From: Flavobacterium geliluteum
Lineage (GTDB): Bacteria > Bacteroidota > Bacteroidia > Flavobacteriales > Flavobacteriaceae
Assembly: GCF_017948595.1 (NCBI RefSeq)
Contig: NZ_JAGFBV010000021.1
Location: 1 to 64,000, forward strand
DNA: 64,000 bases
Direction: 5' to 3'
Shown here: one piece after another, positions 1 through 64,000 of the stretch
Position numbering within the stretch: position 1 is the first letter of the stretch
How the letters are laid out: every line of letters starts with the position of its first letter
Notes under the pieces: generated by a model
The model's database searches: none
What the model was told of the DNA's origin: nothing
Seen by the model: only the letters and a program-made list of their open reading frames with translations
Made by a program: the position numbers and the translations under genes

Positions 1-285
1 ATTAAACAAAAAATTGAGATAATTTTGTCTTTGCAAAGCATCGGTTTTGTTTTTTAGTCGGCAAAACAAATTTACTTAACCTTTGCTTTGTATTTTTAAT
101 ACTCAAACTAGCAACTTGAATTAATTAATATTTTAAAAAATAATGTTACAATAAGACAAAATTTTATAGCACAAAATCCAAACTTTTATAATCTCACTGT
201 AGAGAAGCGAACAGAATTATTAAATGCTTCTTTAGATTTAGCTGAAATTAATTATTTCTTTCCAATACCTTTACCTTCTTCAGGA

Positions 286-612
286 TTGCAAGCGGGACCA
301 GATTGTGTCAATGGTTTTAAAAAGGCTAGAAAGAGATGTCAACGAGATTTTGGTACATGTACGCTTGGAGCTTTAGTTTCAGCTTCTGCTCCTCCTTTTT
401 GGCAGGGATTAGTAGTGGAAGCACTATGTGTTGTTGCAAAATTAAATTGTGATGACGATGCCGAAGAAGATTATAATGATTGTGTTCTAGAAGAATTTAT
501 TCCTGGACAATTACCCCCTGCAACAGGAGAGCTAACAATACATTGTGATAAATTTGCAGATACTTGTTGGACAACAGACTCAAATGGTAAATATGTTAAA
601 ACATTAAAATAA
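286..612 (+). CDS. Cysteine-rich hypothetical protein, start uncertain
   Basis: I do not recognise this protein. The only usable start codon in frame is the TTG at 286, giving 108 residues with about nine cysteines, several spaced as C-x(6)-C or similar (CQRDFGTC, HCDKFADTC), and a very acidic stretch CDDDAEEDYNDC near residue 55. The frame is open much further upstream, back to a TAG at 109-111, and the upstream codons read like real protein (for example NFYNLTVEKRTELLNASLDLAEINYFF), but no ATG, GTG or TTG occurs there. The visible gene may therefore be the 3' part of a longer gene that lost its start, or it may start at an unusual codon. The next gene follows after 11 bases. Existence as a translated gene is moderately likely; function is unknown. 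Confidence 0.45.
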   Translation: MQAGPDCVNGFKKARKRCQRDFGTCTLGALVSASAPPFWQGLVVEALCVVAKLNCDDDAEEDYNDCVLEEFIPGQLPPATGELTIHCDKFADTCWTTDSNGKYVKTLK

Positions 613-623
613 TTCTAAATTTA

Positions 624-899
624 ATGAGTATAATGAAAAAATATATAGAGGCAATTATTATTACGTCCATTTGGGCTTTATCTCAAATTATGGATTATAT
701 ATACGAAAGAAAATATACTTTATATTTTTTCTTTGCTTTTTTGATTTTGGTAACTCCGGTAATAATTTTTAGCATGATAAAACGAAGAAGAGAAGATAAA
801 CTTAATGGAACAAAAGAGTTTCAATCGTCCCTTTATAGATTACTATTTATTGGAGTCGCAATGCTAGTTATTTATTTTGTAACGATACAGTATATGTAA
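624..899 (+). CDS. Small membrane protein of unknown function
   Basis: This 91-residue protein has three hydrophobic segments, roughly residues 6-24, 30-50 and 70-90, separated by a short basic loop (KRRRED near residue 53), so it should sit in the inner membrane. An alternative start is the ATG at 633, which would remove three residues (MSI). It begins 11 bases after the preceding cysteine-rich gene, so the two may be co-transcribed, and a strong terminator hairpin follows. I recognise no family. Confidence 0.6.
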   Translation: MSIMKKYIEAIIITSIWALSQIMDYIYERKYTLYFFFAFLILVTPVIIFSMIKRRREDKLNGTKEFQSSLYRLLFIGVAMLVIYFVTIQYM

Positions 900-930
900 A
901 ACTTTTTTAGAATATGTTTTTGGAAAGAAA

Positions 931-956
931 AGGCAGCTCACATGAGCTGCCTTTTT
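931..956 (+). terminator. Rho-independent terminator
   Basis: The 10-bp perfect stem AGGCAGCTCA/TGAGCTGCCT is followed by a T run, and it closes the transcription unit of the two small genes at 286-899. Confidence 0.85.
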
Positions 957-1030
957 GATTTATAAAATGTTAATTTTGAATAAATTCTATAGAAATGGTA
1001 TAATTATGTTTTATATGATAAAATAATTAC

Positions 1031-1038
1031 TATTTTTG
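1031..1038 (+). promoter_or_regulatory. Flavobacterial -7 promoter element
   Basis: TATTTTTG fits the TAnnTTTG consensus. It ends a few bases before the folded leader that begins near 1043, which is where transcription would start. No good -33 TTG is visible at 17-19 bases upstream, so this rests on the -7 match and position. Confidence 0.55.
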
Positions 1039-1040
1039 CA

Positions 1041-1119
1041 CCCGTTATCACGAATCTCGTAAAGAGATAGCAACCTGCAACAACGAGCAAGGTGCTAAAA
1101 CGATAAGCCAAATCCTTTG
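1041..1119 (+). promoter_or_regulatory. Compact S-box-like (SAM riboswitch-like) leader
   Basis: The leader has three features of the SAM-I (S-box) aptamer in the right order. TTATC at 1045-1049 can pair with GATAA at 1102-1106 as helix P1. AGCAACC at 1069-1075 and AAGGTGCTAAA at 1089-1099 match the S-box signatures that flank P3. Between P1 and AGCAACC there is a small hairpin, ATCTC/GAGAT (1054-1068), in place of the usual P2 with its GAGGGA kink-turn motif. P4 is also missing. A further hairpin CCAAA/TTTGG lies at 1108-1120. The element precedes a NhaC-family gene, and the NhaC-type transporter MetT is a known S-box target in other phyla. The reduced architecture makes SAM binding uncertain; it may be a variant class or a decayed riboswitch. 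Confidence 0.5.
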
Positions 1120-1194
1120 GAAAAAATGTTGTCATTCGCATTGCCATTTCAGATTTGCTTGTCGTTGTAAATGTTTCATTTTATAATTTACTTT

Positions 1195-2517
1195 ATGACA
1201 AAACTCAGTAAGAAAAAAGGAAATGCAGTAGCTTTAATTCCTTTATTTGTTTTTATTTTTACCTTTTTAGGAGTCGGAATTGCCCTCAATGACTTTTATG
1301 CATTTCCATCCCCAGTTGCCGTTCTGATTGGGATTGTTGTTGCTTTTGTACTTTTTAAATCTTCTACAGACGAAAAAGTAGATACCTTGATTGCAGGTTG
1401 TGGCGAAAGCAAAATCATGACTATGTGTATTATTTACTTGCTTGCAGGAGCTTTTGCAGTGGTAAGCAAAGCTATGGGAGGAGTAGATGCGGTCGTGAAT
1501 CTCGGAATTAATACCATTGATGCGGCTTATTTTCCTTTAGGAATTTTTTTGATCTCAGCTTTTTTATCCACTGCGACAGGGACTTCGGTGGGAGCAATTG
1601 TGGCTTTGGGGCCAATTGCCGTGAGCTTGGCAAATGCCAGTGGTAGTTCACTGCCACTTATTTGTGGTTCTTTGTTAGGCGGTGCTATGTTGGGCGACAA
1701 TCTCTCGATGATTTCGGATACTACGATTGCAGCAACGCAATCTTTGGGTTGTGAACTCAAAGATAAATTCAAAATTAATTTATTTATTGCTTTGCCAGCT
1801 TCGATAATTACGATTGCAGTTTTGTTTTATTTAGGTTTTAATTCTGAAATTCAAGCAGTTGAAATTCCGAAAAATGCTTTTAACTGGATTACCATTGTAC
1901 CTTATGTTTTAGTAATTGTTTTGGCTTTATTTGGCGTGAATGTATTTTCAACCTTGATTATCGGGACTTTGTTGGCGGGAATAATTGGCTTTTTTAATCA
2001 TCAGTTTACACTTTTAGTTTTTGCACAAAAAGTATATGAAGGTTTTACCAGTATGACAGATATTTTTATTCTGTCGATGCTTTCTGGCGGATTGGCGGCT
2101 ATGGTGGATAAAGCGGGCGGAATTGATTTTATCTTGCACCAGATAAAAAGACGGATCAAAAACAAAAGAAGCGCTCAGGTTGGAATAGGAACTTTGGTAG
2201 GTTTGACCAATTTGGCGATCGCTAATAATACAGTTTCGATCGTGATTACAGGCGGAATTGCCAAAGAAATTAATGATGAATATGAATTAAACCCAAAAAA
2301 AACAGCCACTATTATGGATATTTTTTCGTGTCTGGTACAAGGAATTTTGCCTTATGGAGCACAAGTTTTATTGTTGCTCAATTTTGCTGGTGGAAAATTA
2401 GGTTTTATTGATTTGGTGGGCAATGCGTGGTATATTTTATTTTTGTTTATATTTACTATGATTGCCATTTATAGTACCTTTTGGGATAAATGGGTAGAGA
2501 AAATCTTTAAGGTTTAA
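1195..2517 (+). CDS. nhaC: NhaC-family Na+/H+ antiporter-type transporter (possible MetT)
   Basis: This is a polytopic inner-membrane transporter of about 440 residues with ten or more hydrophobic segments and the NhaC-type core, including the glycine-rich STATGTSVGAIVALGPIA region and GGAMLGDNLSMISDTTIAAT. I placed the start at the ATG at 1195 (MTKLSKKKGNA), because homologues begin with a short basic stretch; the in-frame ATG at 1171 would add eight residues. Family members exchange sodium for protons, but one branch (MetT) is predicted to carry methionine. The S-box-like leader just upstream suggests that methionine or a related sulfur compound is the real substrate. The gene stands alone. 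Family call is firm; substrate is inferred. Confidence 0.88.
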   Translation: MTKLSKKKGNAVALIPLFVFIFTFLGVGIALNDFYAFPSPVAVLIGIVVAFVLFKSSTDEKVDTLIAGCGESKIMTMCIIYLLAGAFAVVSKAMGGVDAVVNLGINTIDAAYFPLGIFLISAFLSTATGTSVGAIVALGPIAVSLANASGSSLPLICGSLLGGAMLGDNLSMISDTTIAATQSLGCELKDKFKINLFIALPASIITIAVLFYLGFNSEIQAVEIPKNAFNWITIVPYVLVIVLALFGVNVFSTLIIGTLLAGIIGFFNHQFTLLVFAQKVYEGFTSMTDIFILSMLSGGLAAMVDKAGGIDFILHQIKRRIKNKRSAQVGIGTLVGLTNLAIANNTVSIVITGGIAKEINDEYELNPKKTATIMDIFSCLVQGILPYGAQVLLLLNFAGGKLGFIDLVGNAWYILFLFIFTMIAIYSTFWDKWVEKIFKV

Positions 2518-2572
2518 AAAGTATTGTTTAAAGGTTATTGTAATTGCTGTTTTTTTAAAAAGGGAATTGTTC

Positions 2573-2580
2573 TATATTTG
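2573..2580 (+). promoter_or_regulatory. Flavobacterial -7 promoter element of fabG
   Basis: TATATTTG matches TAnnTTTG and lies about 120 bases before the fabG ATG, giving a leader of about 115 nt. A well-spaced -33 TTG was not seen. Confidence 0.5.
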
Positions 2581-2701
2581 ACAAGTCGTTCATAGCCCTG
2601 ATAGAAGTGGAAATCCTTTTGTGTTTTTTCTTTAAAAACATAAAAGATTGAAGCGGATAGCAGGAATAGCTACTAAATAAAAATAAAAATTAATTTTGAA
2701 T

Positions 2702-3448
2702 ATGAAATTACTAGAAGGAAAAGTTGCCATTATTACAGGAGCTAGTCGTGGAATTGGGAAAGGAATTGCTGAAGTTTTTGCTAAACACGGCGCAAATGTG
2801 GCATTTACATACAGCTCATCTGTAGAATCTGCGCAGGCTCTAGAAGCAGAATTGAATGGTTTGGGAGTTAAAGCAAAAGGATACCAGTCGAATGCTGCCG
2901 ATTTTAACGAAGCGCAGACTTTTGTTGAAGCTGTTTTGGCTGATTTTGGTACTGTAGATATCTTAATAAATAATGCCGGAATTACAAAAGATAATTTGTT
3001 GATGCGCATGTCTGAAGCAGATTTTGATCAGGTTATTGATGTGAATTTAAAATCGGTTTTTAATATGACAAAAGCGATTCAGAAGACTTTTTTAAAGCAA
3101 CGTTCGGGTTCTATCATTAATATTAGTTCTGTTGTGGGAGTATCTGGAAATGCGGGTCAGACGAACTACGCAGCTTCAAAAGCGGGAGCTATTGGTTTTA
3201 CCAAATCGGTAGCTTTAGAATTGGGTTCGCGTAACATTCGCTGCAACGCGATCGCACCAGGTTTTATCGAAACAGAAATGACGGCTAAACTAGGAGAAGA
3301 TGTAGTAAAAGGCTGGAGAGAAGGAATTCCTTTGAAACGTGGCGGAACTACTGAAGATGTAGCAAATGCATGTTTATTCTTAGCCTCAGATATGAGTGCT
3401 TACATTACAGGACAGGTTCTAAATGTTTGCGGAGGAATGCTTACCTAA
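2702..3448 (+). CDS. fabG: 3-oxoacyl-[acyl-carrier-protein] reductase FabG
   Basis: FabG reduces 3-oxoacyl-ACP to 3-hydroxyacyl-ACP with NADPH in the elongation cycle of type II fatty-acid synthesis in the cytoplasm. The protein is 248 residues, the usual length. The Rossmann motif TGASRGIG is at 12-19, NNAG at 90-93, the active-site Asn at 115, Ser at 142-143, and YxxxK as Tyr156/Lys160. The C-terminal GGMLT end is typical. I use the ATG at 2702; an in-frame TTG six bases earlier is not needed. No other fatty-acid genes are adjacent. The next gene, a vWA membrane protein, follows after an inverted repeat. Other SDR enzymes are possible, but the match to FabG is close. Confidence 0.93.
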   Translation: MKLLEGKVAIITGASRGIGKGIAEVFAKHGANVAFTYSSSVESAQALEAELNGLGVKAKGYQSNAADFNEAQTFVEAVLADFGTVDILINNAGITKDNLLMRMSEADFDQVIDVNLKSVFNMTKAIQKTFLKQRSGSIINISSVVGVSGNAGQTNYAASKAGAIGFTKSVALELGSRNIRCNAIAPGFIETEMTAKLGEDVVKGWREGIPLKRGGTTEDVANACLFLASDMSAYITGQVLNVCGGMLT

Positions 3449-3456
3449 TAGTTTAC

Positions 3457-3569
3457 AGTGTTCAATTTTTGAGTATTCAGTAAATTCAATCTGAAAAAGA
3501 ATAAAGAGAACACGTTTGTTATAATTCAATTTTTAAATTCTGATCACTAAAAACTGATTACTGAACACT
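3457..3569. repeat. Intergenic inverted repeat
   Basis: The gap between fabG and the vWA gene is bounded by AGTGTTCA (3457-3464) and TGAACACT (3562-3569), with further partial complementarity inside (TATTCAGTAA against TTACTGA). Its style, built from CAGT/TTCA words, resembles dispersed palindromic repeats common between flavobacterial genes. In RNA it would form a long imperfect hairpin. Confidence 0.55.
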
Positions 3570-3577
3570 AAATATAT

Positions 3578-5605
3578 ATGACTACAAACACGATTTTATT
3601 ATTATTACTTTCTATAGTAATAGCGGGTGGTTTGTCGTATTCTCAATATTTTTTTAAAGTCAAAAACCATTCAAAAGTGAATGTGTTTTTGGCTTTTTTA
3701 CGTTTTTTAGTCATTTTTGCCTTGTTGGTTTTGCTCATAAACCCCATAATGACCAAAAATAAGCTGGAGATTACCAAAACACCTCTGGCAATTGCAGTCG
3801 ATAACTCGAGTTCGATTGTAGCTTTACAATCGGATAAAAAAGTTAATGAATTGTACCAAAAACTGATATCGAATTCTGCTCTTCAGGAAAAATTCGAAAT
3901 TCAGTCCTATCAGTTTGATGCCGATCTGAAACCTTCTGATCAATTTGATTTTAAAGGAAAGCAAACTAATCTGGATGCAGTGGCAAAAAACTTAAAAAGT
4001 ATCAATAAAAACCTGATTTTCCCAACGGTAATTATTACCGACGGAAATCAAACGACGGGTAACGATTATGTTTATCGTTTTGACCCTCAAAATAAAATTT
4101 ATCCTCTGGTTGTGGGAGATACAACCACTTTTTTTGACCTGAAAATTAATCAGCTTAACGTAAATAAATACGCTTTTCATAAAAATAAATTTCCAGTTGA
4201 AGTTTTTCTGCAATATTCGGGTGATAAAAACACAAATGCTGATTTTGCTATTATGCAAGGAAATACGGTAGTTGTGAGAGAGAAAGTCAATTTTTCGAAT
4301 ACTAAAAAAACGGCGACATTGAATGTGCTTTTGCCGGCTGATAAAGTAGGTTTGCAAATTTTTAAGGCTACCATTTCTTCCAATGTAAAAGAGAAAAATA
4401 GTTACAATAACAGTAAAAATTTTGCTGTCGAAGTGATCGATCAAAAGTCTACTATTGCCATTGTATCTTCGATCAATCACCCCGATATTGGAGCTTTGAA
4501 ACGTTCGATCGAAACAAATGCGCAACGCAAAGTAATATTGGTTAAACCCAATGAAATAAGTAAATTGGATGATGTTGCTATTTTGGTTTTGTACCAACCT
4601 AATACTGCTTTTAAAGGTATTTTTGATAATGCAAAATTGGCCAGTACCAATACTTTTATCATTACGGGAACTGGTACCGATTTTAATTTTTTAAATCAGC
4701 AGCAAAATAGTCTAGTTTTTAGAATGAGCGGTCAAAAAGAAGATTATTTGGCCGAGTTTCAGTCGCAGTTTAATTTGTTTGCGATTGATAATATAGGTTT
4801 TGAAAATTTTCCGCCGTTGCAAAATTTATTTGGCACAATTACGACCAATACAAGCGTTTCGGTTTTGCTTTCTTCAAAAATTAGAAATGTAGCTACCAAT
4901 TCACCTTTGTTGGCTTTCGCCGAAAATCAAGGCAAACGAACGGCTTTTTTATTGGGCGAAAACAGCTGGAAATGGCGTTTGCAGAGTCATATTGACAATC
5001 AATCATTTGAAAAATACGATGTTTTTGTAGATAAAATAATTCAGTATTTGGCTTCGACAACCTCTAAGAAATCTTTGGTGGTAACGCATGAAAATTTTTA
5101 TAATTCGGGAGAAGCAATTGTGATCAACGCACAATATTTCAACAAAAATTATGAGTTTGATGACAAAGCCAGGCTTACAATAAAAGTCACTAATACCGAA
5201 ACGAAGCAAGTCAAAAACTACGATTTATTAAAAGGAAATAATTCTTTTTCAGTAAATTTGGATGGTTTAACGGCAGGAAAATATAATTTTTCGGTAAAAG
5301 AATTGAACACCAATACAGTTTATTCGAGTCATTTTGAGATTTTAGATTTTGATATCGAAAAGCAATTTGTAAATCCGGATGTAAAAAAGCTCCAGCAACT
5401 GGCATTGCAAACCAACGGAAACACCTTTTTTGAAAATCAGGTTGATAATTTGGTTCAGACGCTTTTAGAAAATAAGGAATACAAATCGATAGAGAAGAAC
5501 ATCTCAACCAAAACGCCTTTGATTGATTGGATTTGGTTATTGATTTTAATTGCTGCTTTATTGACGACCGAATGGTTTGTTAGGAAATACAATGGGTTAC
5601 TGTAA
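3578..5605 (+). CDS. vWA-domain membrane protein
   Basis: This 675-residue protein has two N-terminal membrane segments (about 5-22 and 36-55), then a von Willebrand factor A-like region starting near residue 68. Its MIDAS motif DNSSS (Asp75, Ser77, Ser79) and a later TDG near residue 154 are seen. A long extracytoplasmic stretch follows, and a final membrane segment lies near 648-668 before a basic tail. The layout (TM-TM-vWA-large domain-TM) is that of the BatA-like/glutamine amidotransferase-like membrane proteins conserved in Flavobacteriaceae, whose function is not established. It stands downstream of fabG in the same direction, separated by a palindromic repeat. It may scaffold or sense cell-envelope proteins, but this is inference. 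Confidence 0.75.
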   Translation: MTTNTILLLLLSIVIAGGLSYSQYFFKVKNHSKVNVFLAFLRFLVIFALLVLLINPIMTKNKLEITKTPLAIAVDNSSSIVALQSDKKVNELYQKLISNSALQEKFEIQSYQFDADLKPSDQFDFKGKQTNLDAVAKNLKSINKNLIFPTVIITDGNQTTGNDYVYRFDPQNKIYPLVVGDTTTFFDLKINQLNVNKYAFHKNKFPVEVFLQYSGDKNTNADFAIMQGNTVVVREKVNFSNTKKTATLNVLLPADKVGLQIFKATISSNVKEKNSYNNSKNFAVEVIDQKSTIAIVSSINHPDIGALKRSIETNAQRKVILVKPNEISKLDDVAILVLYQPNTAFKGIFDNAKLASTNTFIITGTGTDFNFLNQQQNSLVFRMSGQKEDYLAEFQSQFNLFAIDNIGFENFPPLQNLFGTITTNTSVSVLLSSKIRNVATNSPLLAFAENQGKRTAFLLGENSWKWRLQSHIDNQSFEKYDVFVDKIIQYLASTTSKKSLVVTHENFYNSGEAIVINAQYFNKNYEFDDKARLTIKVTNTETKQVKNYDLLKGNNSFSVNLDGLTAGKYNFSVKELNTNTVYSSHFEILDFDIEKQFVNPDVKKLQQLALQTNGNTFFENQVDNLVQTLLENKEYKSIEKNISTKTPLIDWIWLLILIAALLTTEWFVRKYNGLL

Positions 5606-5669
5606 CTAGTTACAAAGGTTCAAAGTTTTTTACTGAACTTGAAATAAAAAGCAAACAAACAAAGAACAA

Positions 5670-6566
5670 ATGGATTTCCGCCTAAAAGTATTCTACACGG
5701 TTGCGCTCCGCCTTAATTTTACCAAAGCGGCAACCGAATTGTATATCTCGCAGCCAGCGGTTTCCAAACACATTCAGGAACTCGAAGAAACCTATAAAAC
5801 AAAACTTTTTGAGCGAAATGGTTCTAAAATCGCCTTGACTCCCGCAGGAGAAATTCTTCTAAAACACACCAAAAACATTTTTGAAATTTACAGAGAAATC
5901 GATTTTGATATGAGTTTCTTTAGCAAAGAACGTCAGGGTTTGTTGCGTTTGGGGGCAAGTACAACAATTTCGCAGTATGTTATTTCGCCGGTTTTGGCGG
6001 GCTTTCATCAAAAGCAACAAAATATAAAGGTCAATTTGCTCAACGGCAATACCGAGCAAATTGAAAACGCTTTGATCAATAAAGAAATCGAAATCGGAAT
6101 TGTAGAAGGACAATCTAAAAATCAATCGATAAAATACATTCCGTTCTTAAAAGACGAATTGGTTTTGGTTTGCAACAGCAAAAATCCGTTGGTACAGCAA
6201 AGCAAAATTTCGCTTGACGATTTAAAAGCAATGAAATATGTTACGCGAGAACGTGGTTCAGGAACACTTGAAGTTATAGAATTTGCTTTAAAACAAGTTG
6301 GTTTAAAAATTGCAGATTTACAAATCGAAATGCAATTGGGAAGTACAGAAAGCATAAAATCATATTTATTAAATTCGGATTGTTTGGCCTTTATGTCAAT
6401 ACATGCAGTATCTAAAGAGCTTACAAATAATGAGTTGATGGTTCTGGATGTCGAGAATTTAGAAATAGAAAGATATTTTTACATTATCACTTTATTAGGA
6501 AAATCAGATGCTTTGTCTGAACTTTTTATTCAAAATATAGGGAATCACTATAATTTAAAGTTATAG
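5670..6566 (+). CDS. LysR-family transcriptional regulator
   Basis: This is a 298-residue LysR regulator. The N-terminal winged helix-turn-helix covers about residues 1-60 (LNFTKAATELYISQPAVSKH) and a substrate-binding-like effector domain runs from about 88 to the end. It lies 74 bases upstream of a YeiH-type exporter in the same direction. In enterobacteria the LysR regulator YeiE sits beside yeiH and responds to sulfite, so the pair here may sense and expel a sulfur oxyanion; the neighbourhood supports this but the ligand cannot be read from sequence. CysB/CbbR-like regulators are close alternatives. Confidence 0.9.
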   Translation: MDFRLKVFYTVALRLNFTKAATELYISQPAVSKHIQELEETYKTKLFERNGSKIALTPAGEILLKHTKNIFEIYREIDFDMSFFSKERQGLLRLGASTTISQYVISPVLAGFHQKQQNIKVNLLNGNTEQIENALINKEIEIGIVEGQSKNQSIKYIPFLKDELVLVCNSKNPLVQQSKISLDDLKAMKYVTRERGSGTLEVIEFALKQVGLKIADLQIEMQLGSTESIKSYLLNSDCLAFMSIHAVSKELTNNELMVLDVENLEIERYFYIITLLGKSDALSELFIQNIGNHYNLKL

Positions 6567-6640
6567 TCAATTGTTTTTTAAGATTGGTAAATAACAAGTA
6601 AACGACTGATCTTTGTAATAAAATATAAAAGTATCTTATT

Positions 6641-7609
6641 TTGAAAACAAAGCCACAGCATACTGCAAAACATTTATTTGAAATTAACCTTTTGAGTCAA
6701 CAAATTATTTTTGGTTTGGTGATTCTACTGTGTTTATTTTCGCTGATTTCTCCTCCAGTAGCTTTATTATTGGGAGTGTTTTTGGTGAATTTGTTTGGAA
6801 ATCCATTTGTAGCATTCAATCATCGTGCGATTACTTTTTTATTGCAATTTTCGGTTGTGGGTTTAGGTTTTGGAATGAATGCCGTTGAAGCTGTTTCGGC
6901 AGGAAAAGAAGGTTTACTGCTTACCATTTTCTCCATTTTCAGTACTTTGTTTTTCGGAACTCTATTAGGAAAGTGGTTTGGAACCGATAAAAAAACATCT
7001 CATCTCATCTCTTGCGGAACCGCAATTTGCGGAGGAAGTGCGATTGCAGCGATTTCACCTGTTATTAAATCAAACGAAAATCAGACTTCTATAGCTTTGG
7101 GCGTGATTTTTATATTGAATTCGATTGCTTTATTTGTCTTTCCTTTTATCGGTCATCAACTCGATTTGTCGCAAAAAGAGTTTGGTTTATGGTGTGCCAT
7201 TGCCATTCACGATACGAGTTCTGTAGTAGGTGCGGCCAATAAATATGGTGCCGAAGCTTTGCAGATAGCCACAACAGTAAAACTGGCGAGAGCGTTATGG
7301 ATTATTCCGATTTCTGTCGCAACCGCTGTAATTTTCAAAAATAAAAACAGTAAAATAAAAATTCCTTATTTTATCGGTTTGTTTATTTTGGCCATGCTTT
7401 TAAATACCTACGTACCTGAAATCTCGAGTATAGCACCGAAAGTAGTCACTATTGCCAAAATTGGTCTGACGATCACTTTATTCTTAATTGGCGCTACTTT
7501 AAATCTAAATACTTTAAAATCAGTAGGAGTGAAGCCTTTGCTTCAAGGTGTTTTCCTTTGGATATTTATCGCAGTTTTAGGTTTGATTTCAATTATGTAT
7601 ATCGGCTAA
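6641..7609 (+). CDS. YeiH-family putative sulfate/sulfite exporter (UPF0324)
   Basis: A 322-residue inner-membrane protein of about nine to ten helices with the YeiH-family signature CGTAICGGSAIAAISPV near residues 126-142 and IAIHDTSSVVGAA near 187-199. The family is annotated as putative sulfate exporter. The start is a TTG (6641, MKTKPQHTAKHLF); no ATG, and no other convincing start, exists until about residue 79, which is inside the membrane domain, so the TTG is probably real. The LysR gene upstream is its likely regulator. Confidence 0.85.
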   Translation: MKTKPQHTAKHLFEINLLSQQIIFGLVILLCLFSLISPPVALLLGVFLVNLFGNPFVAFNHRAITFLLQFSVVGLGFGMNAVEAVSAGKEGLLLTIFSIFSTLFFGTLLGKWFGTDKKTSHLISCGTAICGGSAIAAISPVIKSNENQTSIALGVIFILNSIALFVFPFIGHQLDLSQKEFGLWCAIAIHDTSSVVGAANKYGAEALQIATTVKLARALWIIPISVATAVIFKNKNSKIKIPYFIGLFILAMLLNTYVPEISSIAPKVVTIAKIGLTITLFLIGATLNLNTLKSVGVKPLLQGVFLWIFIAVLGLISIMYIG

Positions 7610-7769
7610 TTGTAAACTGTAAAAACTTTTTTACACTCAATAATTGATCAATTTTTTTGGCTACAGATTAAGAGATTATCAGAGATTAGTGCGCGAAAAT
7701 GTTTTCAAGCTGTCGCAAATCTTTATCTTTTTGCAATTCGGTTGTTAATACATCTGATTCTTATATGAT

Positions 7770-8723
7770 TTATTTTATATTCGAAAATTTCACAACTGGC
7801 TTTCCTGTAATATTATACCATTTTCCGTTGAAAGAAAGTCTTTTTTCGATTACAAAATTAAATTGCTTTTTGGTCTTAGCCATTGCGCTTACTTCCACAG
7901 GCATATCGACCTCATAGTCATCTTCAGTACCTTTTGCCTTTCTATACGAACCGGTTGTTGTAATAACAAAATCTCTAAAAAATTTCTTGTTATTATCGGT
8001 AACAACTTTGTAGGAACTCGACCATTCTGAGCTACTGCTATTGGATAATGTAAAATTCGGCACTTCCATCAGAGGTTGATACTTTCCGTCAAAACCTACA
8101 ATGAGATAGAGGTATCCGGAATACGCGCCGCCAGCACCACCGTTGGAGTGTACCAAAGTAAAAGCATATTGGTCTTGCCCAATTTCTACCAATTTAGGTT
8201 TAGGAGCTTGAGAAAAAGCACCAAAAGCAGCGATTGCTGGTTGAAAAGACCTCATTTCCCAAACATTAGCATTTTTTGTAAACTTGGCAAGACCAATAAG
8301 TCCACCAGAAAATCTGCCTGTTTGCAATCCGTCTTCATCGTATCCAGAATGATTAAAGAGTAGTAATTTAAATTGATTTCCTTTTGAATCTGAATAATCA
8401 ATATTATCCAGAATCCTTGTCGCAACGCCTCTTTCATAAGGAAAATTTTGATCTCCTTCAACACCATTGACGTCGGTATACAAAGCTGTTTTACAGTTTT
8501 TACAATTCCAACTTATAAAAGTATTATAGTCAGACAAGGTATATACTTTGCCTGGAAATAACTTTTGCATCGTTTTTACCGCATCCAGAGGATCAGCTAC
8601 TTTCAGTTGCCTTTTAGTATTTAATATCGTATCGCTAACGTTTTTTAGTTGTACAATATCGTCTTGTGCAGTGCAAAAAGTAGTAAAAATCAAGAAGAGA
8701 ATACTCGAACCAATTAGGCGCAT
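7770..8723 (-). CDS. Secreted hypothetical protein
   Basis: This 317-residue protein begins with a clear signal peptide (MRLIGSSILFLIFTTFCTAQ, cleavage near residue 19-20) and is probably periplasmic or outer-membrane associated. The middle is rich in aromatic and glycine residues (HSNGGAGGAYSGYLYLIVGFDGKY), suggesting beta structure. There is a single CKNC motif near residues 73-76, but no thioredoxin fold is evident. It is convergent with the YeiH gene. I do not recognise a family. Confidence 0.7.
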   Translation of the reverse strand: MRLIGSSILFLIFTTFCTAQDDIVQLKNVSDTILNTKRQLKVADPLDAVKTMQKLFPGKVYTLSDYNTFISWNCKNCKTALYTDVNGVEGDQNFPYERGVATRILDNIDYSDSKGNQFKLLLFNHSGYDEDGLQTGRFSGGLIGLAKFTKNANVWEMRSFQPAIAAFGAFSQAPKPKLVEIGQDQYAFTLVHSNGGAGGAYSGYLYLIVGFDGKYQPLMEVPNFTLSNSSSSEWSSSYKVVTDNNKKFFRDFVITTTGSYRKAKGTEDDYEVDMPVEVSAMAKTKKQFNFVIEKRLSFNGKWYNITGKPVVKFSNIK

Positions 8724-8867
8724 ATATTAAAGTTTAGAGTAAAAATAAAACGAATTTACAAAGAAACTTTCAATGCAAAACCATATCAGCAGTAATGTTG
8801 TTCAATAAATAGTGATTAAATTAACATAATCTTAATTGAGATGCTTTCAAATGATGTTCAAATCAAA

Positions 8868-8875
8868 TAAATTTG
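8868..8875 (+). promoter_or_regulatory. -7 promoter element of the S1/P1 nuclease gene
   Basis: TAAATTTG matches TAnnTTTG and lies about 20 bases before the ATG at 8896. It falls inside the longer open frame beginning at the TTG at 8836, so it argues for the downstream start. Confidence 0.5.
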
Positions 8876-8895
8876 CAGGAAATAAAAATTTGCAA

Positions 8896-9894
8896 ATGAA
8901 AAATTTAAAAATGAAACCAAAACTAATTGCGGTTTTTGCGTTAGCTATTGGCTTTTTGACATTGTCTTGGGGAATTGTTGGTCACGAGCGCATCAACAAA
9001 GCAGCAGTAATGGCTTTACCACAGCCACTACAAGTGTTTTTTTACAATCACATCGATTTTATTACACAGGAAGCTTCCGTGCCGGATATTCGCAAATATG
9101 CGCTAAATTATAAAGACGAAAATCCAAGACATTACATGGATTTAGAAAACTTTGGAAACCTTGATAGTTTACCACAGACTTTAGAGGCTGCCAAAAAGAA
9201 ATACGATGCCAAATTCTTGAACGATAACGGAATCTTGCCTTGGTATATCGAAGACATGATGGTAAAACTAACAAAGGCTTTTAAAGACAAAAATAGAGCC
9301 GAAATTATTTTTCTTGCAGCAGATTTAGGTCATTATATAGGCGATGCGCACATGCCATTGCATACTTCTGCCAATCACGATGGGCAATTGACCGATCAAA
9401 AAGGGATTCACTCCCTTTGGGAAAGCAGATTACCAGAGTTATTTGTCAAAAATTACAAATTAAATGTACCTCAGGCGCATCATTATGAAGACGTGCATAA
9501 AGCGATCTGGGACATGATTTACGACACGCATACTTTGGTTGACCCATTATTGGCCGTAGATAAAAAACTAAGAACTACTACTCCCGAAAATAAAGTTTTT
9601 GTAGTCGATGCCGATGGTAAAGTGGTTAAAAACAAATACAATGGCGCCAAATTCTCAGACGAATACGCAGAGAAATTGCACACTGAGCTAAACGGAATGG
9701 TCGAAAAACAGATGAAAAAAGCCATCGAAGCCACGGCAAGTTTTTGGTATACAGCCTGGGTAAACGCCGGAAAACCTGATTTAAGCGATCTGGATGCTAA
9801 GGAAGTAACCAAAAGAAATTGCAAAGCTTTAAAACAAGACTTAAAATTATTTCAACAAGGAGATTTATTCGGAATGAAAAATCAAAATGACTAA
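8896..9894 (+). CDS. S1/P1-type zinc nuclease
   Basis: This 332-residue secreted protein has a signal peptide and then the S1/P1 nuclease landmarks. WGIVGHERINKAA carries the N-terminal Trp and first zinc-binding His (the Trp follows the cleavage site). DLGHYIGDAHMPLHT is the central metal-binding motif. HSLWESRL is the third motif. These enzymes use a trinuclear zinc centre to degrade single-stranded DNA and RNA to 5'-nucleotides outside the cytoplasm, here probably for phosphate or nucleotide scavenging. The start is set at 8896 because a -7 promoter element lies just upstream; 8911 is a second ATG. A terminator follows. Confidence 0.85.
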   Translation: MKNLKMKPKLIAVFALAIGFLTLSWGIVGHERINKAAVMALPQPLQVFFYNHIDFITQEASVPDIRKYALNYKDENPRHYMDLENFGNLDSLPQTLEAAKKKYDAKFLNDNGILPWYIEDMMVKLTKAFKDKNRAEIIFLAADLGHYIGDAHMPLHTSANHDGQLTDQKGIHSLWESRLPELFVKNYKLNVPQAHHYEDVHKAIWDMIYDTHTLVDPLLAVDKKLRTTTPENKVFVVDADGKVVKNKYNGAKFSDEYAEKLHTELNGMVEKQMKKAIEATASFWYTAWVNAGKPDLSDLDAKEVTKRNCKALKQDLKLFQQGDLFGMKNQND

Positions 9895-9916
9895 ATAATA
9901 GTTTGCTATTTGATAC

Positions 9917-9950
9917 AAAAGCCTTTGAGATATTGATTTCAAAGGCTTTT
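9917..9950 (+). terminator. Rho-independent terminator
   Basis: A 12-bp perfect stem, AAAAGCCTTTGA (9917-9928) with TCAAAGGCTTTT (9939-9950), stands 22 bases after the nuclease gene. It also rules out the small open frame that crosses it. Confidence 0.75.
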
Positions 9951-10017
9951 ATGGTTTTATATAAATCATTCAAAAAATACTTTCACCTCAAATATTTAAA
10001 CTTTGTAAGTATGTTTT

Positions 10018-10105
10018 CAGGAGCTATTTCCTGCTGTCCGCTGTATCTTTTTATTTTTAAAGAAAAAATAAAAAGGATGCCGCTTCCATCAGGGCTAGGG
10101 CTTTA
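10018..10105. repeat. Palindromic interspersed element (REP-like)
   Basis: The core is a near-perfect palindrome, CTTTTTATTTTT/AAAAAATAAAAAG (about 10047-10078). It is flanked by GGAGCTATTTCCTGCTGTCC on the left and GCCGCTTCCATCAGGGCTAG on the right, which have short complementary words (CCTG/CAGG, AGC/GCT). I recall similar GGAGCTATTTCC ... CAGGGCTAGGG elements scattered between genes in other flavobacteria, but could not check this. It has no convincing coding potential. Confidence 0.5.
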
Positions 10106-10139
10106 GGTTTCATTAGAAAAAATCTGGAATTTATAGCTT

Positions 10140-10169
10140 TTGTGATTCCTTTAAAAATTCCTATTTTTG
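10140..10169 (+). promoter_or_regulatory. Complete flavobacterial promoter of aguB
   Basis: TTG at 10140-10142, a 19-base spacer and TATTTTTG at 10162-10169 give the full TTG-N19-TAnnTTTG pattern. The ATG at 10188 lies 18 bases downstream. It shows that the TTG within the -7 box, which would extend the open frame, is not a start. Confidence 0.75.
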
Positions 10170-10187
10170 CACTCTAAATTTTATGTC

Positions 10188-11075
10188 ATGCCGAAGAGAA
10201 AATACAAAATAGCCGTTATTCAATTGAATCTTAACGACGTTGCCGAAAATAACCTTAAAAAATGTATCAGTTGGGTAAAAGACGCTGCAACAAAAGGGGC
10301 AGAAGTTATTTTATTACCAGAATTATATAGCAGTCATTATTTTTGTCAAAGCGAAGATGTAGACAATTTTGCTTTGGCAGAACCACTTTACAGTACTTCG
10401 TTTATTGCTTTCAGTGCATTGGCAAAAGAATTAGGAGTGGTGATTATTGTTCCTTTCTTCGAAAAAAGAATGGCCGGAATTTACCACAACAGTGCCTACA
10501 TTATCGATACAGACGGAACTGAAGCTGGATTGTACAGAAAAATGCACATTCCGGATGATCCTTATTTTTACGAAAAATTCTATTTTACGCCGGGTGATTT
10601 AGGCTTTAAAGCTATCGAAACTCAAAAAGGAAAAATAGGAACGCTTATTTGTTGGGATCAATGGTATCCTGAGGCAGCTCGTATTACAGCGCTAAAAGGT
10701 GCCGAAGTACTTTTTTATCCAACTGCAATTGGCTGGCATCCGAAAGAAAAAGAACAATACGGAGAAAATCAATATGGAGCTTGGATGAACGTAATGAAAG
10801 GTCATGCTGTGGCTAATGGCGTTTTTGTGGCAGCGGCAAACCGAATTGGTCTAGAAAAATATATAGAAGGAACAGATGGAATTCAGTTTTGGGGAGCTTC
10901 GTTTATTGCAGGTCCGCAAGGTGAAATTTTGGCACAAGCTTCTCACGATCAGGAAGAAATCTTAATTGCCGAAGTCGATTTGGACTTGCAGGAAAATGTG
11001 CGTCAGAACTGGCCATTTTTTAGAGATAGAAGAATCGATGCTTTTGGCGATATTACCAAAAGAGCTATCGATTAA
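10188..11075 (+). CDS. aguB: N-carbamoylputrescine amidase
   Basis: This nitrilase-superfamily enzyme hydrolyses N-carbamoylputrescine to putrescine, CO2 and ammonia, the last step of the agmatine route. The 295-residue protein has the catalytic triad Glu45 (LLPELYSSHYF), Lys118 (YRKMHIPDDPYFYEKFYF) and Cys155 (LICWDQWYPE), with the surrounding residues specific to AguB-type enzymes. Its partner agmatine deiminase is encoded about 3.3 kb downstream on the same strand, interrupted by two genes on the other strand. A complete promoter and a terminator frame it as a single-gene unit. A general amidase is the alternative, but the aguA nearby supports AguB. Confidence 0.92.
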   Translation: MPKRKYKIAVIQLNLNDVAENNLKKCISWVKDAATKGAEVILLPELYSSHYFCQSEDVDNFALAEPLYSTSFIAFSALAKELGVVIIVPFFEKRMAGIYHNSAYIIDTDGTEAGLYRKMHIPDDPYFYEKFYFTPGDLGFKAIETQKGKIGTLICWDQWYPEAARITALKGAEVLFYPTAIGWHPKEKEQYGENQYGAWMNVMKGHAVANGVFVAAANRIGLEKYIEGTDGIQFWGASFIAGPQGEILAQASHDQEEILIAEVDLDLQENVRQNWPFFRDRRIDAFGDITKRAID

Positions 11076-11100
11076 TTTATTTTTCGGTTTTATAAAAACA

Positions 11101-11136
11101 AAAAGGACAAAATGTAAAAATTTTGTCCTTTTTTTA
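11101..11136. terminator. Bidirectional terminator
   Basis: The perfect stem AAAAGGACAAAAT/ATTTTGTCCTTTT with A and T runs on both sides lies between the convergent aguB and OmpA-type genes and can serve both. Confidence 0.85.
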
Positions 11137-11153
11137 TTCAAAGTTATTGAATA

Positions 11154-12416
11154 TTATTTTACTTTAAAAGTAACTCTTCTCACGATTTGACGTGCTTCGT
11201 TAGAATTTTTATTCACAGAAGTGTCTTCACCATTTGCAATAACATTTAATCTAGAAGCATCAATTCCAGCATCAATAGCAATTGATTTAACTGATTCAGC
11301 TCTTTTTCTTGATAATTCAGTATTATAGCTTGAACTTCCAATTTCATCTGAATAACCAATAATATCAGCAGATTTACCAGGATTATTTTTCAAGTATTTA
11401 ACTATAAAATCTACACCAGACAATGAAGCATTTGTTGGTTTTGAAGCGTTAAAGTCAAAGTAAACATTTACATATCCACCGTTAATTAATTCTTCTACAG
11501 TACTATTTGTAGCACCTTTACCGTTTTGTCCGTATGTTTTTTCTAGATAACTTTCTAATTCATCGGGAACACCATTTTGATTGGTATCAATTGCTTGTCC
11601 TTTAGTATTGACAGCTACTCCGTTAACAGAGTTTGGCTCTAAATCGTACAAATCTGCAACACCATCTTTGTCTGTATCGATAAGACCCGTTTCAATTGTT
11701 GTCACTCTGTCTTCCAAATTATTTAATCGCTCATTTTCTTCAGAATACCAGTCAGCATGTTTTGTATTTTTACCTAAGTAAAATGTCAGACCAACAGAAG
11801 CGTTTAATAGTACACCATCAAATGAACCTGTAGAAGTCGGTGACATTCCGTCAAAGTTGTGGTTTTGTCTTCCGTTAACAATTCCGGTTAAATCTCCGGT
11901 TAAAGCAACCCTGTCGCTCAGTCTAAGTTGTCCTGTAAGTCCCAAAATTCCATTTCCCATATAATCTTTACCATCAAAACCATTGTCAGATGTTAATTGA
12001 GAAACTCCAAATCCACCATGTGCCAAGATACCGATAGTATTGGTCCATGTTTCAAAATTTAAAGCTCTTCCAATATTCACAACTCCCTGCAAACTTGTTC
12101 TGATTGATCTGCTTTCAAAAGGAGCGGTTTCATCACGTTCCTGAAATTGATCATATCCAACATCCAGTTTCAAACCAAATTTAGGATTGAACATATACCT
12201 AACGCCTAAATCAGCGTGGAAAGGATTAAGTGTAGCAGTAGCGTAACCAGGAGTCATTGTTCTGGTTGGTTTGTTGATACCACCATTTAATTCAAGAGAC
12301 CATTTATTGTATGCAGGTTTTTCAATGGTAGTCCTCGTAGTTGTTGTAGTCATATTTTGTGCATTTGCAGCGAATGCAAGTAACAAAAGTGATACGGATG
12401 CTAATTTCTTTTTCAT
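11154..12416 (-). CDS. OmpA-family outer-membrane protein
   Basis: This is a 420-residue outer-membrane protein. It has a signal peptide (to about residue 19, ending AFAANAQ), then an N-terminal beta-barrel domain of about 200 residues (YNKWSLELNGGINKPT to VGLTFYLGK). A short coiled segment (LNNLEDRVTTIETGL) and a thrombospondin type-3-like calcium-binding stretch (DTDKDGVADLYDLEPNS) follow. The C-terminal OmpA domain with NPGKSADIIGYSDEIGS and LSRKRAESVK binds peptidoglycan. It should anchor the outer membrane to the wall. This architecture is very common in Flavobacterium. It is transcribed alone. Confidence 0.92.
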   Translation of the reverse strand: MKKKLASVSLLLLAFAANAQNMTTTTTRTTIEKPAYNKWSLELNGGINKPTRTMTPGYATATLNPFHADLGVRYMFNPKFGLKLDVGYDQFQERDETAPFESRSIRTSLQGVVNIGRALNFETWTNTIGILAHGGFGVSQLTSDNGFDGKDYMGNGILGLTGQLRLSDRVALTGDLTGIVNGRQNHNFDGMSPTSTGSFDGVLLNASVGLTFYLGKNTKHADWYSEENERLNNLEDRVTTIETGLIDTDKDGVADLYDLEPNSVNGVAVNTKGQAIDTNQNGVPDELESYLEKTYGQNGKGATNSTVEELINGGYVNVYFDFNASKPTNASLSGVDFIVKYLKNNPGKSADIIGYSDEIGSSSYNTELSRKRAESVKSIAIDAGIDASRLNVIANGEDTSVNKNSNEARQIVRRVTFKVK

Positions 12417-12586
12417 GTCAATCTATTAATTTAAAATTTGTATTTAAGTTTTCTTAAACTTGAGACAAACTTACCTTAATGATGTAGCAACATTGTTTCA
12501 TATAGTCATTGTGATATTATATAATTCCCATCAAAAGCGATATTTTACTAAGATTTTGTTAAATTAAGTACAAAAGGAGATCAAAT

Positions 12587-12619
12587 AAAAAAGGATCAAA
12601 TTTTCATTTGATCCTTTTT
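12587..12619 (-). terminator. Rho-independent terminator
   Basis: The stem AAAAAGGATCAAA/TTTGATCCTTTTT with flanking A/T runs lies just 3' of the minus-strand lipoprotein gene that ends at 12641. Confidence 0.8.
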
Positions 12620-12640
12620 CTCCAAAAAAATAAAAAAAAA

Positions 12641-14164
12641 CTATTTCAAATCGGGCTGATAGATTTTAATAACACCATCGCCTTCGCTGCTTACTATTAC
12701 TAAACTTCTTTTGGTTGGACTCTTAGAAGCGGGAATAAAAAGAAGACCTTCTGGCGCATCTCCTGTTTTTACTGTTTGTAAATATTGAGGAGAAGCCGGA
12801 TTGGTAACATCATAAGTCAAAAAAGCATCAGATCTTTCTACTCCTACAAATAAAATGCTTTGCGTACCCATTTTGGCAACAACTACTGCTTCTGGCTCAG
12901 AACCTTTGTCATCACTTCTTTTATCATCATAAGTTCCAAATTCTTGCGATTTTTTGTCTAGATCGTTTTTGCTATCGTACACAATTTTTCCGGTATTTCC
13001 ATTCCAAATAGAGAAAGAGCGCGCTCCAAAACTTACCATTTCATCCAAATCACCATCGCCGTCAGTGTCTCCCATATCAGCAATAAGGTTCAGTCTTCCA
13101 AGATTGGTTTCTAATTTTAAAGTAGCTGCATCTGGAAAAACGCTAGCATCCAGTTTAACGTCTTTCATTCTCTTGATGTCGCTGTAGGCATTATATTCTC
13201 TTGCATCGCCTTCATTTGCAGTTACAAAATAAGGAGTGTTATTTACAGAAAAATGACTAATAGCGTCGGGCATATACATCCCTTTTACTTTCCAAGGGCT
13301 GAAAGCAACTTTATCATCTTTATCACTCACATCAATTCCGTTTTCGGCAGTATTAAAATCTTTAAAACCTAAAGGAAAAATAGCTGTAATGGTTTTAGAG
13401 GCCAAGTCAACTTTTGCAACACCGTTATTTTCCTGCATAGTTACCCATGCCGTTTTAGAATCATCAGAAATCGTAACGTATTCTGGCTCAACATCGGCAG
13501 CAAATGAAATGGCAAAACTCGAAATTCTAAAACCATCTTTTTTCAAAGTAGACAATTGTGTGCTAAAAGTAGCAAAATCTAGAGTCGTTACGGCATAATT
13601 ATTGGTCACTTCAATGATCGAAATCGTTCCGTTAGGATCTTGTGTATACGTGGTATTTGGTTCGCCTTCATTGGCAGTCATAATATATTTTCCGTCAGGC
13701 GAAAAAGTAACCATGTCTGGTAAGGCACCTACCGTGATTTGTTTGATTACGCTGTAATCGGTAGTATTAAAAACAACCACTTTTCCGTTGGCTTGCTTAT
13801 TTACGGTAGATTCTAAAGCAACGGCCAGCTTTCCATCAAAAATTGCAACGCTGTTCGAAGCACCTTCGTAAGAAGTTAAATCTATTTTTCCTATTTTGGT
13901 TGGTTTTGTAGGATCGCTCAAATCAATCACATCAATCTGATTGGTACCGCTGTTATTTACTGTAAAAAGTTTCTTCGTTTTTTCATCATAAGCAGTAATT
14001 TCTGCAGCTCCTTCACCACCAATTGCAATAGAACCAATCTCTTTAAAAGTGGCAGGATTTTCATTAACAACAACTTCTGGTTCTTGATTTTTTGGATTAT
14101 CATCATTATTACAACTTGCAAAAAGTGTAATTAATGCCAATAACGAAAGGATAATTTTCTTCAT
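12641..14164 (-). CDS. Choice-of-anchor I family lipoprotein (beta-propeller-like)
   Basis: This 507-residue surface or periplasmic protein has a lipoprotein signal (MKKIILSLLALITLFASCNN, lipid-modified Cys near residue 18). A repetitive beta-rich region follows, of the kind seen in choice-of-anchor I/mesenchyme-specific glycoprotein-like proteins: AEITAYDEKTKKLFTVNN, LPDMVTFSPDGKYIMTANEG, and PYFVTANEGDAREYNAY. These are YVTN/LVIVD-type propeller blades, with ANEG the repeated signature. Some relatives are annotated as alkaline-phosphatase-associated, but no enzyme motif is seen here. The start is set at the internal ATG (14164), which gives a proper signal; the ATG at 14191 would add nine polar residues. 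Function is unknown. Confidence 0.8.
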   Translation of the reverse strand: MKKIILSLLALITLFASCNNDDNPKNQEPEVVVNENPATFKEIGSIAIGGEGAAEITAYDEKTKKLFTVNNSGTNQIDVIDLSDPTKPTKIGKIDLTSYEGASNSVAIFDGKLAVALESTVNKQANGKVVVFNTTDYSVIKQITVGALPDMVTFSPDGKYIMTANEGEPNTTYTQDPNGTISIIEVTNNYAVTTLDFATFSTQLSTLKKDGFRISSFAISFAADVEPEYVTISDDSKTAWVTMQENNGVAKVDLASKTITAIFPLGFKDFNTAENGIDVSDKDDKVAFSPWKVKGMYMPDAISHFSVNNTPYFVTANEGDAREYNAYSDIKRMKDVKLDASVFPDAATLKLETNLGRLNLIADMGDTDGDGDLDEMVSFGARSFSIWNGNTGKIVYDSKNDLDKKSQEFGTYDDKRSDDKGSEPEAVVVAKMGTQSILFVGVERSDAFLTYDVTNPASPQYLQTVKTGDAPEGLLFIPASKSPTKRSLVIVSSEGDGVIKIYQPDLK

Positions 14165-14319
14165 TTTTTTGGTTTTGTTTAGTGATGCCAAAAGTAATCT
14201 GTCAATGGCGGGTGTATATTAAGTGTTCATTATTTAATCTTTAAATTAAATTGTAGATTTTTTTTTTGAGAAAGCATCATTTGTACCTTTTCTCTTTTTT
14301 AATAATGATTCTGAATGAT

Positions 14320-14327
14320 TATCTTTG
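14320..14327 (+). promoter_or_regulatory. -7 promoter element of aguA
   Basis: TATCTTTG matches TAnnTTTG and lies 27 bases before the aguA ATG. No well-spaced TTG was found at -33. Confidence 0.5.
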
Positions 14328-14354
14328 TGGTCTTTCTAATTTTAGAACCTCTTT

Positions 14355-15395
14355 ATGTCAACAAACAATAGAAGATTTCCAGCAGAATGGGAAAAACAAC
14401 AAGGAATTGTGTTGTGTTTTCCGCACAATGGTAACGACTGGCCAGGAAAATATGAAGCCGTTCAATGGGCTTTTGTAGAATTTATTAAAAAAGTTGCGAC
14501 TTTCGAAGCCGTTTTTTTGGTCGTAGCCGATGAAAAACTAAAGGAAAAAGTTGCAGAAATGCTCGAAAGAGCCCGCGTAGATAGTGCAAAAGTTTCTTTT
14601 ATTATTCATAAAACTAACAGAAGCTGGATGAGAGATTCAGGGCCAATTATTGTAAAAAAAGGTACTAAAAGAGAAGCTTTAAACTTTAATTTTAATGGCT
14701 GGGCGAAGTACAAAAACTATCAGTTAGATAAATTGGTACCTTCTAAAATAGCTGATTTTATAGATGTTCCGCTCACGCAGGTGATGTATAAAGGAAAACC
14801 GGTAATTGTAGAAGGAGGTGCAATTGATGTCAACGGAAAAGGAACGTTATTGACTTCTGAAGAGTGTTTAATGCATCCAAGTATTCAGGTTCGAAATAAA
14901 AATTTCACCAAAGAAGATTATGAAGCCGTTTTTAAAGAATACCTTGGAGTTACCAATGTAATTTGGCTTGGAGACGGAATACAAGGTGATGATACCCATG
15001 GCCACATTGACGATTTATGCCGATTTGTAAACGAAGATACGATTGTTACAATTGTAGAAACAGATAAAAATGATGCTAATTATAAACCTTTACAAGACAA
15101 TTTAAAACGTTTGCAAAGCGCAAAATTAGAAGACGGAAAATCACCAACAATTGTAGCGTTGCCGATGCCAAAACGTGTCGATTTTGAAGATTTAAGGTTA
15201 CCAGCCAGTTACGCTAATTTTTTAATTTTGAATAATTGTGTTCTTGTTCCAACATTTAATGATAGCAACGATCGTGTGGCATTAAATATTTTATCAGAGT
15301 GCTTTCCAGATAGAGAAGTTATCGGCATCAGCTGTATCGATTTTATCTGGGGATTCGGGACATTGCATTGCTTGAGTCAGCAGATTCCAGCCTAA
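14355..15395 (+). CDS. aguA: Agmatine deiminase
   Basis: The enzyme converts agmatine to N-carbamoylputrescine and ammonia, feeding aguB. It is 346 residues and belongs to the guanidino-group-modifying superfamily. Visible landmarks are the WMRDSGP motif near residues 91-97, the GGAIDVNGKGTLLTSEECL segment, the catalytic-base region DDTHGHIDDLCRF, and the nucleophile Cys339 in GTLHCLSQQ at the C-terminus. Length and motif order match bacterial AguA. An arginine decarboxylase to make agmatine is not in this window. It has its own promoter and is convergent with the fumarylacetoacetase gene, across a composite inverted repeat. Confidence 0.93.
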   Translation: MSTNNRRFPAEWEKQQGIVLCFPHNGNDWPGKYEAVQWAFVEFIKKVATFEAVFLVVADEKLKEKVAEMLERARVDSAKVSFIIHKTNRSWMRDSGPIIVKKGTKREALNFNFNGWAKYKNYQLDKLVPSKIADFIDVPLTQVMYKGKPVIVEGGAIDVNGKGTLLTSEECLMHPSIQVRNKNFTKEDYEAVFKEYLGVTNVIWLGDGIQGDDTHGHIDDLCRFVNEDTIVTIVETDKNDANYKPLQDNLKRLQSAKLEDGKSPTIVALPMPKRVDFEDLRLPASYANFLILNNCVLVPTFNDSNDRVALNILSECFPDREVIGISCIDFIWGFGTLHCLSQQIPA

Positions 15396-15404
15396 TATTT
15401 TTTG

Positions 15405-15612
15405 GCCACAGATAACACAGATTAAACGGATTTTCACAGGTTTAAAACCTGTCTCGTTTAATGCCAAAGTTTGTCATTTCCACGAAGGAGAAATCTCCGC
15501 AAGTAACTCCGCAACGAAAATCCAATCTTTGTAGAGCTTCTCGTGGAAATTTCTCCTTCGTAGAAACGACATAAAATGAGAAAAAATCATTTTAATCATT
15601 TTAATCTGTGGC
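15405..15612. repeat. Nested composite inverted repeat
   Basis: Two palindromes are nested. The outer arms are GCCACAGAT (15405-15413) and ATCTGTGGC (15604-15612). The inner arms are 25-nt stretches at 15473-15497 and 15546-15570 that match 22 of 25 positions, with the core ACGAAGGAGAAAT paired to ATTTCTCCTTCGT. Between the inner arms lies AAGTAACTCCGCAACG. Both kinds of unit look like families of intergenic repeats I recall from other flavobacteria, one inserted inside the other. The open frame that crosses this stretch on the minus strand is not a gene. Confidence 0.7.
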
Positions 15613-15626
15613 AAAAAAACAAACAA

Positions 15627-15654
15627 AAAACCTCGAAAGTGATTTCGAGGTTTT
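15627..15654. terminator. Bidirectional terminator
   Basis: The perfect stem AAAACCTCGAAA/TTTCGAGGTTTT has A and T runs on its two sides and lies 27 bases beyond the fumarylacetoacetase stop codon. Confidence 0.85.
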
Positions 15655-15681
15655 ATTTTATCAATCAATTTTATTCTCTCT

Positions 15682-16965
15682 TCATGGTCTGATAAATGGC
15701 GGTAACAATTGACTGCTAACTTCTCCAAAGCCAAGTCGCACTTCGGCATTTTCGCAGTAACCTCTAATGATTACAGTATCATTATCTTCGATAAATTTAC
15801 GTTCACTGCCATCTTTCAATTTTATCGGGTTTTTTCCACCCCAAGTAAGTTCTAGCATCGAACCAAAACTATCAGGAGTAGGGCCAGAAATGGTTCCGGA
15901 ACCCATCATATCGCCAGAATTTACGCGACATCCGTTAGACGTATGATGCGCTAATTGCTGTGCCATTGACCAATATAGATACTTAAAATTTGATTTTGAA
16001 ATAATGGTTTCTTCTTTATTCAAAGGCTGAAGCGAAACTTCTAAATGAATATCAAAAGTTTTTTTGCCTTTTGTCTGTAAATAAGGAAGCGGAGAAGGAT
16101 CTTGCTTCGGACCTTTTGTTCTAAAAGGCTCCAACGCATCCATCGTTACAATCCAAGGAGAGATTGATGTAGCAAAGTTTTTGGCTAAGAACGGACCAAG
16201 AGGCACGTATTCCCATTTCTGGATATCGCGAGCGCTCCAGTCATTCAATAAAACCATTCCGAAAATATAATCTTCGGCTTCATACGTTGGGATATTTTCT
16301 CCCATTACATTTGCATCTGTGGTGATAAAAGCAGTTTCCAGCTCAAAATCTACCAAACGAGACGCACCAAAAACAGGCAATTTTTCGCCATTTGGCAATG
16401 TTTGTCCCATTGGGCGATGTACCGGAATTCCAGACGGTACAATCGTAGAACTTCTGCCGTGGTAACCTACCGGAATGTGTAACCAGTTTGGTAATAAAGC
16501 ATTTTCCGGGTCACGAAACATTTTGCCGACATTGGTTGCATGTTCTTTACTCGAATAAAAATCGGTGTAATCACCAATTAAAACAGGCAATTGCATCTCG
16601 ACATCATCTATGTTAAAAATAACAATATCGCGATCTTTTGCAGAATCTCTCAGTTGCGGGTTGGTGGCATCAAAAATGTCAGCAATACGATTTCGAACCA
16701 AACGCCATGTTTTCTTTCCATCAGAAATAAAATCATTTAGCGTGTCCTGCATAAACATATCATCTGTCAAATCTATTCCTGCAAAATAGTTTAATTGTTG
16801 TAAAGCCCCTAAATCGATAGCATAATCGCCAATTCTGGTTCCTACTGTAACGACATTTTCTTTGGTAAGAAATACACCGAAAGGAATATTTTGAATAGGG
16901 AAGTCACTATTTTCTGGTACTTCTAACCATGATTTTCTTTTGGTATCGTTGGCGGTTATTGGCAT
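15682..16965 (-). CDS. fahA: Fumarylacetoacetase
   Basis: The enzyme hydrolyses 4-fumarylacetoacetate to fumarate and acetoacetate, the last step of tyrosine breakdown through homogentisate. The 427-residue protein has the family's N-terminal domain and then DFYSSKEHATNVGKMFR, holding the active-site His. PVGYHGRSSTIVPSG and the metal-binding acidic residues in VDFELETAFI are also seen, followed by GMVLLNDWSARDIQKWEYVPLGPF. Length fits the eukaryotic-type family found in Flavobacteria. The other tyrosine-degradation genes are not adjacent. Confidence 0.95.
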   Translation of the reverse strand: MPITANDTKRKSWLEVPENSDFPIQNIPFGVFLTKENVVTVGTRIGDYAIDLGALQQLNYFAGIDLTDDMFMQDTLNDFISDGKKTWRLVRNRIADIFDATNPQLRDSAKDRDIVIFNIDDVEMQLPVLIGDYTDFYSSKEHATNVGKMFRDPENALLPNWLHIPVGYHGRSSTIVPSGIPVHRPMGQTLPNGEKLPVFGASRLVDFELETAFITTDANVMGENIPTYEAEDYIFGMVLLNDWSARDIQKWEYVPLGPFLAKNFATSISPWIVTMDALEPFRTKGPKQDPSPLPYLQTKGKKTFDIHLEVSLQPLNKEETIISKSNFKYLYWSMAQQLAHHTSNGCRVNSGDMMGSGTISGPTPDSFGSMLELTWGGKNPIKLKDGSERKFIEDNDTVIIRGYCENAEVRLGFGEVSSQLLPPFIRP

Positions 16966-17040
16966 GTGAATGTTAATTATTTGTTGAAAAATTACTTGTC
17001 AAATATATCATAATCTAACTGTATGGCAAACGTTTTTTTG

Positions 17041-17048
17041 TATTTTTG
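17041..17048 (+). promoter_or_regulatory. -7 promoter element of glyA
   Basis: TATTTTTG matches TAnnTTTG, 25 bases before the ATG at 17074. It lies inside the longer open frame starting at 17023, so it supports the shorter protein. Confidence 0.6.
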
Positions 17049-17073
17049 CAGGAAATTAACGAAAAACGAAAAA

Positions 17074-18348
17074 ATGCAACGCGACGAACAAATTTTTGAC
17101 CTTATACTAGAGGAACAAGACAGACAAATTCACGGATTAGAACTTATCGCTTCTGAGAATTTTGTAAGTGATGAAGTAATGGAAGCAGCTGGTTCTGTTT
17201 TAACCAACAAATATGCTGAGGGATATCCCGGTAAAAGATACTACGGCGGTTGCGAAGTAGTAGACGTTATTGAGCAAATTGCAATTGACAGAGCCAAAGA
17301 ATTATTTGGTGCTGAATATGCAAACGTGCAGCCTCATTCAGGTTCTCAAGCAAATACAGCAGTTTACCACGCTTGTTTAAATCCTGGAGACACTATTTTA
17401 GGGTTTGATTTATCTCACGGTGGTCACTTAACTCACGGTTCTCCTGTAAACTTTTCTGGTCGTTTGTACCGTCCGGTTTTTTACGGTGTAGATGCAGAAA
17501 CAGGTCGTTTGGACTATGATAAAATTCAAGAAATTGCAACAAAAGAACAACCAAAATTAATCATCGCAGGGGCTTCGGCTTATTCTCGTGATATGGATTT
17601 TGCACGTTTCAGACAAATTGCAGATAGCGTAGGAGCTATTTTATTTGCTGATATTTCTCACCCTGCAGGTCTTATCGCCAAAGGATTGATGAATGACCCG
17701 ATTCCACATTGCCATATTGTTTCTACAACAACGCACAAAACACTGCGCGGTCCACGTGGAGGTTTGATTTTGATGGGGAAAGATTTTGAAAATCCACAAG
17801 GTTTAAAAACGCCAAAAGGCGACATCAGAATGATGTCATCTTTGTTAGATCTTGCGGTTTTCCCAGGAAATCAAGGTGGTCCATTGATGCATATTATCGC
17901 TGCTAAAGCGGTTGCTTTTGGTGAAGCGCTAAAAGATGAATTCTTTACTTATGCGATGCAATTGCAAAAAAATGCAAACGCTATGGCGGATGCTTTTGTA
18001 AAAAGAGGCTACAATATTATCTCTGGCGGAACAGACAATCACATGATGCTTATTGATTTAAGAAATAAAAATATTTCGGGTAAAGAAGCAGAAAACGCGT
18101 TGGTAAAAGCAGAAATTACGGTTAACAAAAATATGGTTCCATTTGATGATAAATCACCATTTGTAACCTCAGGGATACGTGTAGGAACCGCTGCAATCAC
18201 AACTCGTGGTTTGGTTGAAGAAGACATGGAAACAATCGTAGCACTTATCGATAAAGTTTTAACAGATCATACCAATGAAGCTATTATCGAAGAAGTGGCA
18301 AATGAAGTAAATGAAATGATGAGCGAAAGACCGATTTTCGTATACTAA
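17074..18348 (+). CDS. glyA: Serine hydroxymethyltransferase
   Basis: GlyA interconverts serine and glycine while loading tetrahydrofolate with a one-carbon unit; it uses pyridoxal phosphate and acts in the cytoplasm. The protein is 424 residues. Family motifs include [38 protein letters not shown], and the PLP-binding [14 protein letters not shown] with Schiff-base Lys222. The start at 17074 ([11 protein letters not shown]) is chosen because a -7 promoter box overlaps the 17-residue upstream extension. It is followed by an inverted repeat and miaE. Confidence 0.96.
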
Positions 18349-18353
18349 ATATT

Positions 18354-18456
18354 AGTCATAAAGTCTTAAAGTCGAAGGTTAAAAGTCTTGAAATGGAATA
18401 TAAATTTCTATTTTAGTTTTGATCTTCGACTTTTTTGACTTTACAACTTTATGACT
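18354..18456. repeat. Imperfect inverted repeat made of AGTC words
   Basis: AGTCATAAAGTCTTAAAGTC (18354 onward, ending ...GAAG at 18377) pairs imperfectly with the stretch 18424-18456, which starts CTTCGACTTTTTTGACTTT and ends CTTTATGACT. The remaining gap up to miaE continues with more TGACTTTA/AACTTTAA words. It fills the glyA-miaE gap and would make a long RNA hairpin. Confidence 0.6.
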
Positions 18457-18486
18457 TTATGACTTTCTAACTTTAAGACTTAAAAA

Positions 18487-19080
18487 ATGGGCGTACTAAG
18501 ATTACAATTGCCAACCGACCCAAGATGGGTAAATATTGTTGAAAAAAATATTGAAGAAATCTTGACCGATCATGCGTGGTGCGAGCAAAAAGCAGCAACA
18601 AACGCAATTACCATTATCACCAATAACTCAGAACATCAGGATTTGGTAAAAGATCTATTGGCTTTAGCCAAAGAAGAAATCGATCATTTTGAGCAAGTTC
18701 ACAATATCATTATTAAAAGAGGACTAAAACTTGGTCGCGAACGCAAAGACGATTACGTAAACGAGCTTTATTTATATATGAAGAAAAGCGGAGACGGCAG
18801 CCGTGTTTCGGGTTTGGTCGAAAGACTCCTTTTTTCGGCCATGATCGAAGCCAGAAGCTGCGAACGCTTTAAAGTTTTATCTGAAAATATTCAGGACGAA
18901 GAATTAGCCGTTTTTTACAGAGATTTGATGGAAAGCGAAGCAGGTCATTATACCACTTTTATCACCTACGCCAGAAAATACGGAGTCGGAATTGACGTTG
19001 AAAAACGTTGGAGAGAATGGCTCGCATTCGAAGAATCAATCATTACCAATTACGGTAAGGGTGAGACTATTCACGGGTAG
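18487..19080 (+). CDS. miaE: tRNA 2-(methylthio)-N6-isopentenyladenosine hydroxylase (MiaE)
   Basis: MiaE is a non-haem di-iron enzyme that hydroxylates ms2i6A37 in tRNA. The 197-residue protein has the ferritin-like four-helix layout with iron ligands spread over DHAWCEQKAA (Glu), AKEEIDHFEQVH (Glu and ExxH), MIEARSCERF (Glu) and ESEAGHYTTF (ExxxxH-type). The final segment RWREWLAFEESII is typical. It probably reads through from glyA or has its own promoter in the repeat. Bacteroidetes carry this family widely. Confidence 0.9.
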   Translation: MGVLRLQLPTDPRWVNIVEKNIEEILTDHAWCEQKAATNAITIITNNSEHQDLVKDLLALAKEEIDHFEQVHNIIIKRGLKLGRERKDDYVNELYLYMKKSGDGSRVSGLVERLLFSAMIEARSCERFKVLSENIQDEELAVFYRDLMESEAGHYTTFITYARKYGVGIDVEKRWREWLAFEESIITNYGKGETIHG

Positions 19081-19217
19081 CTTTTTGTTTTAGATTTTCT
19101 TTGTGTCAGGTTGAAAAAGTTACGTATTATTATAAATCCAGCAATGAGTTTGAAATCTAAAATTCTTCACATTTACCCGCTTTTCACCCCATAAAAGTAT
19201 TCCTTTTTTATATCATT

Positions 19218-19715
19218 ATGATTACAATTTTAGAAGCTTCTTTAAACGATATTACTACGATTCAAAATATTGCATACACAACTTGGACCATTACTTATGA
19301 CCAAATTTTATCAAAAGAGCAATTAGATTATATGTTAGACCTCATGTATTCTGACGAAGCTTTAACGATTCAATTTCATAAAAAAAAGCAATTATTTTAT
19401 TTGATTTTGGATGATGAAACGCCTTTAGGTTTCATCGGAATTGAGCATCATTACAATGATCAATTGGTAACTAGAATTCATAAAATATATCTTTTACCAG
19501 AAACACAAGGAAAAGGAATTGGTAAAAAAGTGATAGATGAAATCGCTAAAATGGCATTAGAAAACAATTCAACCGCTTTGTCATTAAACGTAAATCGTTA
19601 CAATACAGCTTTAACTTTCTATAAAAAAATAGGTTTTGAAGTTATAGATGAAGTCAATATCGACATCGGTAAAGGGTTTTTGATGGAAGATTATGTGATG
19701 GAGAAAAAATTATAA
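19218..19715 (+). CDS. GNAT-family N-acetyltransferase
   Basis: A 165-residue acetyltransferase with the GNAT fold. The acetyl-CoA-binding motif A is LLPETQGKGIGKKVIDEIAK (about residues 94-113) and motif B is SLNVNRYNTALTFYKKIGFE. The substrate cannot be predicted. Its stop codon abuts the stop of the convergent pentapeptide-type gene. Confidence 0.88.
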   Translation: MITILEASLNDITTIQNIAYTTWTITYDQILSKEQLDYMLDLMYSDEALTIQFHKKKQLFYLILDDETPLGFIGIEHHYNDQLVTRIHKIYLLPETQGKGIGKKVIDEIAKMALENNSTALSLNVNRYNTALTFYKKIGFEVIDEVNIDIGKGFLMEDYVMEKKL

Positions 19716-20294
19716 TCAACTTACAATCACATCATGCTTAAACAATAATCCTTTCAATTCTTTCAAAGCAAAAACTGCTTTCTTTAGTTTGGTTTTAGAA
19801 GGATCAATAGTGTAATTATAACTGGTTTTAAAGTCGGCTTTATTAGCAATGGCTTTGTTAAATTCTGATCGGTACAAATCACAATTGTCAAAAAGCACGC
19901 TTGTAAGATCGGTTGCCATAAAGTCAACGGCAATCAAACTACAATGGGTAAACGTGGTTCCTTTTAGTTTTAAGGTGTAAAATTTCGAAAAATCAAGCGT
20001 ACAATTGTAAAAATGGACTTCAAAAATCAATTTGTCACACATCGCAAAATTCACATCTTTAATTTCGCAATCATTAAAAGTTACAGTTCGAAAAGCGACA
20101 TAATTGATTTTGGCTTCCGAAAAAATGCAGTCATTAAAAACGCAATCAATAAAAGTAACAGCGACAAAAGTACAGTTCGAAAAGTTACAATTATTAAAAA
20201 CACAACACTCAAAATCCTTAAAATCAAGATCGTCTTTACAGTAAGTAATAGAGTTGTATTCTTTATCAAGGAAATATTCAGACGCTTTTTTCAA
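19716..20294 (-). CDS. Pentapeptide-repeat-like protein
   Basis: This 192-residue protein has repeated five-residue units of the A(D/N)LxF-type coil: FNNCNFSNCTFVAVTFIDCVFNDCIF and later TFTHCSLIAVDFMATDLTSVLFDNCDLYRSEF. It would form a right-handed quadrilateral beta-helix of about 150 residues. Some pentapeptide proteins of this size (Qnr, McbG) mimic DNA and protect gyrase, but the family is diverse and that role is only a possibility. Cysteines are unusually frequent at the i+1/i-1 positions (13 or so). The start appears to be TTG at 20294, because no ATG occurs in frame before residue 84. Confidence 0.75.
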   Translation of the reverse strand: MKKASEYFLDKEYNSITYCKDDLDFKDFECCVFNNCNFSNCTFVAVTFIDCVFNDCIFSEAKINYVAFRTVTFNDCEIKDVNFAMCDKLIFEVHFYNCTLDFSKFYTLKLKGTTFTHCSLIAVDFMATDLTSVLFDNCDLYRSEFNKAIANKADFKTSYNYTIDPSKTKLKKAVFALKELKGLLFKHDVIVS

Positions 20295-20438
20295 AGTTGT
20301 ATTTAATGGTGATTTTGGGTCAAAAGGTAGTAAATATCAAGGTTATTTAATGTTTTTTTGTGATTCATTATTTTCTTCTCTTTCAAAATTAATGTAGTTT
20401 TACCGGTGAGCTTTATTAAATAGTCAACTAATTTTTTT

Positions 20439-21341
20439 ATGATGAATACCAAAAAAGTAAAGGCAGTTGCTTACGGAGAAGTACTTTGGGATGTTTTTGA
20501 GGACAAAAGAATGATTGGCGGAGCACCTCTAAATGTTGCTTTGCGGATGAAAACTTTGGGTTGTGAAGCAGCCATGATAAGCTGTGTAGGAAAAGATGAA
20601 GACGGGCAAGCCATTATCAATTATATCGAAAATGCAGGACTTGAAACCACGGGCATTATGCAGTCGGAAGATTTTCCTACCGGATTGGTGAATGTTGTGC
20701 TAAACGAAAAAGGATCCGCTACTTACGAAATAAAATATCCTGCAGCCTGGGATAAGATTTTGCTCAACGATTTTGCCAGAAAGACTGTAGAAAATGCCAA
20801 TGTTTTGTTGTTTGGCAGTTTGGTATGCAGGGATAAAGTATCGAGATCTTCGCTTGACGAATTGCTTCAAAAAGACATTTACAAAGTATTTGATGTTAAT
20901 TTGAGAAAGCCACACTATTCTTATGAAATGCTGGAAAAATTAATGCTTTCTGCCGATTTTATTAAATTTAATGACGATGAATTATTAGAAATAAGTGCTT
21001 TTATGAAATCGCCTTTTTCCAGCTTAGAAGAAAACATCTATTTTATAGCAGAAAATACGCAAACCACTGCCGTATGTGTTACCAGAGGATCTCATGGCGC
21101 ATTGCTTTTATGGAAAGGACAGCTTTATGAAAATGAGGGATATACCATAAAAGTGGCAGATACAGTAGGAGCTGGCGACTCTTTTTTGGCAGCTTTAATC
21201 ACTTCTTTACTCACCGGGAAAGAACCTCAAAGCGCAATTGATTTTGCCTGTGCAATAGGAGCATTGGTGGCTCAATCGGTTGGAGCAAATCCTGTGATCT
21301 CCGATGCTGAAATAGAAAATTTGATTCAGTCTCATCGTTAG
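20439..21341 (+). CDS. PfkB-family carbohydrate kinase (fructokinase-like)
   Basis: This 300-residue cytoplasmic sugar kinase phosphorylates a hexose with ATP. It has the PfkB-family N-terminal GEVLWDVF and GGAPLNVALRMKTLG substrate-binding region and the C-terminal signature DTVGAGDSFLAAL, with the catalytic base Asp247. The GEVLWD/GGAPLNVA pattern is that of fructokinases. Two ATG codons (20439 and 20442) could start it. A terminator follows. The specific sugar is inferred. Confidence 0.88.
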   Translation: MMNTKKVKAVAYGEVLWDVFEDKRMIGGAPLNVALRMKTLGCEAAMISCVGKDEDGQAIINYIENAGLETTGIMQSEDFPTGLVNVVLNEKGSATYEIKYPAAWDKILLNDFARKTVENANVLLFGSLVCRDKVSRSSLDELLQKDIYKVFDVNLRKPHYSYEMLEKLMLSADFIKFNDDELLEISAFMKSPFSSLEENIYFIAENTQTTAVCVTRGSHGALLLWKGQLYENEGYTIKVADTVGAGDSFLAALITSLLTGKEPQSAIDFACAIGALVAQSVGANPVISDAEIENLIQSHR

Positions 21342-21362
21342 ATTTTCCTCATTGAGATTTCT

Positions 21363-21398
21363 AAAACCTTAAATAAAGTGTTGTTTAAGGTTTTTTTT
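21363..21398 (+). terminator. Rho-independent terminator
   Basis: The 11-bp stem AAAACCTTAAA/TTTAAGGTTTT is followed by a T run and ends the sugar-kinase unit. Confidence 0.85.
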
Positions 21399-21537
21399 AT
21401 GAATTTAAGAAAAGAGTTTTAAAAAGTAATCAAAATAATTAATGGATGCAGTTTTTACGTAAACGGTCTCTAAATTAATTCATTACACGATCAGAATAGT
21501 AAGACTTTTATGGTACGAAAAAGAGATTAAAAAAAAT

Positions 21538-21549
21538 GAAAACGTTTTC
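21538..21549. promoter_or_regulatory. Perfect 12-bp palindrome, possible operator
   Basis: GAAAACGTTTTC is a perfect palindrome 73 bases before the small secreted-protein gene at 21622. Its AAACGTTT centre resembles LacI/GalR-family operators. No LacI-type regulator gene is in the window, so the reader is unknown. Confidence 0.4.
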
Positions 21550-21621
21550 GTTTATTTTTCTTGTTAAGGTATTTAAAAAAAGTTTTTTTTATTTCAATCT
21601 TTGATTAATTTTGATCCCGAT

Positions 21622-22017
21622 ATGAGAAGAATAGTAGTCTTTTTTGTGTATTTTTCTTTCCTTCTGTTTTGCGGAGGGAAATACCTCAATGCAAGTATAC
21701 ATCCTAATAAAGATTTTTATTCTCATCATTTCGGCAAAAAGCACCATGTTAAAATTTCTACGCAGGAGCCCGGAAGTTCTATAATCGAAGAAGCTGACTT
21801 AGATCTTGAAGAAGAATTTCTAAACAAAGACGATGTTACCAACAAAACCACAAGAGAGTTTTTTGTGGTAAAGTACAACTCTCCCGAAAAGTGGTTCCCT
21901 ACTTTTTCACCTTCTTTTTGTCTTAATGACGATTACTACAAACGCTTACAATTTTCTTTGCCATATAGCGGCAAAACCAATCCTATTTACATTACTCAAC
22001 GAGTTTTAAGAATTTGA
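21622..22017 (+). CDS. Small exported hypothetical protein
   Basis: This 131-residue protein begins with a hydrophobic leader (MRRIVVFFVYFSFLLFCGG) that should act as a signal or anchor. The mature part is charged, with an acidic patch EEADLDLEEEFLNKDD near residue 60, and ends in a basic, aromatic tail. The start is the ATG at 21622, since the TTG at 21601 would only add seven residues before the leader. It lies 170 bases upstream of the RND efflux operon in the same direction, but no link is shown. No family is recognised. Confidence 0.6.
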   Translation: MRRIVVFFVYFSFLLFCGGKYLNASIHPNKDFYSHHFGKKHHVKISTQEPGSSIIEEADLDLEEEFLNKDDVTNKTTREFFVVKYNSPEKWFPTFSPSFCLNDDYYKRLQFSLPYSGKTNPIYITQRVLRI

Positions 22018-22188
22018 TAAACACCTAGCATCAGTTGTATGAGGCGTGATTTTTCATGTCTTATGATGATGTATAGTAGTTTTTTTCTTCTATAACAGAT
22101 CAGGTTTTTGCCTGACGACTGATGATTTTTACTGTCTAAAGGAATTTTCATTCCGAGCAATCAATCGCTTAATTTCCATTTTTATACC

Positions 22189-23271
22189 ATGAAAAAAATA
22201 GTCGTGTTAACGGGTTTTTGTGCCCTATTGTGCCTAATAAGTTGTACAACAAAAAAAGAAGAAAAAGAAGAAGCAGAGAAATTTACAGTAACCAATCCTG
22301 TAAAAATCGACACTTCGTTTACCAAAGAATATGTTTCGCAAATACGTTCTGTGCGAAATATAGAGATTCGTGCTCAGGAGAAAGGTTTTCTTCAAAATAT
22401 TTATGTAGACGAAGGTCAATCTGTAAAAGCGGGTCAGGTATTATTCAGAATTATGCCTAAAATGTACGAAGCTGAGTTGCTGAAAGCGCAGGCCGAGCAA
22501 AAATCTGCTGAAATAGAATTTTTAAATGCTAAAACTTTGGCAGACAAAAATATCGTTTCTAAGAACGAACAAGCTGTAGCTCAGGCAAAACTTCAGGCAG
22601 CCAAAGCCGAAGTAGCGTTGGCAAAACTTCACTTATCATTCACAGAAATCAGAGCACCTTTTGACGGAACCATCGACCGCATTCCATTAAAACTAGGAAG
22701 TCTTATTGATGAAGGTGAATTATTGACAAGTCTTTCAGACAACAGTCAGGTATTTGCTTATTTCAACGTTTCTGAGCCTGAATATTTGCAATACCAAACA
22801 GATGTAAAAGATCGTGCAGAAACAAATGTCAAATTGCTTTTGGCTAATGGTGAGTTGTTTAAGTACAAAGGTAATGTAGAAGTTATAGAAAGCGAATTTG
22901 ACAACGAAACGGGTAATATTGCCTTTAGAGCGAGATTCTCGAACTCTGGTAAATTGCTCAGAAATGGAGAAACCGGAAAGGTTCAAATGTTGGTACCGCT
23001 TAAAAACGCTATTGTGATTCCGCAAAAAGCGACCTACGAAATTCAGGACAAAAAATATGTTTTTGTTGTAGATAAAAACAACAAAGTAAGTTCAAAAGAG
23101 ATTACGATCACGGGCGAAATCCCCGATTTGTATGTGGTAAGCAGCGGACTTTCCGAAAATGATAAAATTTTACTAGAAGGAGTTCAGAAAGTGAAAGAGG
23201 ATGACAAGATTAATTTTACTTACATAACTCCTCAAAAGGTGATTAATAATTTACGATTAAAAGCGGAATAA
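22189..23271 (+). CDS. RND efflux periplasmic adaptor (membrane fusion protein)
   Basis: This is the AcrA-type adaptor of the pump encoded next. The 360-residue lipoprotein has a lipobox LISC (lipid-modified Cys19) and a beta-barrel/lipoyl/hairpin architecture. RNIEIRAQEKGFLQNIYVDEGQSVKAGQVLF is the lipoyl half-motif near residue 62, an alpha-helical hairpin follows to about residue 140, and IRAPFDGTIDRI is the second half. It is anchored in the inner membrane and bridges the pump to the outer-membrane channel. First gene of a three-gene operon; an inverted repeat separates it from the pump gene. Confidence 0.92.
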   Translation: MKKIVVLTGFCALLCLISCTTKKEEKEEAEKFTVTNPVKIDTSFTKEYVSQIRSVRNIEIRAQEKGFLQNIYVDEGQSVKAGQVLFRIMPKMYEAELLKAQAEQKSAEIEFLNAKTLADKNIVSKNEQAVAQAKLQAAKAEVALAKLHLSFTEIRAPFDGTIDRIPLKLGSLIDEGELLTSLSDNSQVFAYFNVSEPEYLQYQTDVKDRAETNVKLLLANGELFKYKGNVEVIESEFDNETGNIAFRARFSNSGKLLRNGETGKVQMLVPLKNAIVIPQKATYEIQDKKYVFVVDKNNKVSSKEITITGEIPDLYVVSSGLSENDKILLEGVQKVKEDDKINFTYITPQKVINNLRLKAE

Positions 23272-23286
23272 AGGTTTTGTTTCATG

Positions 23287-23340
23287 TTTCAAGTTTAAGG
23301 TTCCAATGTGAACTTGAAACTTGGAACCTGAAACTTGAAA
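23287..23340 (+). repeat. 20-bp inverted repeat inside the efflux operon
   Basis: The arms are TTTCAAGTTTAAGGTTCCAA (23287-23306) and TTGGAACCTGAAACTTGAAA (23321-23340), 19 of 20 bases complementary, with a 14-nt loop. They occupy the 113-base gap between the adaptor and pump genes. It could stabilise the upstream mRNA or reduce read-through. Similar AAGTTTC/GAAACTT elements look to be a dispersed repeat style. Confidence 0.75.
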
Positions 23341-23384
23341 TACTTTTAATTTCCCCATTAGTTTAATCATTAAAAAATAAATAA

Positions 23385-26300
23385 ATGTTTAATAAATTTA
23401 TACAAAGACCTGTTCTGTCGATAGTAATATCGCTAATAATTGTCTTTTTAGGAGTTTTGTCGGTATTGAATTTGCCGATTACGCAGTTTCCCTCCATTTC
23501 TCCTCCAATGGTAAACATTACCGCAGATTATCCGGGTTCTAATGGGGAATTAATGATCAAATCGGTCGTTATTCCTTTAGAAAGAGCCCTAAATGGAGTT
23601 CCTGGCATGAAATACATGACCTCTGATGCAGGAAACGACGGTGAAGCGAGCATACAAGTTGTCTTTAACTTAGGTACAGATCCTAATCAGGCTGCCATTA
23701 ATGTTCAAAACCGTGTGGCTTCCGTAACCAACAAATTACCTCCTTTGGTAGTTCGAGAAGGTGTAAAGATCACTCGCGAAGTACCGAGTATGCTGATGTA
23801 TGTGAATCTTTATAGTACAGACAAAAACACCGATATGAAGTTTTTGTACAATTATGCAGATATCAACGTACTTTCAGAATTAAAAAGGGTAAACGGTGTG
23901 GGTTCTGGAGATATTTTAGGAACTCGTGAATATGCCATGCGTATCTGGCTAAAACCTGATCGTATGCTGGCTTACAAAATTTCTGCCGACGAAGTAATGG
24001 AAGCATTATCAAGTCAGAGTTTGGAAGCTTCGCCGGGTAAAACGGGCGAAAGTTCCGGAAAGCGTTCGCAGGCATTTGAATATGTTTTAAAATATTCAGG
24101 ACGTTTTACCACCAAAGAACAGTACGAAAACATTGTAGTACGATCTAACAGCAACGGTGAACTTTTACGTTTGAAAGATATCGCCAAAGTAGAGTTTGGC
24201 AGTTCGATGTATGATATTTATTCTAATTTAAATGGAAAGCCATCAGCAGCTATCGTACTAAAACAATCTTTTGGCAGTAATGCCAATCAGGTTATTGAAG
24301 ACGTAAAAGCCAAATTAGAAACCATAAAGAAAAAATTTCCAAAAGGAATGGAATATGAAATTTCGTATGATGTTTCTAAATTCCTTGATGCTTCTATCGA
24401 GAAAGTAATTCACACCCTTATCGAAGCTTTTATTTTGGTAGGTTTGGTAGTGTTCCTGTTCTTAGGAGACTGGCGTTCTACGGTCATTCCTGCTATTGCG
24501 GTGCCTGTTTCGTTGGTTGGTACTTTTATGTTTATGCAATTCTTTGATATTTCATTAAACCTGATTACTTTATTTGCGTTGGTTTTAGCAATTGGAGTTG
24601 TCGTCGATGATGCAATTGTTGTGATTGAAGCCGTACATGCCAAGATGGAGGAAGAGCATCTTTCGCCAATGAAGGCAACAAAAAAAGCCATGCACGAGAT
24701 CGCTGGTGCTATTATCGCTATTACCTTCCTCATGGCTGCGGTATTTATTCCGGTTGCGTTTATGTCAGGACCTGTAGGGGTTTTTTACAGACAGTTTTCG
24801 ATTACAATGGCAACCGCCATCATCCTTTCTGGTATTGTGGCATTGACCCTGACACCAGCACTTTGTGCGATGATGCTGAAAAATAATCATGGACTACCTA
24901 AAAAGAAAACACCTGTCAATAGGTTTATCGATGGTTTCAACAATAAATTTAACCTTGCTCAGGGCAAATATCAAAATGTATTAGGTAAAATTGTCAACAG
25001 AAGAGCGATTACGATTATTGCACTTCTTGGTTTTTGTGCCGGAACGTGGTTCATCAGTAGTACGGTTCCTTCCGGATTTATTCCAAATGAGGATCAGGGA
25101 ATGTTTTATGCTATTATTCAGACGCCGCCGGGTTCTTCGTTAGAAAGAACCAATGATATTGCAGAGAAATTGCAAAAAATCGCCGAAACGATTGACGGAG
25201 TAAAATCGGTTTCTTCGTTGGCAGGTTATGAAATTCTAACAGAGGGTACAGGATCGAATGCAGGTACATGTTTGATCAACCTTAAAGACTGGAACGACAG
25301 AAAGGAGTCTGTTCAGGAAATTATGACCGAATTGGAAGAAAAATCCAAAGACATTCCGGGAGCTAATATTGAGTTTTTCCAACCGCCGGCAGTACCAGGA
25401 TATGGTGCAGCAGGAGGGTTTGAACTTCGTCTGTTGGATAAAACAGGTTCTAGTGATTTCAAAAAATTAGAAGAAGTCAATAAAGAGTTTGTAGAAGAAT
25501 TGAATAAACGTCCTGAATTGTCAAACGTATTTAGCTTTTTTAGTGCCAGTTTTCCTCAGTATATGATGAAAGTCGATAATGATTTGGCACAGCAAAAAGG
25601 TGTTTCTATAGAAAATGCCATGAATACCTTGTCAACTCTTGTGGGAAGTAACTACGAGATTAGTTTTATTAAATACGGAATCAATTATAAAGTAATTGTT
25701 CAGGCAGCTCCGGAATATCGTGCACAACCAGATGATATTTTAAAATTATATGTAAAAAACAATCGGGACGAAATGGTGCCTTTTTCGGCCTTTATGCGAT
25801 TAGAAAAAGTATACGGACTTTCAGAAATTACCAGACACAACATGTATACTTCTACCGAAATTAGTGGTGGGCCTGCTGCAGGATACAGTTCTGGAACAGC
25901 GATTAAAGTGATTCAGGAAGTGGCGGCCAAAAAATTGCCTAGAGGATATGATATCGATTGGGCAGGTATTTCTGCCGATGAAGTTGCACAAGGCAATCAG
26001 GCCATTTGGGTATTCTTAATCTGTTTAGGATTTGTGTACTTGGTTTTGGCAGCGCAGTATGAGAGTTTTATTCTGCCATTGTCGGTAATTCTTTCGTTGC
26101 CGGCAGGTATTTTTGGAGCTTTCCTTTTGCTGAAATTAACCGGTTTGGAAAACAATATCTACGCACAGGTTGCCATGGTAATGCTTATAGGTTTACTGGG
26201 TAAAAACGCCGTGTTAATTGTAGAGTTTGCAATACAAAGGCATGCAGCAGGAAAATCAGTTCTTGAAGCGGCTATGGAAGGTTCAAAAGCAAGATTCCGA

Positions 26301-26552
26301 CCTATTTTGATGACTTCTTTTGCTTTTATAGCAGGTTTGCTACCGCTAGCTTTTGCAACTGGTCCGGGTAAAATTGGTAACAGAACAATTGGTACTGCTG
26401 CTGCTGGTGGTATGCTAATCGGAACCATTTGTGGTGTATTTGTGATTCCGGGATTGTATTACATTTTTGCAAGAATAGCCGAGAAACACAAGCTGGTTAA
26501 ACAGGAAGAAGAAAATCCATTAACAGAAGAAATTGACAACAATCATGTATAA
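23385..26552 (+). CDS. RND multidrug efflux pump (AcrB/HAE1 type)
   Basis: This 1055-residue inner-membrane proton/drug antiporter is the usual length for HAE1 pumps. It has the N-terminal FIQRPVLSIVISLIIVFLG, twelve expected membrane segments and two large periplasmic loops. The proton-relay pair is Asp408-Asp409 in TM4 (AIGVVVDDAIVVIEAVH), matching AcrB Asp407/408, with VLIVEFAIQRH later. Substrates are typically lipophilic drugs, bile salts or dyes. It overlaps the outer-membrane gene by 8 bases, so the two are translationally coupled. No regulator gene is adjacent. Confidence 0.96.
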   Translation: MFNKFIQRPVLSIVISLIIVFLGVLSVLNLPITQFPSISPPMVNITADYPGSNGELMIKSVVIPLERALNGVPGMKYMTSDAGNDGEASIQVVFNLGTDPNQAAINVQNRVASVTNKLPPLVVREGVKITREVPSMLMYVNLYSTDKNTDMKFLYNYADINVLSELKRVNGVGSGDILGTREYAMRIWLKPDRMLAYKISADEVMEALSSQSLEASPGKTGESSGKRSQAFEYVLKYSGRFTTKEQYENIVVRSNSNGELLRLKDIAKVEFGSSMYDIYSNLNGKPSAAIVLKQSFGSNANQVIEDVKAKLETIKKKFPKGMEYEISYDVSKFLDASIEKVIHTLIEAFILVGLVVFLFLGDWRSTVIPAIAVPVSLVGTFMFMQFFDISLNLITLFALVLAIGVVVDDAIVVIEAVHAKMEEEHLSPMKATKKAMHEIAGAIIAITFLMAAVFIPVAFMSGPVGVFYRQFSITMATAIILSGIVALTLTPALCAMMLKNNHGLPKKKTPVNRFIDGFNNKFNLAQGKYQNVLGKIVNRRAITIIALLGFCAGTWFISSTVPSGFIPNEDQGMFYAIIQTPPGSSLERTNDIAEKLQKIAETIDGVKSVSSLAGYEILTEGTGSNAGTCLINLKDWNDRKESVQEIMTELEEKSKDIPGANIEFFQPPAVPGYGAAGGFELRLLDKTGSSDFKKLEEVNKEFVEELNKRPELSNVFSFFSASFPQYMMKVDNDLAQQKGVSIENAMNTLSTLVGSNYEISFIKYGINYKVIVQAAPEYRAQPDDILKLYVKNNRDEMVPFSAFMRLEKVYGLSEITRHNMYTSTEISGGPAAGYSSGTAIKVIQEVAAKKLPRGYDIDWAGISADEVAQGNQAIWVFLICLGFVYLVLAAQYESFILPLSVILSLPAGIFGAFLLLKLTGLENNIYAQVAMVMLIGLLGKNAVLIVEFAIQRHAAGKSVLEAAMEGSKARFRPILMTSFAFIAGLLPLAFATGPGKIGNRTIGTAAAGGMLIGTICGVFVIPGLYYIFARIAEKHKLVKQEEENPLTEEIDNNHV

Positions 26553-27978
26553 AATAAAATCATACCGATATATACTTGCTGTAGGTGCATGTGCTGCGGT
26601 GGTAAGTTGCAAAGCTCCGGCAGTTAATACTAACGTTGCAAGCAAACCACTACCTGAAGCTTTTACCAGTAATAAAGACACGATCAATACGGCTTCTATT
26701 CCTTGGAAAACCTATTTTAAGGATCAAAATCTGATTGCGTTGATCGATTCGGCTCTTAAAAACAATCAAGAGCTTATGATTACGTTGCAGGAAATCGAAA
26801 TTGCAAAAAACGATATCCGTATCAGAAAAGGCGCTTTTTTACCAACAGTTGGTTTAAGAGCTGGTGCAGGAGTAGAAAAAGTAGGACGATATACCAGTCA
26901 AGGTGCTGGTGATGCTTCTACCGAAATTAAGCCGGGTAAAGAAATGCCGGATCCGCTGGGCGATTTTGTAATTGGCGCTTACGCGAATTGGGAAGTAGAT
27001 ATCTGGAAAAAACTACGCAATTCTAAAAAAGCAGCGGTAAGCAGGTATTTGGCTACTGTAGAAGGCAAGAATTTTGTAGTAACAAGCCTTATTGCAGAAA
27101 TTGCCAACTCGTATTACGAATTAATGGCGTTAGACAGTCAGTTGGAGATTGTAAAACAGAATATCGAGTTGCAGTCGAATGCATTAGAAATTGTAAAAGT
27201 GCAGAAAGAAGCCGCTCGTGCTACCGAATTGGCGGTTCAGAAATTTCAGGCCGAAGTATTGGCTTCAAAAAGCAAAGAGTTTGATATTTTGCAGCAGATA
27301 AAAGAAACCGAGAACAAAATTAACTTCTTGGTAGGGCAATATCCGCAGGAAATAAAGAGAGAGAAAAGTAATTTCCTCACTTTATTGCCATCGGCTGTCA
27401 ATTCGGGTATTCCGTCGCAATTATTGGCCAATCGTCCTGATATTAAGAAAGCCGAGATGGAGCTAACTGCTGCAAAACTAGATGTAAAAGTAGCGCGTGC
27501 CGAGTTTTATCCGTCTTTGAATATTTCGGCAGGAGTAGGGGTAAATGCGTTCAATCCATCGTATTTATTTACGCTTCCTGAGTCGCTTTTGTATTCTTTG
27601 GCCGGAGATTTAGTCGCGCCATTGATCAACAGAAATGCTATAAAAGCCGAGTTTAGCAGTGCCAATGCCAGACAGCTTCAGGCATTGTACAATTATGACA
27701 GAACGATCCTAAACGCATATTTAGAAGTGTCAACACAACTTTCTAAAATCAATAATTTAGAAAAAAGTTACGATCTAAAATCGCAACAAGTTGATGCCCT
27801 AAATAAATCGATAGATGTCTCTAATGATTTGTTCAAATCGGCTCGTGTAGATTATTTTGAGGTATTGATGACACAACGCGATGCCTTAGAATCGAAATTA
27901 GAGTTGATAGAAACCAAAAAACAGCAATTGAACGCCTCAGTAAATGTATATAGAGAACTGGGCGGTGGTTGGAAATAA
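26545..27978 (+). CDS. Outer-membrane efflux channel (TolC/OprM-like) lipoprotein
   Basis: This is the outer-membrane exit duct of the pump. The 477-residue protein starts at the ATG at 26545 (MYKIKSYRYILAV) and has a lipoprotein signal ending VVSC. Two repeated outer-membrane-factor domains follow; the second includes SQLLANRPDIKKAEMELTAA, the OprM-type repeat signature. The coiled-coil alpha barrel regions are visible as long helical stretches. It overlaps the pump gene by 8 bases, and a terminator follows at 28005. Confidence 0.93.
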   Translation: MYKIKSYRYILAVGACAAVVSCKAPAVNTNVASKPLPEAFTSNKDTINTASIPWKTYFKDQNLIALIDSALKNNQELMITLQEIEIAKNDIRIRKGAFLPTVGLRAGAGVEKVGRYTSQGAGDASTEIKPGKEMPDPLGDFVIGAYANWEVDIWKKLRNSKKAAVSRYLATVEGKNFVVTSLIAEIANSYYELMALDSQLEIVKQNIELQSNALEIVKVQKEAARATELAVQKFQAEVLASKSKEFDILQQIKETENKINFLVGQYPQEIKREKSNFLTLLPSAVNSGIPSQLLANRPDIKKAEMELTAAKLDVKVARAEFYPSLNISAGVGVNAFNPSYLFTLPESLLYSLAGDLVAPLINRNAIKAEFSSANARQLQALYNYDRTILNAYLEVSTQLSKINNLEKSYDLKSQQVDALNKSIDVSNDLFKSARVDYFEVLMTQRDALESKLELIETKKQQLNASVNVYRELGGGWK

Positions 27979-28004
27979 TTAGTTGGTTAGATTATTTGTA
28001 GATC

Positions 28005-28041
28005 AAAACCTTTCGAGAGCTATTCTCGGAAGGTTTTTTTT
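28005..28041 (+). terminator. Rho-independent terminator of the efflux operon
   Basis: AAAACCTTTCGAGA pairs with TCTCGGAAGGTTTT (one mismatch) and an 8-T run follows. Its 3' arm is the start of a 36-bp sequence that is repeated at 29012. Confidence 0.8.
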
Positions 28042-28060
28042 GTCGTGCTCCGTCGAAAAA
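28025..28060 (+). repeat. 36-bp direct repeat, copy 1
   Basis: A 36-bp sequence beginning CTCGGAAGG, then eight T, then GTCGTGCTCCG, recurs at 29012-29047 with one mismatch (T/C). The two copies bracket the 28425-28913 gene. Confidence 0.8.
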
Positions 28061-28061
28061 A

Positions 28062-28424
28062 AATGTTTTTCGCTTCTAAGACCGAGTGATGAAGTTATTA
28101 GCAGGATATTTTGTAGGTCGGAATTTTATCTGAAGGCAAATAACAACTATTGGTAAGTTTAATTAAATAACTAATTCTAATAATATTTCAAAACATATTG
28201 AACAGTAAACTTGGTAACTTAAAAATGTAGATTTCTAATATAAAAAATGTTTTATATTAGCTCAATAGAATTACTTCTTAGTTATAGTTAAAGTTTCGTC
28301 TGTCTTTGTTGCATATAAATGTATTTATTTTAATTATCAGGCAAAGTGGTATCAGTTTCTTTCAGCCTTAGAATTTGATTAGGGTAATAATTTTGTGTTT
28401 TTTTACTAATTTAATTAATTTATT
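28062..28424. other. Intergenic region with hairpin and probable promoter
   Basis: No gene is seen. A perfect hairpin TAATATAAAA/TTTTATATTA stands at about 28236-28259, and TAATTTTG at 28388-28395 fits the -7 consensus 30 bases before the next gene. Confidence 0.45.
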
Positions 28425-28913
28425 ATGAATAAAATAGTCTACTTTATTTTAATGATAGTTTCATTTTATAATAATCTTTATGCTCAAAATAATGAAGTGA
28501 AAGACGATTTTATTGATCGTCAGAATTGGTTTAAAAAGGCCATAAATGTTATTTATGAAGGGAATAATACTAAAGAGATTAAGATTACTTGTTATTTTAA
28601 AAATAATGAATTATATGTTACTTGCGAATATAATTTAGATCTTCATTCATCAGTTGCCTATGAGAATGACTTTGAAGGAAGATCAGTTGCTAGGGAAATG
28701 ATATTTAAAATGGCTAGTGTTTTAATAACTAATGACGGGGGCCTGTTAGAAAATTTTGAAAAAAATTATAGAACGAGATATATTAATTTTCTTTTTTCTT
28801 TTCTAACAAAAGATATTAAAAATATAGACTATAAATATTATGTGGAAGTAGCTGATTTATATAAAATATCTAATTACTACAATAAAAAAGATTTTTTTGA
28901 AATTTTAAAGTAA
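28425..28913 (+). CDS. Exported hypothetical protein
   Basis: A 162-residue protein with a signal peptide (MNKIVYFILMIVSFYNNLYAQ, cleavage near residue 21). The remainder is charged and rich in Asn, Lys and Tyr, with low apparent codon quality compared with neighbours: very A+T-rich. It lies between two copies of a 36-bp direct repeat and just before a 21-nt-periodic array, a setting that suggests acquisition or rearrangement. No family is recognised. Confidence 0.55.
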   Translation: MNKIVYFILMIVSFYNNLYAQNNEVKDDFIDRQNWFKKAINVIYEGNNTKEIKITCYFKNNELYVTCEYNLDLHSSVAYENDFEGRSVAREMIFKMASVLITNDGGLLENFEKNYRTRYINFLFSFLTKDIKNIDYKYYVEVADLYKISNYYNKKDFFEILK

Positions 28914-29011
28914 TAAAAAGAATTAAACGTATTAATTAATATTTTGTTTGGAATGCTATCAATAATTCGACTTGGATGAAAGAGAGTATCGAGCATACTA
29001 AAAATCGTTTA

Positions 29012-29047
29012 CTCGGAAGGTTTTTTTTGTCGTGCTCCGCCGAAAAA
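29012..29047 (+). repeat. 36-bp direct repeat, copy 2
   Basis: Same 36-bp sequence as 28025-28060, with one base difference. Here the upstream arm of the terminator hairpin is missing, so only half of the structure was copied. Confidence 0.8.
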
Positions 29048-29097
29048 TAAGTAAATATGGAATAGTTAGGAAAATTGAACCCGAAAAAAGGTATTTT

Positions 29098-29300
29098 GGG
29101 GTTCTAAGGCCCAGCGATGGGGTTCCGAACCCCAACGATGGGGTATTGCACCCCAAATTTGGGGTTCCAGACGTCAAATTTGGGGTTCCGAACCTCAAAA
29201 ATGGGGTTTGTAGGGGCCAAATTTGACGTCTCGAACCTCATCAATGGGGTTCGGAACCCCATCAGAGGAGTAAACAACCCCAACGGAGGAGTAAAAAATA
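29098..29300 (+). repeat. 21-nt-periodic palindromic repeat array, locus 1
   Basis: About nine to ten units of 21 nt, each starting GGGGTT and mostly ending CAACGAT or CAAATTT, fill this gap; the phase slips by one base near 29223. Unit 2 is GGGGTTCCGAACCCC plus AACGAT. The segment GACGTCAAATTTGGGG (29170-29185) is identical to one at the edge of locus 2 (44285-44300). The consensus equals the locus 2 unit read on the other strand. Open frames cross it on both strands only because the period is a multiple of three. Confidence 0.75.
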
Positions 29301-29514
29301 CTTATGGTTGATGATTTTACTTCAATAGACCATTAATAAGGTTATAAAAACTCATAACTAAATAAGTAACGTACAGAGTAGAGCGTTTTAGTGAAATTAT
29401 CATTTTAATTTGTATTTTCGAACAATAAAAAATATCAGGTTTTAAATTATTCAAAATAAAATTTAGAACACAATTGACACTAATTACAACAGACGACACC
29501 GTAACATTCCTACT

Positions 29515-30825
29515 ATGAACGACAATACAATTGACAGCTTAAAAGAAGCATTAAAACATTCGCCCGAAAATACACCGTTGAGGATGCTTTTGGCCGAGAC
29601 TTTGCTGGCGCTTAACAGGCTGGAAGAAGCAGAAACAGAATATCTTACGCTTTTAAGAAGTACCAACGATATTAAGGTAAAAGTGGGACTTGCGACAACA
29701 TTCTTTAAAAAAGGAAGCTACTCTGCCTGCAATGTGATTTTGGAGGAAGTGATCGAGAACGGAACTCAGGATTTGAGCACTTTTACGCTGTATGCGAAAG
29801 GACTTTTAAAAGAAAATTCGGTTGGAAAAGCCATCGAAACCTATAAAAAAGCATTGGCCATAGACCCCAAATATTTTGATGAAGAACTTGACAATCAGTT
29901 GCGATTGAGAGGAACTAATGAGGTGCAGGAAGCGGAAGATGAAGAGATAGACAGTAGATTTTTGGAGAAACCAACCGTTAATTTTTCAGATGTTGGTGGC
30001 ATGGAATCGGTGAAGAAAGAGATTGAGTTAAAAATCATAAAACCCCTGCAACATCCTGAACTTTATAAGGCTTACGGAAAGAAAATAGGTGGCGGGATAT
30101 TGTTATACGGCCCTCCCGGCTGCGGAAAAACGTATATTGCCAAAGCAACGGCGGGACAAGTAAACGCCAAGTTTATAAGTGTTGGTTTGAATGATATTCT
30201 GGACATGTGGATTGGCAGCAGCGAAAAAAATCTGCATGATATTTTTGAGCTCGCGAGACAAAATACGCCCTGTGTTTTATTTATTGATGAAATAGATGCT
30301 TTGGGAGCCAGCCGAAGCGACATGAAGCAATCCAGCGGGCGACATTTGATCAATCAGTTCTTGCAGGAACTGGACGGAATAGAGCATAACAATGAGGGAA
30401 TATTGGTACTTGGTGCGACCAACACACCGTGGAATCTCGATCCGGCTTTTAGACGCCCAGGTCGTTTTGACAGAATTGTTTTTGTACCGCCACCAGACGA
30501 AACTTCAAGAGAATCTATCTTGAGATTGAAACTAAAAAACAAACCGATCGAAACGATTGATTATAGCACTATTTCGAAAAAGATAGAAAACTATTCCGGA
30601 GCCGATATAGAAGCCATGATCGATATTGCGATTGAGCAAAAACTGGAATCGTCTTTTGAGGATGGTATTCCGAAACCTATTAGTACAAAAGATTTGCAAA
30701 ATGCCATCAAGAAGCACAAAGCAAGCACGCAAGAATGGTTTATGACAGCCAAAAACTTTGCGATGTTTGCCAATGATTCAGGATTGTATGATGATATTCT
30801 AACGTATTTAAAACTTAAAAAATAA
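29515..30825 (+). CDS. TPR-AAA+ ATPase
   Basis: This 436-residue protein joins an N-terminal tetratricopeptide-like helical region (about residues 1-130) to a single AAA+ ATPase domain. In the latter, FSDVGGMESVKKEIELKIIKPLQHPELY is the start of a Cdc48/spastin-type module. Walker A is GPPGCGKT (199-206), Walker B is CVLFIDEIDA (Asp258/Glu259), and the arginine-finger region is RRPGRFDR near 315-322. The small domain with IENYSGADIEAMIDIA follows. It is probably a hexameric protein-remodelling ATPase whose TPRs recruit a partner. The next gene starts one base after its stop codon and also has TPRs, so the two probably act together. Confidence 0.85.
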   Translation: MNDNTIDSLKEALKHSPENTPLRMLLAETLLALNRLEEAETEYLTLLRSTNDIKVKVGLATTFFKKGSYSACNVILEEVIENGTQDLSTFTLYAKGLLKENSVGKAIETYKKALAIDPKYFDEELDNQLRLRGTNEVQEAEDEEIDSRFLEKPTVNFSDVGGMESVKKEIELKIIKPLQHPELYKAYGKKIGGGILLYGPPGCGKTYIAKATAGQVNAKFISVGLNDILDMWIGSSEKNLHDIFELARQNTPCVLFIDEIDALGASRSDMKQSSGRHLINQFLQELDGIEHNNEGILVLGATNTPWNLDPAFRRPGRFDRIVFVPPPDETSRESILRLKLKNKPIETIDYSTISKKIENYSGADIEAMIDIAIEQKLESSFEDGIPKPISTKDLQNAIKKHKASTQEWFMTAKNFAMFANDSGLYDDILTYLKLKK

Positions 30826-30826
30826 T

Positions 30827-32083
30827 ATGACAGAAGATTATCAGTTATCAAAAGTTAGCATTTTAATTCAACAAAAAAAATATACAGAGGCCGAAAAAGT
30901 ATTGAAGGACTTACTTGCTGCAGATGCCAATAATATCTATTTATTGTCCCTGCTTGCCGAAGTTCATTTGCAGCAGGATCGCTTTGATGTCGCCAGAAGC
31001 CTTATTGACAATGCGATTGGGTTAGCGCCCGATGCTCCTCATCTTTTTTATATTAAGTCGAGAATTGCGATTCAGCAGGATGAGTACGATGAAGCAGAAA
31101 AATACATCATGCAGGCCATTGAGTTTGATCCGTACGATGCAGATTATTTTGCTTTTCTGGCCAATATAAAATTAGCGCGCAAACAATATGAAGTCGCTTT
31201 AGAATTTGCCGATAAAGCACTTGAAATAGACGCCGAAAACCTATTAGGGCTTAACACCCGAAGTACCGCTCTCTTAAAATTGAATAAAAGCGAGGAGTCT
31301 TTTGATACCATTGAAGGTGCTTTGAGAGAGGATCCCAATAATGCGTATACACATGCCAATTATGGCTGGGGTTTACTCGAGAAAGGTGAGAATAAAAAAG
31401 CATTAGAACACTTTAACGAAGCCTTAAAAAGCGATCCTAATTTTGCATACGCACAATCCGGAATGCTCGAAGCGATAAAAGCGACAAATCCTGTTTATAG
31501 AGTGTATTTAAAGTATTCTTTCTGGATGGGGAACTTAACCTCTAAATACCAATGGGGAGTAGTGATTGGTTTTTACCTCGGATTTAGGGCTTTGAGAACG
31601 TTGGCAGATCATAATGAGGCGTTGCGGCCCTATCTTAATCCTTTACTTATTCTTTTGGCATTGTTTGCGTATTCTACTTGGGTTATTTACCCGATTGGCA
31701 ATTTATTTTTACGTTTTAATAAATACGGGCAACTATTGCTTACCAAAAAACAAAGGCAGAGTTCTAATTTTGTTGCGGCAGGTCTGGGACTTTTTGCCGT
31801 AGGTTTGGCACTCTATTTTATTTTGCCGGATGAGCGGTTTTTATCGGTAGCGGTTTTTGGATGCGCCATGATGTTGCCTTGCAGCGTGATGTTTTCGCCC
31901 ACAAAATACAAATATTCGCTCTTGATATACAGCATTGTACTGGCAGTTGTTGGTCTTGCCGCCATTGGGCTCACTTTTGTAACAGGAGAGTTATTCAACA
32001 TTATGTCGATATCCTTTCTATTCGGGTTTATAGTTTTTCAATGGGTTGCCAACTTCATGATCATAAAACAGAGTAATTATTGA
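30827..32083 (+). CDS. TPR-repeat inner-membrane protein
   Basis: The 418-residue protein has about six tetratricopeptide repeats in residues 1-215 (for example DEYDEAEKYIMQAIEFDPYDADYFAFLANI and NAYTHANYGWGLLEKGENKKALEHFNEALKSDP). Several hydrophobic segments follow from about 245 to 415, so it is an integral membrane protein with a cytosolic TPR platform. It starts 1 base after the AAA+ gene stop codon, hence almost certainly co-translated. The pair may be a membrane-anchored remodelling complex; the substrate is unknown. Confidence 0.8.
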   Translation: MTEDYQLSKVSILIQQKKYTEAEKVLKDLLAADANNIYLLSLLAEVHLQQDRFDVARSLIDNAIGLAPDAPHLFYIKSRIAIQQDEYDEAEKYIMQAIEFDPYDADYFAFLANIKLARKQYEVALEFADKALEIDAENLLGLNTRSTALLKLNKSEESFDTIEGALREDPNNAYTHANYGWGLLEKGENKKALEHFNEALKSDPNFAYAQSGMLEAIKATNPVYRVYLKYSFWMGNLTSKYQWGVVIGFYLGFRALRTLADHNEALRPYLNPLLILLALFAYSTWVIYPIGNLFLRFNKYGQLLLTKKQRQSSNFVAAGLGLFAVGLALYFILPDERFLSVAVFGCAMMLPCSVMFSPTKYKYSLLIYSIVLAVVGLAAIGLTFVTGELFNIMSISFLFGFIVFQWVANFMIIKQSNY

Positions 32084-32121
32084 TTGAAAAATTAAGTAGT
32101 TTACAACTCATTATAGGTAAT

Positions 32122-32159
32122 AAAAAGCGCAGCAGAATTATTTTTCTCCTGCGCTTTTT
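32122..32159 (+). terminator. Rho-independent terminator
   Basis: AAAAAGCGCAG and CTGCGCTTTTT form an 11-bp perfect stem 38 bases after the TPR membrane-protein gene. Confidence 0.85.
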
Positions 32160-32278
32160 GGTTTGTTTATCACCAAAGAAATAGTTTACTAATCTTTCCG
32201 TTTTTCTCAGTGTAACGTAAAACTTGAAACATTAAACAAGTTTTTTTTATTTCTGTTTGAATTTCATAACTTTGTTTT

Positions 32279-33148
32279 ATGAATGATCAAACTGTTTCTC
32301 CGCTTTCAGACTTTAACGCAAGTGATTTAAAACTAAAAGGCTTTAAGGTTTATAAAATCAGTGATGATGTGAGTAAGATTCCGTCTTACAACCGCAGGGA
32401 TTTCTACAAAATTTGCATTAATACCAGTCAAAGCCTTATTCATTATGCCGATCGCGGCATTGAGGTAGATGGAACCATATTGTTTTTCGGGAATCCTCAT
32501 ATACCATATTCATGGGAAGCAATCTCCCCTTATGAGGGATATGCCTGTGTTTTTACAGAAGAGTTTCTTAAAGTAAATGACCGCTCTGAAAGTCTGCATC
32601 AATCGCCTTTGTTTAAGATAGGAGGAACGCCGATTTTTAATTTATCGCCTGATCAAAAGGTATTTATAGATACTTTGTTCGAAAAAATGATTGCAGAACA
32701 AGAAACAGATTATGTTTTTAAAGATGATTTGCTCCGCAATTATATCAACCTGATTCTTCACGAGTCGATGAAAATGCAGCCTTCGGAGAATTTTTTTAAA
32801 CATAAAAATGCTTCCGCCAGAATCACTTCTTTATTTTTAGAACTTTTAGAAAGACAATTTCCGATAGAAGCAAAAGACAGTCCGCTGATTTTAAAAACAC
32901 CACAGGATTATGCACAAAGCCTTGCTGTACATGTAAATCATCTCAATCGTTCGGTAAAAGAAATTACCGGAAAATCGACTACCGCTCATATTTCTGAGAG
33001 AATTATCGGCGAAGCAAAAGCCTTATTACAGCACACCAACTGGAGTATTGCTGATATTGGATATTCCTTGGGGTTCGAATATCCGAGCTATTTTAATAAT
33101 TACTTTAAAAGACTTACCGGAACGGTTCCGAAATCGTTGAGAATGTAA
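32279..33148 (+). CDS. AraC-family transcriptional regulator
   Basis: A 289-residue regulator with an N-terminal cupin-like sensing domain (about 1-160) and a C-terminal double helix-turn-helix (about 190-289). Landmarks are LAVHVNHLNRSVKEITGKSTTAHISERIIGEAKALL and SIADIGYSLGFEYPSYFNNYFKRLTG. It stands upstream of a small cupin gene in the same direction, which may be its target. The sequence TAACTTTG ends just before the ATG, so either transcription starts very near the start codon or that match is accidental. Confidence 0.92.
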   Translation: MNDQTVSPLSDFNASDLKLKGFKVYKISDDVSKIPSYNRRDFYKICINTSQSLIHYADRGIEVDGTILFFGNPHIPYSWEAISPYEGYACVFTEEFLKVNDRSESLHQSPLFKIGGTPIFNLSPDQKVFIDTLFEKMIAEQETDYVFKDDLLRNYINLILHESMKMQPSENFFKHKNASARITSLFLELLERQFPIEAKDSPLILKTPQDYAQSLAVHVNHLNRSVKEITGKSTTAHISERIIGEAKALLQHTNWSIADIGYSLGFEYPSYFNNYFKRLTGTVPKSLRM

Positions 33149-33210
33149 AATTGTTTCAAATTCATAATTTTTTGTTTGATTATTGTTATCTAATGTCGTT
33201 GCTACTAAAG

Positions 33211-33218
33211 TACATTTG
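33211..33218 (+). promoter_or_regulatory. -7 promoter element upstream of the cupin gene
   Basis: TACATTTG matches TAnnTTTG and gives a leader of about 180 bases before the ATG at 33399. No -33 TTG at the usual spacing was seen. Confidence 0.4.
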
Positions 33219-33398
33219 TATCGAAATAAGTAGTAAAAATACCTGTTGGTAGTTGACGAACTGCCAATATACTACCCAAAAACAACTTTTGTTTTCCTTA
33301 TTTACTGCTGTCAGCACTATCATAAACGGATTCTATTCTGGAACCAGCAAGCAACATTGTTCATTTTTTAATACAAACCAATTTAACACAACTATACC

Positions 33399-33803
33399 AT
33401 GCCAACACCTTACACCATTAGTATCGAAGAAGGAAAAATACCCAATACGTATATGACTGGCGATGTTACTTATAAAAAACAAACCAGTACCATTCATCCC
33501 GAAAATACCATTATTAAAGAAGTGGCTTTTGAGCCCGGTGCGAGATGCAACTGGCACATCAATGCGAGTTTGCAGCTGCTTATTGCAACAGACGGCATTG
33601 GTTATTTTCAGGAAAAAGGGGCAGCTATACGATTGCTTCACAAAGACGAAGTCGTAACCATATTACCGGGAGTAGAACATTGGTATGGCGCCACACCCTT
33701 TAGCCGATTCGCCCAAATATCGATCATAACAGAAATAGACAAAGGCAAAGGAATTTGGCTCGAAAGCGTGAGTGACGATGAATATTATAATTTTGGAAAG
33801 TAA
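33399..33803 (+). CDS. Small cupin-domain protein
   Basis: The 134-residue protein is a single-domain cupin. The first cupin motif is seen as EPGARCNWHINASLQLLIATDGIGYFQEKG, and the second as PGVEHWYGATP, with His in both motifs that can bind a metal. Such proteins (carboxymuconolactone decarboxylase-associated type) often accompany AraC regulators and aldo-keto reductases in flavobacteria. The exact reaction, if any, is unknown. It lies downstream of the AraC gene in the same direction and ends before a terminator. Confidence 0.82.
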   Translation: MPTPYTISIEEGKIPNTYMTGDVTYKKQTSTIHPENTIIKEVAFEPGARCNWHINASLQLLIATDGIGYFQEKGAAIRLLHKDEVVTILPGVEHWYGATPFSRFAQISIITEIDKGKGIWLESVSDDEYYNFGK

Positions 33804-33825
33804 GTTTTTCATCTAAAAAAAATAC

Positions 33826-33859
33826 AAAAAGTCCCAATTCATTACGAAGAGGGACTTTT
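33826..33859 (+). terminator. Rho-independent terminator
   Basis: AAAAAGTCCC pairs with GGGACTTTT just beyond the cupin gene. It lies between convergent genes and may also serve the permease gene ending at 33878. Confidence 0.75.
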
Positions 33860-33877
33860 ATTATGGAAATAAAAAAA

Positions 33878-35236
33878 TTAATAAGCCTTAAACTGATTTC
33901 TTTTTTTAAATTTCCACCAACCTAAAAAAACTAATATTATATTGAAAACCAATAACGGAAGAAAGGCTTTTACAACGTTTATTTTTGATGTATCAGTAAA
34001 AGTTTCCACTTTAAATTTTTCCCAGTTTTCTTTCTCTACTGCTTCCTCACCAAATATTTTGGGATAAAAATACAGACGCATTTTTTCATGAAATTTTTTG
34101 GTTTCTTTTAGAAATAAAAGCTGATTGCCTAAATCAGATTTGGCAATTTCGTTGAGCTGTATTTGCGCGTGTAAACTAGGAATAAATTGTGCAATAGTTT
34201 GACTCGCTTTGTTTCTTTGCTCTAATTTTAGGGCTAATTCCTGAGATTCTTTGCTCGAATCATCATCACCCATTTGCTGCATTGCATAATACCAAAGCCA
34301 ACTGAATTCTTTGTCAGGCAAAGCATAACTTTTGAATTGCGGATAATGAGCAAAAAACTTAGACATTGTAATCTTTTTGTCCATATCCCATTTCTCATGA
34401 TAAGCATTTCGCTGTTTTACAGTCAATTCTAATGCTTCTGGCACAGGATATTGATTGGTGATATAAGTATTGATTGTAGCAGGCAAAATGATCATCAGAA
34501 ACAACCAGATCGTCAATAAAATAACGGCATTAAAATTAGAATTTTTTTGCAGCGAAACGATAAAAAAGCAAATGGCAAACCAGAAGAACACGTACAAAAT
34601 CCCGATGCCGTAGAAAATTAGAAACGAGAAATCAAGAGGAATATCCAAAAGAAAAACCGACATAAATAGTACTATTGATAAAAGAGAAACCAAGCTTAGT
34701 ATTCTGATATAAAATAGTTTAAGAATGTACAAAAAGATATTTGAGCTTTGTGTCGCCACAATTTTCCAGGTTCCGCTTTCTTTTTCCTCAGAAACTAAAT
34801 TGTATGAAAAAGCAATTATCAATAAAGGGAAAAGATAAATCAGTACAAAACTAAAATCGATATTGCCTAACAGAAGATTGTTCGGATTATTCAGCTCAGC
34901 ATCATATTTTTGTCCTTCGAGACCACGAATCGTTACACTTTGTATCGACGGATTGACATCGCGCTGCCCAATTGCCAAACTGTTTATAGGAAGAGTTTGG
35001 TTGACCAATGAAAACTTTACATAATAAAGCAAAAGACCAATTTCATCAGCGTGAAATTTAACATTTTTAGCAATATGCTCTTTCTGGTAGATCTTTGCTT
35101 CAATGTTATTTTGGTTTTGCTTTTTCTGATATTGTTGTCCTATTAAAAGGCTTAAACAGCTTATTATTAAAAGAAATAATAATCCAATTTTGGTTCCCCT
35201 TGAGCGGAAGAAGTTTTTAAATAGTAGTGCTAACAT
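33878..35236 (-). CDS. ABC-2-type permease (DUF3526-like), second copy
   Basis: This 452-residue inner-membrane protein has an N-terminal membrane segment (about 15-31), a large extracytoplasmic loop and a cluster of about five further helices. The motif LVSEEKESGTWKIVATQS fits the conserved E-x-G-T loop of ABC-2 permeases such as NosY. It is the last gene of the minus-strand operon: 1 base after the sister permease, itself 9 bases after the TonB receptor. It probably forms a heterodimer with the sister permease around the ATPase encoded at 39184-39879. Confidence 0.8.
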   Translation of the reverse strand: MLALLFKNFFRSRGTKIGLLFLLIISCLSLLIGQQYQKKQNQNNIEAKIYQKEHIAKNVKFHADEIGLLLYYVKFSLVNQTLPINSLAIGQRDVNPSIQSVTIRGLEGQKYDAELNNPNNLLLGNIDFSFVLIYLFPLLIIAFSYNLVSEEKESGTWKIVATQSSNIFLYILKLFYIRILSLVSLLSIVLFMSVFLLDIPLDFSFLIFYGIGILYVFFWFAICFFIVSLQKNSNFNAVILLTIWLFLMIILPATINTYITNQYPVPEALELTVKQRNAYHEKWDMDKKITMSKFFAHYPQFKSYALPDKEFSWLWYYAMQQMGDDDSSKESQELALKLEQRNKASQTIAQFIPSLHAQIQLNEIAKSDLGNQLLFLKETKKFHEKMRLYFYPKIFGEEAVEKENWEKFKVETFTDTSKINVVKAFLPLLVFNIILVFLGWWKFKKRNQFKAY

Positions 35237-35237
35237 A

Positions 35238-36686
35238 TTAAATTGCTTTGAGGTTTTTAGCTGCCAGTCTGATTAAAATAAACAACAAACCAACCCAGAG
35301 AATAATTGAGAATATTGAAATGATTTCGTTTTTTAAAACTAAAAACACCCCTTTTGGCTGATAGTAGAATTCTTGTACATCGGCCCAGTGATTTTTATGA
35401 ATAGTATAAGGCTTGTCGCCAGGTTTTTGCTTTTTATTACTAATGTATTTGATCTGCAAGGCATTCATCTTTTGCGCCATATCATAACGATATTTTTCGG
35501 CTTGCTTTTGAAAATCGATGTACGAATCATAATCGGTATTGGACAATGCCATCGATAAATTTTTTATGGCGATATACGGATTTACAAATGAAATCGCTTT
35601 TGAAAAACTATTCTGCTTATCATACACCTGCAACAAAGTATCCAAATGTTGGTTGTAAATGCGAGCACTGATTTTTTCGCCCTCAGCCATTATAAAACCA
35701 GAGTAATTAAATGGTAATTTCTGTACAGAATCAACTTTGTAAGCAAGAAGCAAAGAGTCTTTGATTGCTTTGTAGTGCACATCGTTCGGATTGTGACTGT
35801 CGCCTTGTTGCAAAATGTCTTTTTCGATATTGCTATTAAATTGTATTTTCGAAGGAGCTTCATAAATGTATGCCCCCAGAGCCTGTGTGCCTCTTGGTAG
35901 AATAATTGTAAAAATTAACCATATACCTATTAGCGAAATCAATGCTTTTTTGGAGGTTGCGCTTGCCGCGGAAATAAGAACAGCAATGGTGCAGAAAAAC
36001 ATTAAATAAATAAAATGAAAACCGATAAAAAGCAACAATTTGATCGTTTCATCCCATGAAATGGTAAAGTTCTGAAGCAACATCCAAATAAAAACAAGTA
36101 CCATTATTGCAGGAACAAAGAGCATCATAATGACGCTGGCAATTCCAAATATTTTGCCCCATAAAAGTTCTTTCCAGCTAACGCCCTGACTCAGGATTAG
36201 CTTTAAAGTTCCGTTTTCTCTTTCGGCTGCGATCGCATTAAAACCAATAAAAAAAATAAGCAAAGGCAATAAGATTTGCAATATCATTGCGATAGTAATT
36301 TCTCCAAAGCGAAGCATACTGTTTGAGAAACCCGCTTCAGAGAAATTGGCGGTATTTTGCTTGTGAGCTTCGAGAAAAATGGCGTTACCAAAAAACGGTT
36401 CCATTCCAAATTCAAAAACGCTTAAAGAAGTATTTTTTCTAAAAGCAAAATTGCCGTAATGTGCCATTCTATGCGGATTTTTGTCCGGATTTTTGAGCCA
36501 GTCTTCTCGCGATTGCTGTTGGTATTTTTCGCTTGTATGACGCTGGTGAGTATATTTTTGCCAGCCTGAAAAAGCAGCGTATAATAGTAAAATACCAATA
36601 AAAAGAATGATGATTAATACGGCGGTATTTCTAAAAACACTATTTTTAAAATGCTTGGCTATTAAAATTTTGTTATGTAATGACAT
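35238..36686 (-). CDS. ABC-2-type permease (DUF3526-like), first copy
   Basis: The 482-residue protein has one N-terminal membrane segment, a long extracytoplasmic loop and about five to six helices in the rest. Its ERENGTLKLILSQGVSWKELLWGK loop is the ABC-2 permease signature. It resembles the NosY/DUF3526 branch rather than lipoprotein-export or drug-type ABC-2 transporters. It is 9 bases downstream of the TonB receptor gene and 1 base upstream of the other permease, so the three are surely one transcript. Confidence 0.8.
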   Translation of the reverse strand: MSLHNKILIAKHFKNSVFRNTAVLIIILFIGILLLYAAFSGWQKYTHQRHTSEKYQQQSREDWLKNPDKNPHRMAHYGNFAFRKNTSLSVFEFGMEPFFGNAIFLEAHKQNTANFSEAGFSNSMLRFGEITIAMILQILLPLLIFFIGFNAIAAERENGTLKLILSQGVSWKELLWGKIFGIASVIMMLFVPAIMVLVFIWMLLQNFTISWDETIKLLLFIGFHFIYLMFFCTIAVLISAASATSKKALISLIGIWLIFTIILPRGTQALGAYIYEAPSKIQFNSNIEKDILQQGDSHNPNDVHYKAIKDSLLLAYKVDSVQKLPFNYSGFIMAEGEKISARIYNQHLDTLLQVYDKQNSFSKAISFVNPYIAIKNLSMALSNTDYDSYIDFQKQAEKYRYDMAQKMNALQIKYISNKKQKPGDKPYTIHKNHWADVQEFYYQPKGVFLVLKNEIISIFSIILWVGLLFILIRLAAKNLKAI

Positions 36687-36695
36687 GGTTACAGC

Positions 36696-39149
36696 TTAAA
36701 ATTTATAAGTTACGGTGAGAGTGGCATTTCTTGGGGCTCCGGGAAATAAGCGGAGATAGTTTTGAGCTCCCAGCCAATACGTTTTATTTAGTAAATTACC
36801 TGCATTAATGGCAATTTGCATGTTGCTTTTTGTAGGTTTGTAATAAAGTGCAGCATCAAAAACGGTAAAATCCGGAATTGTAAAATCTCTTGTAAACCAA
36901 GGAATTTTGCTGCTTTGGTATTGCATTCCCAAACCAATTCCGAAATCACTTAAAGCTGAAGCCGAATCAAAATTGTAACGTGTCCAGAGATTGGCACTAT
37001 TTTTTGGCGTATTTTGTTTTCGGGCTCCAATCAAAGAGGCCTCTCTATCGTTGGTAATTTCGGCATCAATATAACTGTAAGAAGCGTTTATTTGCCAGTT
37101 GGTAGTGATGTATCCAGCAATGTCGCATTCGAAGCCACGACTGCGTTCAGCGCCTCTTGTAACCAATAAATCAGGATTGATAGGATCATTGGCATTCATC
37201 AGAATGTTTCGCTGATTGATTTCATAAACCGCCGCATTTATACTTATTTTGTTGTTGAATAACGTAGCTTTTGCTCCAAATTCTTTCAGATTACTTTCCA
37301 GAGGGTCAAACAAACTTCCTGCAGGCAATGATCCTGTTTGTGGCATTAATGTAACTGTATTAGACTGTGGCTGATAGCCCTCCAGATACGTCGTGTAGAT
37401 ATTTACAGCATCGTTAATTGCATAAGTCACACCAACTCGGGGCAACAAGGCCGATTTTTTTACCGTCAATTCATTCGTTGTTTCATAATTGGTAATGTCT
37501 TCAAACCATTCGTTTCTTAAACCCAGTAAAAAAGTAAATTTTGCCCACTGAATCTGATCCTGAATATAAATAGCATTGGTCGTTGTGAGTGCCGATGGCA
37601 AGGCAGTTCTCACATTCAAAGTATAATCTTCAATGTTTCGAAGGGTGTAGGTGGGAGTATTCAAATTAAAATAATTAACATTAGGCTTTGGCAAAACCAC
37701 GCCATCTATGGTGGTCGTCTGATAGTTATCGGCGTTAGCCAGAACAAACGTACTGGCAACAGTTCCGTCTTTTAGTAAATAACCTCTTGCTGCATTTTGG
37801 CCACCACCTTTGGTTTTGTTCCAACTGCTCAAATCATATCCGGTTAGTAATTTGTGACGGAGTTTTCCGGTTTTAAAATCAAAATTAAAATAAGCGTTCA
37901 AATTATCGACATTCCAATATTGCTGGCGTTGCACAAATTGCATCATTGCCAGACTCGCTACCGGCTGGTTGTTGATGTCTACAGCAAAAGCATTGGTAGT
38001 GCGGTGTTCCTGAAGGTTTTCTGTCCAGGATTGTTTCATATACGAAGCATTAAAACCAATTTTTGAAGTAAATTTATGTGCAAAATTGGTCATCAAAATC
38101 ATTTCCTTCGACTTAAAAAAATCATTTGGAGCTCCCAGATTAAGGCTTATCGGTGTTTTGTTCAAATTGGTTGTTCCAGCCACAGCTCCAAAAATGGGCT
38201 GACCTCTGTCGAGATTTCCCGTCATGTCGCTCAGTATCAATTCGGTATTAATGGCGGTTTTTTCATTCGGAATATAACTGAAAGAAGGAGAGATTAAAAA
38301 CGATTTGTTTCCCACCAAATCACGAAAGGATTTCGCCTCTTGATACGCTCCGTTTACTCGGTATAAAAGTGTTTTAGATTCGTTTAAAGGTCCTGTAAAA
38401 TCAAGAGTTCCTCTAAAAGTGCTAAAACTTCCGACACTTAAACTAACTTCTTTACGATCAACAGCCAACGGTTTTTTGGTCACCAGATTGATACTTCCGC
38501 CCGGATCAACAGAAGAAAAAGTGGCACTAGATGGTCCTTTGATTACTTCAACACGTTCTATATTATTTGTTAAAGGCTGTAAAAAATAGTATTGACGTGT
38601 ACGCATGCCGTTGATGATTTGGCCTTCTTCATTTTGACTGATACCTCTAATGGAATATTGGTTGTAATAGCTAGACGGAATTACGCCACTGGCCATTTTT
38701 ACGGCATCTGCGAGATAAAAAGCATTTTTGTCGGCAATTAATTCTTTGGTAATTGTCGAGATAGATTGTGGAATATCTTTATTGAGTGCTGCAATTTTTG
38801 TTGCCGAAAAAGAATAATCACTATTGTATTTTTTAGAAGCACGACCAAGGATTTCGACCGTTTGCAACTCGTTTCGATCAGAATTGATTTCGATATTTAG
38901 AAATTTTGCACCCGATTTTACTTGAATTGTCTTGTAACCTGCGGCCGTAATTTCTAGTATTCCTTCGCCTTCAATAGCAAAGTTCCCGTCTGTTGCAGTG
39001 GTGGTTTGCAGATCAGAATTCAGTAATTTAATGGTTGCACCCGCGATTCCTTCTTTGGTGTCGCTATCGGTGATTTTTCCTGTAATTTGTTGGGCGTTTA
39101 TAATATTCATCCCAAGGAAGAGGAATAAAATGAGGTGTAAATGTTTCAT
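36696..39149 (-). CDS. TonB-dependent outer-membrane receptor (siderophore type)
   Basis: This is an energised outer-membrane importer of about 817 residues. It has a signal peptide (MKHLHLILFLFLGMNIINAQ, about 1-19) and an N-terminal carboxypeptidase-like regulatory domain (about 20-100). A plug follows, with GVIPSSYYNQYSIRGIS and VEVIKGPSSATFSSVDPGGSINLVTKKP, and then a barrel ending in LTVTYKF with the C-terminal Phe. The plug is of the ferrichrome/FhuA class. I start at the internal ATG (39149), because it creates a proper signal peptide and avoids overlapping the ATPase gene; the longer open frame would add 32 basic residues. Cognate ligand is unknown; the context (DUF3526 ABC, His-rich protein) could fit copper or iron. 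Confidence 0.88.
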   Translation of the reverse strand: MKHLHLILFLFLGMNIINAQQITGKITDSDTKEGIAGATIKLLNSDLQTTTATDGNFAIEGEGILEITAAGYKTIQVKSGAKFLNIEINSDRNELQTVEILGRASKKYNSDYSFSATKIAALNKDIPQSISTITKELIADKNAFYLADAVKMASGVIPSSYYNQYSIRGISQNEEGQIINGMRTRQYYFLQPLTNNIERVEVIKGPSSATFSSVDPGGSINLVTKKPLAVDRKEVSLSVGSFSTFRGTLDFTGPLNESKTLLYRVNGAYQEAKSFRDLVGNKSFLISPSFSYIPNEKTAINTELILSDMTGNLDRGQPIFGAVAGTTNLNKTPISLNLGAPNDFFKSKEMILMTNFAHKFTSKIGFNASYMKQSWTENLQEHRTTNAFAVDINNQPVASLAMMQFVQRQQYWNVDNLNAYFNFDFKTGKLRHKLLTGYDLSSWNKTKGGGQNAARGYLLKDGTVASTFVLANADNYQTTTIDGVVLPKPNVNYFNLNTPTYTLRNIEDYTLNVRTALPSALTTTNAIYIQDQIQWAKFTFLLGLRNEWFEDITNYETTNELTVKKSALLPRVGVTYAINDAVNIYTTYLEGYQPQSNTVTLMPQTGSLPAGSLFDPLESNLKEFGAKATLFNNKISINAAVYEINQRNILMNANDPINPDLLVTRGAERSRGFECDIAGYITTNWQINASYSYIDAEITNDREASLIGARKQNTPKNSANLWTRYNFDSASALSDFGIGLGMQYQSSKIPWFTRDFTIPDFTVFDAALYYKPTKSNMQIAINAGNLLNKTYWLGAQNYLRLFPGAPRNATLTVTYKF

Positions 39150-39183
39150 TATGGTAGGTGGATAAAGAGGGTTGTATCTCCGT

Positions 39184-39879
39184 TTAGACAGTTTGTAAAT
39201 ATAAATCTTCAAGCTCGTTGGCTGATATTGCCGCAGCTTCAACAATGGTCATAAGATTTCCCTGTTTCATGATTCCGATGTGTGTTGCGACTTCTCTGGC
39301 TCTAAAAATATCATGAGTGGCCATCAATATGGCAGTTCCTTCGGCTGAAAGTTCTTTTAGAATTTGCGAAAACTCATTAGAAGCTTTTGGGTCTAATCCG
39401 CTTGTGGGCTCGTCAAGCAATAAAACCTTTGCTTGTTTGGCGATAGCGATGGCAATGCCTACTTTTTGTCTCATTCCTTTAGAATAGCCACCTAAGGTCT
39501 GATGATGAGCCGTTGTTTGTAATCCAGCTTTGTTTAAAAAATAAGCCAATTCTCCTTCAGAATATTTAAAACCTGCCAAAGACGAGAAGAATTTAAGATT
39601 CTCTATTCCGGTTAGATTAGGATATAACATTACAGTTTCGGGAATATAAGCGATATGCTTTTTAGTCTCTTGCGGGTTTTGAGTAACCGAAATATCATTT
39701 ATTTTTAATTCTCCTTCTGTAGGCTCAATAAACCCCAAAAAAAGATTGATAGTAGTGGTTTTTCCAGCACCATTCTGCCCCAATAATGCAAAGATTTCTC
39801 CTTTTTTAATGGTTAAATTCAGCGCATTCAGTGCAATTTGATTGCCATATTTTTTAGTTAGGTTTTCTGCTATAAGCAT
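39184..39879 (-). CDS. ABC transporter ATP-binding protein
   Basis: A 231-residue cytoplasmic ATPase, the first gene of the operon. Walker A is LGQNGAGKTTT near residue 35; the signature is GGYSKGMRQKVGIAIA, a variant of LSGGQ; Walker B is VLLLDEPTSGLDP. The C-terminal His switch sits in MATHDIF. Sequence resembles NosF/CcmA-type ATPases that serve ABC-2 permeases. The TonB gene follows 34 bases later, then two permeases. Confidence 0.92.
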   Translation of the reverse strand: MLIAENLTKKYGNQIALNALNLTIKKGEIFALLGQNGAGKTTTINLFLGFIEPTEGELKINDISVTQNPQETKKHIAYIPETVMLYPNLTGIENLKFFSSLAGFKYSEGELAYFLNKAGLQTTAHHQTLGGYSKGMRQKVGIAIAIAKQAKVLLLDEPTSGLDPKASNEFSQILKELSAEGTAILMATHDIFRAREVATHIGIMKQGNLMTIVEAAAISANELEDLYLQTV

Positions 39880-40161
39880 AGTATGTGTTTGTTTTGGATT
39901 GATATTAGAATACTATAAATCACCAATATTCAATAATGTTTTACTATTGAAAGTCAGTTGAATAGGATAATTGAAATGATGATAAAGCCCAGCACAAATA
40001 CTACAAAAGAGTACTTGCCAACTGTCTCGACAAAAAAGTGTAGTATAAATTAGTGCTGTAAAAAAATATCAAAAGCGTAGTGTAACCAGTAATTGTCTTG
40101 TCATTATTTAAAAACAAGACACAACTCTACTTTTATATTCAAATACAAATCTAATTTAGGA
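39880..40161. other. Intergenic region with a hairpin
   Basis: No gene is seen. TGTCTTGT and ACAAGACA (about 40095-40122) form a hairpin just past the stop of the His/Cys-rich gene and may terminate it on the minus strand. Confidence 0.4.
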
Positions 40162-40512
40162 TTATAAAAGGGCAGGAGGTGCACGAAGTGCAAAAAGACT
40201 TCCTTTAAAAAAAGTGGTACTTACTGCAGCATACAAAAATGTGCACGAAGTTGCTTCTGTAAAGTTGGTAAAAGCGGCGTAATAAAAATCGATGGGGATA
40301 AAAGTACTGAAAGCAAAGTGGCAGATAGAACAATCACTATCAATGGAGTGACTGTGCGTAATTTGATTTTTGCTGGTACTATCACTGTGATCGCAATGTG
40401 TTTCGGTAATTTGCCTGTACACATGTTCGTAAGAATGAACGGTCTGAAACAGCATTGCAAACAATACTACCAGAGATACGGCAAAATTAAGGAAGGCAAA
40501 TTTGTTTTTCAT
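40162..40512 (-). CDS. His/Cys-rich small exported protein (DUF2946-like)
   Basis: This 116-residue protein has a hydrophobic leader (about residues 5-26), a cluster of His, Asp and Cys residues (ETHCDHSD, HSHSIDSDCSICHF) and a C-terminal RAPPALL-type tail. The tail and CxxC motif resemble the DUF2946 family, often found beside copper-related genes. The metal-binding look is visible in the sequence; the copper assignment is inferred. It lies upstream of the ABC/TonB operon on the same strand, 280 bases away. Confidence 0.7.
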   Translation of the reverse strand: MKNKFAFLNFAVSLVVLFAMLFQTVHSYEHVYRQITETHCDHSDSTSKNQITHSHSIDSDCSICHFAFSTFIPIDFYYAAFTNFTEATSCTFLYAAVSTTFFKGSLFALRAPPALL

Positions 40513-40586
40513 TCTTTCTGTTTGCTATAACGCAATTAGGTTGCAAATATAGAAATCTTATTTAGAAATATAGCATCGTCTGTAAT

Positions 40587-40622
40587 AAAAAAGAGAGCTG
40601 ATACCAAAGTCAACTCTCTTTT
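40587..40622 (-). terminator. Rho-independent terminator
   Basis: AAAAGAGAG/CTCTCTTTT forms a stem with A/T runs 25 bases past the esterase stop codon on the minus strand. Confidence 0.75.
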
Positions 40623-40646
40623 GAGGCTTAAAAAAAGCGGTATTTT

Positions 40647-41696
40647 TTATTTTAAAGTAGTTTTAATCACCACAGCTGCTTGTTTAATGGCAGTTTGCAC
40701 GGCTGGTACATCCGCAATCGGATTTAACAATCCGTAATCATGAATCATTCCGCTGTATCGTGTTAGGGTTACAGGTACGCCGGCTTCGTTTAGTTTTCTG
40801 GCGTATGCTTCACCTTCGTCTCTTAACACATCATTTTCGGCTGTTTGTACCAGAGCAGGTGGCAGGTTTTTAAGTTCTTCTACACTCGCTTGCAAAGGCG
40901 AAGCATATTTTTCGGTTCTTTTAGAAGCATCTGGCAAGTAGTTATTCCAAAACCATTTCATCATATTTTTGGTCAAAAATCTTCCGTTAGCATAAGAGTT
41001 GTAAGAAGCTGTTTCAAAATTAGCATCCGTAACGGGCCATAATAAAACTTGCAATTTAATATGAGGGCCTTTTTTATCTTTTGCCATCAGCGTAATCGCC
41101 GCGCTCATGTTTCCACCAACACTGTTCCCAACCACGGCAAGGTTTTTACCGTCTACACCAATTTCTTTTCCGTTTTCGGCTACCCATTGGGTGGCAGCAT
41201 ATATTTCGTTTATCGCAACTGGATATTGCGCTTCTGGTGAAGGAGTATAATCTGGAAATACCGCTACAGCGCCACTTTCTACGACTAAATCTCTCACCAA
41301 TCTTCTGTGGGTATGGTAATCTCCTAGAACCCATCCGCCACCGTGGATGAAGATAAACACTGGTGCATTTGCTTTAGCTCCTTTCGGTTTTGTGATATGA
41401 ATGTTTACCTTCAAACCATTCTGAGTAATCACTTTCTCAGATTCTTCAATACCCGAATAATCTACTGCTACAGATTGCTGTGCACCAACCAATACGCCGC
41501 GTGCATCTGCAACACTCAATTGTTCCAGCGGTTTGCCGTTGCCTGAGTTTAATGCTTTCAAGAAGCTGCGTATTTCAGTAAAAACTTCCGGGTCATTTTC
41601 TCCTTTGTATTGTCTTTCTTGTGCCATGGCTATGGTATTTACAGTTAATAATGCAAAAATAAAGATACTGCTTTGTATTAATTTTATAGTTTTCAT
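40647..41696 (-). CDS. Exported HSL-type alpha/beta hydrolase (esterase)
   Basis: This 349-residue esterase has a signal peptide (MKTIKLIQSSIFIFALLTVNTIAMAQ) and the hormone-sensitive-lipase family motifs. HGGGW (oxyanion hole) lies near residue 118 and GNSVGG (nucleophile Ser) near residue 191. The Asp in LRDEGEAYA and His in IHDYGL complete the triad. It should hydrolyse small acyl esters outside the cytoplasm. It is the last gene of an AraC-OsmC-esterase set, 36 bases after osmC, and ends in a terminator. Confidence 0.9.
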   Translation of the reverse strand: MKTIKLIQSSIFIFALLTVNTIAMAQERQYKGENDPEVFTEIRSFLKALNSGNGKPLEQLSVADARGVLVGAQQSVAVDYSGIEESEKVITQNGLKVNIHITKPKGAKANAPVFIFIHGGGWVLGDYHTHRRLVRDLVVESGAVAVFPDYTPSPEAQYPVAINEIYAATQWVAENGKEIGVDGKNLAVVGNSVGGNMSAAITLMAKDKKGPHIKLQVLLWPVTDANFETASYNSYANGRFLTKNMMKWFWNNYLPDASKRTEKYASPLQASVEELKNLPPALVQTAENDVLRDEGEAYARKLNEAGVPVTLTRYSGMIHDYGLLNPIADVPAVQTAIKQAAVVIKTTLK

Positions 41697-41732
41697 AATG
41701 GTATATTTTTAGTGTAATGTTTTGTTTTTTAA

Positions 41733-42143
41733 TTAAATAAGATGTGCTTCCAAAACAATTTCAAAAGAAAAAGCCTGACTTACCGGACAAGTTTGTTCGG
41801 CTCCTTTTGCAATTCTCAAAAATTCTTCTTCAGAAATTCCGGGTACTTTAGCATTCAATACCAATAAGGATTGTGTAATTTTTCCGTCGTTTAAAGTAAT
41901 GGTAGATTGTGTGGTTAATTCTTCTGCAGTAAAACCTGCTGTGGCAAGATCTAAACTCAGTTTCATAGTAAAACAACCAGCATGAGCAGCTGCCAGAAGT
42001 TCTTCAGGATTGGTACCTACGCCTTCGGCAAAGCGGCTGTTAAAAGAATATTGAGTTTGGTTTAATACCGTACTAGCGGTAGTTAGGGTTCCTTTTCCGT
42101 TTTTAATGTCTCCGTTCCAAACGGCTTGAGCTTTACGTTTCAT
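41733..42143 (-). CDS. OsmC-family peroxiredoxin
   Basis: The 136-residue protein is an OsmC/Ohr-type thiol peroxidase that reduces organic hydroperoxides. The two redox cysteines are in AAAHAGCFTMKLSLDL (peroxidatic Cys57) and GAEQTCPVSQAF (resolving Cys near residue 123). The HAGCF form is that of OsmC rather than Ohr. It follows an AraC gene by 75 bases and precedes an esterase by 36, so the three are likely one unit that answers organic peroxide or ester stress. Confidence 0.92.
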   Translation of the reverse strand: MKRKAQAVWNGDIKNGKGTLTTASTVLNQTQYSFNSRFAEGVGTNPEELLAAAHAGCFTMKLSLDLATAGFTAEELTTQSTITLNDGKITQSLLVLNAKVPGISEEEFLRIAKGAEQTCPVSQAFSFEIVLEAHLI

Positions 42144-42218
42144 ATCTTAAAATGTTTATCAGTTATTTTGATGGTACAAAGATATGTCGGTAATAAAGCT
42201 CTGGAAATACACAAAAGT

Positions 42219-43091
42219 CTATTCTAATTGTACATTTTTCCCTTGAAGGTATTTTTTCTTAAAATTTGAAGGAGTGTCACCAACTTTGTGAGTAAAAAGT
42301 CGGTTAAAGTAAGCCGGATCTTCATACCCCAACTGATAGGCAATTTCTTTTACACTCAAACCAGAATGTCCCAAAAGCCTTTTTGCTTCCAGAATAATGC
42401 GCTCTTTTATAATGTCGTTGGGTTGCGCAAGCTCCAGCCTATTAAATTTATTCGACAATGTTTTGGGAGCCAGCCCCAACATAGCGGCATAATCTGCTAC
42501 GGTATGTTTGGTTCTGAAATGAATATCGACCAGACGGCTAAAATCTCTAAAAAACTCGATTTCTTTAGATGGCTCTTGGTTCAAAGCCCCCAATTGCTGC
42601 ATTTTCCAGAGGCGGGTTGCTCTTATGATAAGTTGTTTCAAATACGTCCTGATCATTTCTTCCTGCGAAGGATCAGGATGGTCAAACTCTTCCTGCAAGA
42701 GGTGATAGATGCTTTCTACAGGGGCAACATGATGTGCCGGCAAAGCCGTCATGGGCATCTCAAAAATATTATTAAACAGCAAACCATCGCAGGCTACCTC
42801 GGCATCATGAATCTGTACACAATAAAAATCACGGTTGTAGAACATAAAATAGCCTTGCTTTTGACCTTCTTTGTCAATTTGCAAATATTGATTGCTATTG
42901 ATAAAAAAAAGTGCCGGCGTAGTAGTGTGGTACTGCTTAAAATCAATCGTAACGGAGTATTCTTCCGGTAAATAAAGCACTTTGATGTATGATTTGTATG
43001 CATCGCCATTGATATCTTCCATCGAATTTTCATTCACAATAAAAAAGCCTATTTTTTTATAATTCGATTCAAAAAAGACAGGGTTACTCAT
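42219..43091 (-). CDS. AraC-family transcriptional regulator
   Basis: A 290-residue AraC regulator. The sensing half (about 1-170) is followed by a DNA-binding half with TVADYAAMLGLAPKTLSNKFNRLELAQPNDIIKERIILEAKRLL and SVKEIAYQLGYEDPAYFNRLFTHKVG. It is the first gene of the AraC-OsmC-esterase set and probably controls it, in response to an unknown signal. Confidence 0.93.
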   Translation of the reverse strand: MSNPVFFESNYKKIGFFIVNENSMEDINGDAYKSYIKVLYLPEEYSVTIDFKQYHTTTPALFFINSNQYLQIDKEGQKQGYFMFYNRDFYCVQIHDAEVACDGLLFNNIFEMPMTALPAHHVAPVESIYHLLQEEFDHPDPSQEEMIRTYLKQLIIRATRLWKMQQLGALNQEPSKEIEFFRDFSRLVDIHFRTKHTVADYAAMLGLAPKTLSNKFNRLELAQPNDIIKERIILEAKRLLGHSGLSVKEIAYQLGYEDPAYFNRLFTHKVGDTPSNFKKKYLQGKNVQLE

Positions 43092-43432
43092 GATCTGCTA
43101 TTGTTTAGGTGTATTAAAACTGAAAAAGTATCGCTATTTTGTGCTTGCTAAAAAGTACGTCTCGTGCTTTAAAAACAGTTCAAAAGCGCTTCTCTCCATA
43201 CTTTTTATTGCTAGTAAAGATACAAAGGCATTTTTAATTTTAAGCAATCCTTATTTGCTACAATTTCAGCAGTTAGAGGCAAAATTGGCTTTGTAAAACC
43301 ACTAGAAGTTGCCTTTTTTGGAGGGGAAGAATGCGGGATTATTAAAAATTATATTTTCTACTAGCTCTATAATCGTCACCTTGTGGAGTGAGTGGTGGCA
43401 ACAATAGGTTTTACTTGGTTTATAATACGAAA
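43092..43432. other. Intergenic region
   Basis: Nothing convincing is seen here. A 68-codon open frame on the plus strand (43090-43296) has no family features and overlaps the divergent AraC start. Confidence 0.4.
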
Positions 43433-43466
43433 AACCCGCAAACACTGAGATGTTTGCGGGTTCTTT
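43433..43466 (-). terminator. Rho-independent terminator
   Basis: AACCCGCAAACA (43433-43444) and TGTTTGCGGGTT (43451-43462) form a perfect 12-bp stem with A/T runs, 3' of the DUF4142 gene on the minus strand. Confidence 0.85.
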
Positions 43467-43494
43467 TGAAAATAAACCGATAACGAGTATCCGT

Positions 43495-44082
43495 TTATTT
43501 TTTATCTAAATTTTGTTTGAGCATTTTGGCATGTTCCAAATGTGCGGTCATACCTGCAATACTATTAGAAGCCCAAAGTTTAACGTCTTGATCTGTCGCG
43601 TCTTCAGAAGCTTTTCTAAGTTTATCAATTGCTTTTTGGTGACCATCGATCATCATATCTGCAAACTTTTTGTCAAAATCAGTACCTGATTTCTCGTTTA
43701 GTTGGTTGTATTCTTCCTTACCATCTTCGGTAATTGCAACTGGCAAAGTAATGTTTTTGGCATCTGCCAAAGCACTTACTTCAGTAGCCGCTTTAGTGTG
43801 CTCGTCTACCAACATTTTACCAAACTTTTTTACTTCGGAGTTGGTACTTTTTATCTGAGCTAATTTTCCAATTTCAATTTCAGCCAAATTCACTTCGGCA
43901 ATATCAACAAGAAATTCAGAATCATTTTTGGTGTCCTCAATAGAGTCAAATTTGGCTTCATTAGTATCTTCGGCAACTTCTTTAGGATCTTCTTGTTTTG
44001 CTTCGTTTTTGCACGATTGCAAAAAGATAATAATAAGTCCTGCGCCTAAAATCAATTTGCTGGCTAATAGTATTTTTTTCAT
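43495..44082 (-). CDS. DUF4142 lipoprotein
   Basis: The 195-residue protein has a lipoprotein signal (lipid-modified Cys near residue 24 in IFLQSC) and an acidic linker (EDPKEVAEDTNEAKFDSIEDTKND). A DUF4142 helical domain follows (DIAEVNLAEIEIGKLAQIKSTNSEVKKFGKMLVDEHTKAATE and FADMMIDGHQKAIDKLRKASEDATD). The domain is a ferritin-like bundle of unknown function, often induced by stress in Bacteroidetes. It ends before a strong terminator. Confidence 0.9.
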   Translation of the reverse strand: MKKILLASKLILGAGLIIIFLQSCKNEAKQEDPKEVAEDTNEAKFDSIEDTKNDSEFLVDIAEVNLAEIEIGKLAQIKSTNSEVKKFGKMLVDEHTKAATEVSALADAKNITLPVAITEDGKEEYNQLNEKSGTDFDKKFADMMIDGHQKAIDKLRKASEDATDQDVKLWASNSIAGMTAHLEHAKMLKQNLDKK

Positions 44083-44265
44083 GATCGAAAGTTTTTAGTG
44101 TTTCTACGATGTAAAATTACTCAGCTAACATAAGATTTGGTTTACAATATTTTAAGATAATGTTACAGGATTTGAATATCAGTTAGTATTCCTCAGCTTT
44201 TCACTGCTGTGAAAGCCTTAATAACCTTCATTTTTACTAGAATTAGCCTCGTTTTGAAGGTTTTA

Positions 44266-44300
44266 CCCCAAATTTGACGTCAGAGACGTCAAATTTGGGG
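44266..44300. repeat. Perfect 16-bp palindrome capping the 21-nt array
   Basis: CCCCAAATTTGACGTC (44266-44281) and GACGTCAAATTTGGGG (44285-44300) are exact reverse complements with a 3-base loop. The second arm is identical to 29170-29185 in locus 1. Confidence 0.9.
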
Positions 44301-44931
44301 TTCGGAACCCCATCGTTTAGGTTCGGAACCCCATCGTTTAGGTTCGGAACCCCATCGTTTAGGTTCGGAACCCCATCGTTTAGGTTCGGAACCCCATCGT
44401 TTAGGTTCAGAACCCCATCGTTTAGGTTCGGAACCCCATCGTTCAGGTTCGGAACCCCATCGTTCAGGTTCGGAACCCCATCGTTCAGGTTCGGAACCCC
44501 ATCGTTCAGGTTCGGAACCCCATCGTTCAGGTTCGGAACCCCATCGTTCAGGTTCGGAACCCCATTGTTCAAGTTCGGAACCCCATTGTTCAGGTTTGGA
44601 ACCCCATCGTTTAGGTTTGGAACCCCATTGTTGAGGTTTGGAACCCCATCGTTTAGATTTGGAACCCCATTGTTGAGGTTCGGAACCCCATCGTTTAGGT
44701 TCAGAACCCCGTAACATTATGTCAGAACCCCACAACTTCTTGTCAGAACCTCACGACTTTATGTTGAAACCCCATAACATTATGTCAAAGCCCTATGACT
44801 TCTTGTTAAAGCTCCTTGACTTTATATTAGAACCTTATAGCTTTATGTTAAAACTGCATAGCTTTATGTTAAAACCTCTCAATTTATATTCAGAACCCCG
44901 TGAGTTCTATTCAGAACAGCATAATAGGAGA
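44301..44931. repeat. 21-nt tandem repeat array, locus 2 (30 units)
   Basis: Thirty consecutive 21-nt units. The first 19 (44301-44699) are nearly identical, each carrying TTCGGAACCCCATCG and then a short TTTAGG or TTCAGG variable end. Units 20-30 (44700-44931) keep the length and a (T/C)AGAACCCC-like start but diverge strongly toward CTTTATG ends. On the minus strand the unit starts GGGGTTCCGAACC and ends AACGAT, the same family as locus 1. Changes between units are grouped (TTTAGG, TTCAGG, TTGAGG), the pattern of stepwise local duplication. Four long open frames cross it, in different frames for the two halves, so it is not one coding sequence. No spacers exist, so it is not a CRISPR array. 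Confidence 0.92.
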
Positions 44932-45170
44932 GTGTCCAAAAATCTGTGTAAGGTTTAGAGAATTTTTTGGGAATGTTTGATTTATAATTTTGCCTTTTTT
45001 GTGCTTATAACATAGTTGATAAAGTTTCTGCAGGCATTTTTTTGTACACTATTAATATTGTTATATTAGCCACGTGAAAAGACAATTGGTCGTTTTAGAG
45101 AAAACCGATTGCAGTTGCTTTTTAATTCTTATTACCTAGTAAAACAACATCCAAAACTTAAAAAAAACAA
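44932..45170. other. Intergenic region after the array
   Basis: No gene is seen. The stretch at about 44930-44962 (GTGTCCAAAAATCTGTGTAA) resembles the end of an IS256-type element, but with no transposase this is only a guess. Confidence 0.3.
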
Positions 45171-45731
45171 ATGAAAAGATTTAAAAAAATGACAATAGCG
45201 GTGTTGATACTTACGTCACTGTTTTCTTTTAGGTTTGCGAATGAAAAAGTAGTTGAATTTAGTTTTCCAAAAAGAAATAACACTACTATTACCTTAAATG
45301 CTACTAATTTTGAAGGTTTTACAGAGGAGTGGAGAGGAACAGATTACTATTATTTAGGGACAAGTAAAGATTCGATAATTTGTTCTGTGTATTATTTCAA
45401 GCTAAATAAAGAAGAGCAAAAATATATGGTAGAGCCTTTTGGAGGAGTTGCTATGGCGGGTATTCCTATGATTTATTTTTCTGATAATTCTCCTTTAAAA
45501 AAATACGAAGTAAACAAATCGGGTTGGGGAAACATTACAGATGATTTTATGTTTAGACAATGTGATATACTGGAATATGAGGGAATCAAAATGAGACAAA
45601 AGAATATGTATGCGTATGGTATGTTTGATAATGATTTGTTTGTAAGCGTTCATTTATCTAAAGAAAATTATACTTTGCGAGATTCAACGGCAATGAGGCA
45701 GCTATTACATTCTATAAAAAAGAAAAAGTAA
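45171..45731 (+). CDS. Exported hypothetical protein
   Basis: A 186-residue protein with an N-terminal signal segment (MKRFKKMTIAVLILTSLFSFRFA) and then a charged, aromatic domain with no recognised family. The internal MVEPFGGVAMAGIPMIYFSD stretch is unusually hydrophobic but short. It is the first of three unknown small genes following the 21-nt array. Confidence 0.65.
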   Translation: MKRFKKMTIAVLILTSLFSFRFANEKVVEFSFPKRNNTTITLNATNFEGFTEEWRGTDYYYLGTSKDSIICSVYYFKLNKEEQKYMVEPFGGVAMAGIPMIYFSDNSPLKKYEVNKSGWGNITDDFMFRQCDILEYEGIKMRQKNMYAYGMFDNDLFVSVHLSKENYTLRDSTAMRQLLHSIKKKK

Positions 45732-45837
45732 AAAGTAGCAATTTTAGATCAAATAACTGTAAATGATCAATTAGAACACTATTTACTCTCTGGATTTTTT
45801 TGATAGTAATGAATGTATAATAATTTTAAATGTTTGT

Positions 45838-46110
45838 ATGAAGAAAGTAAAAAAGGTTTTTGGTTACATTTTATTAATCGGTTGTATATTATTTGGATTA
45901 GTCCTTATTCTTGTTGTATTAGAAGTGATACCTCAAATTCAATACGAACTCAGCAAATCAAAATCCGAGGGTATTGGTTTCCTTTTTGGCAATGTGGTTG
46001 GGATCTTATTCTTTGTCTTGCTGTTAGTTTATTTCTCAAAATTAGCTTTAAGATTAATAAAGCCTAACGTTATGCCAGAGGAGACAATTGAAGATATTGG
46101 CAATCACTAG
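45838..46110 (+). CDS. Small two-helix membrane protein
   Basis: This 90-residue protein has two hydrophobic segments, roughly 10-30 and 47-66, then a short charged tail (KPNVMPEETIEDIGNH). It lies 32 bases before the next gene. A start at 45838 was chosen because the first hydrophobic segment follows directly after MKKVKKVFGY. No family is recognised. Confidence 0.6.
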   Translation: MKKVKKVFGYILLIGCILFGLVLILVVLEVIPQIQYELSKSKSEGIGFLFGNVVGILFFVLLLVYFSKLALRLIKPNVMPEETIEDIGNH

Positions 46111-46142
46111 TACGTATCTAAATCCTTTTTTTAAGTAGTATA

Positions 46143-46694
46143 ATGAAGAAATTAGTGTTGTTTTTTTTAATGATTGCCGCTTGTCCTGCTTTTTCTCAAA
46201 TAAGTGAAGGACAGAAATTTTGCGAGGAGACAAAAGAGGGGCCTTACTTTCCTGTGTCATTGATTAATTTTAATAAAAAGGTTTTTTGGTATACTGATTT
46301 TTATAAAGAAACAAAGGAAGAAGTAAAAATAATCAATGGTATAACATACACTCAACTTAAGCAGGAATGGAATAACGGAAAATCTAATCTATTGTATTAC
46401 AGAGAAGAAAATGGGGTCGTTTTGCAGTATGATGAGGATATGAAAAAAGAGACTGTTCGGTACGATAATAGTTTTCCGGAAGGACATATCTGGAAAGCAG
46501 CCAACGGAAAAGATCATTTTAAAATTCTTTCTTATAAAGGAGAATTGCGAACGCCCTATTGCGAGTATAAAAATTTATTGGTAATTGAGGCTCATGTGAG
46601 TTATGGCCATTTTAATTTTTATTATTTAAAAGGACACGGCTACATAGGAGCAACAAAAGACGGAAAGATAGTTTCGTGTATTTCTCCCGAATGA
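46143..46694 (+). CDS. Exported hypothetical protein
   Basis: The 183-residue protein starts with a signal peptide (MKKLVLFFLMIAACPAFSQ, cleavage near residue 19). The mature part has beta-rich, aromatic sequence (WYTDFYKETKEEVKIINGITYTQL, GHFNFYYLKGHGYIGATKDGKIVSC) and three cysteines. It may be co-transcribed with the small membrane protein 32 bases upstream. A terminator follows. Unknown function. Confidence 0.65.
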   Translation: MKKLVLFFLMIAACPAFSQISEGQKFCEETKEGPYFPVSLINFNKKVFWYTDFYKETKEEVKIINGITYTQLKQEWNNGKSNLLYYREENGVVLQYDEDMKKETVRYDNSFPEGHIWKAANGKDHFKILSYKGELRTPYCEYKNLLVIEAHVSYGHFNFYYLKGHGYIGATKDGKIVSCISPE

Positions 46695-46732
46695 TCGACA
46701 AATGTTCTTGTAAGCATAAAAAAAAGAGTTTT

Positions 46733-46765
46733 AAAATCCTATTTTCTTTGAGATAGGATTTTTTT
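46733..46765 (+). terminator. Rho-independent terminator
   Basis: AAAATCCTAT pairs with ATAGGATTTT and a run of T follows, just beyond the 46143-46694 gene. Confidence 0.85.
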
Positions 46766-46767
46766 AT

Positions 46768-47214
46768 GTCTAAATTCAAAATGTTAACATATAGTTAATT
46801 ATGAAAATTAAAGCGATAATTATATAACTCAAAAAGATTGGTTTTAAACGAATTTTGACCTGTAGTTTTCTATCTACGGCAGATTATCCTTTTGTTCTGC
46901 CCAATCTGGGGCATCCAAAAAAGGATATAAAAGCGTAATGCGCTATACCAACCTGTACGTTTACAGTAAAGATCGATCTAAAGAAAATAAAGGCAAAATC
47001 ATTGCACTTTTTTGCAAAAGACATACCCTATTTTGGTACACCTGACACTTAATAAGTAGCTGTTGTAAACACCTTATTGAGCAGGGTTGTGGTGCCAATA
47101 TAGCTGTTGCCTTGCCATGATCAGGAATGTTATTCCTGAAGTCTGTTTTCTTTTGTTAGCATTGATAGAAAACCATTAAATAAAGAGGCTCTAAATCATT
47201 AAAAAAATACAATT
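46768..47214 (+). other. Hairpin-rich non-coding stretch (possible RNA leader)
   Basis: No gene is seen in 447 bases, but folding signals are concentrated. TATCCTTTT (46885-46893) pairs with AAAAGGATA (46919-46927), with TGCCC/GGGCA nested inside. GCG/GCGC lies just after. TCAGGAAT (47121-47128) pairs perfectly with ATTCCTGA (47132-47139) about 75 bases before the next gene. It may be a long regulated 5' leader of the DUF5661 gene or a separate small RNA. Confidence 0.35.
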
Positions 47215-47862
47215 ATGGGAACAAAAAGTGGTACTTATCAAGACGTCTATATAAAAAGAGACAATGAAATGGTTAGCTTAAAGAAAGACGTGACAGATTT
47301 TTGCGAAAAATACATTAAACCGGTACATCCCGAAAATTGGGATTGGTCTGTACGTGATTTTGATACTCCTGAAAACGATCCGACAAGTGCTGAGGCACGT
47401 GCAATAGGCAATGTGATCCTGAGCGATTTGAACGAAAATGTGTCGACAGATGTTGATTTGTCTACAATGAATAATGTCGAGTCGATAAAAGCATATCTGA
47501 ATCCAAACAGCAAACATGAACCTTTTAATATGAGGGAATTTGCTTTTGCCCTAAAAGTAGAACTCGAACACGGAAAAATTAAAGATGTTAATGTAACCAA
47601 CAATCATCCTTTTTTGACAGCCATGATCGCATTGGCTCACATGACCGAGACATTAACCTATTATCAGCGCCTGAAAGTGATGGAAGCCGAAGGGGAAATC
47701 TACGAAATCATGCGCAAAATAGAAGCCACAACATCTGAAAAAGAAAAGTGGTACAAGCAACTTATGGAAGCCGAAGAAGAGCTGAAAGAAGCCAGATCAG
47801 GTCTTGATGACCGTTTAGAACGAATGGACGATATACCTACTTTGACCATTATTGGCGACTAA
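47215..47862 (+). CDS. DUF5661-family protein with coiled-coil tail
   Basis: This 215-residue cytoplasmic protein carries a DUF5661-like segment in the middle (FALKVELEHGKIKDVN, then MIALAHMTETLTYYQRLKVME). A coiled coil follows at about residues 160-205 (EIMRKIEATTSEKEKWYKQLMEAEEELKEARSGLDDRLERMDD). The DUF5661 function is unknown. It is the first of a group of stress-type genes (acidic protein, DUF892 protein) and follows a long hairpin-rich non-coding stretch. A terminator comes right after. Confidence 0.8.
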   Translation: MGTKSGTYQDVYIKRDNEMVSLKKDVTDFCEKYIKPVHPENWDWSVRDFDTPENDPTSAEARAIGNVILSDLNENVSTDVDLSTMNNVESIKAYLNPNSKHEPFNMREFAFALKVELEHGKIKDVNVTNNHPFLTAMIALAHMTETLTYYQRLKVMEAEGEIYEIMRKIEATTSEKEKWYKQLMEAEEELKEARSGLDDRLERMDDIPTLTIIGD

Positions 47863-47884
47863 ACATTGTGATATAAAACCCAAA

Positions 47885-47913
47885 AAAACCGTTAGACAGC
47901 TAACGGTTTTTTT
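47885..47913 (+). terminator. Bidirectional terminator
   Basis: AAAACCGTTAG and CTAACGGTTTT form an 11-bp perfect stem between convergent genes. Confidence 0.85.
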
Positions 47914-47939
47914 GTTGAGGAGAAGTTGTAAAACAACTT

Positions 47940-48428
47940 TTAGAATTTTCGGGGATCGTTGTCAGGAATTTTTTCTTCTATAGCATCATCTTCTTCCATT
48001 TCGTCATCTTCCATTTCGTCTTCGTCGTCTTGATCAAGGTCTTCTAAATCTTCTGTTTCATCAAAATCATCCTCAAGAATATCGCTGGGATTATCCAGTT
48101 CATCATTTTCTTCTTCCAAATCCTCTTCGTCTATTTCGTCATATTGCAAATCCTGATCGGTATGAAAATCATCGTCCAAATCTTCCATATCGTCTTCGTC
48201 ATTGGTAATTTGCTCCTTGCCCGGATCAGTCTGTTTAGGATCGTAACTGTTACGTACCGTATAACCAAGCTCGGCAGCTTCTGTATTGCTTTGAGGAGTA
48301 GGAGTATGTTTTGCCTTCTCGTTATCATAGCTGGCTTTTTCCGGCCAGATGTTTTTATGAGTCGGCTGGGTGTTTCCAGTTTCTCTATTCTCTCTTAAGA
48401 TGCTGTTTTTTTGTGTTGTAGTTTGCAT
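47940..48428 (-). CDS. Highly acidic low-complexity protein
   Basis: A 162-residue protein whose C-terminal half (about residues 75-155) is almost only Asp and Glu with a few Leu, Gln, Asn and Tyr. The N-terminal half is polar (KNSILRENRETGNTQ, KHTPTPQSNTEAAELGYTVRNSYDPKQTDPGKEQ). It is likely disordered and strongly negatively charged at physiological pH. Related Bacteroidetes proteins occur near DUF892/ferritin-like stress genes. No enzyme motif; role unknown. Confidence 0.75.
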   Translation of the reverse strand: MQTTTQKNSILRENRETGNTQPTHKNIWPEKASYDNEKAKHTPTPQSNTEAAELGYTVRNSYDPKQTDPGKEQITNDEDDMEDLDDDFHTDQDLQYDEIDEEDLEEENDELDNPSDILEDDFDETEDLEDLDQDDEDEMEDDEMEEDDAIEEKIPDNDPRKF

Positions 48429-48620
48429 GATAATTTGTTTTTAATTGTTTTGTGTTTTACAAATCTAGTCAAGAACAGGAGGGGTTGTATTATAGAATTT
48501 TAATTGTCAATTCTATAATTAACAGCTGTTTAGGATGTAAAATAAGAACTTAATGATATAACAAGAGCCGTAGTAATCCGACTACTTTTATCAAATATTA
48601 ATGTAAAAAAAATAGTCATT

Positions 48621-49193
48621 ATGGAAACGAAAAGCAAACAAAAAAGCGCTCCAAAAAAAGACGCTAAAAAAAGCGTTTATACAAAACCAAAAGCAGATGC
48701 TGCATCTGGACTTACAGAATTGTTTGAAGACGGATTGAAAGATATTTATTGGGCAGAAAAAGCACTGACAAAAGCAATTCCGTTGATGGCAAAAAATGCT
48801 ACATCTCCCGAGTTGATTGATGCACTTAATAATCACTTAACCGAAACCGAAGATCAGGTAACACGCCTGGAAACTATTTTTGGTCTGATAGAAAAAAAAG
48901 CGGTTGCTAAAAAATGTGATGCCATGGCAGGACTGATCGAAGAAGGAAAAGGTATTATGGAAGAGACGGAGATAGGGGTTGTGCGTGATGCAGGCATTAT
49001 AGCGGCGAGTCAGAAAATAGAGCATTACGAAATTGCCACATACGGAACGTTGAGACAATTTGCCGAAACTTTAAACTTATTAGAAGTTGCAACATTGTTG
49101 CAGCATACTTTAGACGAAGAAAAAGACGCAGACAAAAAACTTACAGAAGTGGCTGTGAATGTCGTAAATCTTGAAGCTGCAGAGGAAAATTAA
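48621..49193 (+). CDS. DUF892 ferritin-like protein (YciE/YciF type)
   Basis: The 190-residue protein has a basic, Lys-rich 30-residue N-terminus and then a DUF892 four-helix bundle. The landmarks are LTELFEDGLKDIYWAEKALTKAIPLMAKNA, LNNHLTETEDQVTRLETIF, EIGVVRDAGIIAASQKIEHYEIATYGTLRQFAETL and LLQHTLDEEKDADKKLTEVA. These carry the conserved Glu/His residues that bind a di-metal site in YciF-like proteins. The family is stress-induced, possibly peroxide-handling. Divergent from the acidic gene. Confidence 0.9.
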   Translation: METKSKQKSAPKKDAKKSVYTKPKADAASGLTELFEDGLKDIYWAEKALTKAIPLMAKNATSPELIDALNNHLTETEDQVTRLETIFGLIEKKAVAKKCDAMAGLIEEGKGIMEETEIGVVRDAGIIAASQKIEHYEIATYGTLRQFAETLNLLEVATLLQHTLDEEKDADKKLTEVAVNVVNLEAAEEN

Positions 49194-49261
49194 TTTTCTA
49201 AAACCTTAAAAAGTACAATCTTACGGTTGTGCATTTTTATAACTTTCTTACCCTTATAATC

Positions 49262-49603
49262 ATGAAAAAAGAATATTCAAAACACGAAGTCAATTATATA
49301 GAGAAATATCAAAATGAAGGATATACCACCAATTTTTTGTTTGATAAAGGATGCCTGGTCGATTCTGAAACCAAATATGCTTATCAGCCTGACGAAATTT
49401 TTATTGTAGCCCATCATCGTTACGAAGGCATGAGCGATCCTGATGATATGTCTATTTTGTATGTAATAAACACTAAGGATCAGAAACGAGGTACACATTT
49501 AATAGGATATGGCCCAATGGCTGATCTGGAAGAGGCAGAGTTTTTTAAAGATATTCCCGAAGAAAATTATTCTAAGAATGTCGATATTGATGAACTTACA
49601 TAA
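49262..49603 (+). CDS. Conserved Bacteroidetes small protein (often misannotated as PRPP synthetase)
   Basis: The 113-residue protein resembles a family of about 100 residues widely labelled 'phosphoribosylpyrophosphate synthetase' in Bacteroidetes genomes, with the landmarks GYTTNFLFDKGCLV, YQPDEIFIVAHHRYEGMSDPDDMSILYVINTKDQKRGTHLIGYG. It has none of the PRPP synthetase motifs, so the enzyme label is not justified. The start is the ATG at 49262; the TTG at 49229 would add eleven residues. It belongs to the same stress-type cluster. Role unknown. Confidence 0.7.
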   Translation: MKKEYSKHEVNYIEKYQNEGYTTNFLFDKGCLVDSETKYAYQPDEIFIVAHHRYEGMSDPDDMSILYVINTKDQKRGTHLIGYGPMADLEEAEFFKDIPEENYSKNVDIDELT

Positions 49604-49883
49604 TACATCAAATTAGACTATCATAACTATCATCATAAATGATTATAATAAATTTCAATTTGGTTGGAAGCAGCTGTTTTCGGAACGATTCTGAGGCAGC
49701 TGTTTTTTTATATAGAAAAAACAAAAAGTAGTTTCCTATTAATTTTGAAAGATATCCTGATAATTGTATAACGAATTGATTAGCAATAAGTATGAAATTT
49801 GAATAATCAAATAATGAATCAAAATCAAAGCCGTGTATGTGTATGTAAACAGTTATGCACCGCTTTGTTTAAATCATATCAAC

Positions 49884-50717
49884 ATGAAAAATCTATACTT
49901 AAATACAGGCGGATTCAATGCTATCTTTACCGATCTTAAAGAAAGTTTTGATGGCGAGTTAACGGCTAACAACAACGAACATAATTTGGCCATAAAAACC
50001 AAATTTGCGCAAGGCAACATCAGTGGTGTGAGTTTTGACAAAGAAATTTCGTTTATGCATTTTGACATTGTTTTTTATAATGATGTTACGCTTAGTATAG
50101 AGTCAATTCAGACCGCTCCTGTGTTTTTTGCGTATTGCGAAGAAGGCAGTTTAACACACAGTTTTGGTGTTAGCGGGGATAAAAAAAGCATTAAAAGACA
50201 ACAATCCGGGATTTTGAGCAACACAGCTTCTATCAATAGTGTTTTGCATTTTGAAAGTCATAAAAGAGTTCAGTTTTCACTTATCGTAGTGCCTACTATT
50301 TGTGAGAAGAATGAAAATTCAGTATTTATTTCACAACTAAAAAAAATGTTTACCAACGAGTCCGGTAATTACATTTATTTAGGTGCTGAAAACGCAAAAA
50401 TCAGCATGAAAATGAAAGAACTTAAAACAGTCTCTGAAAAAAGAATAGCCAGAGGTTTGCTTAAGAAAAAGCAGATTTTAAAAAGCATTATCGAAATGGA
50501 GATAGCGCAACATAGTTATAATTATCTAAAAGTGCTTGATCCTATCATGAACCTTGCTACCCGACAAATTACCGAAATAAAGAAATTATCGCACTTTAAT
50601 CTACAGGAAGCAATTTCTTCCTCGAGATTGGTCAGCAAAAATTATTTTCCTCGTATTTTTAAAGAAAAACAATTGTTTTCTATCCATAAACTATACAGCC
50701 AGAAATTAGCTAGCTAA
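49884..50717 (+). CDS. AraC-like protein with a degenerate DNA-binding region
   Basis: A 277-residue protein whose first 170 residues resemble the sensing half of flavobacterial AraC regulators. The last 80 residues sit where the two helix-turn-helix motifs should be, but only a partial, altered match remains (SHFNLQEAISSSRLVSKNYFPRIFKEKQLFSIHKLY). The first HTH looks replaced by YNYLKVLDPIMNLATRQITEIKKL. It may sense a ligand without binding DNA normally, or bind DNA through a diverged motif. The start is set at 49884 (MKNLYLNTGG), where the family usually begins. Confidence 0.65.
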   Translation: MKNLYLNTGGFNAIFTDLKESFDGELTANNNEHNLAIKTKFAQGNISGVSFDKEISFMHFDIVFYNDVTLSIESIQTAPVFFAYCEEGSLTHSFGVSGDKKSIKRQQSGILSNTASINSVLHFESHKRVQFSLIVVPTICEKNENSVFISQLKKMFTNESGNYIYLGAENAKISMKMKELKTVSEKRIARGLLKKKQILKSIIEMEIAQHSYNYLKVLDPIMNLATRQITEIKKLSHFNLQEAISSSRLVSKNYFPRIFKEKQLFSIHKLYSQKLAS

Positions 50718-50746
50718 AAAAAGCCTCCGATATTATTCAATTTTAG

Positions 50747-50776
50747 AAAAAACAGCTCTGCAAAGCTGTTTTTTTT
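50747..50776 (+). terminator. Rho-independent terminator
   Basis: AAAAAACAGCT and AGCTGTTTTTT form an 11-bp perfect stem just after the AraC-like gene. Confidence 0.85.
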
Positions 50777-51103
50777 GTTTTAAAATGGATGAGTTTTACA
50801 TTCGATTATTTTATAAATCAGAAGTTTGGGGTTTAAAATCAGATATTTTCTTTTAAAGAAATAATTAAAAAAAAATAAAAGATGTTTAAAAAAAGTGAAG
50901 GATATTAGATGTTTTTTTAAGTATAATGTGGGAATTATGTAACTTTTTTAAAGTCTAATAAAACAATCCTTAACTTTTTTTTTATAAATTTGGCGCCTTA
51001 CACACTATTTTGTAAGCGAATTTAATGTTCCGAAGCAAAATTACTTTTATTGAACCGAATTTTATTTTAAAATAATTTAATTCATAACGTTTTAACCTAA
51101 AAA
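50777..51103 (+). promoter_or_regulatory. Upstream region of the signalling operon with a -7 element
   Basis: TAAATTTG at 50985-50992 fits TAnnTTTG and lies about 110 bases before the first kinase gene. Shortly downstream CTTACA and TGTAAG form a small hairpin (about 50997-51016). The rest of the 327-base gap is A/T-rich and shows no gene. Confidence 0.5.
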
Positions 51104-52324
51104 ATGGTATTAATTGTAGATGATATTCGGGCCAACATAATTGCCTTAAAAAAAACTTTAGAGCTGCATGAGATTAATGTAGATACTGCAGAATCTGGTG
51201 AAGAGGCTTTGAAGAAAATTCTGAAGACCAATTATTTCCTCATCATAATGGACGTTCAGATGCCTGGACTGGATGGTTTTGAAGTAGTAAAAATTCTCTC
51301 AGGAAATAAAAGAACAAAAGATATTCCGGTCATTTTTTTGTCAGCGATTAATATCGAAAAAAAATATATCTTTAAAGGATATGAAACTGGGGCAGTTGAT
51401 TATGTAACAAAACCGGTTGATATTGATTTGCTTATTCTAAAAGTAAAGACATTCCTGAAACTTTATGAGCAAAAAAACGAGTTGAAAGTGATGAAAGATT
51501 TGCTTTCGAAGGAAATAAAAATTCGGAAAGAAGCTCAGGATAATCTCGAAATAAAAATCATCGAAAGAACCAAAGAACTGGTTTTAAAAAACGAAGAATT
51601 AGAATTGAAAAATCATGAATTACAGCAGTTTGCATGGGTAGTTTCGCATGATTTGAATGAACCCGTGAGGAAGATTCAAATTTTCATCAAAATTATAAAA
51701 GAATTATATTTGATTGATGATAAAAAAGCTATCGATTATGTAGACAGAACCATAAAATCGGCAGAGAGAATGCAAACTCTTATTACCGATTTGCTTGCTT
51801 ATTCTAGATTGTCATCCAAGGTTCAGCCCGAGAAAACCGATCTTAATGAAGTTTTACAAGAAGTACTCTCTGATTTTGATTATCTGATAGAGCGAAAAAA
51901 AGCGATCATAAAAACGGGTGCGCTTCCTATAATAGACAGTATTCCGAGTCAATTGCGACAGGTTTTTCAAAACTTGATTGGTAATGCGCTTAAATTTTCC
52001 AGAAATGAAGAGGTTCCTATTATCAAAATCACTTCAGAGCTGATAAAGACCAAAGAATTTGATGCAGAAATTTCTCCCGACGGTGAATATTGCAGAATAA
52101 TAGTTTCGGATAACGGAATTGGTTTTGACGAAATCTATTTAGACCGAATTTTTATTATTTTTCAAAGTCTCAACGACCGACAAACTTACGAAGGAACCGG
52201 GATAGGTTTGGCAATTGCCAAAAAAATAATGGAAAAACACAACGGACTCATAACCGCCAAAAGTCAAGTAGGCAAAGGAGCGAGCTTTATTATGGTGCTT
52301 CCTTTAAAATATGATAATAAATAA
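51104..52324 (+). CDS. Response regulator-histidine kinase hybrid
   Basis: The 406-residue cytoplasmic protein begins with a receiver domain: acidic Asp6/Asp7, phosphoacceptor Asp50 in LIIMDVQMPGLDGF, and Lys near 102 in YVTKPVD. A coiled coil follows (about 118-172). The kinase core has the H-box WVVSHDLNEPVRK with His182, and HATPase boxes NLIGNALKFS, DNGIGFD and GTGIGLAIAKKI. The input-side receiver lets another kinase control this one. It is the first of five tightly packed genes (14-base gap to the next), all probably co-transcribed. Confidence 0.9.
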   Translation: MVLIVDDIRANIIALKKTLELHEINVDTAESGEEALKKILKTNYFLIIMDVQMPGLDGFEVVKILSGNKRTKDIPVIFLSAINIEKKYIFKGYETGAVDYVTKPVDIDLLILKVKTFLKLYEQKNELKVMKDLLSKEIKIRKEAQDNLEIKIIERTKELVLKNEELELKNHELQQFAWVVSHDLNEPVRKIQIFIKIIKELYLIDDKKAIDYVDRTIKSAERMQTLITDLLAYSRLSSKVQPEKTDLNEVLQEVLSDFDYLIERKKAIIKTGALPIIDSIPSQLRQVFQNLIGNALKFSRNEEVPIIKITSELIKTKEFDAEISPDGEYCRIIVSDNGIGFDEIYLDRIFIIFQSLNDRQTYEGTGIGLAIAKKIMEKHNGLITAKSQVGKGASFIMVLPLKYDNK

Positions 52325-52338
52325 TTGATTTACTGTCT

Positions 52339-55300
52339 ATGAAAAGTAATTTTAAAAGAAATTTATTAATAAGCACAATGGGTTCATTGCTTATTTTGAC
52401 GATTAGTTCTACTGCTTCATTTTTGAGTATCAGAAGTTTACTAAATAGTAATAGTTTGGTAAATCATACTCAAAGTGTTATTTATAATTTAAATGAAGGT
52501 GCCTCGATCATTACAGAAGCACAATCCTATATGCGAGGTTATTTAATTACTGGTGAAGAGCAATTTTTGACCAAATACAATGAGGCAGAAAAAGAATCAA
52601 ACATCTATTTTGACAAACTCGATGAGCTGACAATTGATAATGTTTTGCAGCAAAAAACACTGGAAGATTTAAAACCCTTACGCCTTAATTTTTTTAAATA
52701 TTTAAACAATCAAATTGTAAAAAAACAACTTAATAAAAAAGTCACAGATTTTGACCTTGCAGAAGGAAAAAGAATGATTGAAGAGTTAAAAAATTATTTT
52801 AGACGTATTGAAAACACAGAACAAGTACTTTTAAAAGAGCGAAATGAAAATTCTGAACGCTATGGTAATTATAGTTTTGTACTCATTGTAGTAGCCTTTT
52901 TTGTTGCTTTTTTTATTTCTATTATTTTTATAATCAGGATTTTAAGAGATTTTAATCAACGTGCTTTTTTGCAACACGAACTCGAAATAAAAAATAAAGA
53001 AACAGCCCAAAGAATTGAGGCGATAAGTGCCATAGCAACCAATATTTCTAATGGTAATTATGACATTCGCATAGACGATACTAAATCTGATGCGTTAGGA
53101 AATGTGGGAGAATCGCTCAATAATATGGGTATTTCTCTAAAAAAATCTTTTACTTTATTATCAGAAAAAGAGTGGATGCAGACTGGTATCGCAAAGCTTA
53201 ATAATGTGATGTTGGGAGATAAATTAATGAATAAATTATCTAAAGATATCATTGAGTTTTTGTGCAGTTATACGAATAGCAGTGCAGGAGTTTTGTATGT
53301 TTTAGAAGGCGATGAGCTTGTGGCAACAGCTGGATATTGTTACATTCCTACCAAAAACAGAGAGCGCATTCAAAAAGGAGAAGGTTTGTTAGGGCAATCC
53401 ATTATTTCAGGAAAAGTGTTAGAACTAAAAGAATTGTCTCCCGATAATATTCCGATCAATTATGCTTTGGGCGAGATAAAACCCACGCATGTTGTAGCAG
53501 TTCCTTTGCTCGACAATAGGGTAGAAGGAGCACTGGAATTGGTTAGTATTTATGGCTTTACAGAACTTCATTTGGAGTTTTTGAGAATTATTTCGAATAA
53601 TATCGGAATTGCGATAAAATCGACACAAAACAGAAAGCGTGTTCTGGAATTATTAGAAGAAACCAAATCACAATCTGAAGAATTGCGCATTCAGCATAGC
53701 GAATTAGAAGCCATAAATTCTGAGTTGGAAGTACAGACCGAAAAATTGCAGGCGTCTGAAGAAGAACTTCGAGTGCAACAAGAAGAATTAGAACAGACCA
53801 ACAAAGAACTTTCTGAGCGTAGTGTTTTATTAGAAGAAAAAAACACAGAAATTCAAAAGAAATCAGAAGCTTTGGAGGTTACAACTCGTTACAAATCAGA
53901 GTTTTTGGCCAATATGTCTCACGAATTAAGAACGCCTTTAAACTCGATTTTGTTGCTTAGCAGATTGTTATCTGAAAATAACAGTAAAGGCATGAATGAG
54001 GAGGAAATTGAGTTTGCCAAGGTGATTCAGAGTTCCGGAAATAGCTTACTGGCTTTGATTGATGAGATTTTGGATTTATCAAAAATCGAAGCAGGGAAGA
54101 TGGAGCTTGAGTTTTTAGATGTTACTACCAAAGAAATAACAGATAGTTTATCTAATTTATTTACTCAGGTTGCCAAAGAAAAAAATATTGGTTTCGAAAT
54201 TATTTTAAAAGAAGCGCCAGTTGTCATTAAAACAGATAAAATGCGTCTGGAGCAAATTTTGAAAAATTTAATTTCGAATGCTATAAAATTTACAGACAAA
54301 GGTTCGGTAAGTTTAGAAATAAAAATAAACGATGATGACGATCAGATCATTTGTTTTATAGTAAAAGATACAGGAATCGGAATCCCTTTAGACAAACAAC
54401 CGCTTATTTTTGAAGCTTTTCAGCAGGCAGATGGCTCTACCAAACGTAAATACGGAGGAACAGGTCTCGGGTTGTCTATTAGTAGAGAATTGGCCAAATT
54501 GCTGAGAGGCGAAATAATTTTACACAGCGACGAAGGAAAAGGAAGCAGTTTTACTTTATGTTTACCTGTTTTTGGTTCAGCGCTTAAAAAAGTCGTAGTA
54601 GACAAAATACCACCGATAGAAATTACCGACACAGAATTTGAAGAGCTAAAAAAATTAAAAAACAAATACATTGCAAGTTTAGTTCCTGAAGAAATAGAGG
54701 ACGATCGCGATACTATTTTGCCCGGTGATAAAGTAATTTTAATCGTAGAAGATGATATTAACTTTGCAAAGTCATTATTGGCTTTTAGCCGTAAAAAAGG
54801 ATATAAAGGGGTGGTCTCGGTAAGAGGTGATTATGCCTTAAATTTTGCACTTCTTTACAAACCCGTGGGTGTTTTATTGGATATTGAACTTCCGATAAAA
54901 AGTGGTTGGGAAGTTTTGGATGAATTTAAAAATAATATGCAAACGAAACATATTCCCGTGCATATTATGTCTTCTCACAAACTCAAGCAGGAAAGTTTGT
55001 TAAAAGGCGCTGTAGATTTCTTAGACAAACCAGTCGCTTTTGATAAAATTCCAGAGGTTTTCATGCGAATAGAACATATTATTAGCAAAGAATCGCAAAA
55101 GGTTTTGATTATAGAGGACAATCCGAAACACGCAAAAGCATTATCATATTTTTTAGAAACATACAATATCAACTCAGAAATTAAAAGTGAAGTAGCCGAT
55201 GGTTTGGTGTCTTTAAATAAAAATGATGTGGATTGTGTTATTCTGGATATGGGAATTCCGGATAAACATGCCTATCAGATTTTGGATGGTGTCAAGAAAA

Positions 55301-55908
55301 ATCCGGGATTAGAGAATCTTCCTGTAATTGTATTTACGGGTAAAAGTCTTTCTATAAAGGAAGAAATAAAAATCAAGAAATACGCTGATTCTATTATCGT
55401 AAAAACGGCTCATTCGTACCAAAGAATGCTCGATGAAGTATCACTTTTCCTGCATTTGGTAGAAGAGAAGAAAGTGACAGACAGTGCCAAAGAAAGTTAT
55501 AAAAAACTTCATTTGTTGAATAATGTCCTGCATGAAAAAAAGGTCTTGATTGTAGATGATGATGTTCGAAATATTTATTCGCTGACCAAATCGCTTGAAG
55601 CTTTTAAAATGAATGTTATTACAGCATTTGACGGAAACGAAGCTATAAAAATATTAGAAGAAAACCCCGATACCGATATTGTTTTGCTAGACATGATGAT
55701 GCCAAACATGGATGGTTATGAAACTGCCGAAAAGATCAGAATGAATCCAAAATTCATCAATTTGCCGTTGATTGCGGTAACGGCAAAAGCAATGACGGGC
55801 GATAGAGAAAAATGTATAAAAGCCGGCGCTTCAGATTATATTACTAAACCGGTAGATATTGACCAGTTATTATCATTATTGCGAGTTTGGTTGTATGATA
55901 AAAATTAA
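52339..55908 (+). CDS. Multi-receiver hybrid histidine kinase (CHASE3-GAF-HK-REC-REC-REC)
   Basis: This 1189-residue sensor starts with a membrane segment (about 7-30), a CHASE3-like extracytoplasmic region to about 175 and a second segment (about 178-199). A HAMP-like region and a GAF domain (about 270-435) follow. A coiled coil lies at 440-515. The kinase core has H-box FLANMSHELRTPLNS (His528) and HATPase boxes NLISNAIKFTD, DTGIGIP and GTGLGLSISREL. Three receivers follow with phosphoacceptors Asp848 (VLLDIELP), Asp970 (VILDMGIP) and Asp1118 (VLLDMMMPNMDGY). It can pass phosphate within itself and probably to the separate regulator encoded next. Confidence 0.93.
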   Translation: MKSNFKRNLLISTMGSLLILTISSTASFLSIRSLLNSNSLVNHTQSVIYNLNEGASIITEAQSYMRGYLITGEEQFLTKYNEAEKESNIYFDKLDELTIDNVLQQKTLEDLKPLRLNFFKYLNNQIVKKQLNKKVTDFDLAEGKRMIEELKNYFRRIENTEQVLLKERNENSERYGNYSFVLIVVAFFVAFFISIIFIIRILRDFNQRAFLQHELEIKNKETAQRIEAISAIATNISNGNYDIRIDDTKSDALGNVGESLNNMGISLKKSFTLLSEKEWMQTGIAKLNNVMLGDKLMNKLSKDIIEFLCSYTNSSAGVLYVLEGDELVATAGYCYIPTKNRERIQKGEGLLGQSIISGKVLELKELSPDNIPINYALGEIKPTHVVAVPLLDNRVEGALELVSIYGFTELHLEFLRIISNNIGIAIKSTQNRKRVLELLEETKSQSEELRIQHSELEAINSELEVQTEKLQASEEELRVQQEELEQTNKELSERSVLLEEKNTEIQKKSEALEVTTRYKSEFLANMSHELRTPLNSILLLSRLLSENNSKGMNEEEIEFAKVIQSSGNSLLALIDEILDLSKIEAGKMELEFLDVTTKEITDSLSNLFTQVAKEKNIGFEIILKEAPVVIKTDKMRLEQILKNLISNAIKFTDKGSVSLEIKINDDDDQIICFIVKDTGIGIPLDKQPLIFEAFQQADGSTKRKYGGTGLGLSISRELAKLLRGEIILHSDEGKGSSFTLCLPVFGSALKKVVVDKIPPIEITDTEFEELKKLKNKYIASLVPEEIEDDRDTILPGDKVILIVEDDINFAKSLLAFSRKKGYKGVVSVRGDYALNFALLYKPVGVLLDIELPIKSGWEVLDEFKNNMQTKHIPVHIMSSHKLKQESLLKGAVDFLDKPVAFDKIPEVFMRIEHIISKESQKVLIIEDNPKHAKALSYFLETYNINSEIKSEVADGLVSLNKNDVDCVILDMGIPDKHAYQILDGVKKNPGLENLPVIVFTGKSLSIKEEIKIKKYADSIIVKTAHSYQRMLDEVSLFLHLVEEKKVTDSAKESYKKLHLLNNVLHEKKVLIVDDDVRNIYSLTKSLEAFKMNVITAFDGNEAIKILEENPDTDIVLLDMMMPNMDGYETAEKIRMNPKFINLPLIAVTAKAMTGDREKCIKAGASDYITKPVDIDQLLSLLRVWLYDKN

Positions 55909-55922
55909 TAAAGCATTCAGAT

Positions 55923-56288
55923 ATGAATAAAAAACGAATCTTAATTATTGACGATGATTCGAGAAATATTTTTGCTCTTGTAAATACATTACGTGCAAAA
56001 TCTTTTGATTGTTTGTCTTGCTTGAGTGCCGAAGATGCATTAAAATTATTAGAAAATGATGAGCATATTGATGCCATTTTGATCGATATGATGATGCCCG
56101 AAATGGATGGTTATGATGCTATTCCATTAATTAAAAAAATTCCTTTGCGAGAAAAGGTATTAGTAATTGCGGTGACGGCTCAGGCCATGACTGGAGATAA
56201 AGAAAAATGTCTTGATGCAGGAGCAGACGATTATGTTTCAAAGCCTATCGATGTTGATAAATTGCTTCTGGCATTATCCAAAATTTAA
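55923..56288 (+). CDS. Single-domain response regulator
   Basis: A 121-residue receiver with no output domain. Acidic DDD near residues 8-11, phosphoacceptor Asp55 in AILIDMMMPEMDGYD, Thr/Ala near 84 and Lys near 105 in YVSKPID are all seen. It closely resembles the third receiver of the kinase encoded upstream, so duplication is likely. It lies 14 bases after that gene and 5 bases before CheR. Being CheY-like, it may carry phosphate to another target or act as a sink. Confidence 0.9.
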   Translation: MNKKRILIIDDDSRNIFALVNTLRAKSFDCLSCLSAEDALKLLENDEHIDAILIDMMMPEMDGYDAIPLIKKIPLREKVLVIAVTAQAMTGDKEKCLDAGADDYVSKPIDVDKLLLALSKI

Positions 56289-56293
56289 AACAA

Positions 56294-57103
56294 ATGATAG
56301 AAGACATTGAGTTAGAAACCCTAATTAATGATATTTACGAATATTATGGTTTTGACTTTGGAAGTTATTCTAAGGCCTCCTTAAAAAGGCGTGTAAATCG
56401 GGTTTATCAGTTGGGTGAATTTGAAAGTTTCTATGAGTTTCTGTCCAAAGTTCGTTCTGATCCAGAATATTACAGAAGTATGATAGACGAAATAACAGTC
56501 AATGTGACGGAGATGTTTCGTGATCCTTCTTTTTATGCTGTGGTAAGAAAAGAGATTTTACCTATATTAGCGACAAAACCTTTCATTCGCCTTTGGCATG
56601 CAGGCTGTTCTACCGGCGAAGAGGTATATTCTATGGCAATAATCTTAAAAGAGGCCGGATTGCTGCACAAATCATTATTATACGCTACAGATGTAAATGC
56701 CACGGTTATAGAATCTGCAAAAAAAGGTATTTTTCCGTTGCGAATGATGAAAGAATACTCAGAAAATTACCGTGATGCGGGCGGTCAGGAAGATTTTTCA
56801 AATTATTATATAGCCAATTATGGTATTGCTAAATTTAATGCAGAATTAGCATCAAAAATGGTTTTTTCTCAGCATAATTTAGTTTCAGATAATTCTTTTA
56901 ATGAATTTGATATGATTTTATGCCGAAATGTTCTCATCTATTTTGATACTGATTTGCAAAAAAGAGTTATTAATTTATTTGATGAAAGTTTGTCTATTTT
57001 AGGCTTTTTGGCTTTGGGGACAAAAGAAACCATAAAATATTCTATATCTCAGACCAAGTACAAACAGTTAGGGCAGGAAAAAATATGGAGGAAAGTAAAG
57101 TAA
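56294..57103 (+). CDS. cheR: CheR-type protein-glutamate methyltransferase
   Basis: The enzyme transfers methyl groups from S-adenosylmethionine to glutamates of a receptor or signalling protein. The 269-residue protein has the helical N-terminal domain (DFGSYSKASLKRRVNRV), the INVTEMFRDPSFY-type linker (EITVNVTEMFRDP), the SAM-binding motif LWHAGCSTGEEVYSMA, and the later CRNVLIYFD. There is no chemoreceptor gene in the window. It overlaps the CheB gene by 19 bases, so the two are made together. Confidence 0.92.
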   Translation: MIEDIELETLINDIYEYYGFDFGSYSKASLKRRVNRVYQLGEFESFYEFLSKVRSDPEYYRSMIDEITVNVTEMFRDPSFYAVVRKEILPILATKPFIRLWHAGCSTGEEVYSMAIILKEAGLLHKSLLYATDVNATVIESAKKGIFPLRMMKEYSENYRDAGGQEDFSNYYIANYGIAKFNAELASKMVFSQHNLVSDNSFNEFDMILCRNVLIYFDTDLQKRVINLFDESLSILGFLALGTKETIKYSISQTKYKQLGQEKIWRKVK

Positions 57104-57666
57104 AAAAATGCAAAGTAGTAATAATTGGCGGTTCTGCAGGGAGCTTACAGGCTTTATTACAGATATTACCTCAATTACCTCCTATACGTTCGTTTGCGAT
57201 TGTAATTGTCCTTCATAGAAAAAGTACCGACGATACAGCATTAGAAAATTTAATAAAATTAAAGTCAAAAATACCCGTTTTTTCTGTAGAAGATAAAGTG
57301 CCTTTACGAGCAGGATTTCTTTATATTGCTCCTTCAAATTATCATTTATTGTTTGAAAAAAACGGTATACTTGCCCTCGATACTTCCGAAAAAATAAATT
57401 ATAGTCGACCTAGTATTGATGTTTCTTTTGAATCGGCATCAGAGGTATATCAAACTGACTTGGTCGGAATTCTATTATCTGGTTCTAACACTGATGGTAC
57501 GGCTGGGATTAAAGCAATTCAGGAGGCAGGAGGAACAATTGTAATTCAGGATCCTAAATCGGCCGAAATGCCTTTTATGCCCAATAATGCAATCGCCAAC
57601 ACCATACCAGATTACGTTTTAAACGTACAGCAACTATTAGATTTTATTATTTTACTTGATAAATAA
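57085..57666 (+). CDS. cheB: CheB-type methylesterase domain protein
   Basis: The 193-residue protein is a free-standing CheB esterase domain without the usual N-terminal receiver. Catalytic Ser17 (GGSAGS), His44 (VLHRKS) and Asp137 (GSNTDG) are present. It removes methyl groups from glutamates, opposing CheR. Lack of a receiver means that it is not controlled by phosphorylation in the classical way; the separate receivers upstream may do this. It overlaps cheR by 19 bases and is followed by a terminator. Confidence 0.9.
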   Translation: MEESKVKKCKVVIIGGSAGSLQALLQILPQLPPIRSFAIVIVLHRKSTDDTALENLIKLKSKIPVFSVEDKVPLRAGFLYIAPSNYHLLFEKNGILALDTSEKINYSRPSIDVSFESASEVYQTDLVGILLSGSNTDGTAGIKAIQEAGGTIVIQDPKSAEMPFMPNNAIANTIPDYVLNVQQLLDFIILLDK

Positions 57667-57671
57667 AAGCA

Positions 57672-57707
57672 AAAACCTCTATTTTAAAACAATAAAATAG
57701 AGGTTTT
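57672..57707. terminator. Bidirectional terminator
   Basis: AAAACCTCTATTTT and AAAATAGAGGTTTT form a 14-bp perfect stem between the convergent cheB and old-yellow-enzyme genes. Confidence 0.9.
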
Positions 57708-57733
57708 GAAAATAATATATTGACGAAGCGTAG

Positions 57734-58837
57734 TTATAGTACTAATTCTCCCAAAGCTTCTTTGCTAAAACCAACTAAATCTTCAGTTTTACCAGCTTTT
57801 ATTTTAGCTGCCCAATTTGGATCAGACAAAAGAGGTCTTCCTACGGCTACCAAATCAAAATCGCCTCTATCGAAACGTCTGTTTAATTCGTCTAAAGAAG
57901 TAGGTTCAGAACTTTCTCCAGCAAAAGCGCCAAAGAAATCAGATGAAAGCCCGACAGAACCTACTGTGATAGTAGGAGCCCCGGTCACTTTTTTGGCCCA
58001 TCCAGCAAAATTAAGATCAGAATCCTCAAACTCAGGCTCCCAAAAACGACGTTGTGAACAATGCAAAATATCAACACCTGCATCAACAAGGGGAGTTAGC
58101 CAAGCTTCTAATTCTTGCGGATTTTTGGCTAGCTTATAATTGTAATCAGAAGGTTTAAACTGCGAAAAGCGCATGATAACGGCAAAGTCATTACCCACTT
58201 GTTTCCTAATTTCTTTTACAACCTCAACAGCAAAACGATTGCGTTCCGGCAATGTTTTTCCACCATAAATATCGGTACGCAAATTGGTTTCAGATCTAAA
58301 AAATTGGTCAATTAAATAGCCGTGAGCACCGTGAATTTCTATAGTGTCAAAACCAAGTCTTTTAGCGTCAGCAGCGGCTTTTCCGAAGGCAATTATAGTA
58401 GCTTCAATATCTTTTTCAGACATAGTGTTGCCATTATTAAAATCAGGACGATTTAGACCCGATGGTCCTTCAAAAGGAACTGGAGGAACCCATCCCGAAT
58501 GGTGATTGTCCATAATTCCCATGTGCCATATTTGTGGCCCCATTTGTGCTCCGGCGGTGTGAACTTTATCAATTACCTTTTTCCATCCTTTTAGGGATTC
58601 TTCTCCATAAAAATGAGGAACATTTGCATCATTTGAAGAAGATGGTCGATCGATTACCGTTCCTTCCGATAAAATCAGGCCTACTTGACCTTCTGCTCTT
58701 TTTTGATAGTATTCGGCTACCTGATCAGTCGGAACGCCATTTGGAGAAAAAGAACGTGTCATGGGGGCCATTAGGATTCTATTTTTTAGATGTAATGTTT
58801 TTAAGTTAAAAGGTGTAAACAAGTTAGTTGTACTCAT
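57734..58837 (-). CDS. Old-yellow-enzyme-family NADH:flavin oxidoreductase (alkene reductase)
   Basis: This 367-residue FMN enzyme is a TIM barrel of the OYE family that reduces activated C=C bonds or nitro compounds. Landmarks are LKNRILMAPMTRSFSPNGVP near the N-terminus, the substrate-binding motif IEIHGAHGYLIDQFFRSETNLRTDIYGG and the FMN-phosphate region VGRPLLSDPNWAAKI. Its gene follows an ArsR regulator by 6 bases, so electrophile or related stress probably induces it. NemA-like. Confidence 0.92.
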   Translation of the reverse strand: MSTTNLFTPFNLKTLHLKNRILMAPMTRSFSPNGVPTDQVAEYYQKRAEGQVGLILSEGTVIDRPSSSNDANVPHFYGEESLKGWKKVIDKVHTAGAQMGPQIWHMGIMDNHHSGWVPPVPFEGPSGLNRPDFNNGNTMSEKDIEATIIAFGKAAADAKRLGFDTIEIHGAHGYLIDQFFRSETNLRTDIYGGKTLPERNRFAVEVVKEIRKQVGNDFAVIMRFSQFKPSDYNYKLAKNPQELEAWLTPLVDAGVDILHCSQRRFWEPEFEDSDLNFAGWAKKVTGAPTITVGSVGLSSDFFGAFAGESSEPTSLDELNRRFDRGDFDLVAVGRPLLSDPNWAAKIKAGKTEDLVGFSKEALGELVL

Positions 58838-58843
58838 AATAAT

Positions 58844-59146
58844 TTACAAATTAGATTGAATTAATTTACTGAGTGCTTCAAAGGCACTTTCGTTGCGTTT
58901 GTAGTATGTCCATTGTCCAACGCGTGTAGATTCTATAAATCCGGCGCGTTGCAAAATCGACAAATATTCAGAAACTGTCGATTGGGTAAGGCCTGCTTTG
59001 GCTTGTATTTGTCCTACGCAAACTCCATGTTCAAATCCTGCATGCTGGAGTTGTTCCGGAAAGTTGATTTCGGGTTCTTTGAGCCATTCCAGCATTTGTA
59101 ATCTGGATTTGTTAGACAAGGCCTTAAATATTTCTATATGTTCCAT
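58844..59146 (-). CDS. ArsR-family transcriptional regulator
   Basis: A 100-residue winged-helix repressor with the ArsR DNA-binding helix VGQIQAKAGLTQSTVSEYLSILQRAGFI (about 46-73). There is a single cysteine (Cys44 in HGVCVGQ), so the classical CxC metal site is absent; it may sense a reactive electrophile by thiol chemistry, which fits the following old-yellow-enzyme gene 6 bases downstream. It starts the two-gene operon and probably represses it. Confidence 0.9.
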   Translation of the reverse strand: MEHIEIFKALSNKSRLQMLEWLKEPEINFPEQLQHAGFEHGVCVGQIQAKAGLTQSTVSEYLSILQRAGFIESTRVGQWTYYKRNESAFEALSKLIQSNL

Positions 59147-59290
59147 GATGCAAATATATCGACTTTTCCCGATATACCAATTTAAACTATTTTATTTAGC
59201 AAAATTTTAAGACAGGGCAGTAGTGCTCTTAATTCTTAAAAATTAGCAAGAGACTTTAAATAGAATACAATATTATCATCAATAAGTTTT

Positions 59291-59298
59291 TATATTTG
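59291..59298 (+). promoter_or_regulatory. -7 promoter element of the thioredoxin-like gene
   Basis: TATATTTG fits TAnnTTTG and is 55 bases before the ATG at 59353. Confidence 0.5.
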
Positions 59299-59352
59299 TG
59301 TGATTAAAAAATTGATTTGGCCCCAATTTATCTAAACTAACGTATTTTAATT

Positions 59353-59844
59353 ATGAAAAAAGTAATCTTAATTTTAGGATTTTTAATTTGTGTTTTTACA
59401 AATGTTCAGGCGCAAAATGTAGGAGTTGATGTGGGTGATATCGCTCCTGAAATTGACCTTCCAGATGCTCAAGGAAACAATGTTGCATTATCTTCTTTAC
59501 GTGGAGGATTGGTTCTTATTGATTTTTGGGCTTCCTGGTGCGGGCCTTGTATCAAAGAACAGCCAGAATTATTAAAGCTCTACAATACTTATCCCGAAAA
59601 ACTTGCTATTTACGGCGTTTCTTTAGATTCAAAAAAGAGTGCATGGACGGGAACTGTTGCAAAATTAAAGATTCCGTGGACACAAGTTTCAGATTTAAAG
59701 TATTGGAGCTCGCCCGTGGTTTCCAGTTATATGATTCAGGCGCTGCCGCTTAATTTCTTAATTGATAAAAATGGAGTTATTCTGGCAAAAAATATTCATG
59801 GTGCTGCATTAAATGATTTTGTTAAAAGTCAGCTTGGGCAATAA
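59353..59844 (+). CDS. Exported thioredoxin-like (TlpA/ResA-type) protein
   Basis: A 163-residue protein with a signal peptide (MKKVILILGFLICVFTNVQAQ) and a TlpA-like domain. The active site WASWCGPCIKEQPEL carries the CxxC pair; GVSLDSKKSAWTG and ALPLNFLIDKNGVILAKNIHG (cis-Pro loop) are also present. It likely reduces or isomerises disulfides in the periplasm, or acts as a peroxiredoxin-like oxidoreductase. It is transcribed alone. Confidence 0.88.
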   Translation: MKKVILILGFLICVFTNVQAQNVGVDVGDIAPEIDLPDAQGNNVALSSLRGGLVLIDFWASWCGPCIKEQPELLKLYNTYPEKLAIYGVSLDSKKSAWTGTVAKLKIPWTQVSDLKYWSSPVVSSYMIQALPLNFLIDKNGVILAKNIHGAALNDFVKSQLGQ

Positions 59845-60031
59845 TATCCGTTACAATATCGATTGCTTCTGGAATTCCTTTACCAAGTGGTTTGAAAAAA
59901 AGCTTAACATTGGAGAATCTTTTTAAATTCTTATCTTTGATAACAGTAAATCAATGATTAATTAACTATTAATTAATCATATTATTGATTTTTAAATAAT
60001 TAAAATAAAGTTTTATTATAAAATTAGGATC

Positions 60032-60568
60032 ATGATAAGAAAAAAAATAGTTCCAAATCCAACACAGGAAGCTGTAGTCAACGAGGAAGTACATTCAGAT
60101 GAAAATACGGTAATTGCTTCAGATGCAATTGCTTCTGAAAGTGTTGAAAAACAACCGGATTCGATAAATGAAAACGCAAAGCCTATAAAAAGAACGGTTA
60201 GAAAAATACCTCTTATAGTTTCAGAAGAAATTACATCTGAAAATTCAGAGTTTTCTTCTTCAGAGTCTTTAGAAATAGTCGAAGATTTTGTTGCAGATGA
60301 GAAAAAAACAAAGAAAGAAAAGAAAGACAAACTAGCTGGAAAAGAGGAGAAAGAAGCACTATCGAAAGGTAAAGCTAAAAAGAAGTCTAAAAAGCAAAAA
60401 AAGAAAGTTAAGGCTCAAAAAAAGAAGGCTCAGAAGGAAAAACAGAAAGAAAAAGCAAAGGATAAAAAGAAGAAGAAAAAGCTGAAAATAAAAGAGAAAA
60501 ATGCTAAAATAAAAAAGAAAGCAATGAAAAAATTGCGAAAACTTTTGAAAAAGAAAAGCAAAAAGTAA
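60032..60568 (+). CDS. Lysine-rich low-complexity protein
   Basis: The 178-residue protein has an acidic N-terminal half with Glu/Ser/Asp runs (about 1-100) and a C-terminal half that is more than 60% Lys, mixed with Glu, Ala, Gln and Ser. The tail is reminiscent of histone H1-like or ribosome-associated basic tails, and could bind nucleic acid. The composition alone cannot show this. A -7 element is not obvious; the terminator follows immediately. Confidence 0.65.
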   Translation: MIRKKIVPNPTQEAVVNEEVHSDENTVIASDAIASESVEKQPDSINENAKPIKRTVRKIPLIVSEEITSENSEFSSSESLEIVEDFVADEKKTKKEKKDKLAGKEEKEALSKGKAKKKSKKQKKKVKAQKKKAQKEKQKEKAKDKKKKKKLKIKEKNAKIKKKAMKKLRKLLKKKSKK

Positions 60569-60573
60569 CAGTA

Positions 60574-60601
60574 AAAACCTCTGAAATTCAGAGGTTTTTT
60601 T
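60574..60601 (+). terminator. Bidirectional terminator
   Basis: AAAACCTCTGAA and TTCAGAGGTTTT form a 12-bp perfect stem between the convergent Lys-rich and GH1 genes. Confidence 0.85.
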
Positions 60602-60604
60602 GTT

Positions 60605-61957
60605 TTATGCTAAAAAGTCACGAAACCACAAACCAGATTGTTTTATGGTACGTTGCTGTGTTTCAAAATCAATATGAACGAGTCCAAATCTGGCATTGTA
60701 ACCTTCGGCCCATTCAAAATTATCGGTAAGACTCCAAACAAAATAACCGTCAACCTGGTAACCTTCTTTTTTGGCCTTGAGCAACTGTTCTAAATTATCC
60801 TGTATAAAATGTGTTCGTCTGATATCGAATACCTTTCCATTGGTTACTTTGTCAGGAAAAGCGGCCCCATTTTCGGTAATGATAATCTTTTTAATGCTTT
60901 TATAGTCATTAAATCTTTTGATAATATGATACAGAGCAGGCGGGTACACTTCCCATCCCATCTGGGTAGCGGTAACATTTCTTTTTTCGGCACTCACCAA
61001 TTCAGCTCCAATATAAGGCGTTAATAAGGAGTGTTTTACAATTTCTCTGGTGTAACATTGAAGACCTATAAAATCAAATTCAAAAGCCATTTTTTCGAGA
61101 TCATCGTCCAAAATATAATTTTTGAGTTTCTTGAGTACGGGCAAATCACTTTGTGGATATCCAAGTCCTAAAATAGGTTCTATAAAAGTTCTGTTAAGTA
61201 AAGTATCGACGCGTTTTGCGGCTTCAATATCTTTTTGCTTTTCGGTTTCGGGCTCAATGTATGTACACGAAAAAGTAGTACCAATTGTGGCATTCGGCAA
61301 TGTGTTTCTAAGTATTTTGGCACCCGCGGTTGTAGATAACGTTACGTGATGCATGGCTTTCAGGTAATTGGTAATACCTTTTTTGCCGGGTGCATGAATA
61401 CCAAGAAAATATCCGGCTCCTGTAAAAACCGATGGCTCGTTGATGACCATCCAGTTGGTTACTCTATCCCCAAAATATTGTGCGCAGACAGCGGTATAAT
61501 CAGAAAACCATTTAACACATTCCCGATTCGTCCATCCGCCTTTAAGTTCCAGAGCATGAGGTAAATCCCAATGATAGATCGTGATCCAAGGGGTTATATT
61601 ACATTCAAGCAAAAAATCGATAATGTTGTTATAATAGTCAATTCCCGCCTGATTGATAGGAGCGACACCAGTTGGCATGATTCGCGACCAGCTAATGGAA
61701 AACCTAAAGTTTGGAATGTTTAAATCGCGTACTAACTGAATATCATTTTTGTAAAAGTTGTAGAAATCGCAGGCATTTATGGCATGATGACCATTTTTTA
61801 TTTTACCCTTTTGGGAAGTAAAAACATCCCAGATAGAAGCACCTTTGCCATCGACATCATGTGCACCTTCTATTTGAAATGCTGCTGTAGAAACTCCCCA
61901 AAGAAAATCTTCTCCAAATTGTTCTTTGCTTAATTGTGAGTTCTCGAATTTATTCAT
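60605..61957 (-). CDS. GH1 beta-glucosidase
   Basis: The enzyme hydrolyses terminal beta-glucosides. The 450-residue protein is a (beta/alpha)8 barrel of family GH1. It has the signature FLWGVSTAAFQIEGA, the acid/base Glu174 in VINEPSVF and the nucleophile Glu362 in IITENGAA; GYFVWSLTDNFEWAEGY near the C-terminus is also typical. No signal peptide is seen, so it works on imported cello- or other oligosaccharides in the cytoplasm. The T9SS-secreted CBM6 protein on the same strand upstream may feed it. Confidence 0.95.
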   Translation of the reverse strand: MNKFENSQLSKEQFGEDFLWGVSTAAFQIEGAHDVDGKGASIWDVFTSQKGKIKNGHHAINACDFYNFYKNDIQLVRDLNIPNFRFSISWSRIMPTGVAPINQAGIDYYNNIIDFLLECNITPWITIYHWDLPHALELKGGWTNRECVKWFSDYTAVCAQYFGDRVTNWMVINEPSVFTGAGYFLGIHAPGKKGITNYLKAMHHVTLSTTAGAKILRNTLPNATIGTTFSCTYIEPETEKQKDIEAAKRVDTLLNRTFIEPILGLGYPQSDLPVLKKLKNYILDDDLEKMAFEFDFIGLQCYTREIVKHSLLTPYIGAELVSAEKRNVTATQMGWEVYPPALYHIIKRFNDYKSIKKIIITENGAAFPDKVTNGKVFDIRRTHFIQDNLEQLLKAKKEGYQVDGYFVWSLTDNFEWAEGYNARFGLVHIDFETQQRTIKQSGLWFRDFLA

Positions 61958-62153
61958 TTAATAGTACTTTCCAGTTTTTAATGTAGAAAAGTAGATTGCA
62001 TAGCTCTTAGAAAAAGCCATTCTTTAAATGAAACTAAAAAATTGAAGTGAAAGAATTTCATAATGTTTAATTTTAATCAAATTAATGAAATCTTCTTAAA
62101 TATAACGTAACGTAAATGTTATCAGATAGTTAACTTTGGTGGCTAAATTTTAA

Positions 62154-62193
62154 AAAAACCTCTAAAATACTGAAACTTTAGAGGCTTTTTTTT
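62154..62193 (-). terminator. Rho-independent terminator
   Basis: AAACCTCTAAA and TTTAGAGGCTT form a stem with flanking A/T runs, just 3' of the secreted-protein gene that ends at 62204. Confidence 0.75.
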
Positions 62194-62203
62194 TAATTGA
62201 AAG

Positions 62204-64000
62204 TTATTGTTTTATAATTGGCAGGGCTTTATTGCTTTCCTTCGTTTTTACGAAATAGATTCCGGAAGCATGATCGGCAATATTAATTATATTTCCGGAA
62301 CCTTGCTTTATTTTAATTCCCAAAGGAGAATATACCGTCCATTCAAGTTCTTTTGAAAGATGAAATGTTCCTTTTGAAGGATTTGGAAATACTTTTATGG
62401 CGTTTGATGCTTCAGATGGAATCTCAACACCAAGATTACAATTATGTACCATATAAGAAATGTCTTTTGTATTACTGCCGTTTGCATTGGTAACGGTTAG
62501 CGAAACTTCCTTGTCTCCTTCGGTTCCATATAGAATAGTGTGCGGTCCAACTCCAGTTGCTGTAGCAGGTTGAGCACTGTCACCAAAGTTCCACAAATAA
62601 GTATCTACGGTTCCTAATGAAACAGATGTAAAAGTAACCGGTGTATTAATACATCCCATCTGTGTATTTACTTCAAAATCAGCAATTGGAGCCGTATTAC
62701 TTCCTGAAAGTGTAAATTCCATTTTATTGACGTTAATATCTGCTTCATCAAAAAATAAAGTGATAACATGAACACCTTCAGTTAAAGAAACGTTCGTAAT
62801 TGCCGTATTTTGCCATGCTTGAAAACCTCCGGTATTTTGAACGTTTACAGTTCCAGTTACATCGATGCCATCTACTTCAAGATGTACTTTTCGGGTATTA
62901 TATGGAGTCGAAATTCTTAAATTAATAGTATAATTTCCTGTTGTATTAACTTTTGCAGTGTATTTAAGCCATTCGTTTCTGGCAACATAAGAAATATTAA
63001 AACCACCTTCATTACAAGCTTCTGTTCCAACGCCATCACCAGCTCTGTAAGCAGTATCGCCTCCGCCATTACTATCAAAATAAGCAGCCGGACCTATATC
63101 ATAATTCTCAGCTTCGATGATGCCCGGAATTTGGGCAATTGTTCCCTGATAAGGCGCAGATTGAAGTGTAGTTGCTGTGTAAAATGCAGTATATGTTATT
63201 GTACCACTGGCTGGTGCCTGAAAAGTTTGATTGACAGCACCACCCTGACTCCAATGGTCAAAATCATATCTGATATTGCTTACATATTGTGGCGTAGGTG
63301 CATTAAGTGTTTGCAGCGTTGCATTGGCTACGACCTGTTTTGTTGCTGGTGCCACGACAGGTTTTTGGTTGAATTCTAAATTGAGTAAAGCGGGTGAACT
63401 TGTAGTGGTAACATCAACCAGATTTGGTCTGATATCTACAAATTTTGTAGCCGTTAATCCGTTACTGTCTGTTACTTTTATCGTAAATCGATACCAAACG
63501 TTAGGTGTTTTTTCACCTTGATTAGAAGCGATAAAATCTCCTGATTTTACACCTTGCGGACTTGCACCTGGATGCGAATGTCCAGCTCCGGGAACATCTT
63601 CGTGAAAAAGATCCATACTCCATGAAAAAGCACTTGCAGGCAATATTCCGTCTTCAGTATCGGTCGCCGTAGCTTCAAAATGAATGATATCGTCTGCATT
63701 CCATTTTAAGGTTGATAAAGGAGAAACTAAATTGACCGTTGGAGCATTGCTAAAAGGAGTTATTGTAAGTGTCGCCGGATTACTTGTTACAGACCCTGCT
63801 GTGTTAGTAACGACAACACGATAAGCTCCGGCGTCTGCTGTGGTCACATTCGGAATAGTGTAACTTGCGTCTGTTGCTCCGTTTATATTTACATTATTAA
63901 ATTGCCATTGATACGTTTGTCCGATACCACTAGCTGTTACATTAAAAGTAACCGGATAGGTTTCCATTATACTTTGTGACAGAGGATGATTTACAATTGT
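62204..64000 (-). CDS. T9SS-secreted multidomain protein (Ig-like, CBM6, PKD), 5' end outside the window
   Basis: The gene runs off the window: the frame stays open to base 64000 (reading TIVNHPLSQSIMETYPV in that direction), so about 599 C-terminal residues are visible. Domains in order are an Ig-like unit (ASGIGQTYQWQFNNVNINGA), a region with a GDFIASNQGEKTPNVWYRF loop, and a CBM6-like jelly roll (IPGIIEAENYDIGP...GGFQAWQNTAITNV). A PKD domain follows (ADFEVNTQMGCINTPVTFTSVS ... YLWNFGD), then a type A T9SS sorting domain (KVFPNPSKGTFHLSKELEW). It is therefore exported by the Por secretion system and probably binds sugar polymers. The catalytic part would be further 5'. The ATG at 63967 is not the true start. 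Confidence 0.85.
   Translation of the reverse strand, partial: TIVNHPLSQSIMETYPVTFNVTASGIGQTYQWQFNNVNINGATDASYTIPNVTTADAGAYRVVVTNTAGSVTSNPATLTITPFSNAPTVNLVSPLSTLKWNADDIIHFEATATDTEDGILPASAFSWSMDLFHEDVPGAGHSHPGASPQGVKSGDFIASNQGEKTPNVWYRFTIKVTDSNGLTATKFVDIRPNLVDVTTTSSPALLNLEFNQKPVVAPATKQVVANATLQTLNAPTPQYVSNIRYDFDHWSQGGAVNQTFQAPASGTITYTAFYTATTLQSAPYQGTIAQIPGIIEAENYDIGPAAYFDSNGGGDTAYRAGDGVGTEACNEGGFNISYVARNEWLKYTAKVNTTGNYTINLRISTPYNTRKVHLEVDGIDVTGTVNVQNTGGFQAWQNTAITNVSLTEGVHVITLFFDEADINVNKMEFTLSGSNTAPIADFEVNTQMGCINTPVTFTSVSLGTVDTYLWNFGDSAQPATATGVGPHTILYGTEGDKEVSLTVTNANGSNTKDISYMVHNCNLGVEIPSEASNAIKVFPNPSKGTFHLSKELEWTVYSPLGIKIKQGSGNIINIADHASGIYFVKTKESNKALPIIKQ

Follow-up and report, generated by a model that had tools for sequence, protein, structure and literature searches.

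A 21-nt tandem array of Flavobacterium geliluteum, interpreted as belonging to a family of helically phased minisatellites, recently expanded and partly decayed

A long run of 21-nt units between two genes of Flavobacterium geliluteum raises the question of what kind of element it is and whether it acts at the level of protein, RNA or DNA. The array lies in the window, by which we mean the whole analysed stretch of 64,000 nt. Cut in register, positions 44294-44923 yield exactly 30 in-phase units with a step of 21 throughout and no other step, and thus the thirty units in unbroken phase described by a sequence-only reading were recovered. Its split into 19 and 11 units, however, requires correction. 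By TRF and register alignment against the consensus GTTTAGGTTCGGAACCCCATC, 20 near-identical units (44294-44713, 18-21 of 21 positions in agreement) are followed in the same phase by 10 diverged units (44714-44923, 8-15 of 21 positions). With TRF, a 21-nt unit is repeated 19.6 times at 44299-44710 (score 670, 94% matches, no indels); weaker rows of 21, 42 and 63 nt lie across 44683-44878. The 63-nt row covers 44683-44806, and units 21-26 read as a three-unit higher-order repeat. Identity at lag 21 amounts to 0.94 in the first part, 0.66 in the second and 0.84 over the entire array, while the best lag among 10-44 reached at most 0.35, 0.40 and 0.32, respectively, in 300 Markov resamples. The sequence variants are grouped, as had been noticed before: TTTAGG occupies units 2-7 and TTCAGG units 8-15 (unit 14 reads TTCAAG), and in units 16-20 TTTAGG alternates with TTGAGG (unit 18 reads TTTAGA). 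This clustering among neighbouring units supports the earlier suggestion of recent stepwise duplication.

Directly upstream and in phase lies the palindromic unit TTTGACGTCAGAGACGTCAAA (44273-44293), which is the least decayed unit of the array. It is enclosed by a perfect 16-bp inverted repeat at the left edge (44266-44300; CCCCAAATTTGACGTC, loop AGA, GACGTCAAATTTGGGG) that appears as a hairpin in folds of both strands. The flanking genes form a divergent pair, both with their 5' ends towards the array. To the left, an open reading frame on the minus strand (43495-44082) encodes a DUF4142 protein according to Pfam, and to the right a plus-strand frame (45171-45731) encodes a hypothetical protein without Pfam match, which was found in 5 other genomes among 398 at 47-55% identity. 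Among the same 398 genomes, which lack a close relative, an empty site was not found. That the array is an assembly artefact is unlikely, since it lies inside an 84-kb contig and similar arrays occur in independent assemblies.

Does the array encode protein? In the first half, one plus and two minus frames are open, and one minus frame gives a Pfam hit to PF04513, at 22.1 bits below the cut-off of 38. Such findings could point to the remnant of a protein with 7-residue repeats, which we nevertheless consider scarcely credible. A unit of 21 nt is divisible by 3 and has no stops in these frames, which is why they are open; they start with TTG only, and none of the four frames searched matches a Pfam family at cut-off. 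The plus frame shuts at 44714 and another opens at 44719, exactly the change of frame that had been pointed out from the letters. In the second half stops occur in all three minus frames, so that no single frame stays open throughout, and sibling arrays contain stop-bearing units and some 22-nt units. Protein coding was consequently rejected on frame loss and Pfam searches, in agreement with the earlier view.

The array is real, but it is not the lone case that it first appeared to be. It is a member of a non-coding, dispersed intergenic family with a 21-nt period, which comprises many arrays in its own genome and further ones in other Flavobacterium species. BLAST of the array against the source genome gave 21 matches, itself among them. 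The motif GGGTTCNGAACC matched 57 times on both strands against 3 matches of the backwards pattern, with many sites counted twice, as those ending in CCC score on both strands. Twelve further regions, picked because they matched, all display period 21 (12/12), and locus L050 used as query gave 70 matches in the same genome. A second family array was found in the window itself at 29095-29304; it consists of 10 degenerate units with three AAATTT and is strongly curved in the wedge model described below. Seven family arrays were counted in a 457-kb sample of the source genome made up of contig C25, 20 kb of C36 and the window, five of them on C25 and two in the window; the main array had been listed as coding owing to a spurious frame and was counted nonetheless. 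Naive scaling leads to an order of 65 arrays in the 4.38-Mb genome, a figure inflated by the choice of sample, as arrays on C25 were known beforehand and the window was supplied on account of one. In intergenic pieces of 150 nt or more from this sample, with the window array unmasked by hand, autocorrelation is highest at lags 21, 42 and 63 (z 14.2, 8.9 and 8.8).

Position relative to genes gave a less specific picture. The regions of own DNA with period 21 were restricted to those that have a gene on either side within the locus; 34 remained, a few of them weak and not family arrays, and 31 of the 34 are intergenic with respect to the called genes. The genes around these 31 are oriented in tandem in 19 cases, convergently in 7 and divergently in 5; the corresponding numbers for ordinary gaps on C25 that measure 200 nt or more are 48, 9 and 20. 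Thus orientation is near background, and a fixed relation to genes was not found for these 31 regions. Of the 19 tandem gaps, only 12 have the array closer to the 3' end of the gene before it, too few to claim a bias. A promoter or terminator role was likewise rejected: besides the near-background orientation, the pattern scan of the region gave 5 promoter-like sites, where shuffles average 2.6 (sd 1.8), and not a single terminator.

What unites the family is the anatomy of its units. Each consists of a pair of inverted half-sites of the type TTTG-A/G-C/G-G-T, usually joined at AAATTT and drawn from a small vocabulary (TTTGGGGT, TTTGACGT, TTTGAGGT, TTTAGGT, GATGGGGT), to which two arrays of the source genome add TTTCACGT. 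As every unit comprises two inverted half-sites, a dyad axis recurs every 10.5 bp. In 20 of 27 arrays, the two best dyad phases are separated by precisely half the period, a consequence of the fact that one dyad together with the period implies a second. In well-kept copies AAATTT follows at intervals of 21-22 bp, once per two turns of the helix. The 86 non-redundant spacings between neighbouring CAAATTTG blocks within 60 nt are 21 (51 cases), 22 (9), 42 (19), 43 (6) or 44 (1) and no others; as most of these loci were chosen for their likeness to arrays, the numbers describe the family and are not a survey. The unit of the window array, a TTTAGG half-site plus a GATGGGG half-site, fits the vocabulary, and the near-palindrome GGTTCGGAACC noted in it from the beginning was confirmed. 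The GGTTCGGAACC core is, however, not what the family has in common: the family-wide feature is the inverted half-site pair around AAATTT with its 21-22 bp spacing, and AAATTT is absent from the 20 repeated units of the window array.

Curvature was predicted with a dinucleotide wedge model, using provisional parameters, and with a second, cruder model that considers AA only. The wedge model gives 112-180 degrees per 105 bp for 17 of 20 own arrays, above all 73 array-free intergenic pieces of C25 (mean 49, maximum 87 degrees per 105 bp). Compared with permutations that preserve both period and dyad, 25 of 33 stretches rank at 0.95 or higher in the wedge model and 15 of 33 in the AA-only model, although the 33 are not independent and include seven homologous copies of a subgroup of arrays, class B, and three overlapping cuts of the window array. 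Well-kept family arrays are thus predicted to be strongly curved DNA. The window array itself, with 83 degrees per 105 bp and ranks of 0.87 and 0.78 in the two models, is not significantly curved; neither are L040 and L042 nor the unrelated period-21/42 arrays G420_7k, G010_29k and G010_186k, and the two models disagree on L127 (ranks of 0.99 and 0.20). Among the seven class-B copies, AAA/TTT positions differ at a rate of 0.068 versus 0.196 elsewhere. The other A/T columns differ at 0.169 (p 0.00025), or at 0.135 if loop phases are excluded (p 0.01). The copies compared are homologous, and their columns not fully independent.

How do such arrays change? On average over 27 arrays, direct neighbour units are most alike (5.5 of 9 positions), and the agreement falls to 4.0 at six units; inverted comparisons range from 4.3 down to 3.8. 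Most differences between copies of the same element concern whole units, and the large internal gaps measure 21, 42, 84 or n x 21 + 1 nt. The similarity of neighbours together with the whole-unit differences indicates that unit slippage or unequal recombination lengthens and shortens the arrays. Inverted symmetry is therefore mainly a feature of the consensus, while turnover proceeds by duplication of units. A CRISPR array was excluded, as units are contiguous and neighbours most alike, rather than near-identical repeats with unique spacers in between. One might go further and assume that slippage and unequal recombination are all there is, i.e., that the family is a neutral or selfish minisatellite whose period, half-sites and AAATTT persist by descent. 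We regard this as nearly as likely as the bend-based reading preferred below. The decay of similarity with distance between units, the grouped variants and the 63-nt higher-order repeat of the window array would be explained, and so would the near-background gene orientation, the patchy distribution and the loss of AAATTT from the repeated units of the window array. On the other hand, neutral turnover does not readily account for the lower variation of AAA/TTT positions relative to other A/T columns, for listed spacings that hold at 21-22 or 42-44 despite divergence of the loops, or for 25 of 33 stretches being more curved than controls of equal period and dyad.

Inverted half-sites would also be expected of an RNA element, whose transcripts might form a row of hairpins and serve as 3' UTR stabiliser, attenuator or sponge. 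Both strands of the window array indeed fold better than shuffles (z -5.0 and -5.7, 20 shuffles each), L050 reaches z -7.6, and the L264 array in genome G201 begins a few nt past an apparent stop codon. Furthermore, the matching of arms exceeds permutation, with a summed z of 5.3 within units and 6.0 across boundaries for 27 arrays including homologous copies, and of 3.5 and 5.0 for 25 less redundant arrays. However, good folding of both strands is expected for any array of inverted half-sites, and arms match only slightly better than in permutations, within units no more so than across their boundaries. Around AAATTT only the first base (z 3.9 in own arrays, 6.1 in others) and weakly the third (2.0 in own arrays) covary. 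Since covariation is this weak and inside units does not exceed that across boundaries, it speaks against selection for base pairing. Rfam gave no match at gathering score over the window array, and all hits over the arrays of nine sibling loci were sub-threshold. An RNA element is accordingly disfavoured and, in our opinion, very improbable.

To see how far the family reaches beyond its source genome, a spacing scan was run with the pattern CAAATTTGN{3,30}CAAATTTGN{3,30}CAAATTTG, i.e., three CAAATTTG blocks with free gaps of 3-30. It matched 8 of 368 Flavobacterium genomes at 92 overlapping sites, 66 of them in G201, compared with one match each in 2 of 368 genomes for a reversed control (TnAn type). 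Among the matches listed (50 rows, or 31 distinct sites of the 92), all spacings were 21 or 22. Another spacing scan found 21 in the source genome and G201 and 22 in G101, with 0 for the control. L050 matched 5 of 60 relatives including its own genome; G010 and G014 carry 21-nt arrays, and G006 and G026 matched outside the array of L050, at places where period 21 was not seen. A BLAST search with L113, an array of 579 nt from Flavobacterium hydrocarbonoxydans GA093, found matches in 29 of 398 genomes of the genus, among them the source genome and G201, in which the matching stretch is identical. The distribution is thus patchy, with 8/368 genomes by pattern and 29/398 by BLAST. An order-wide draw of 366 genomes produced the pattern in the source genome, G282 and G536. 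Outside the genus, pattern and control each matched 1 of 333 genomes (G536, from another family, and G604), and since both are equal the count alone proves nothing. The G536 site nevertheless lies within an array of about a dozen 21-nt units that share the half-sites of the family. Matches in G187 and G246, with a spacing of 39, look unrelated and were set aside, and three Paenibacillus matches in one common sequence context without periodicity were taken as chance. In intergenic autocorrelations, lag 21 is on top in G010 (z 5.0) and present in G201 (z 3.6) and G022 (z 2.5), where lag 12 is higher, while G420 has lag 7 on top and 42, 43 and 22 beneath it. Some period-21 and period-42 arrays of G010 and G420 consist of unrelated units without AAATTT. 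Separately, contig C1 of G420 harbors AT-rich 22-nt units (ATACTTTTTGTATAAATCATTT and variants) at 270330-270766 (L236), which also span about two helical turns and are unrelated in sequence.

The dispersal of copies in the source genome could be attributed to a MITE-type mobile element, with a transposase acting on leader and tail sequences and moving the array between loci. The nearest system in kind is BrickBuilt of Porphyromonas gingivalis, a minisatellite/MITE with a 23-nt unit present in 1 to 22.8 units, some copies with leader and tail, with matches in P. gingivalis and P. gulae and IS5-like terminal inverted repeats (PMC4596501). Both occur in Bacteroidetes as dispersed, non-identical intergenic copies of a short tandem unit, and many non-identical copies between genes (31 of 34 regions) are what we found here as well. 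Class-B arrays share a head of about 230 bp in six of seven cases (L049 retains only its end) and a common tail, ACGAxCTGTTTTTTG, as such an element would predict. However, the window array and the class-A arrays possess neither this head nor this tail, so that an equivalent of the BrickBuilt leader and tail is missing from the window array, and several class-B heads begin runs resembling gene cassettes. The unit lengths differ (23 nt against 21 nt in the window array and 21-22 spacing in its siblings), and the part of the BrickBuilt report considered here describes no phased AAATTT or two-turn architecture (PMC4596501). One exact-pattern scan of IMG/VR for each of two patterns found nothing; nor did plasmid searches by blastn with the window array and one class-B element and by tblastn with one frame, or a phage search by blastn with the class-B element as the only query. 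A phage or plasmid origin was rejected on these empty searches, which speak against a MITE as well, and we consider transposition of this type quite improbable.

A reading at the level of DNA fits best. We prefer, as an unproven reading with a probability of roughly 0.4, that intact arrays act as a phased-bend platform for a dimeric or nucleoid-associated protein. Dyads every 10.5 bp would line up along one face of the helix, which would be bent at AAATTT every two turns, and the arrays would offer a putative protein of this kind a cooperative one-face platform. Amplified by unit slippage, they may be tolerated between genes. This preference is tempered by the non-significant curvature of the window array and of the other arrays named above, the weaker result of the AA-only model, the patchy distribution and the absence of a fixed relation to genes. 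The window array, itself a locally expanded copy, has lost most of its AAATTT and may no longer work as a bend platform. In our reading it belongs to a helically phased minisatellite family and has recently expanded and partly decayed, and the recent expansion of units free of AAATTT looks more like drift than function. A more far-reaching version of the bend reading, in which arrays of Flavobacteriia are strongly bent blocks of AAATTT-joined half-sites whose one-face dyads are bound cooperatively by a putative dimeric or bridging chromosomal protein, as a bacterial counterpart of a chromatin-organising satellite, appears rather unlikely.

Inverted half-sites, a strict 21-22 period and a location between genes were found in the window array and its relatives alike, and no description of this 21-nt family came up in the open-access literature searched; the array therefore remains without the class name that the sequence-only reading could not assign either. 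Dispersed non-coding satellites are reported to be rare in prokaryotes, and the only long-repeat families of this type reported are the transposed satellites of Leptospira interrogans and Methanocella conradii (PMC6749651). These are likewise non-coding and spread over the genome, whereas their units of 37-69 nt are longer than 21 nt, and the portion of that paper used here describes no 21-nt Flavobacterium family (PMC6749651). Helix-phased short A/T runs are known from prokaryotic genomes, where nucleoid compaction with bridging proteins was proposed (PMC3940949). That signal is genome-wide at about 10-11 bp (PMC3940949), in contrast to the discrete arrays found here, with AAATTT every 21-22 bp within inverted half-sites. 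Within the same genus, VNTR loci of F. psychrophilum are also mostly intergenic, yet comprise units of 4-9 nt with unrelated sequences (PMC4501049). Taken alone, the window array is of modest interest. As a family, however, the arrays keep a fixed period of two turns, inverted half-sites and predicted curvature through sequence turnover, and offer a concrete, testable link between satellites and nucleoid architecture in Bacteroidota.

Several minor observations were made along the way. In the source genome, the class-B head opens runs of small unrelated genes at L096 600-6700 (C68) and L097 3800-9200 (C19). Three of these genes begin MAGINKL..., one lies above the Pfam cut-off for DpnII-MboI, one has a sub-threshold GIY-YIG hit, and others were judged ParDE- and HNH-like by eye only. 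Between the genes of L096, attC-like sites are repeated as in an integron cassette array. A search for an integron integrase returned only tyrosine recombinases below cut-off (best 113 bits against 265), signals that 14 control genomes give as well. Three small genes that look similar by eye, beginning MSLENLN... (L098 6834-7319, L110 7498-7992 and L102 1577-2068), have a 21-nt array 50 to 213 nt behind each 3' end and match no Pfam family at cut-off. Flavo-1 RNAs (Rfam RF01705) were detected in the window at 2590-2671 (+) and 10023-10100 (-) and at L050 1422-1522, the last some 160 nt after a 21-nt array. The window further contains a SAM-I/IV riboswitch above gathering score at 1040-1136 (+) and, at 60377-60533, A/G-rich tandem repeats of about 20-26 nt whose sequence is unlike that of the 21-nt family.
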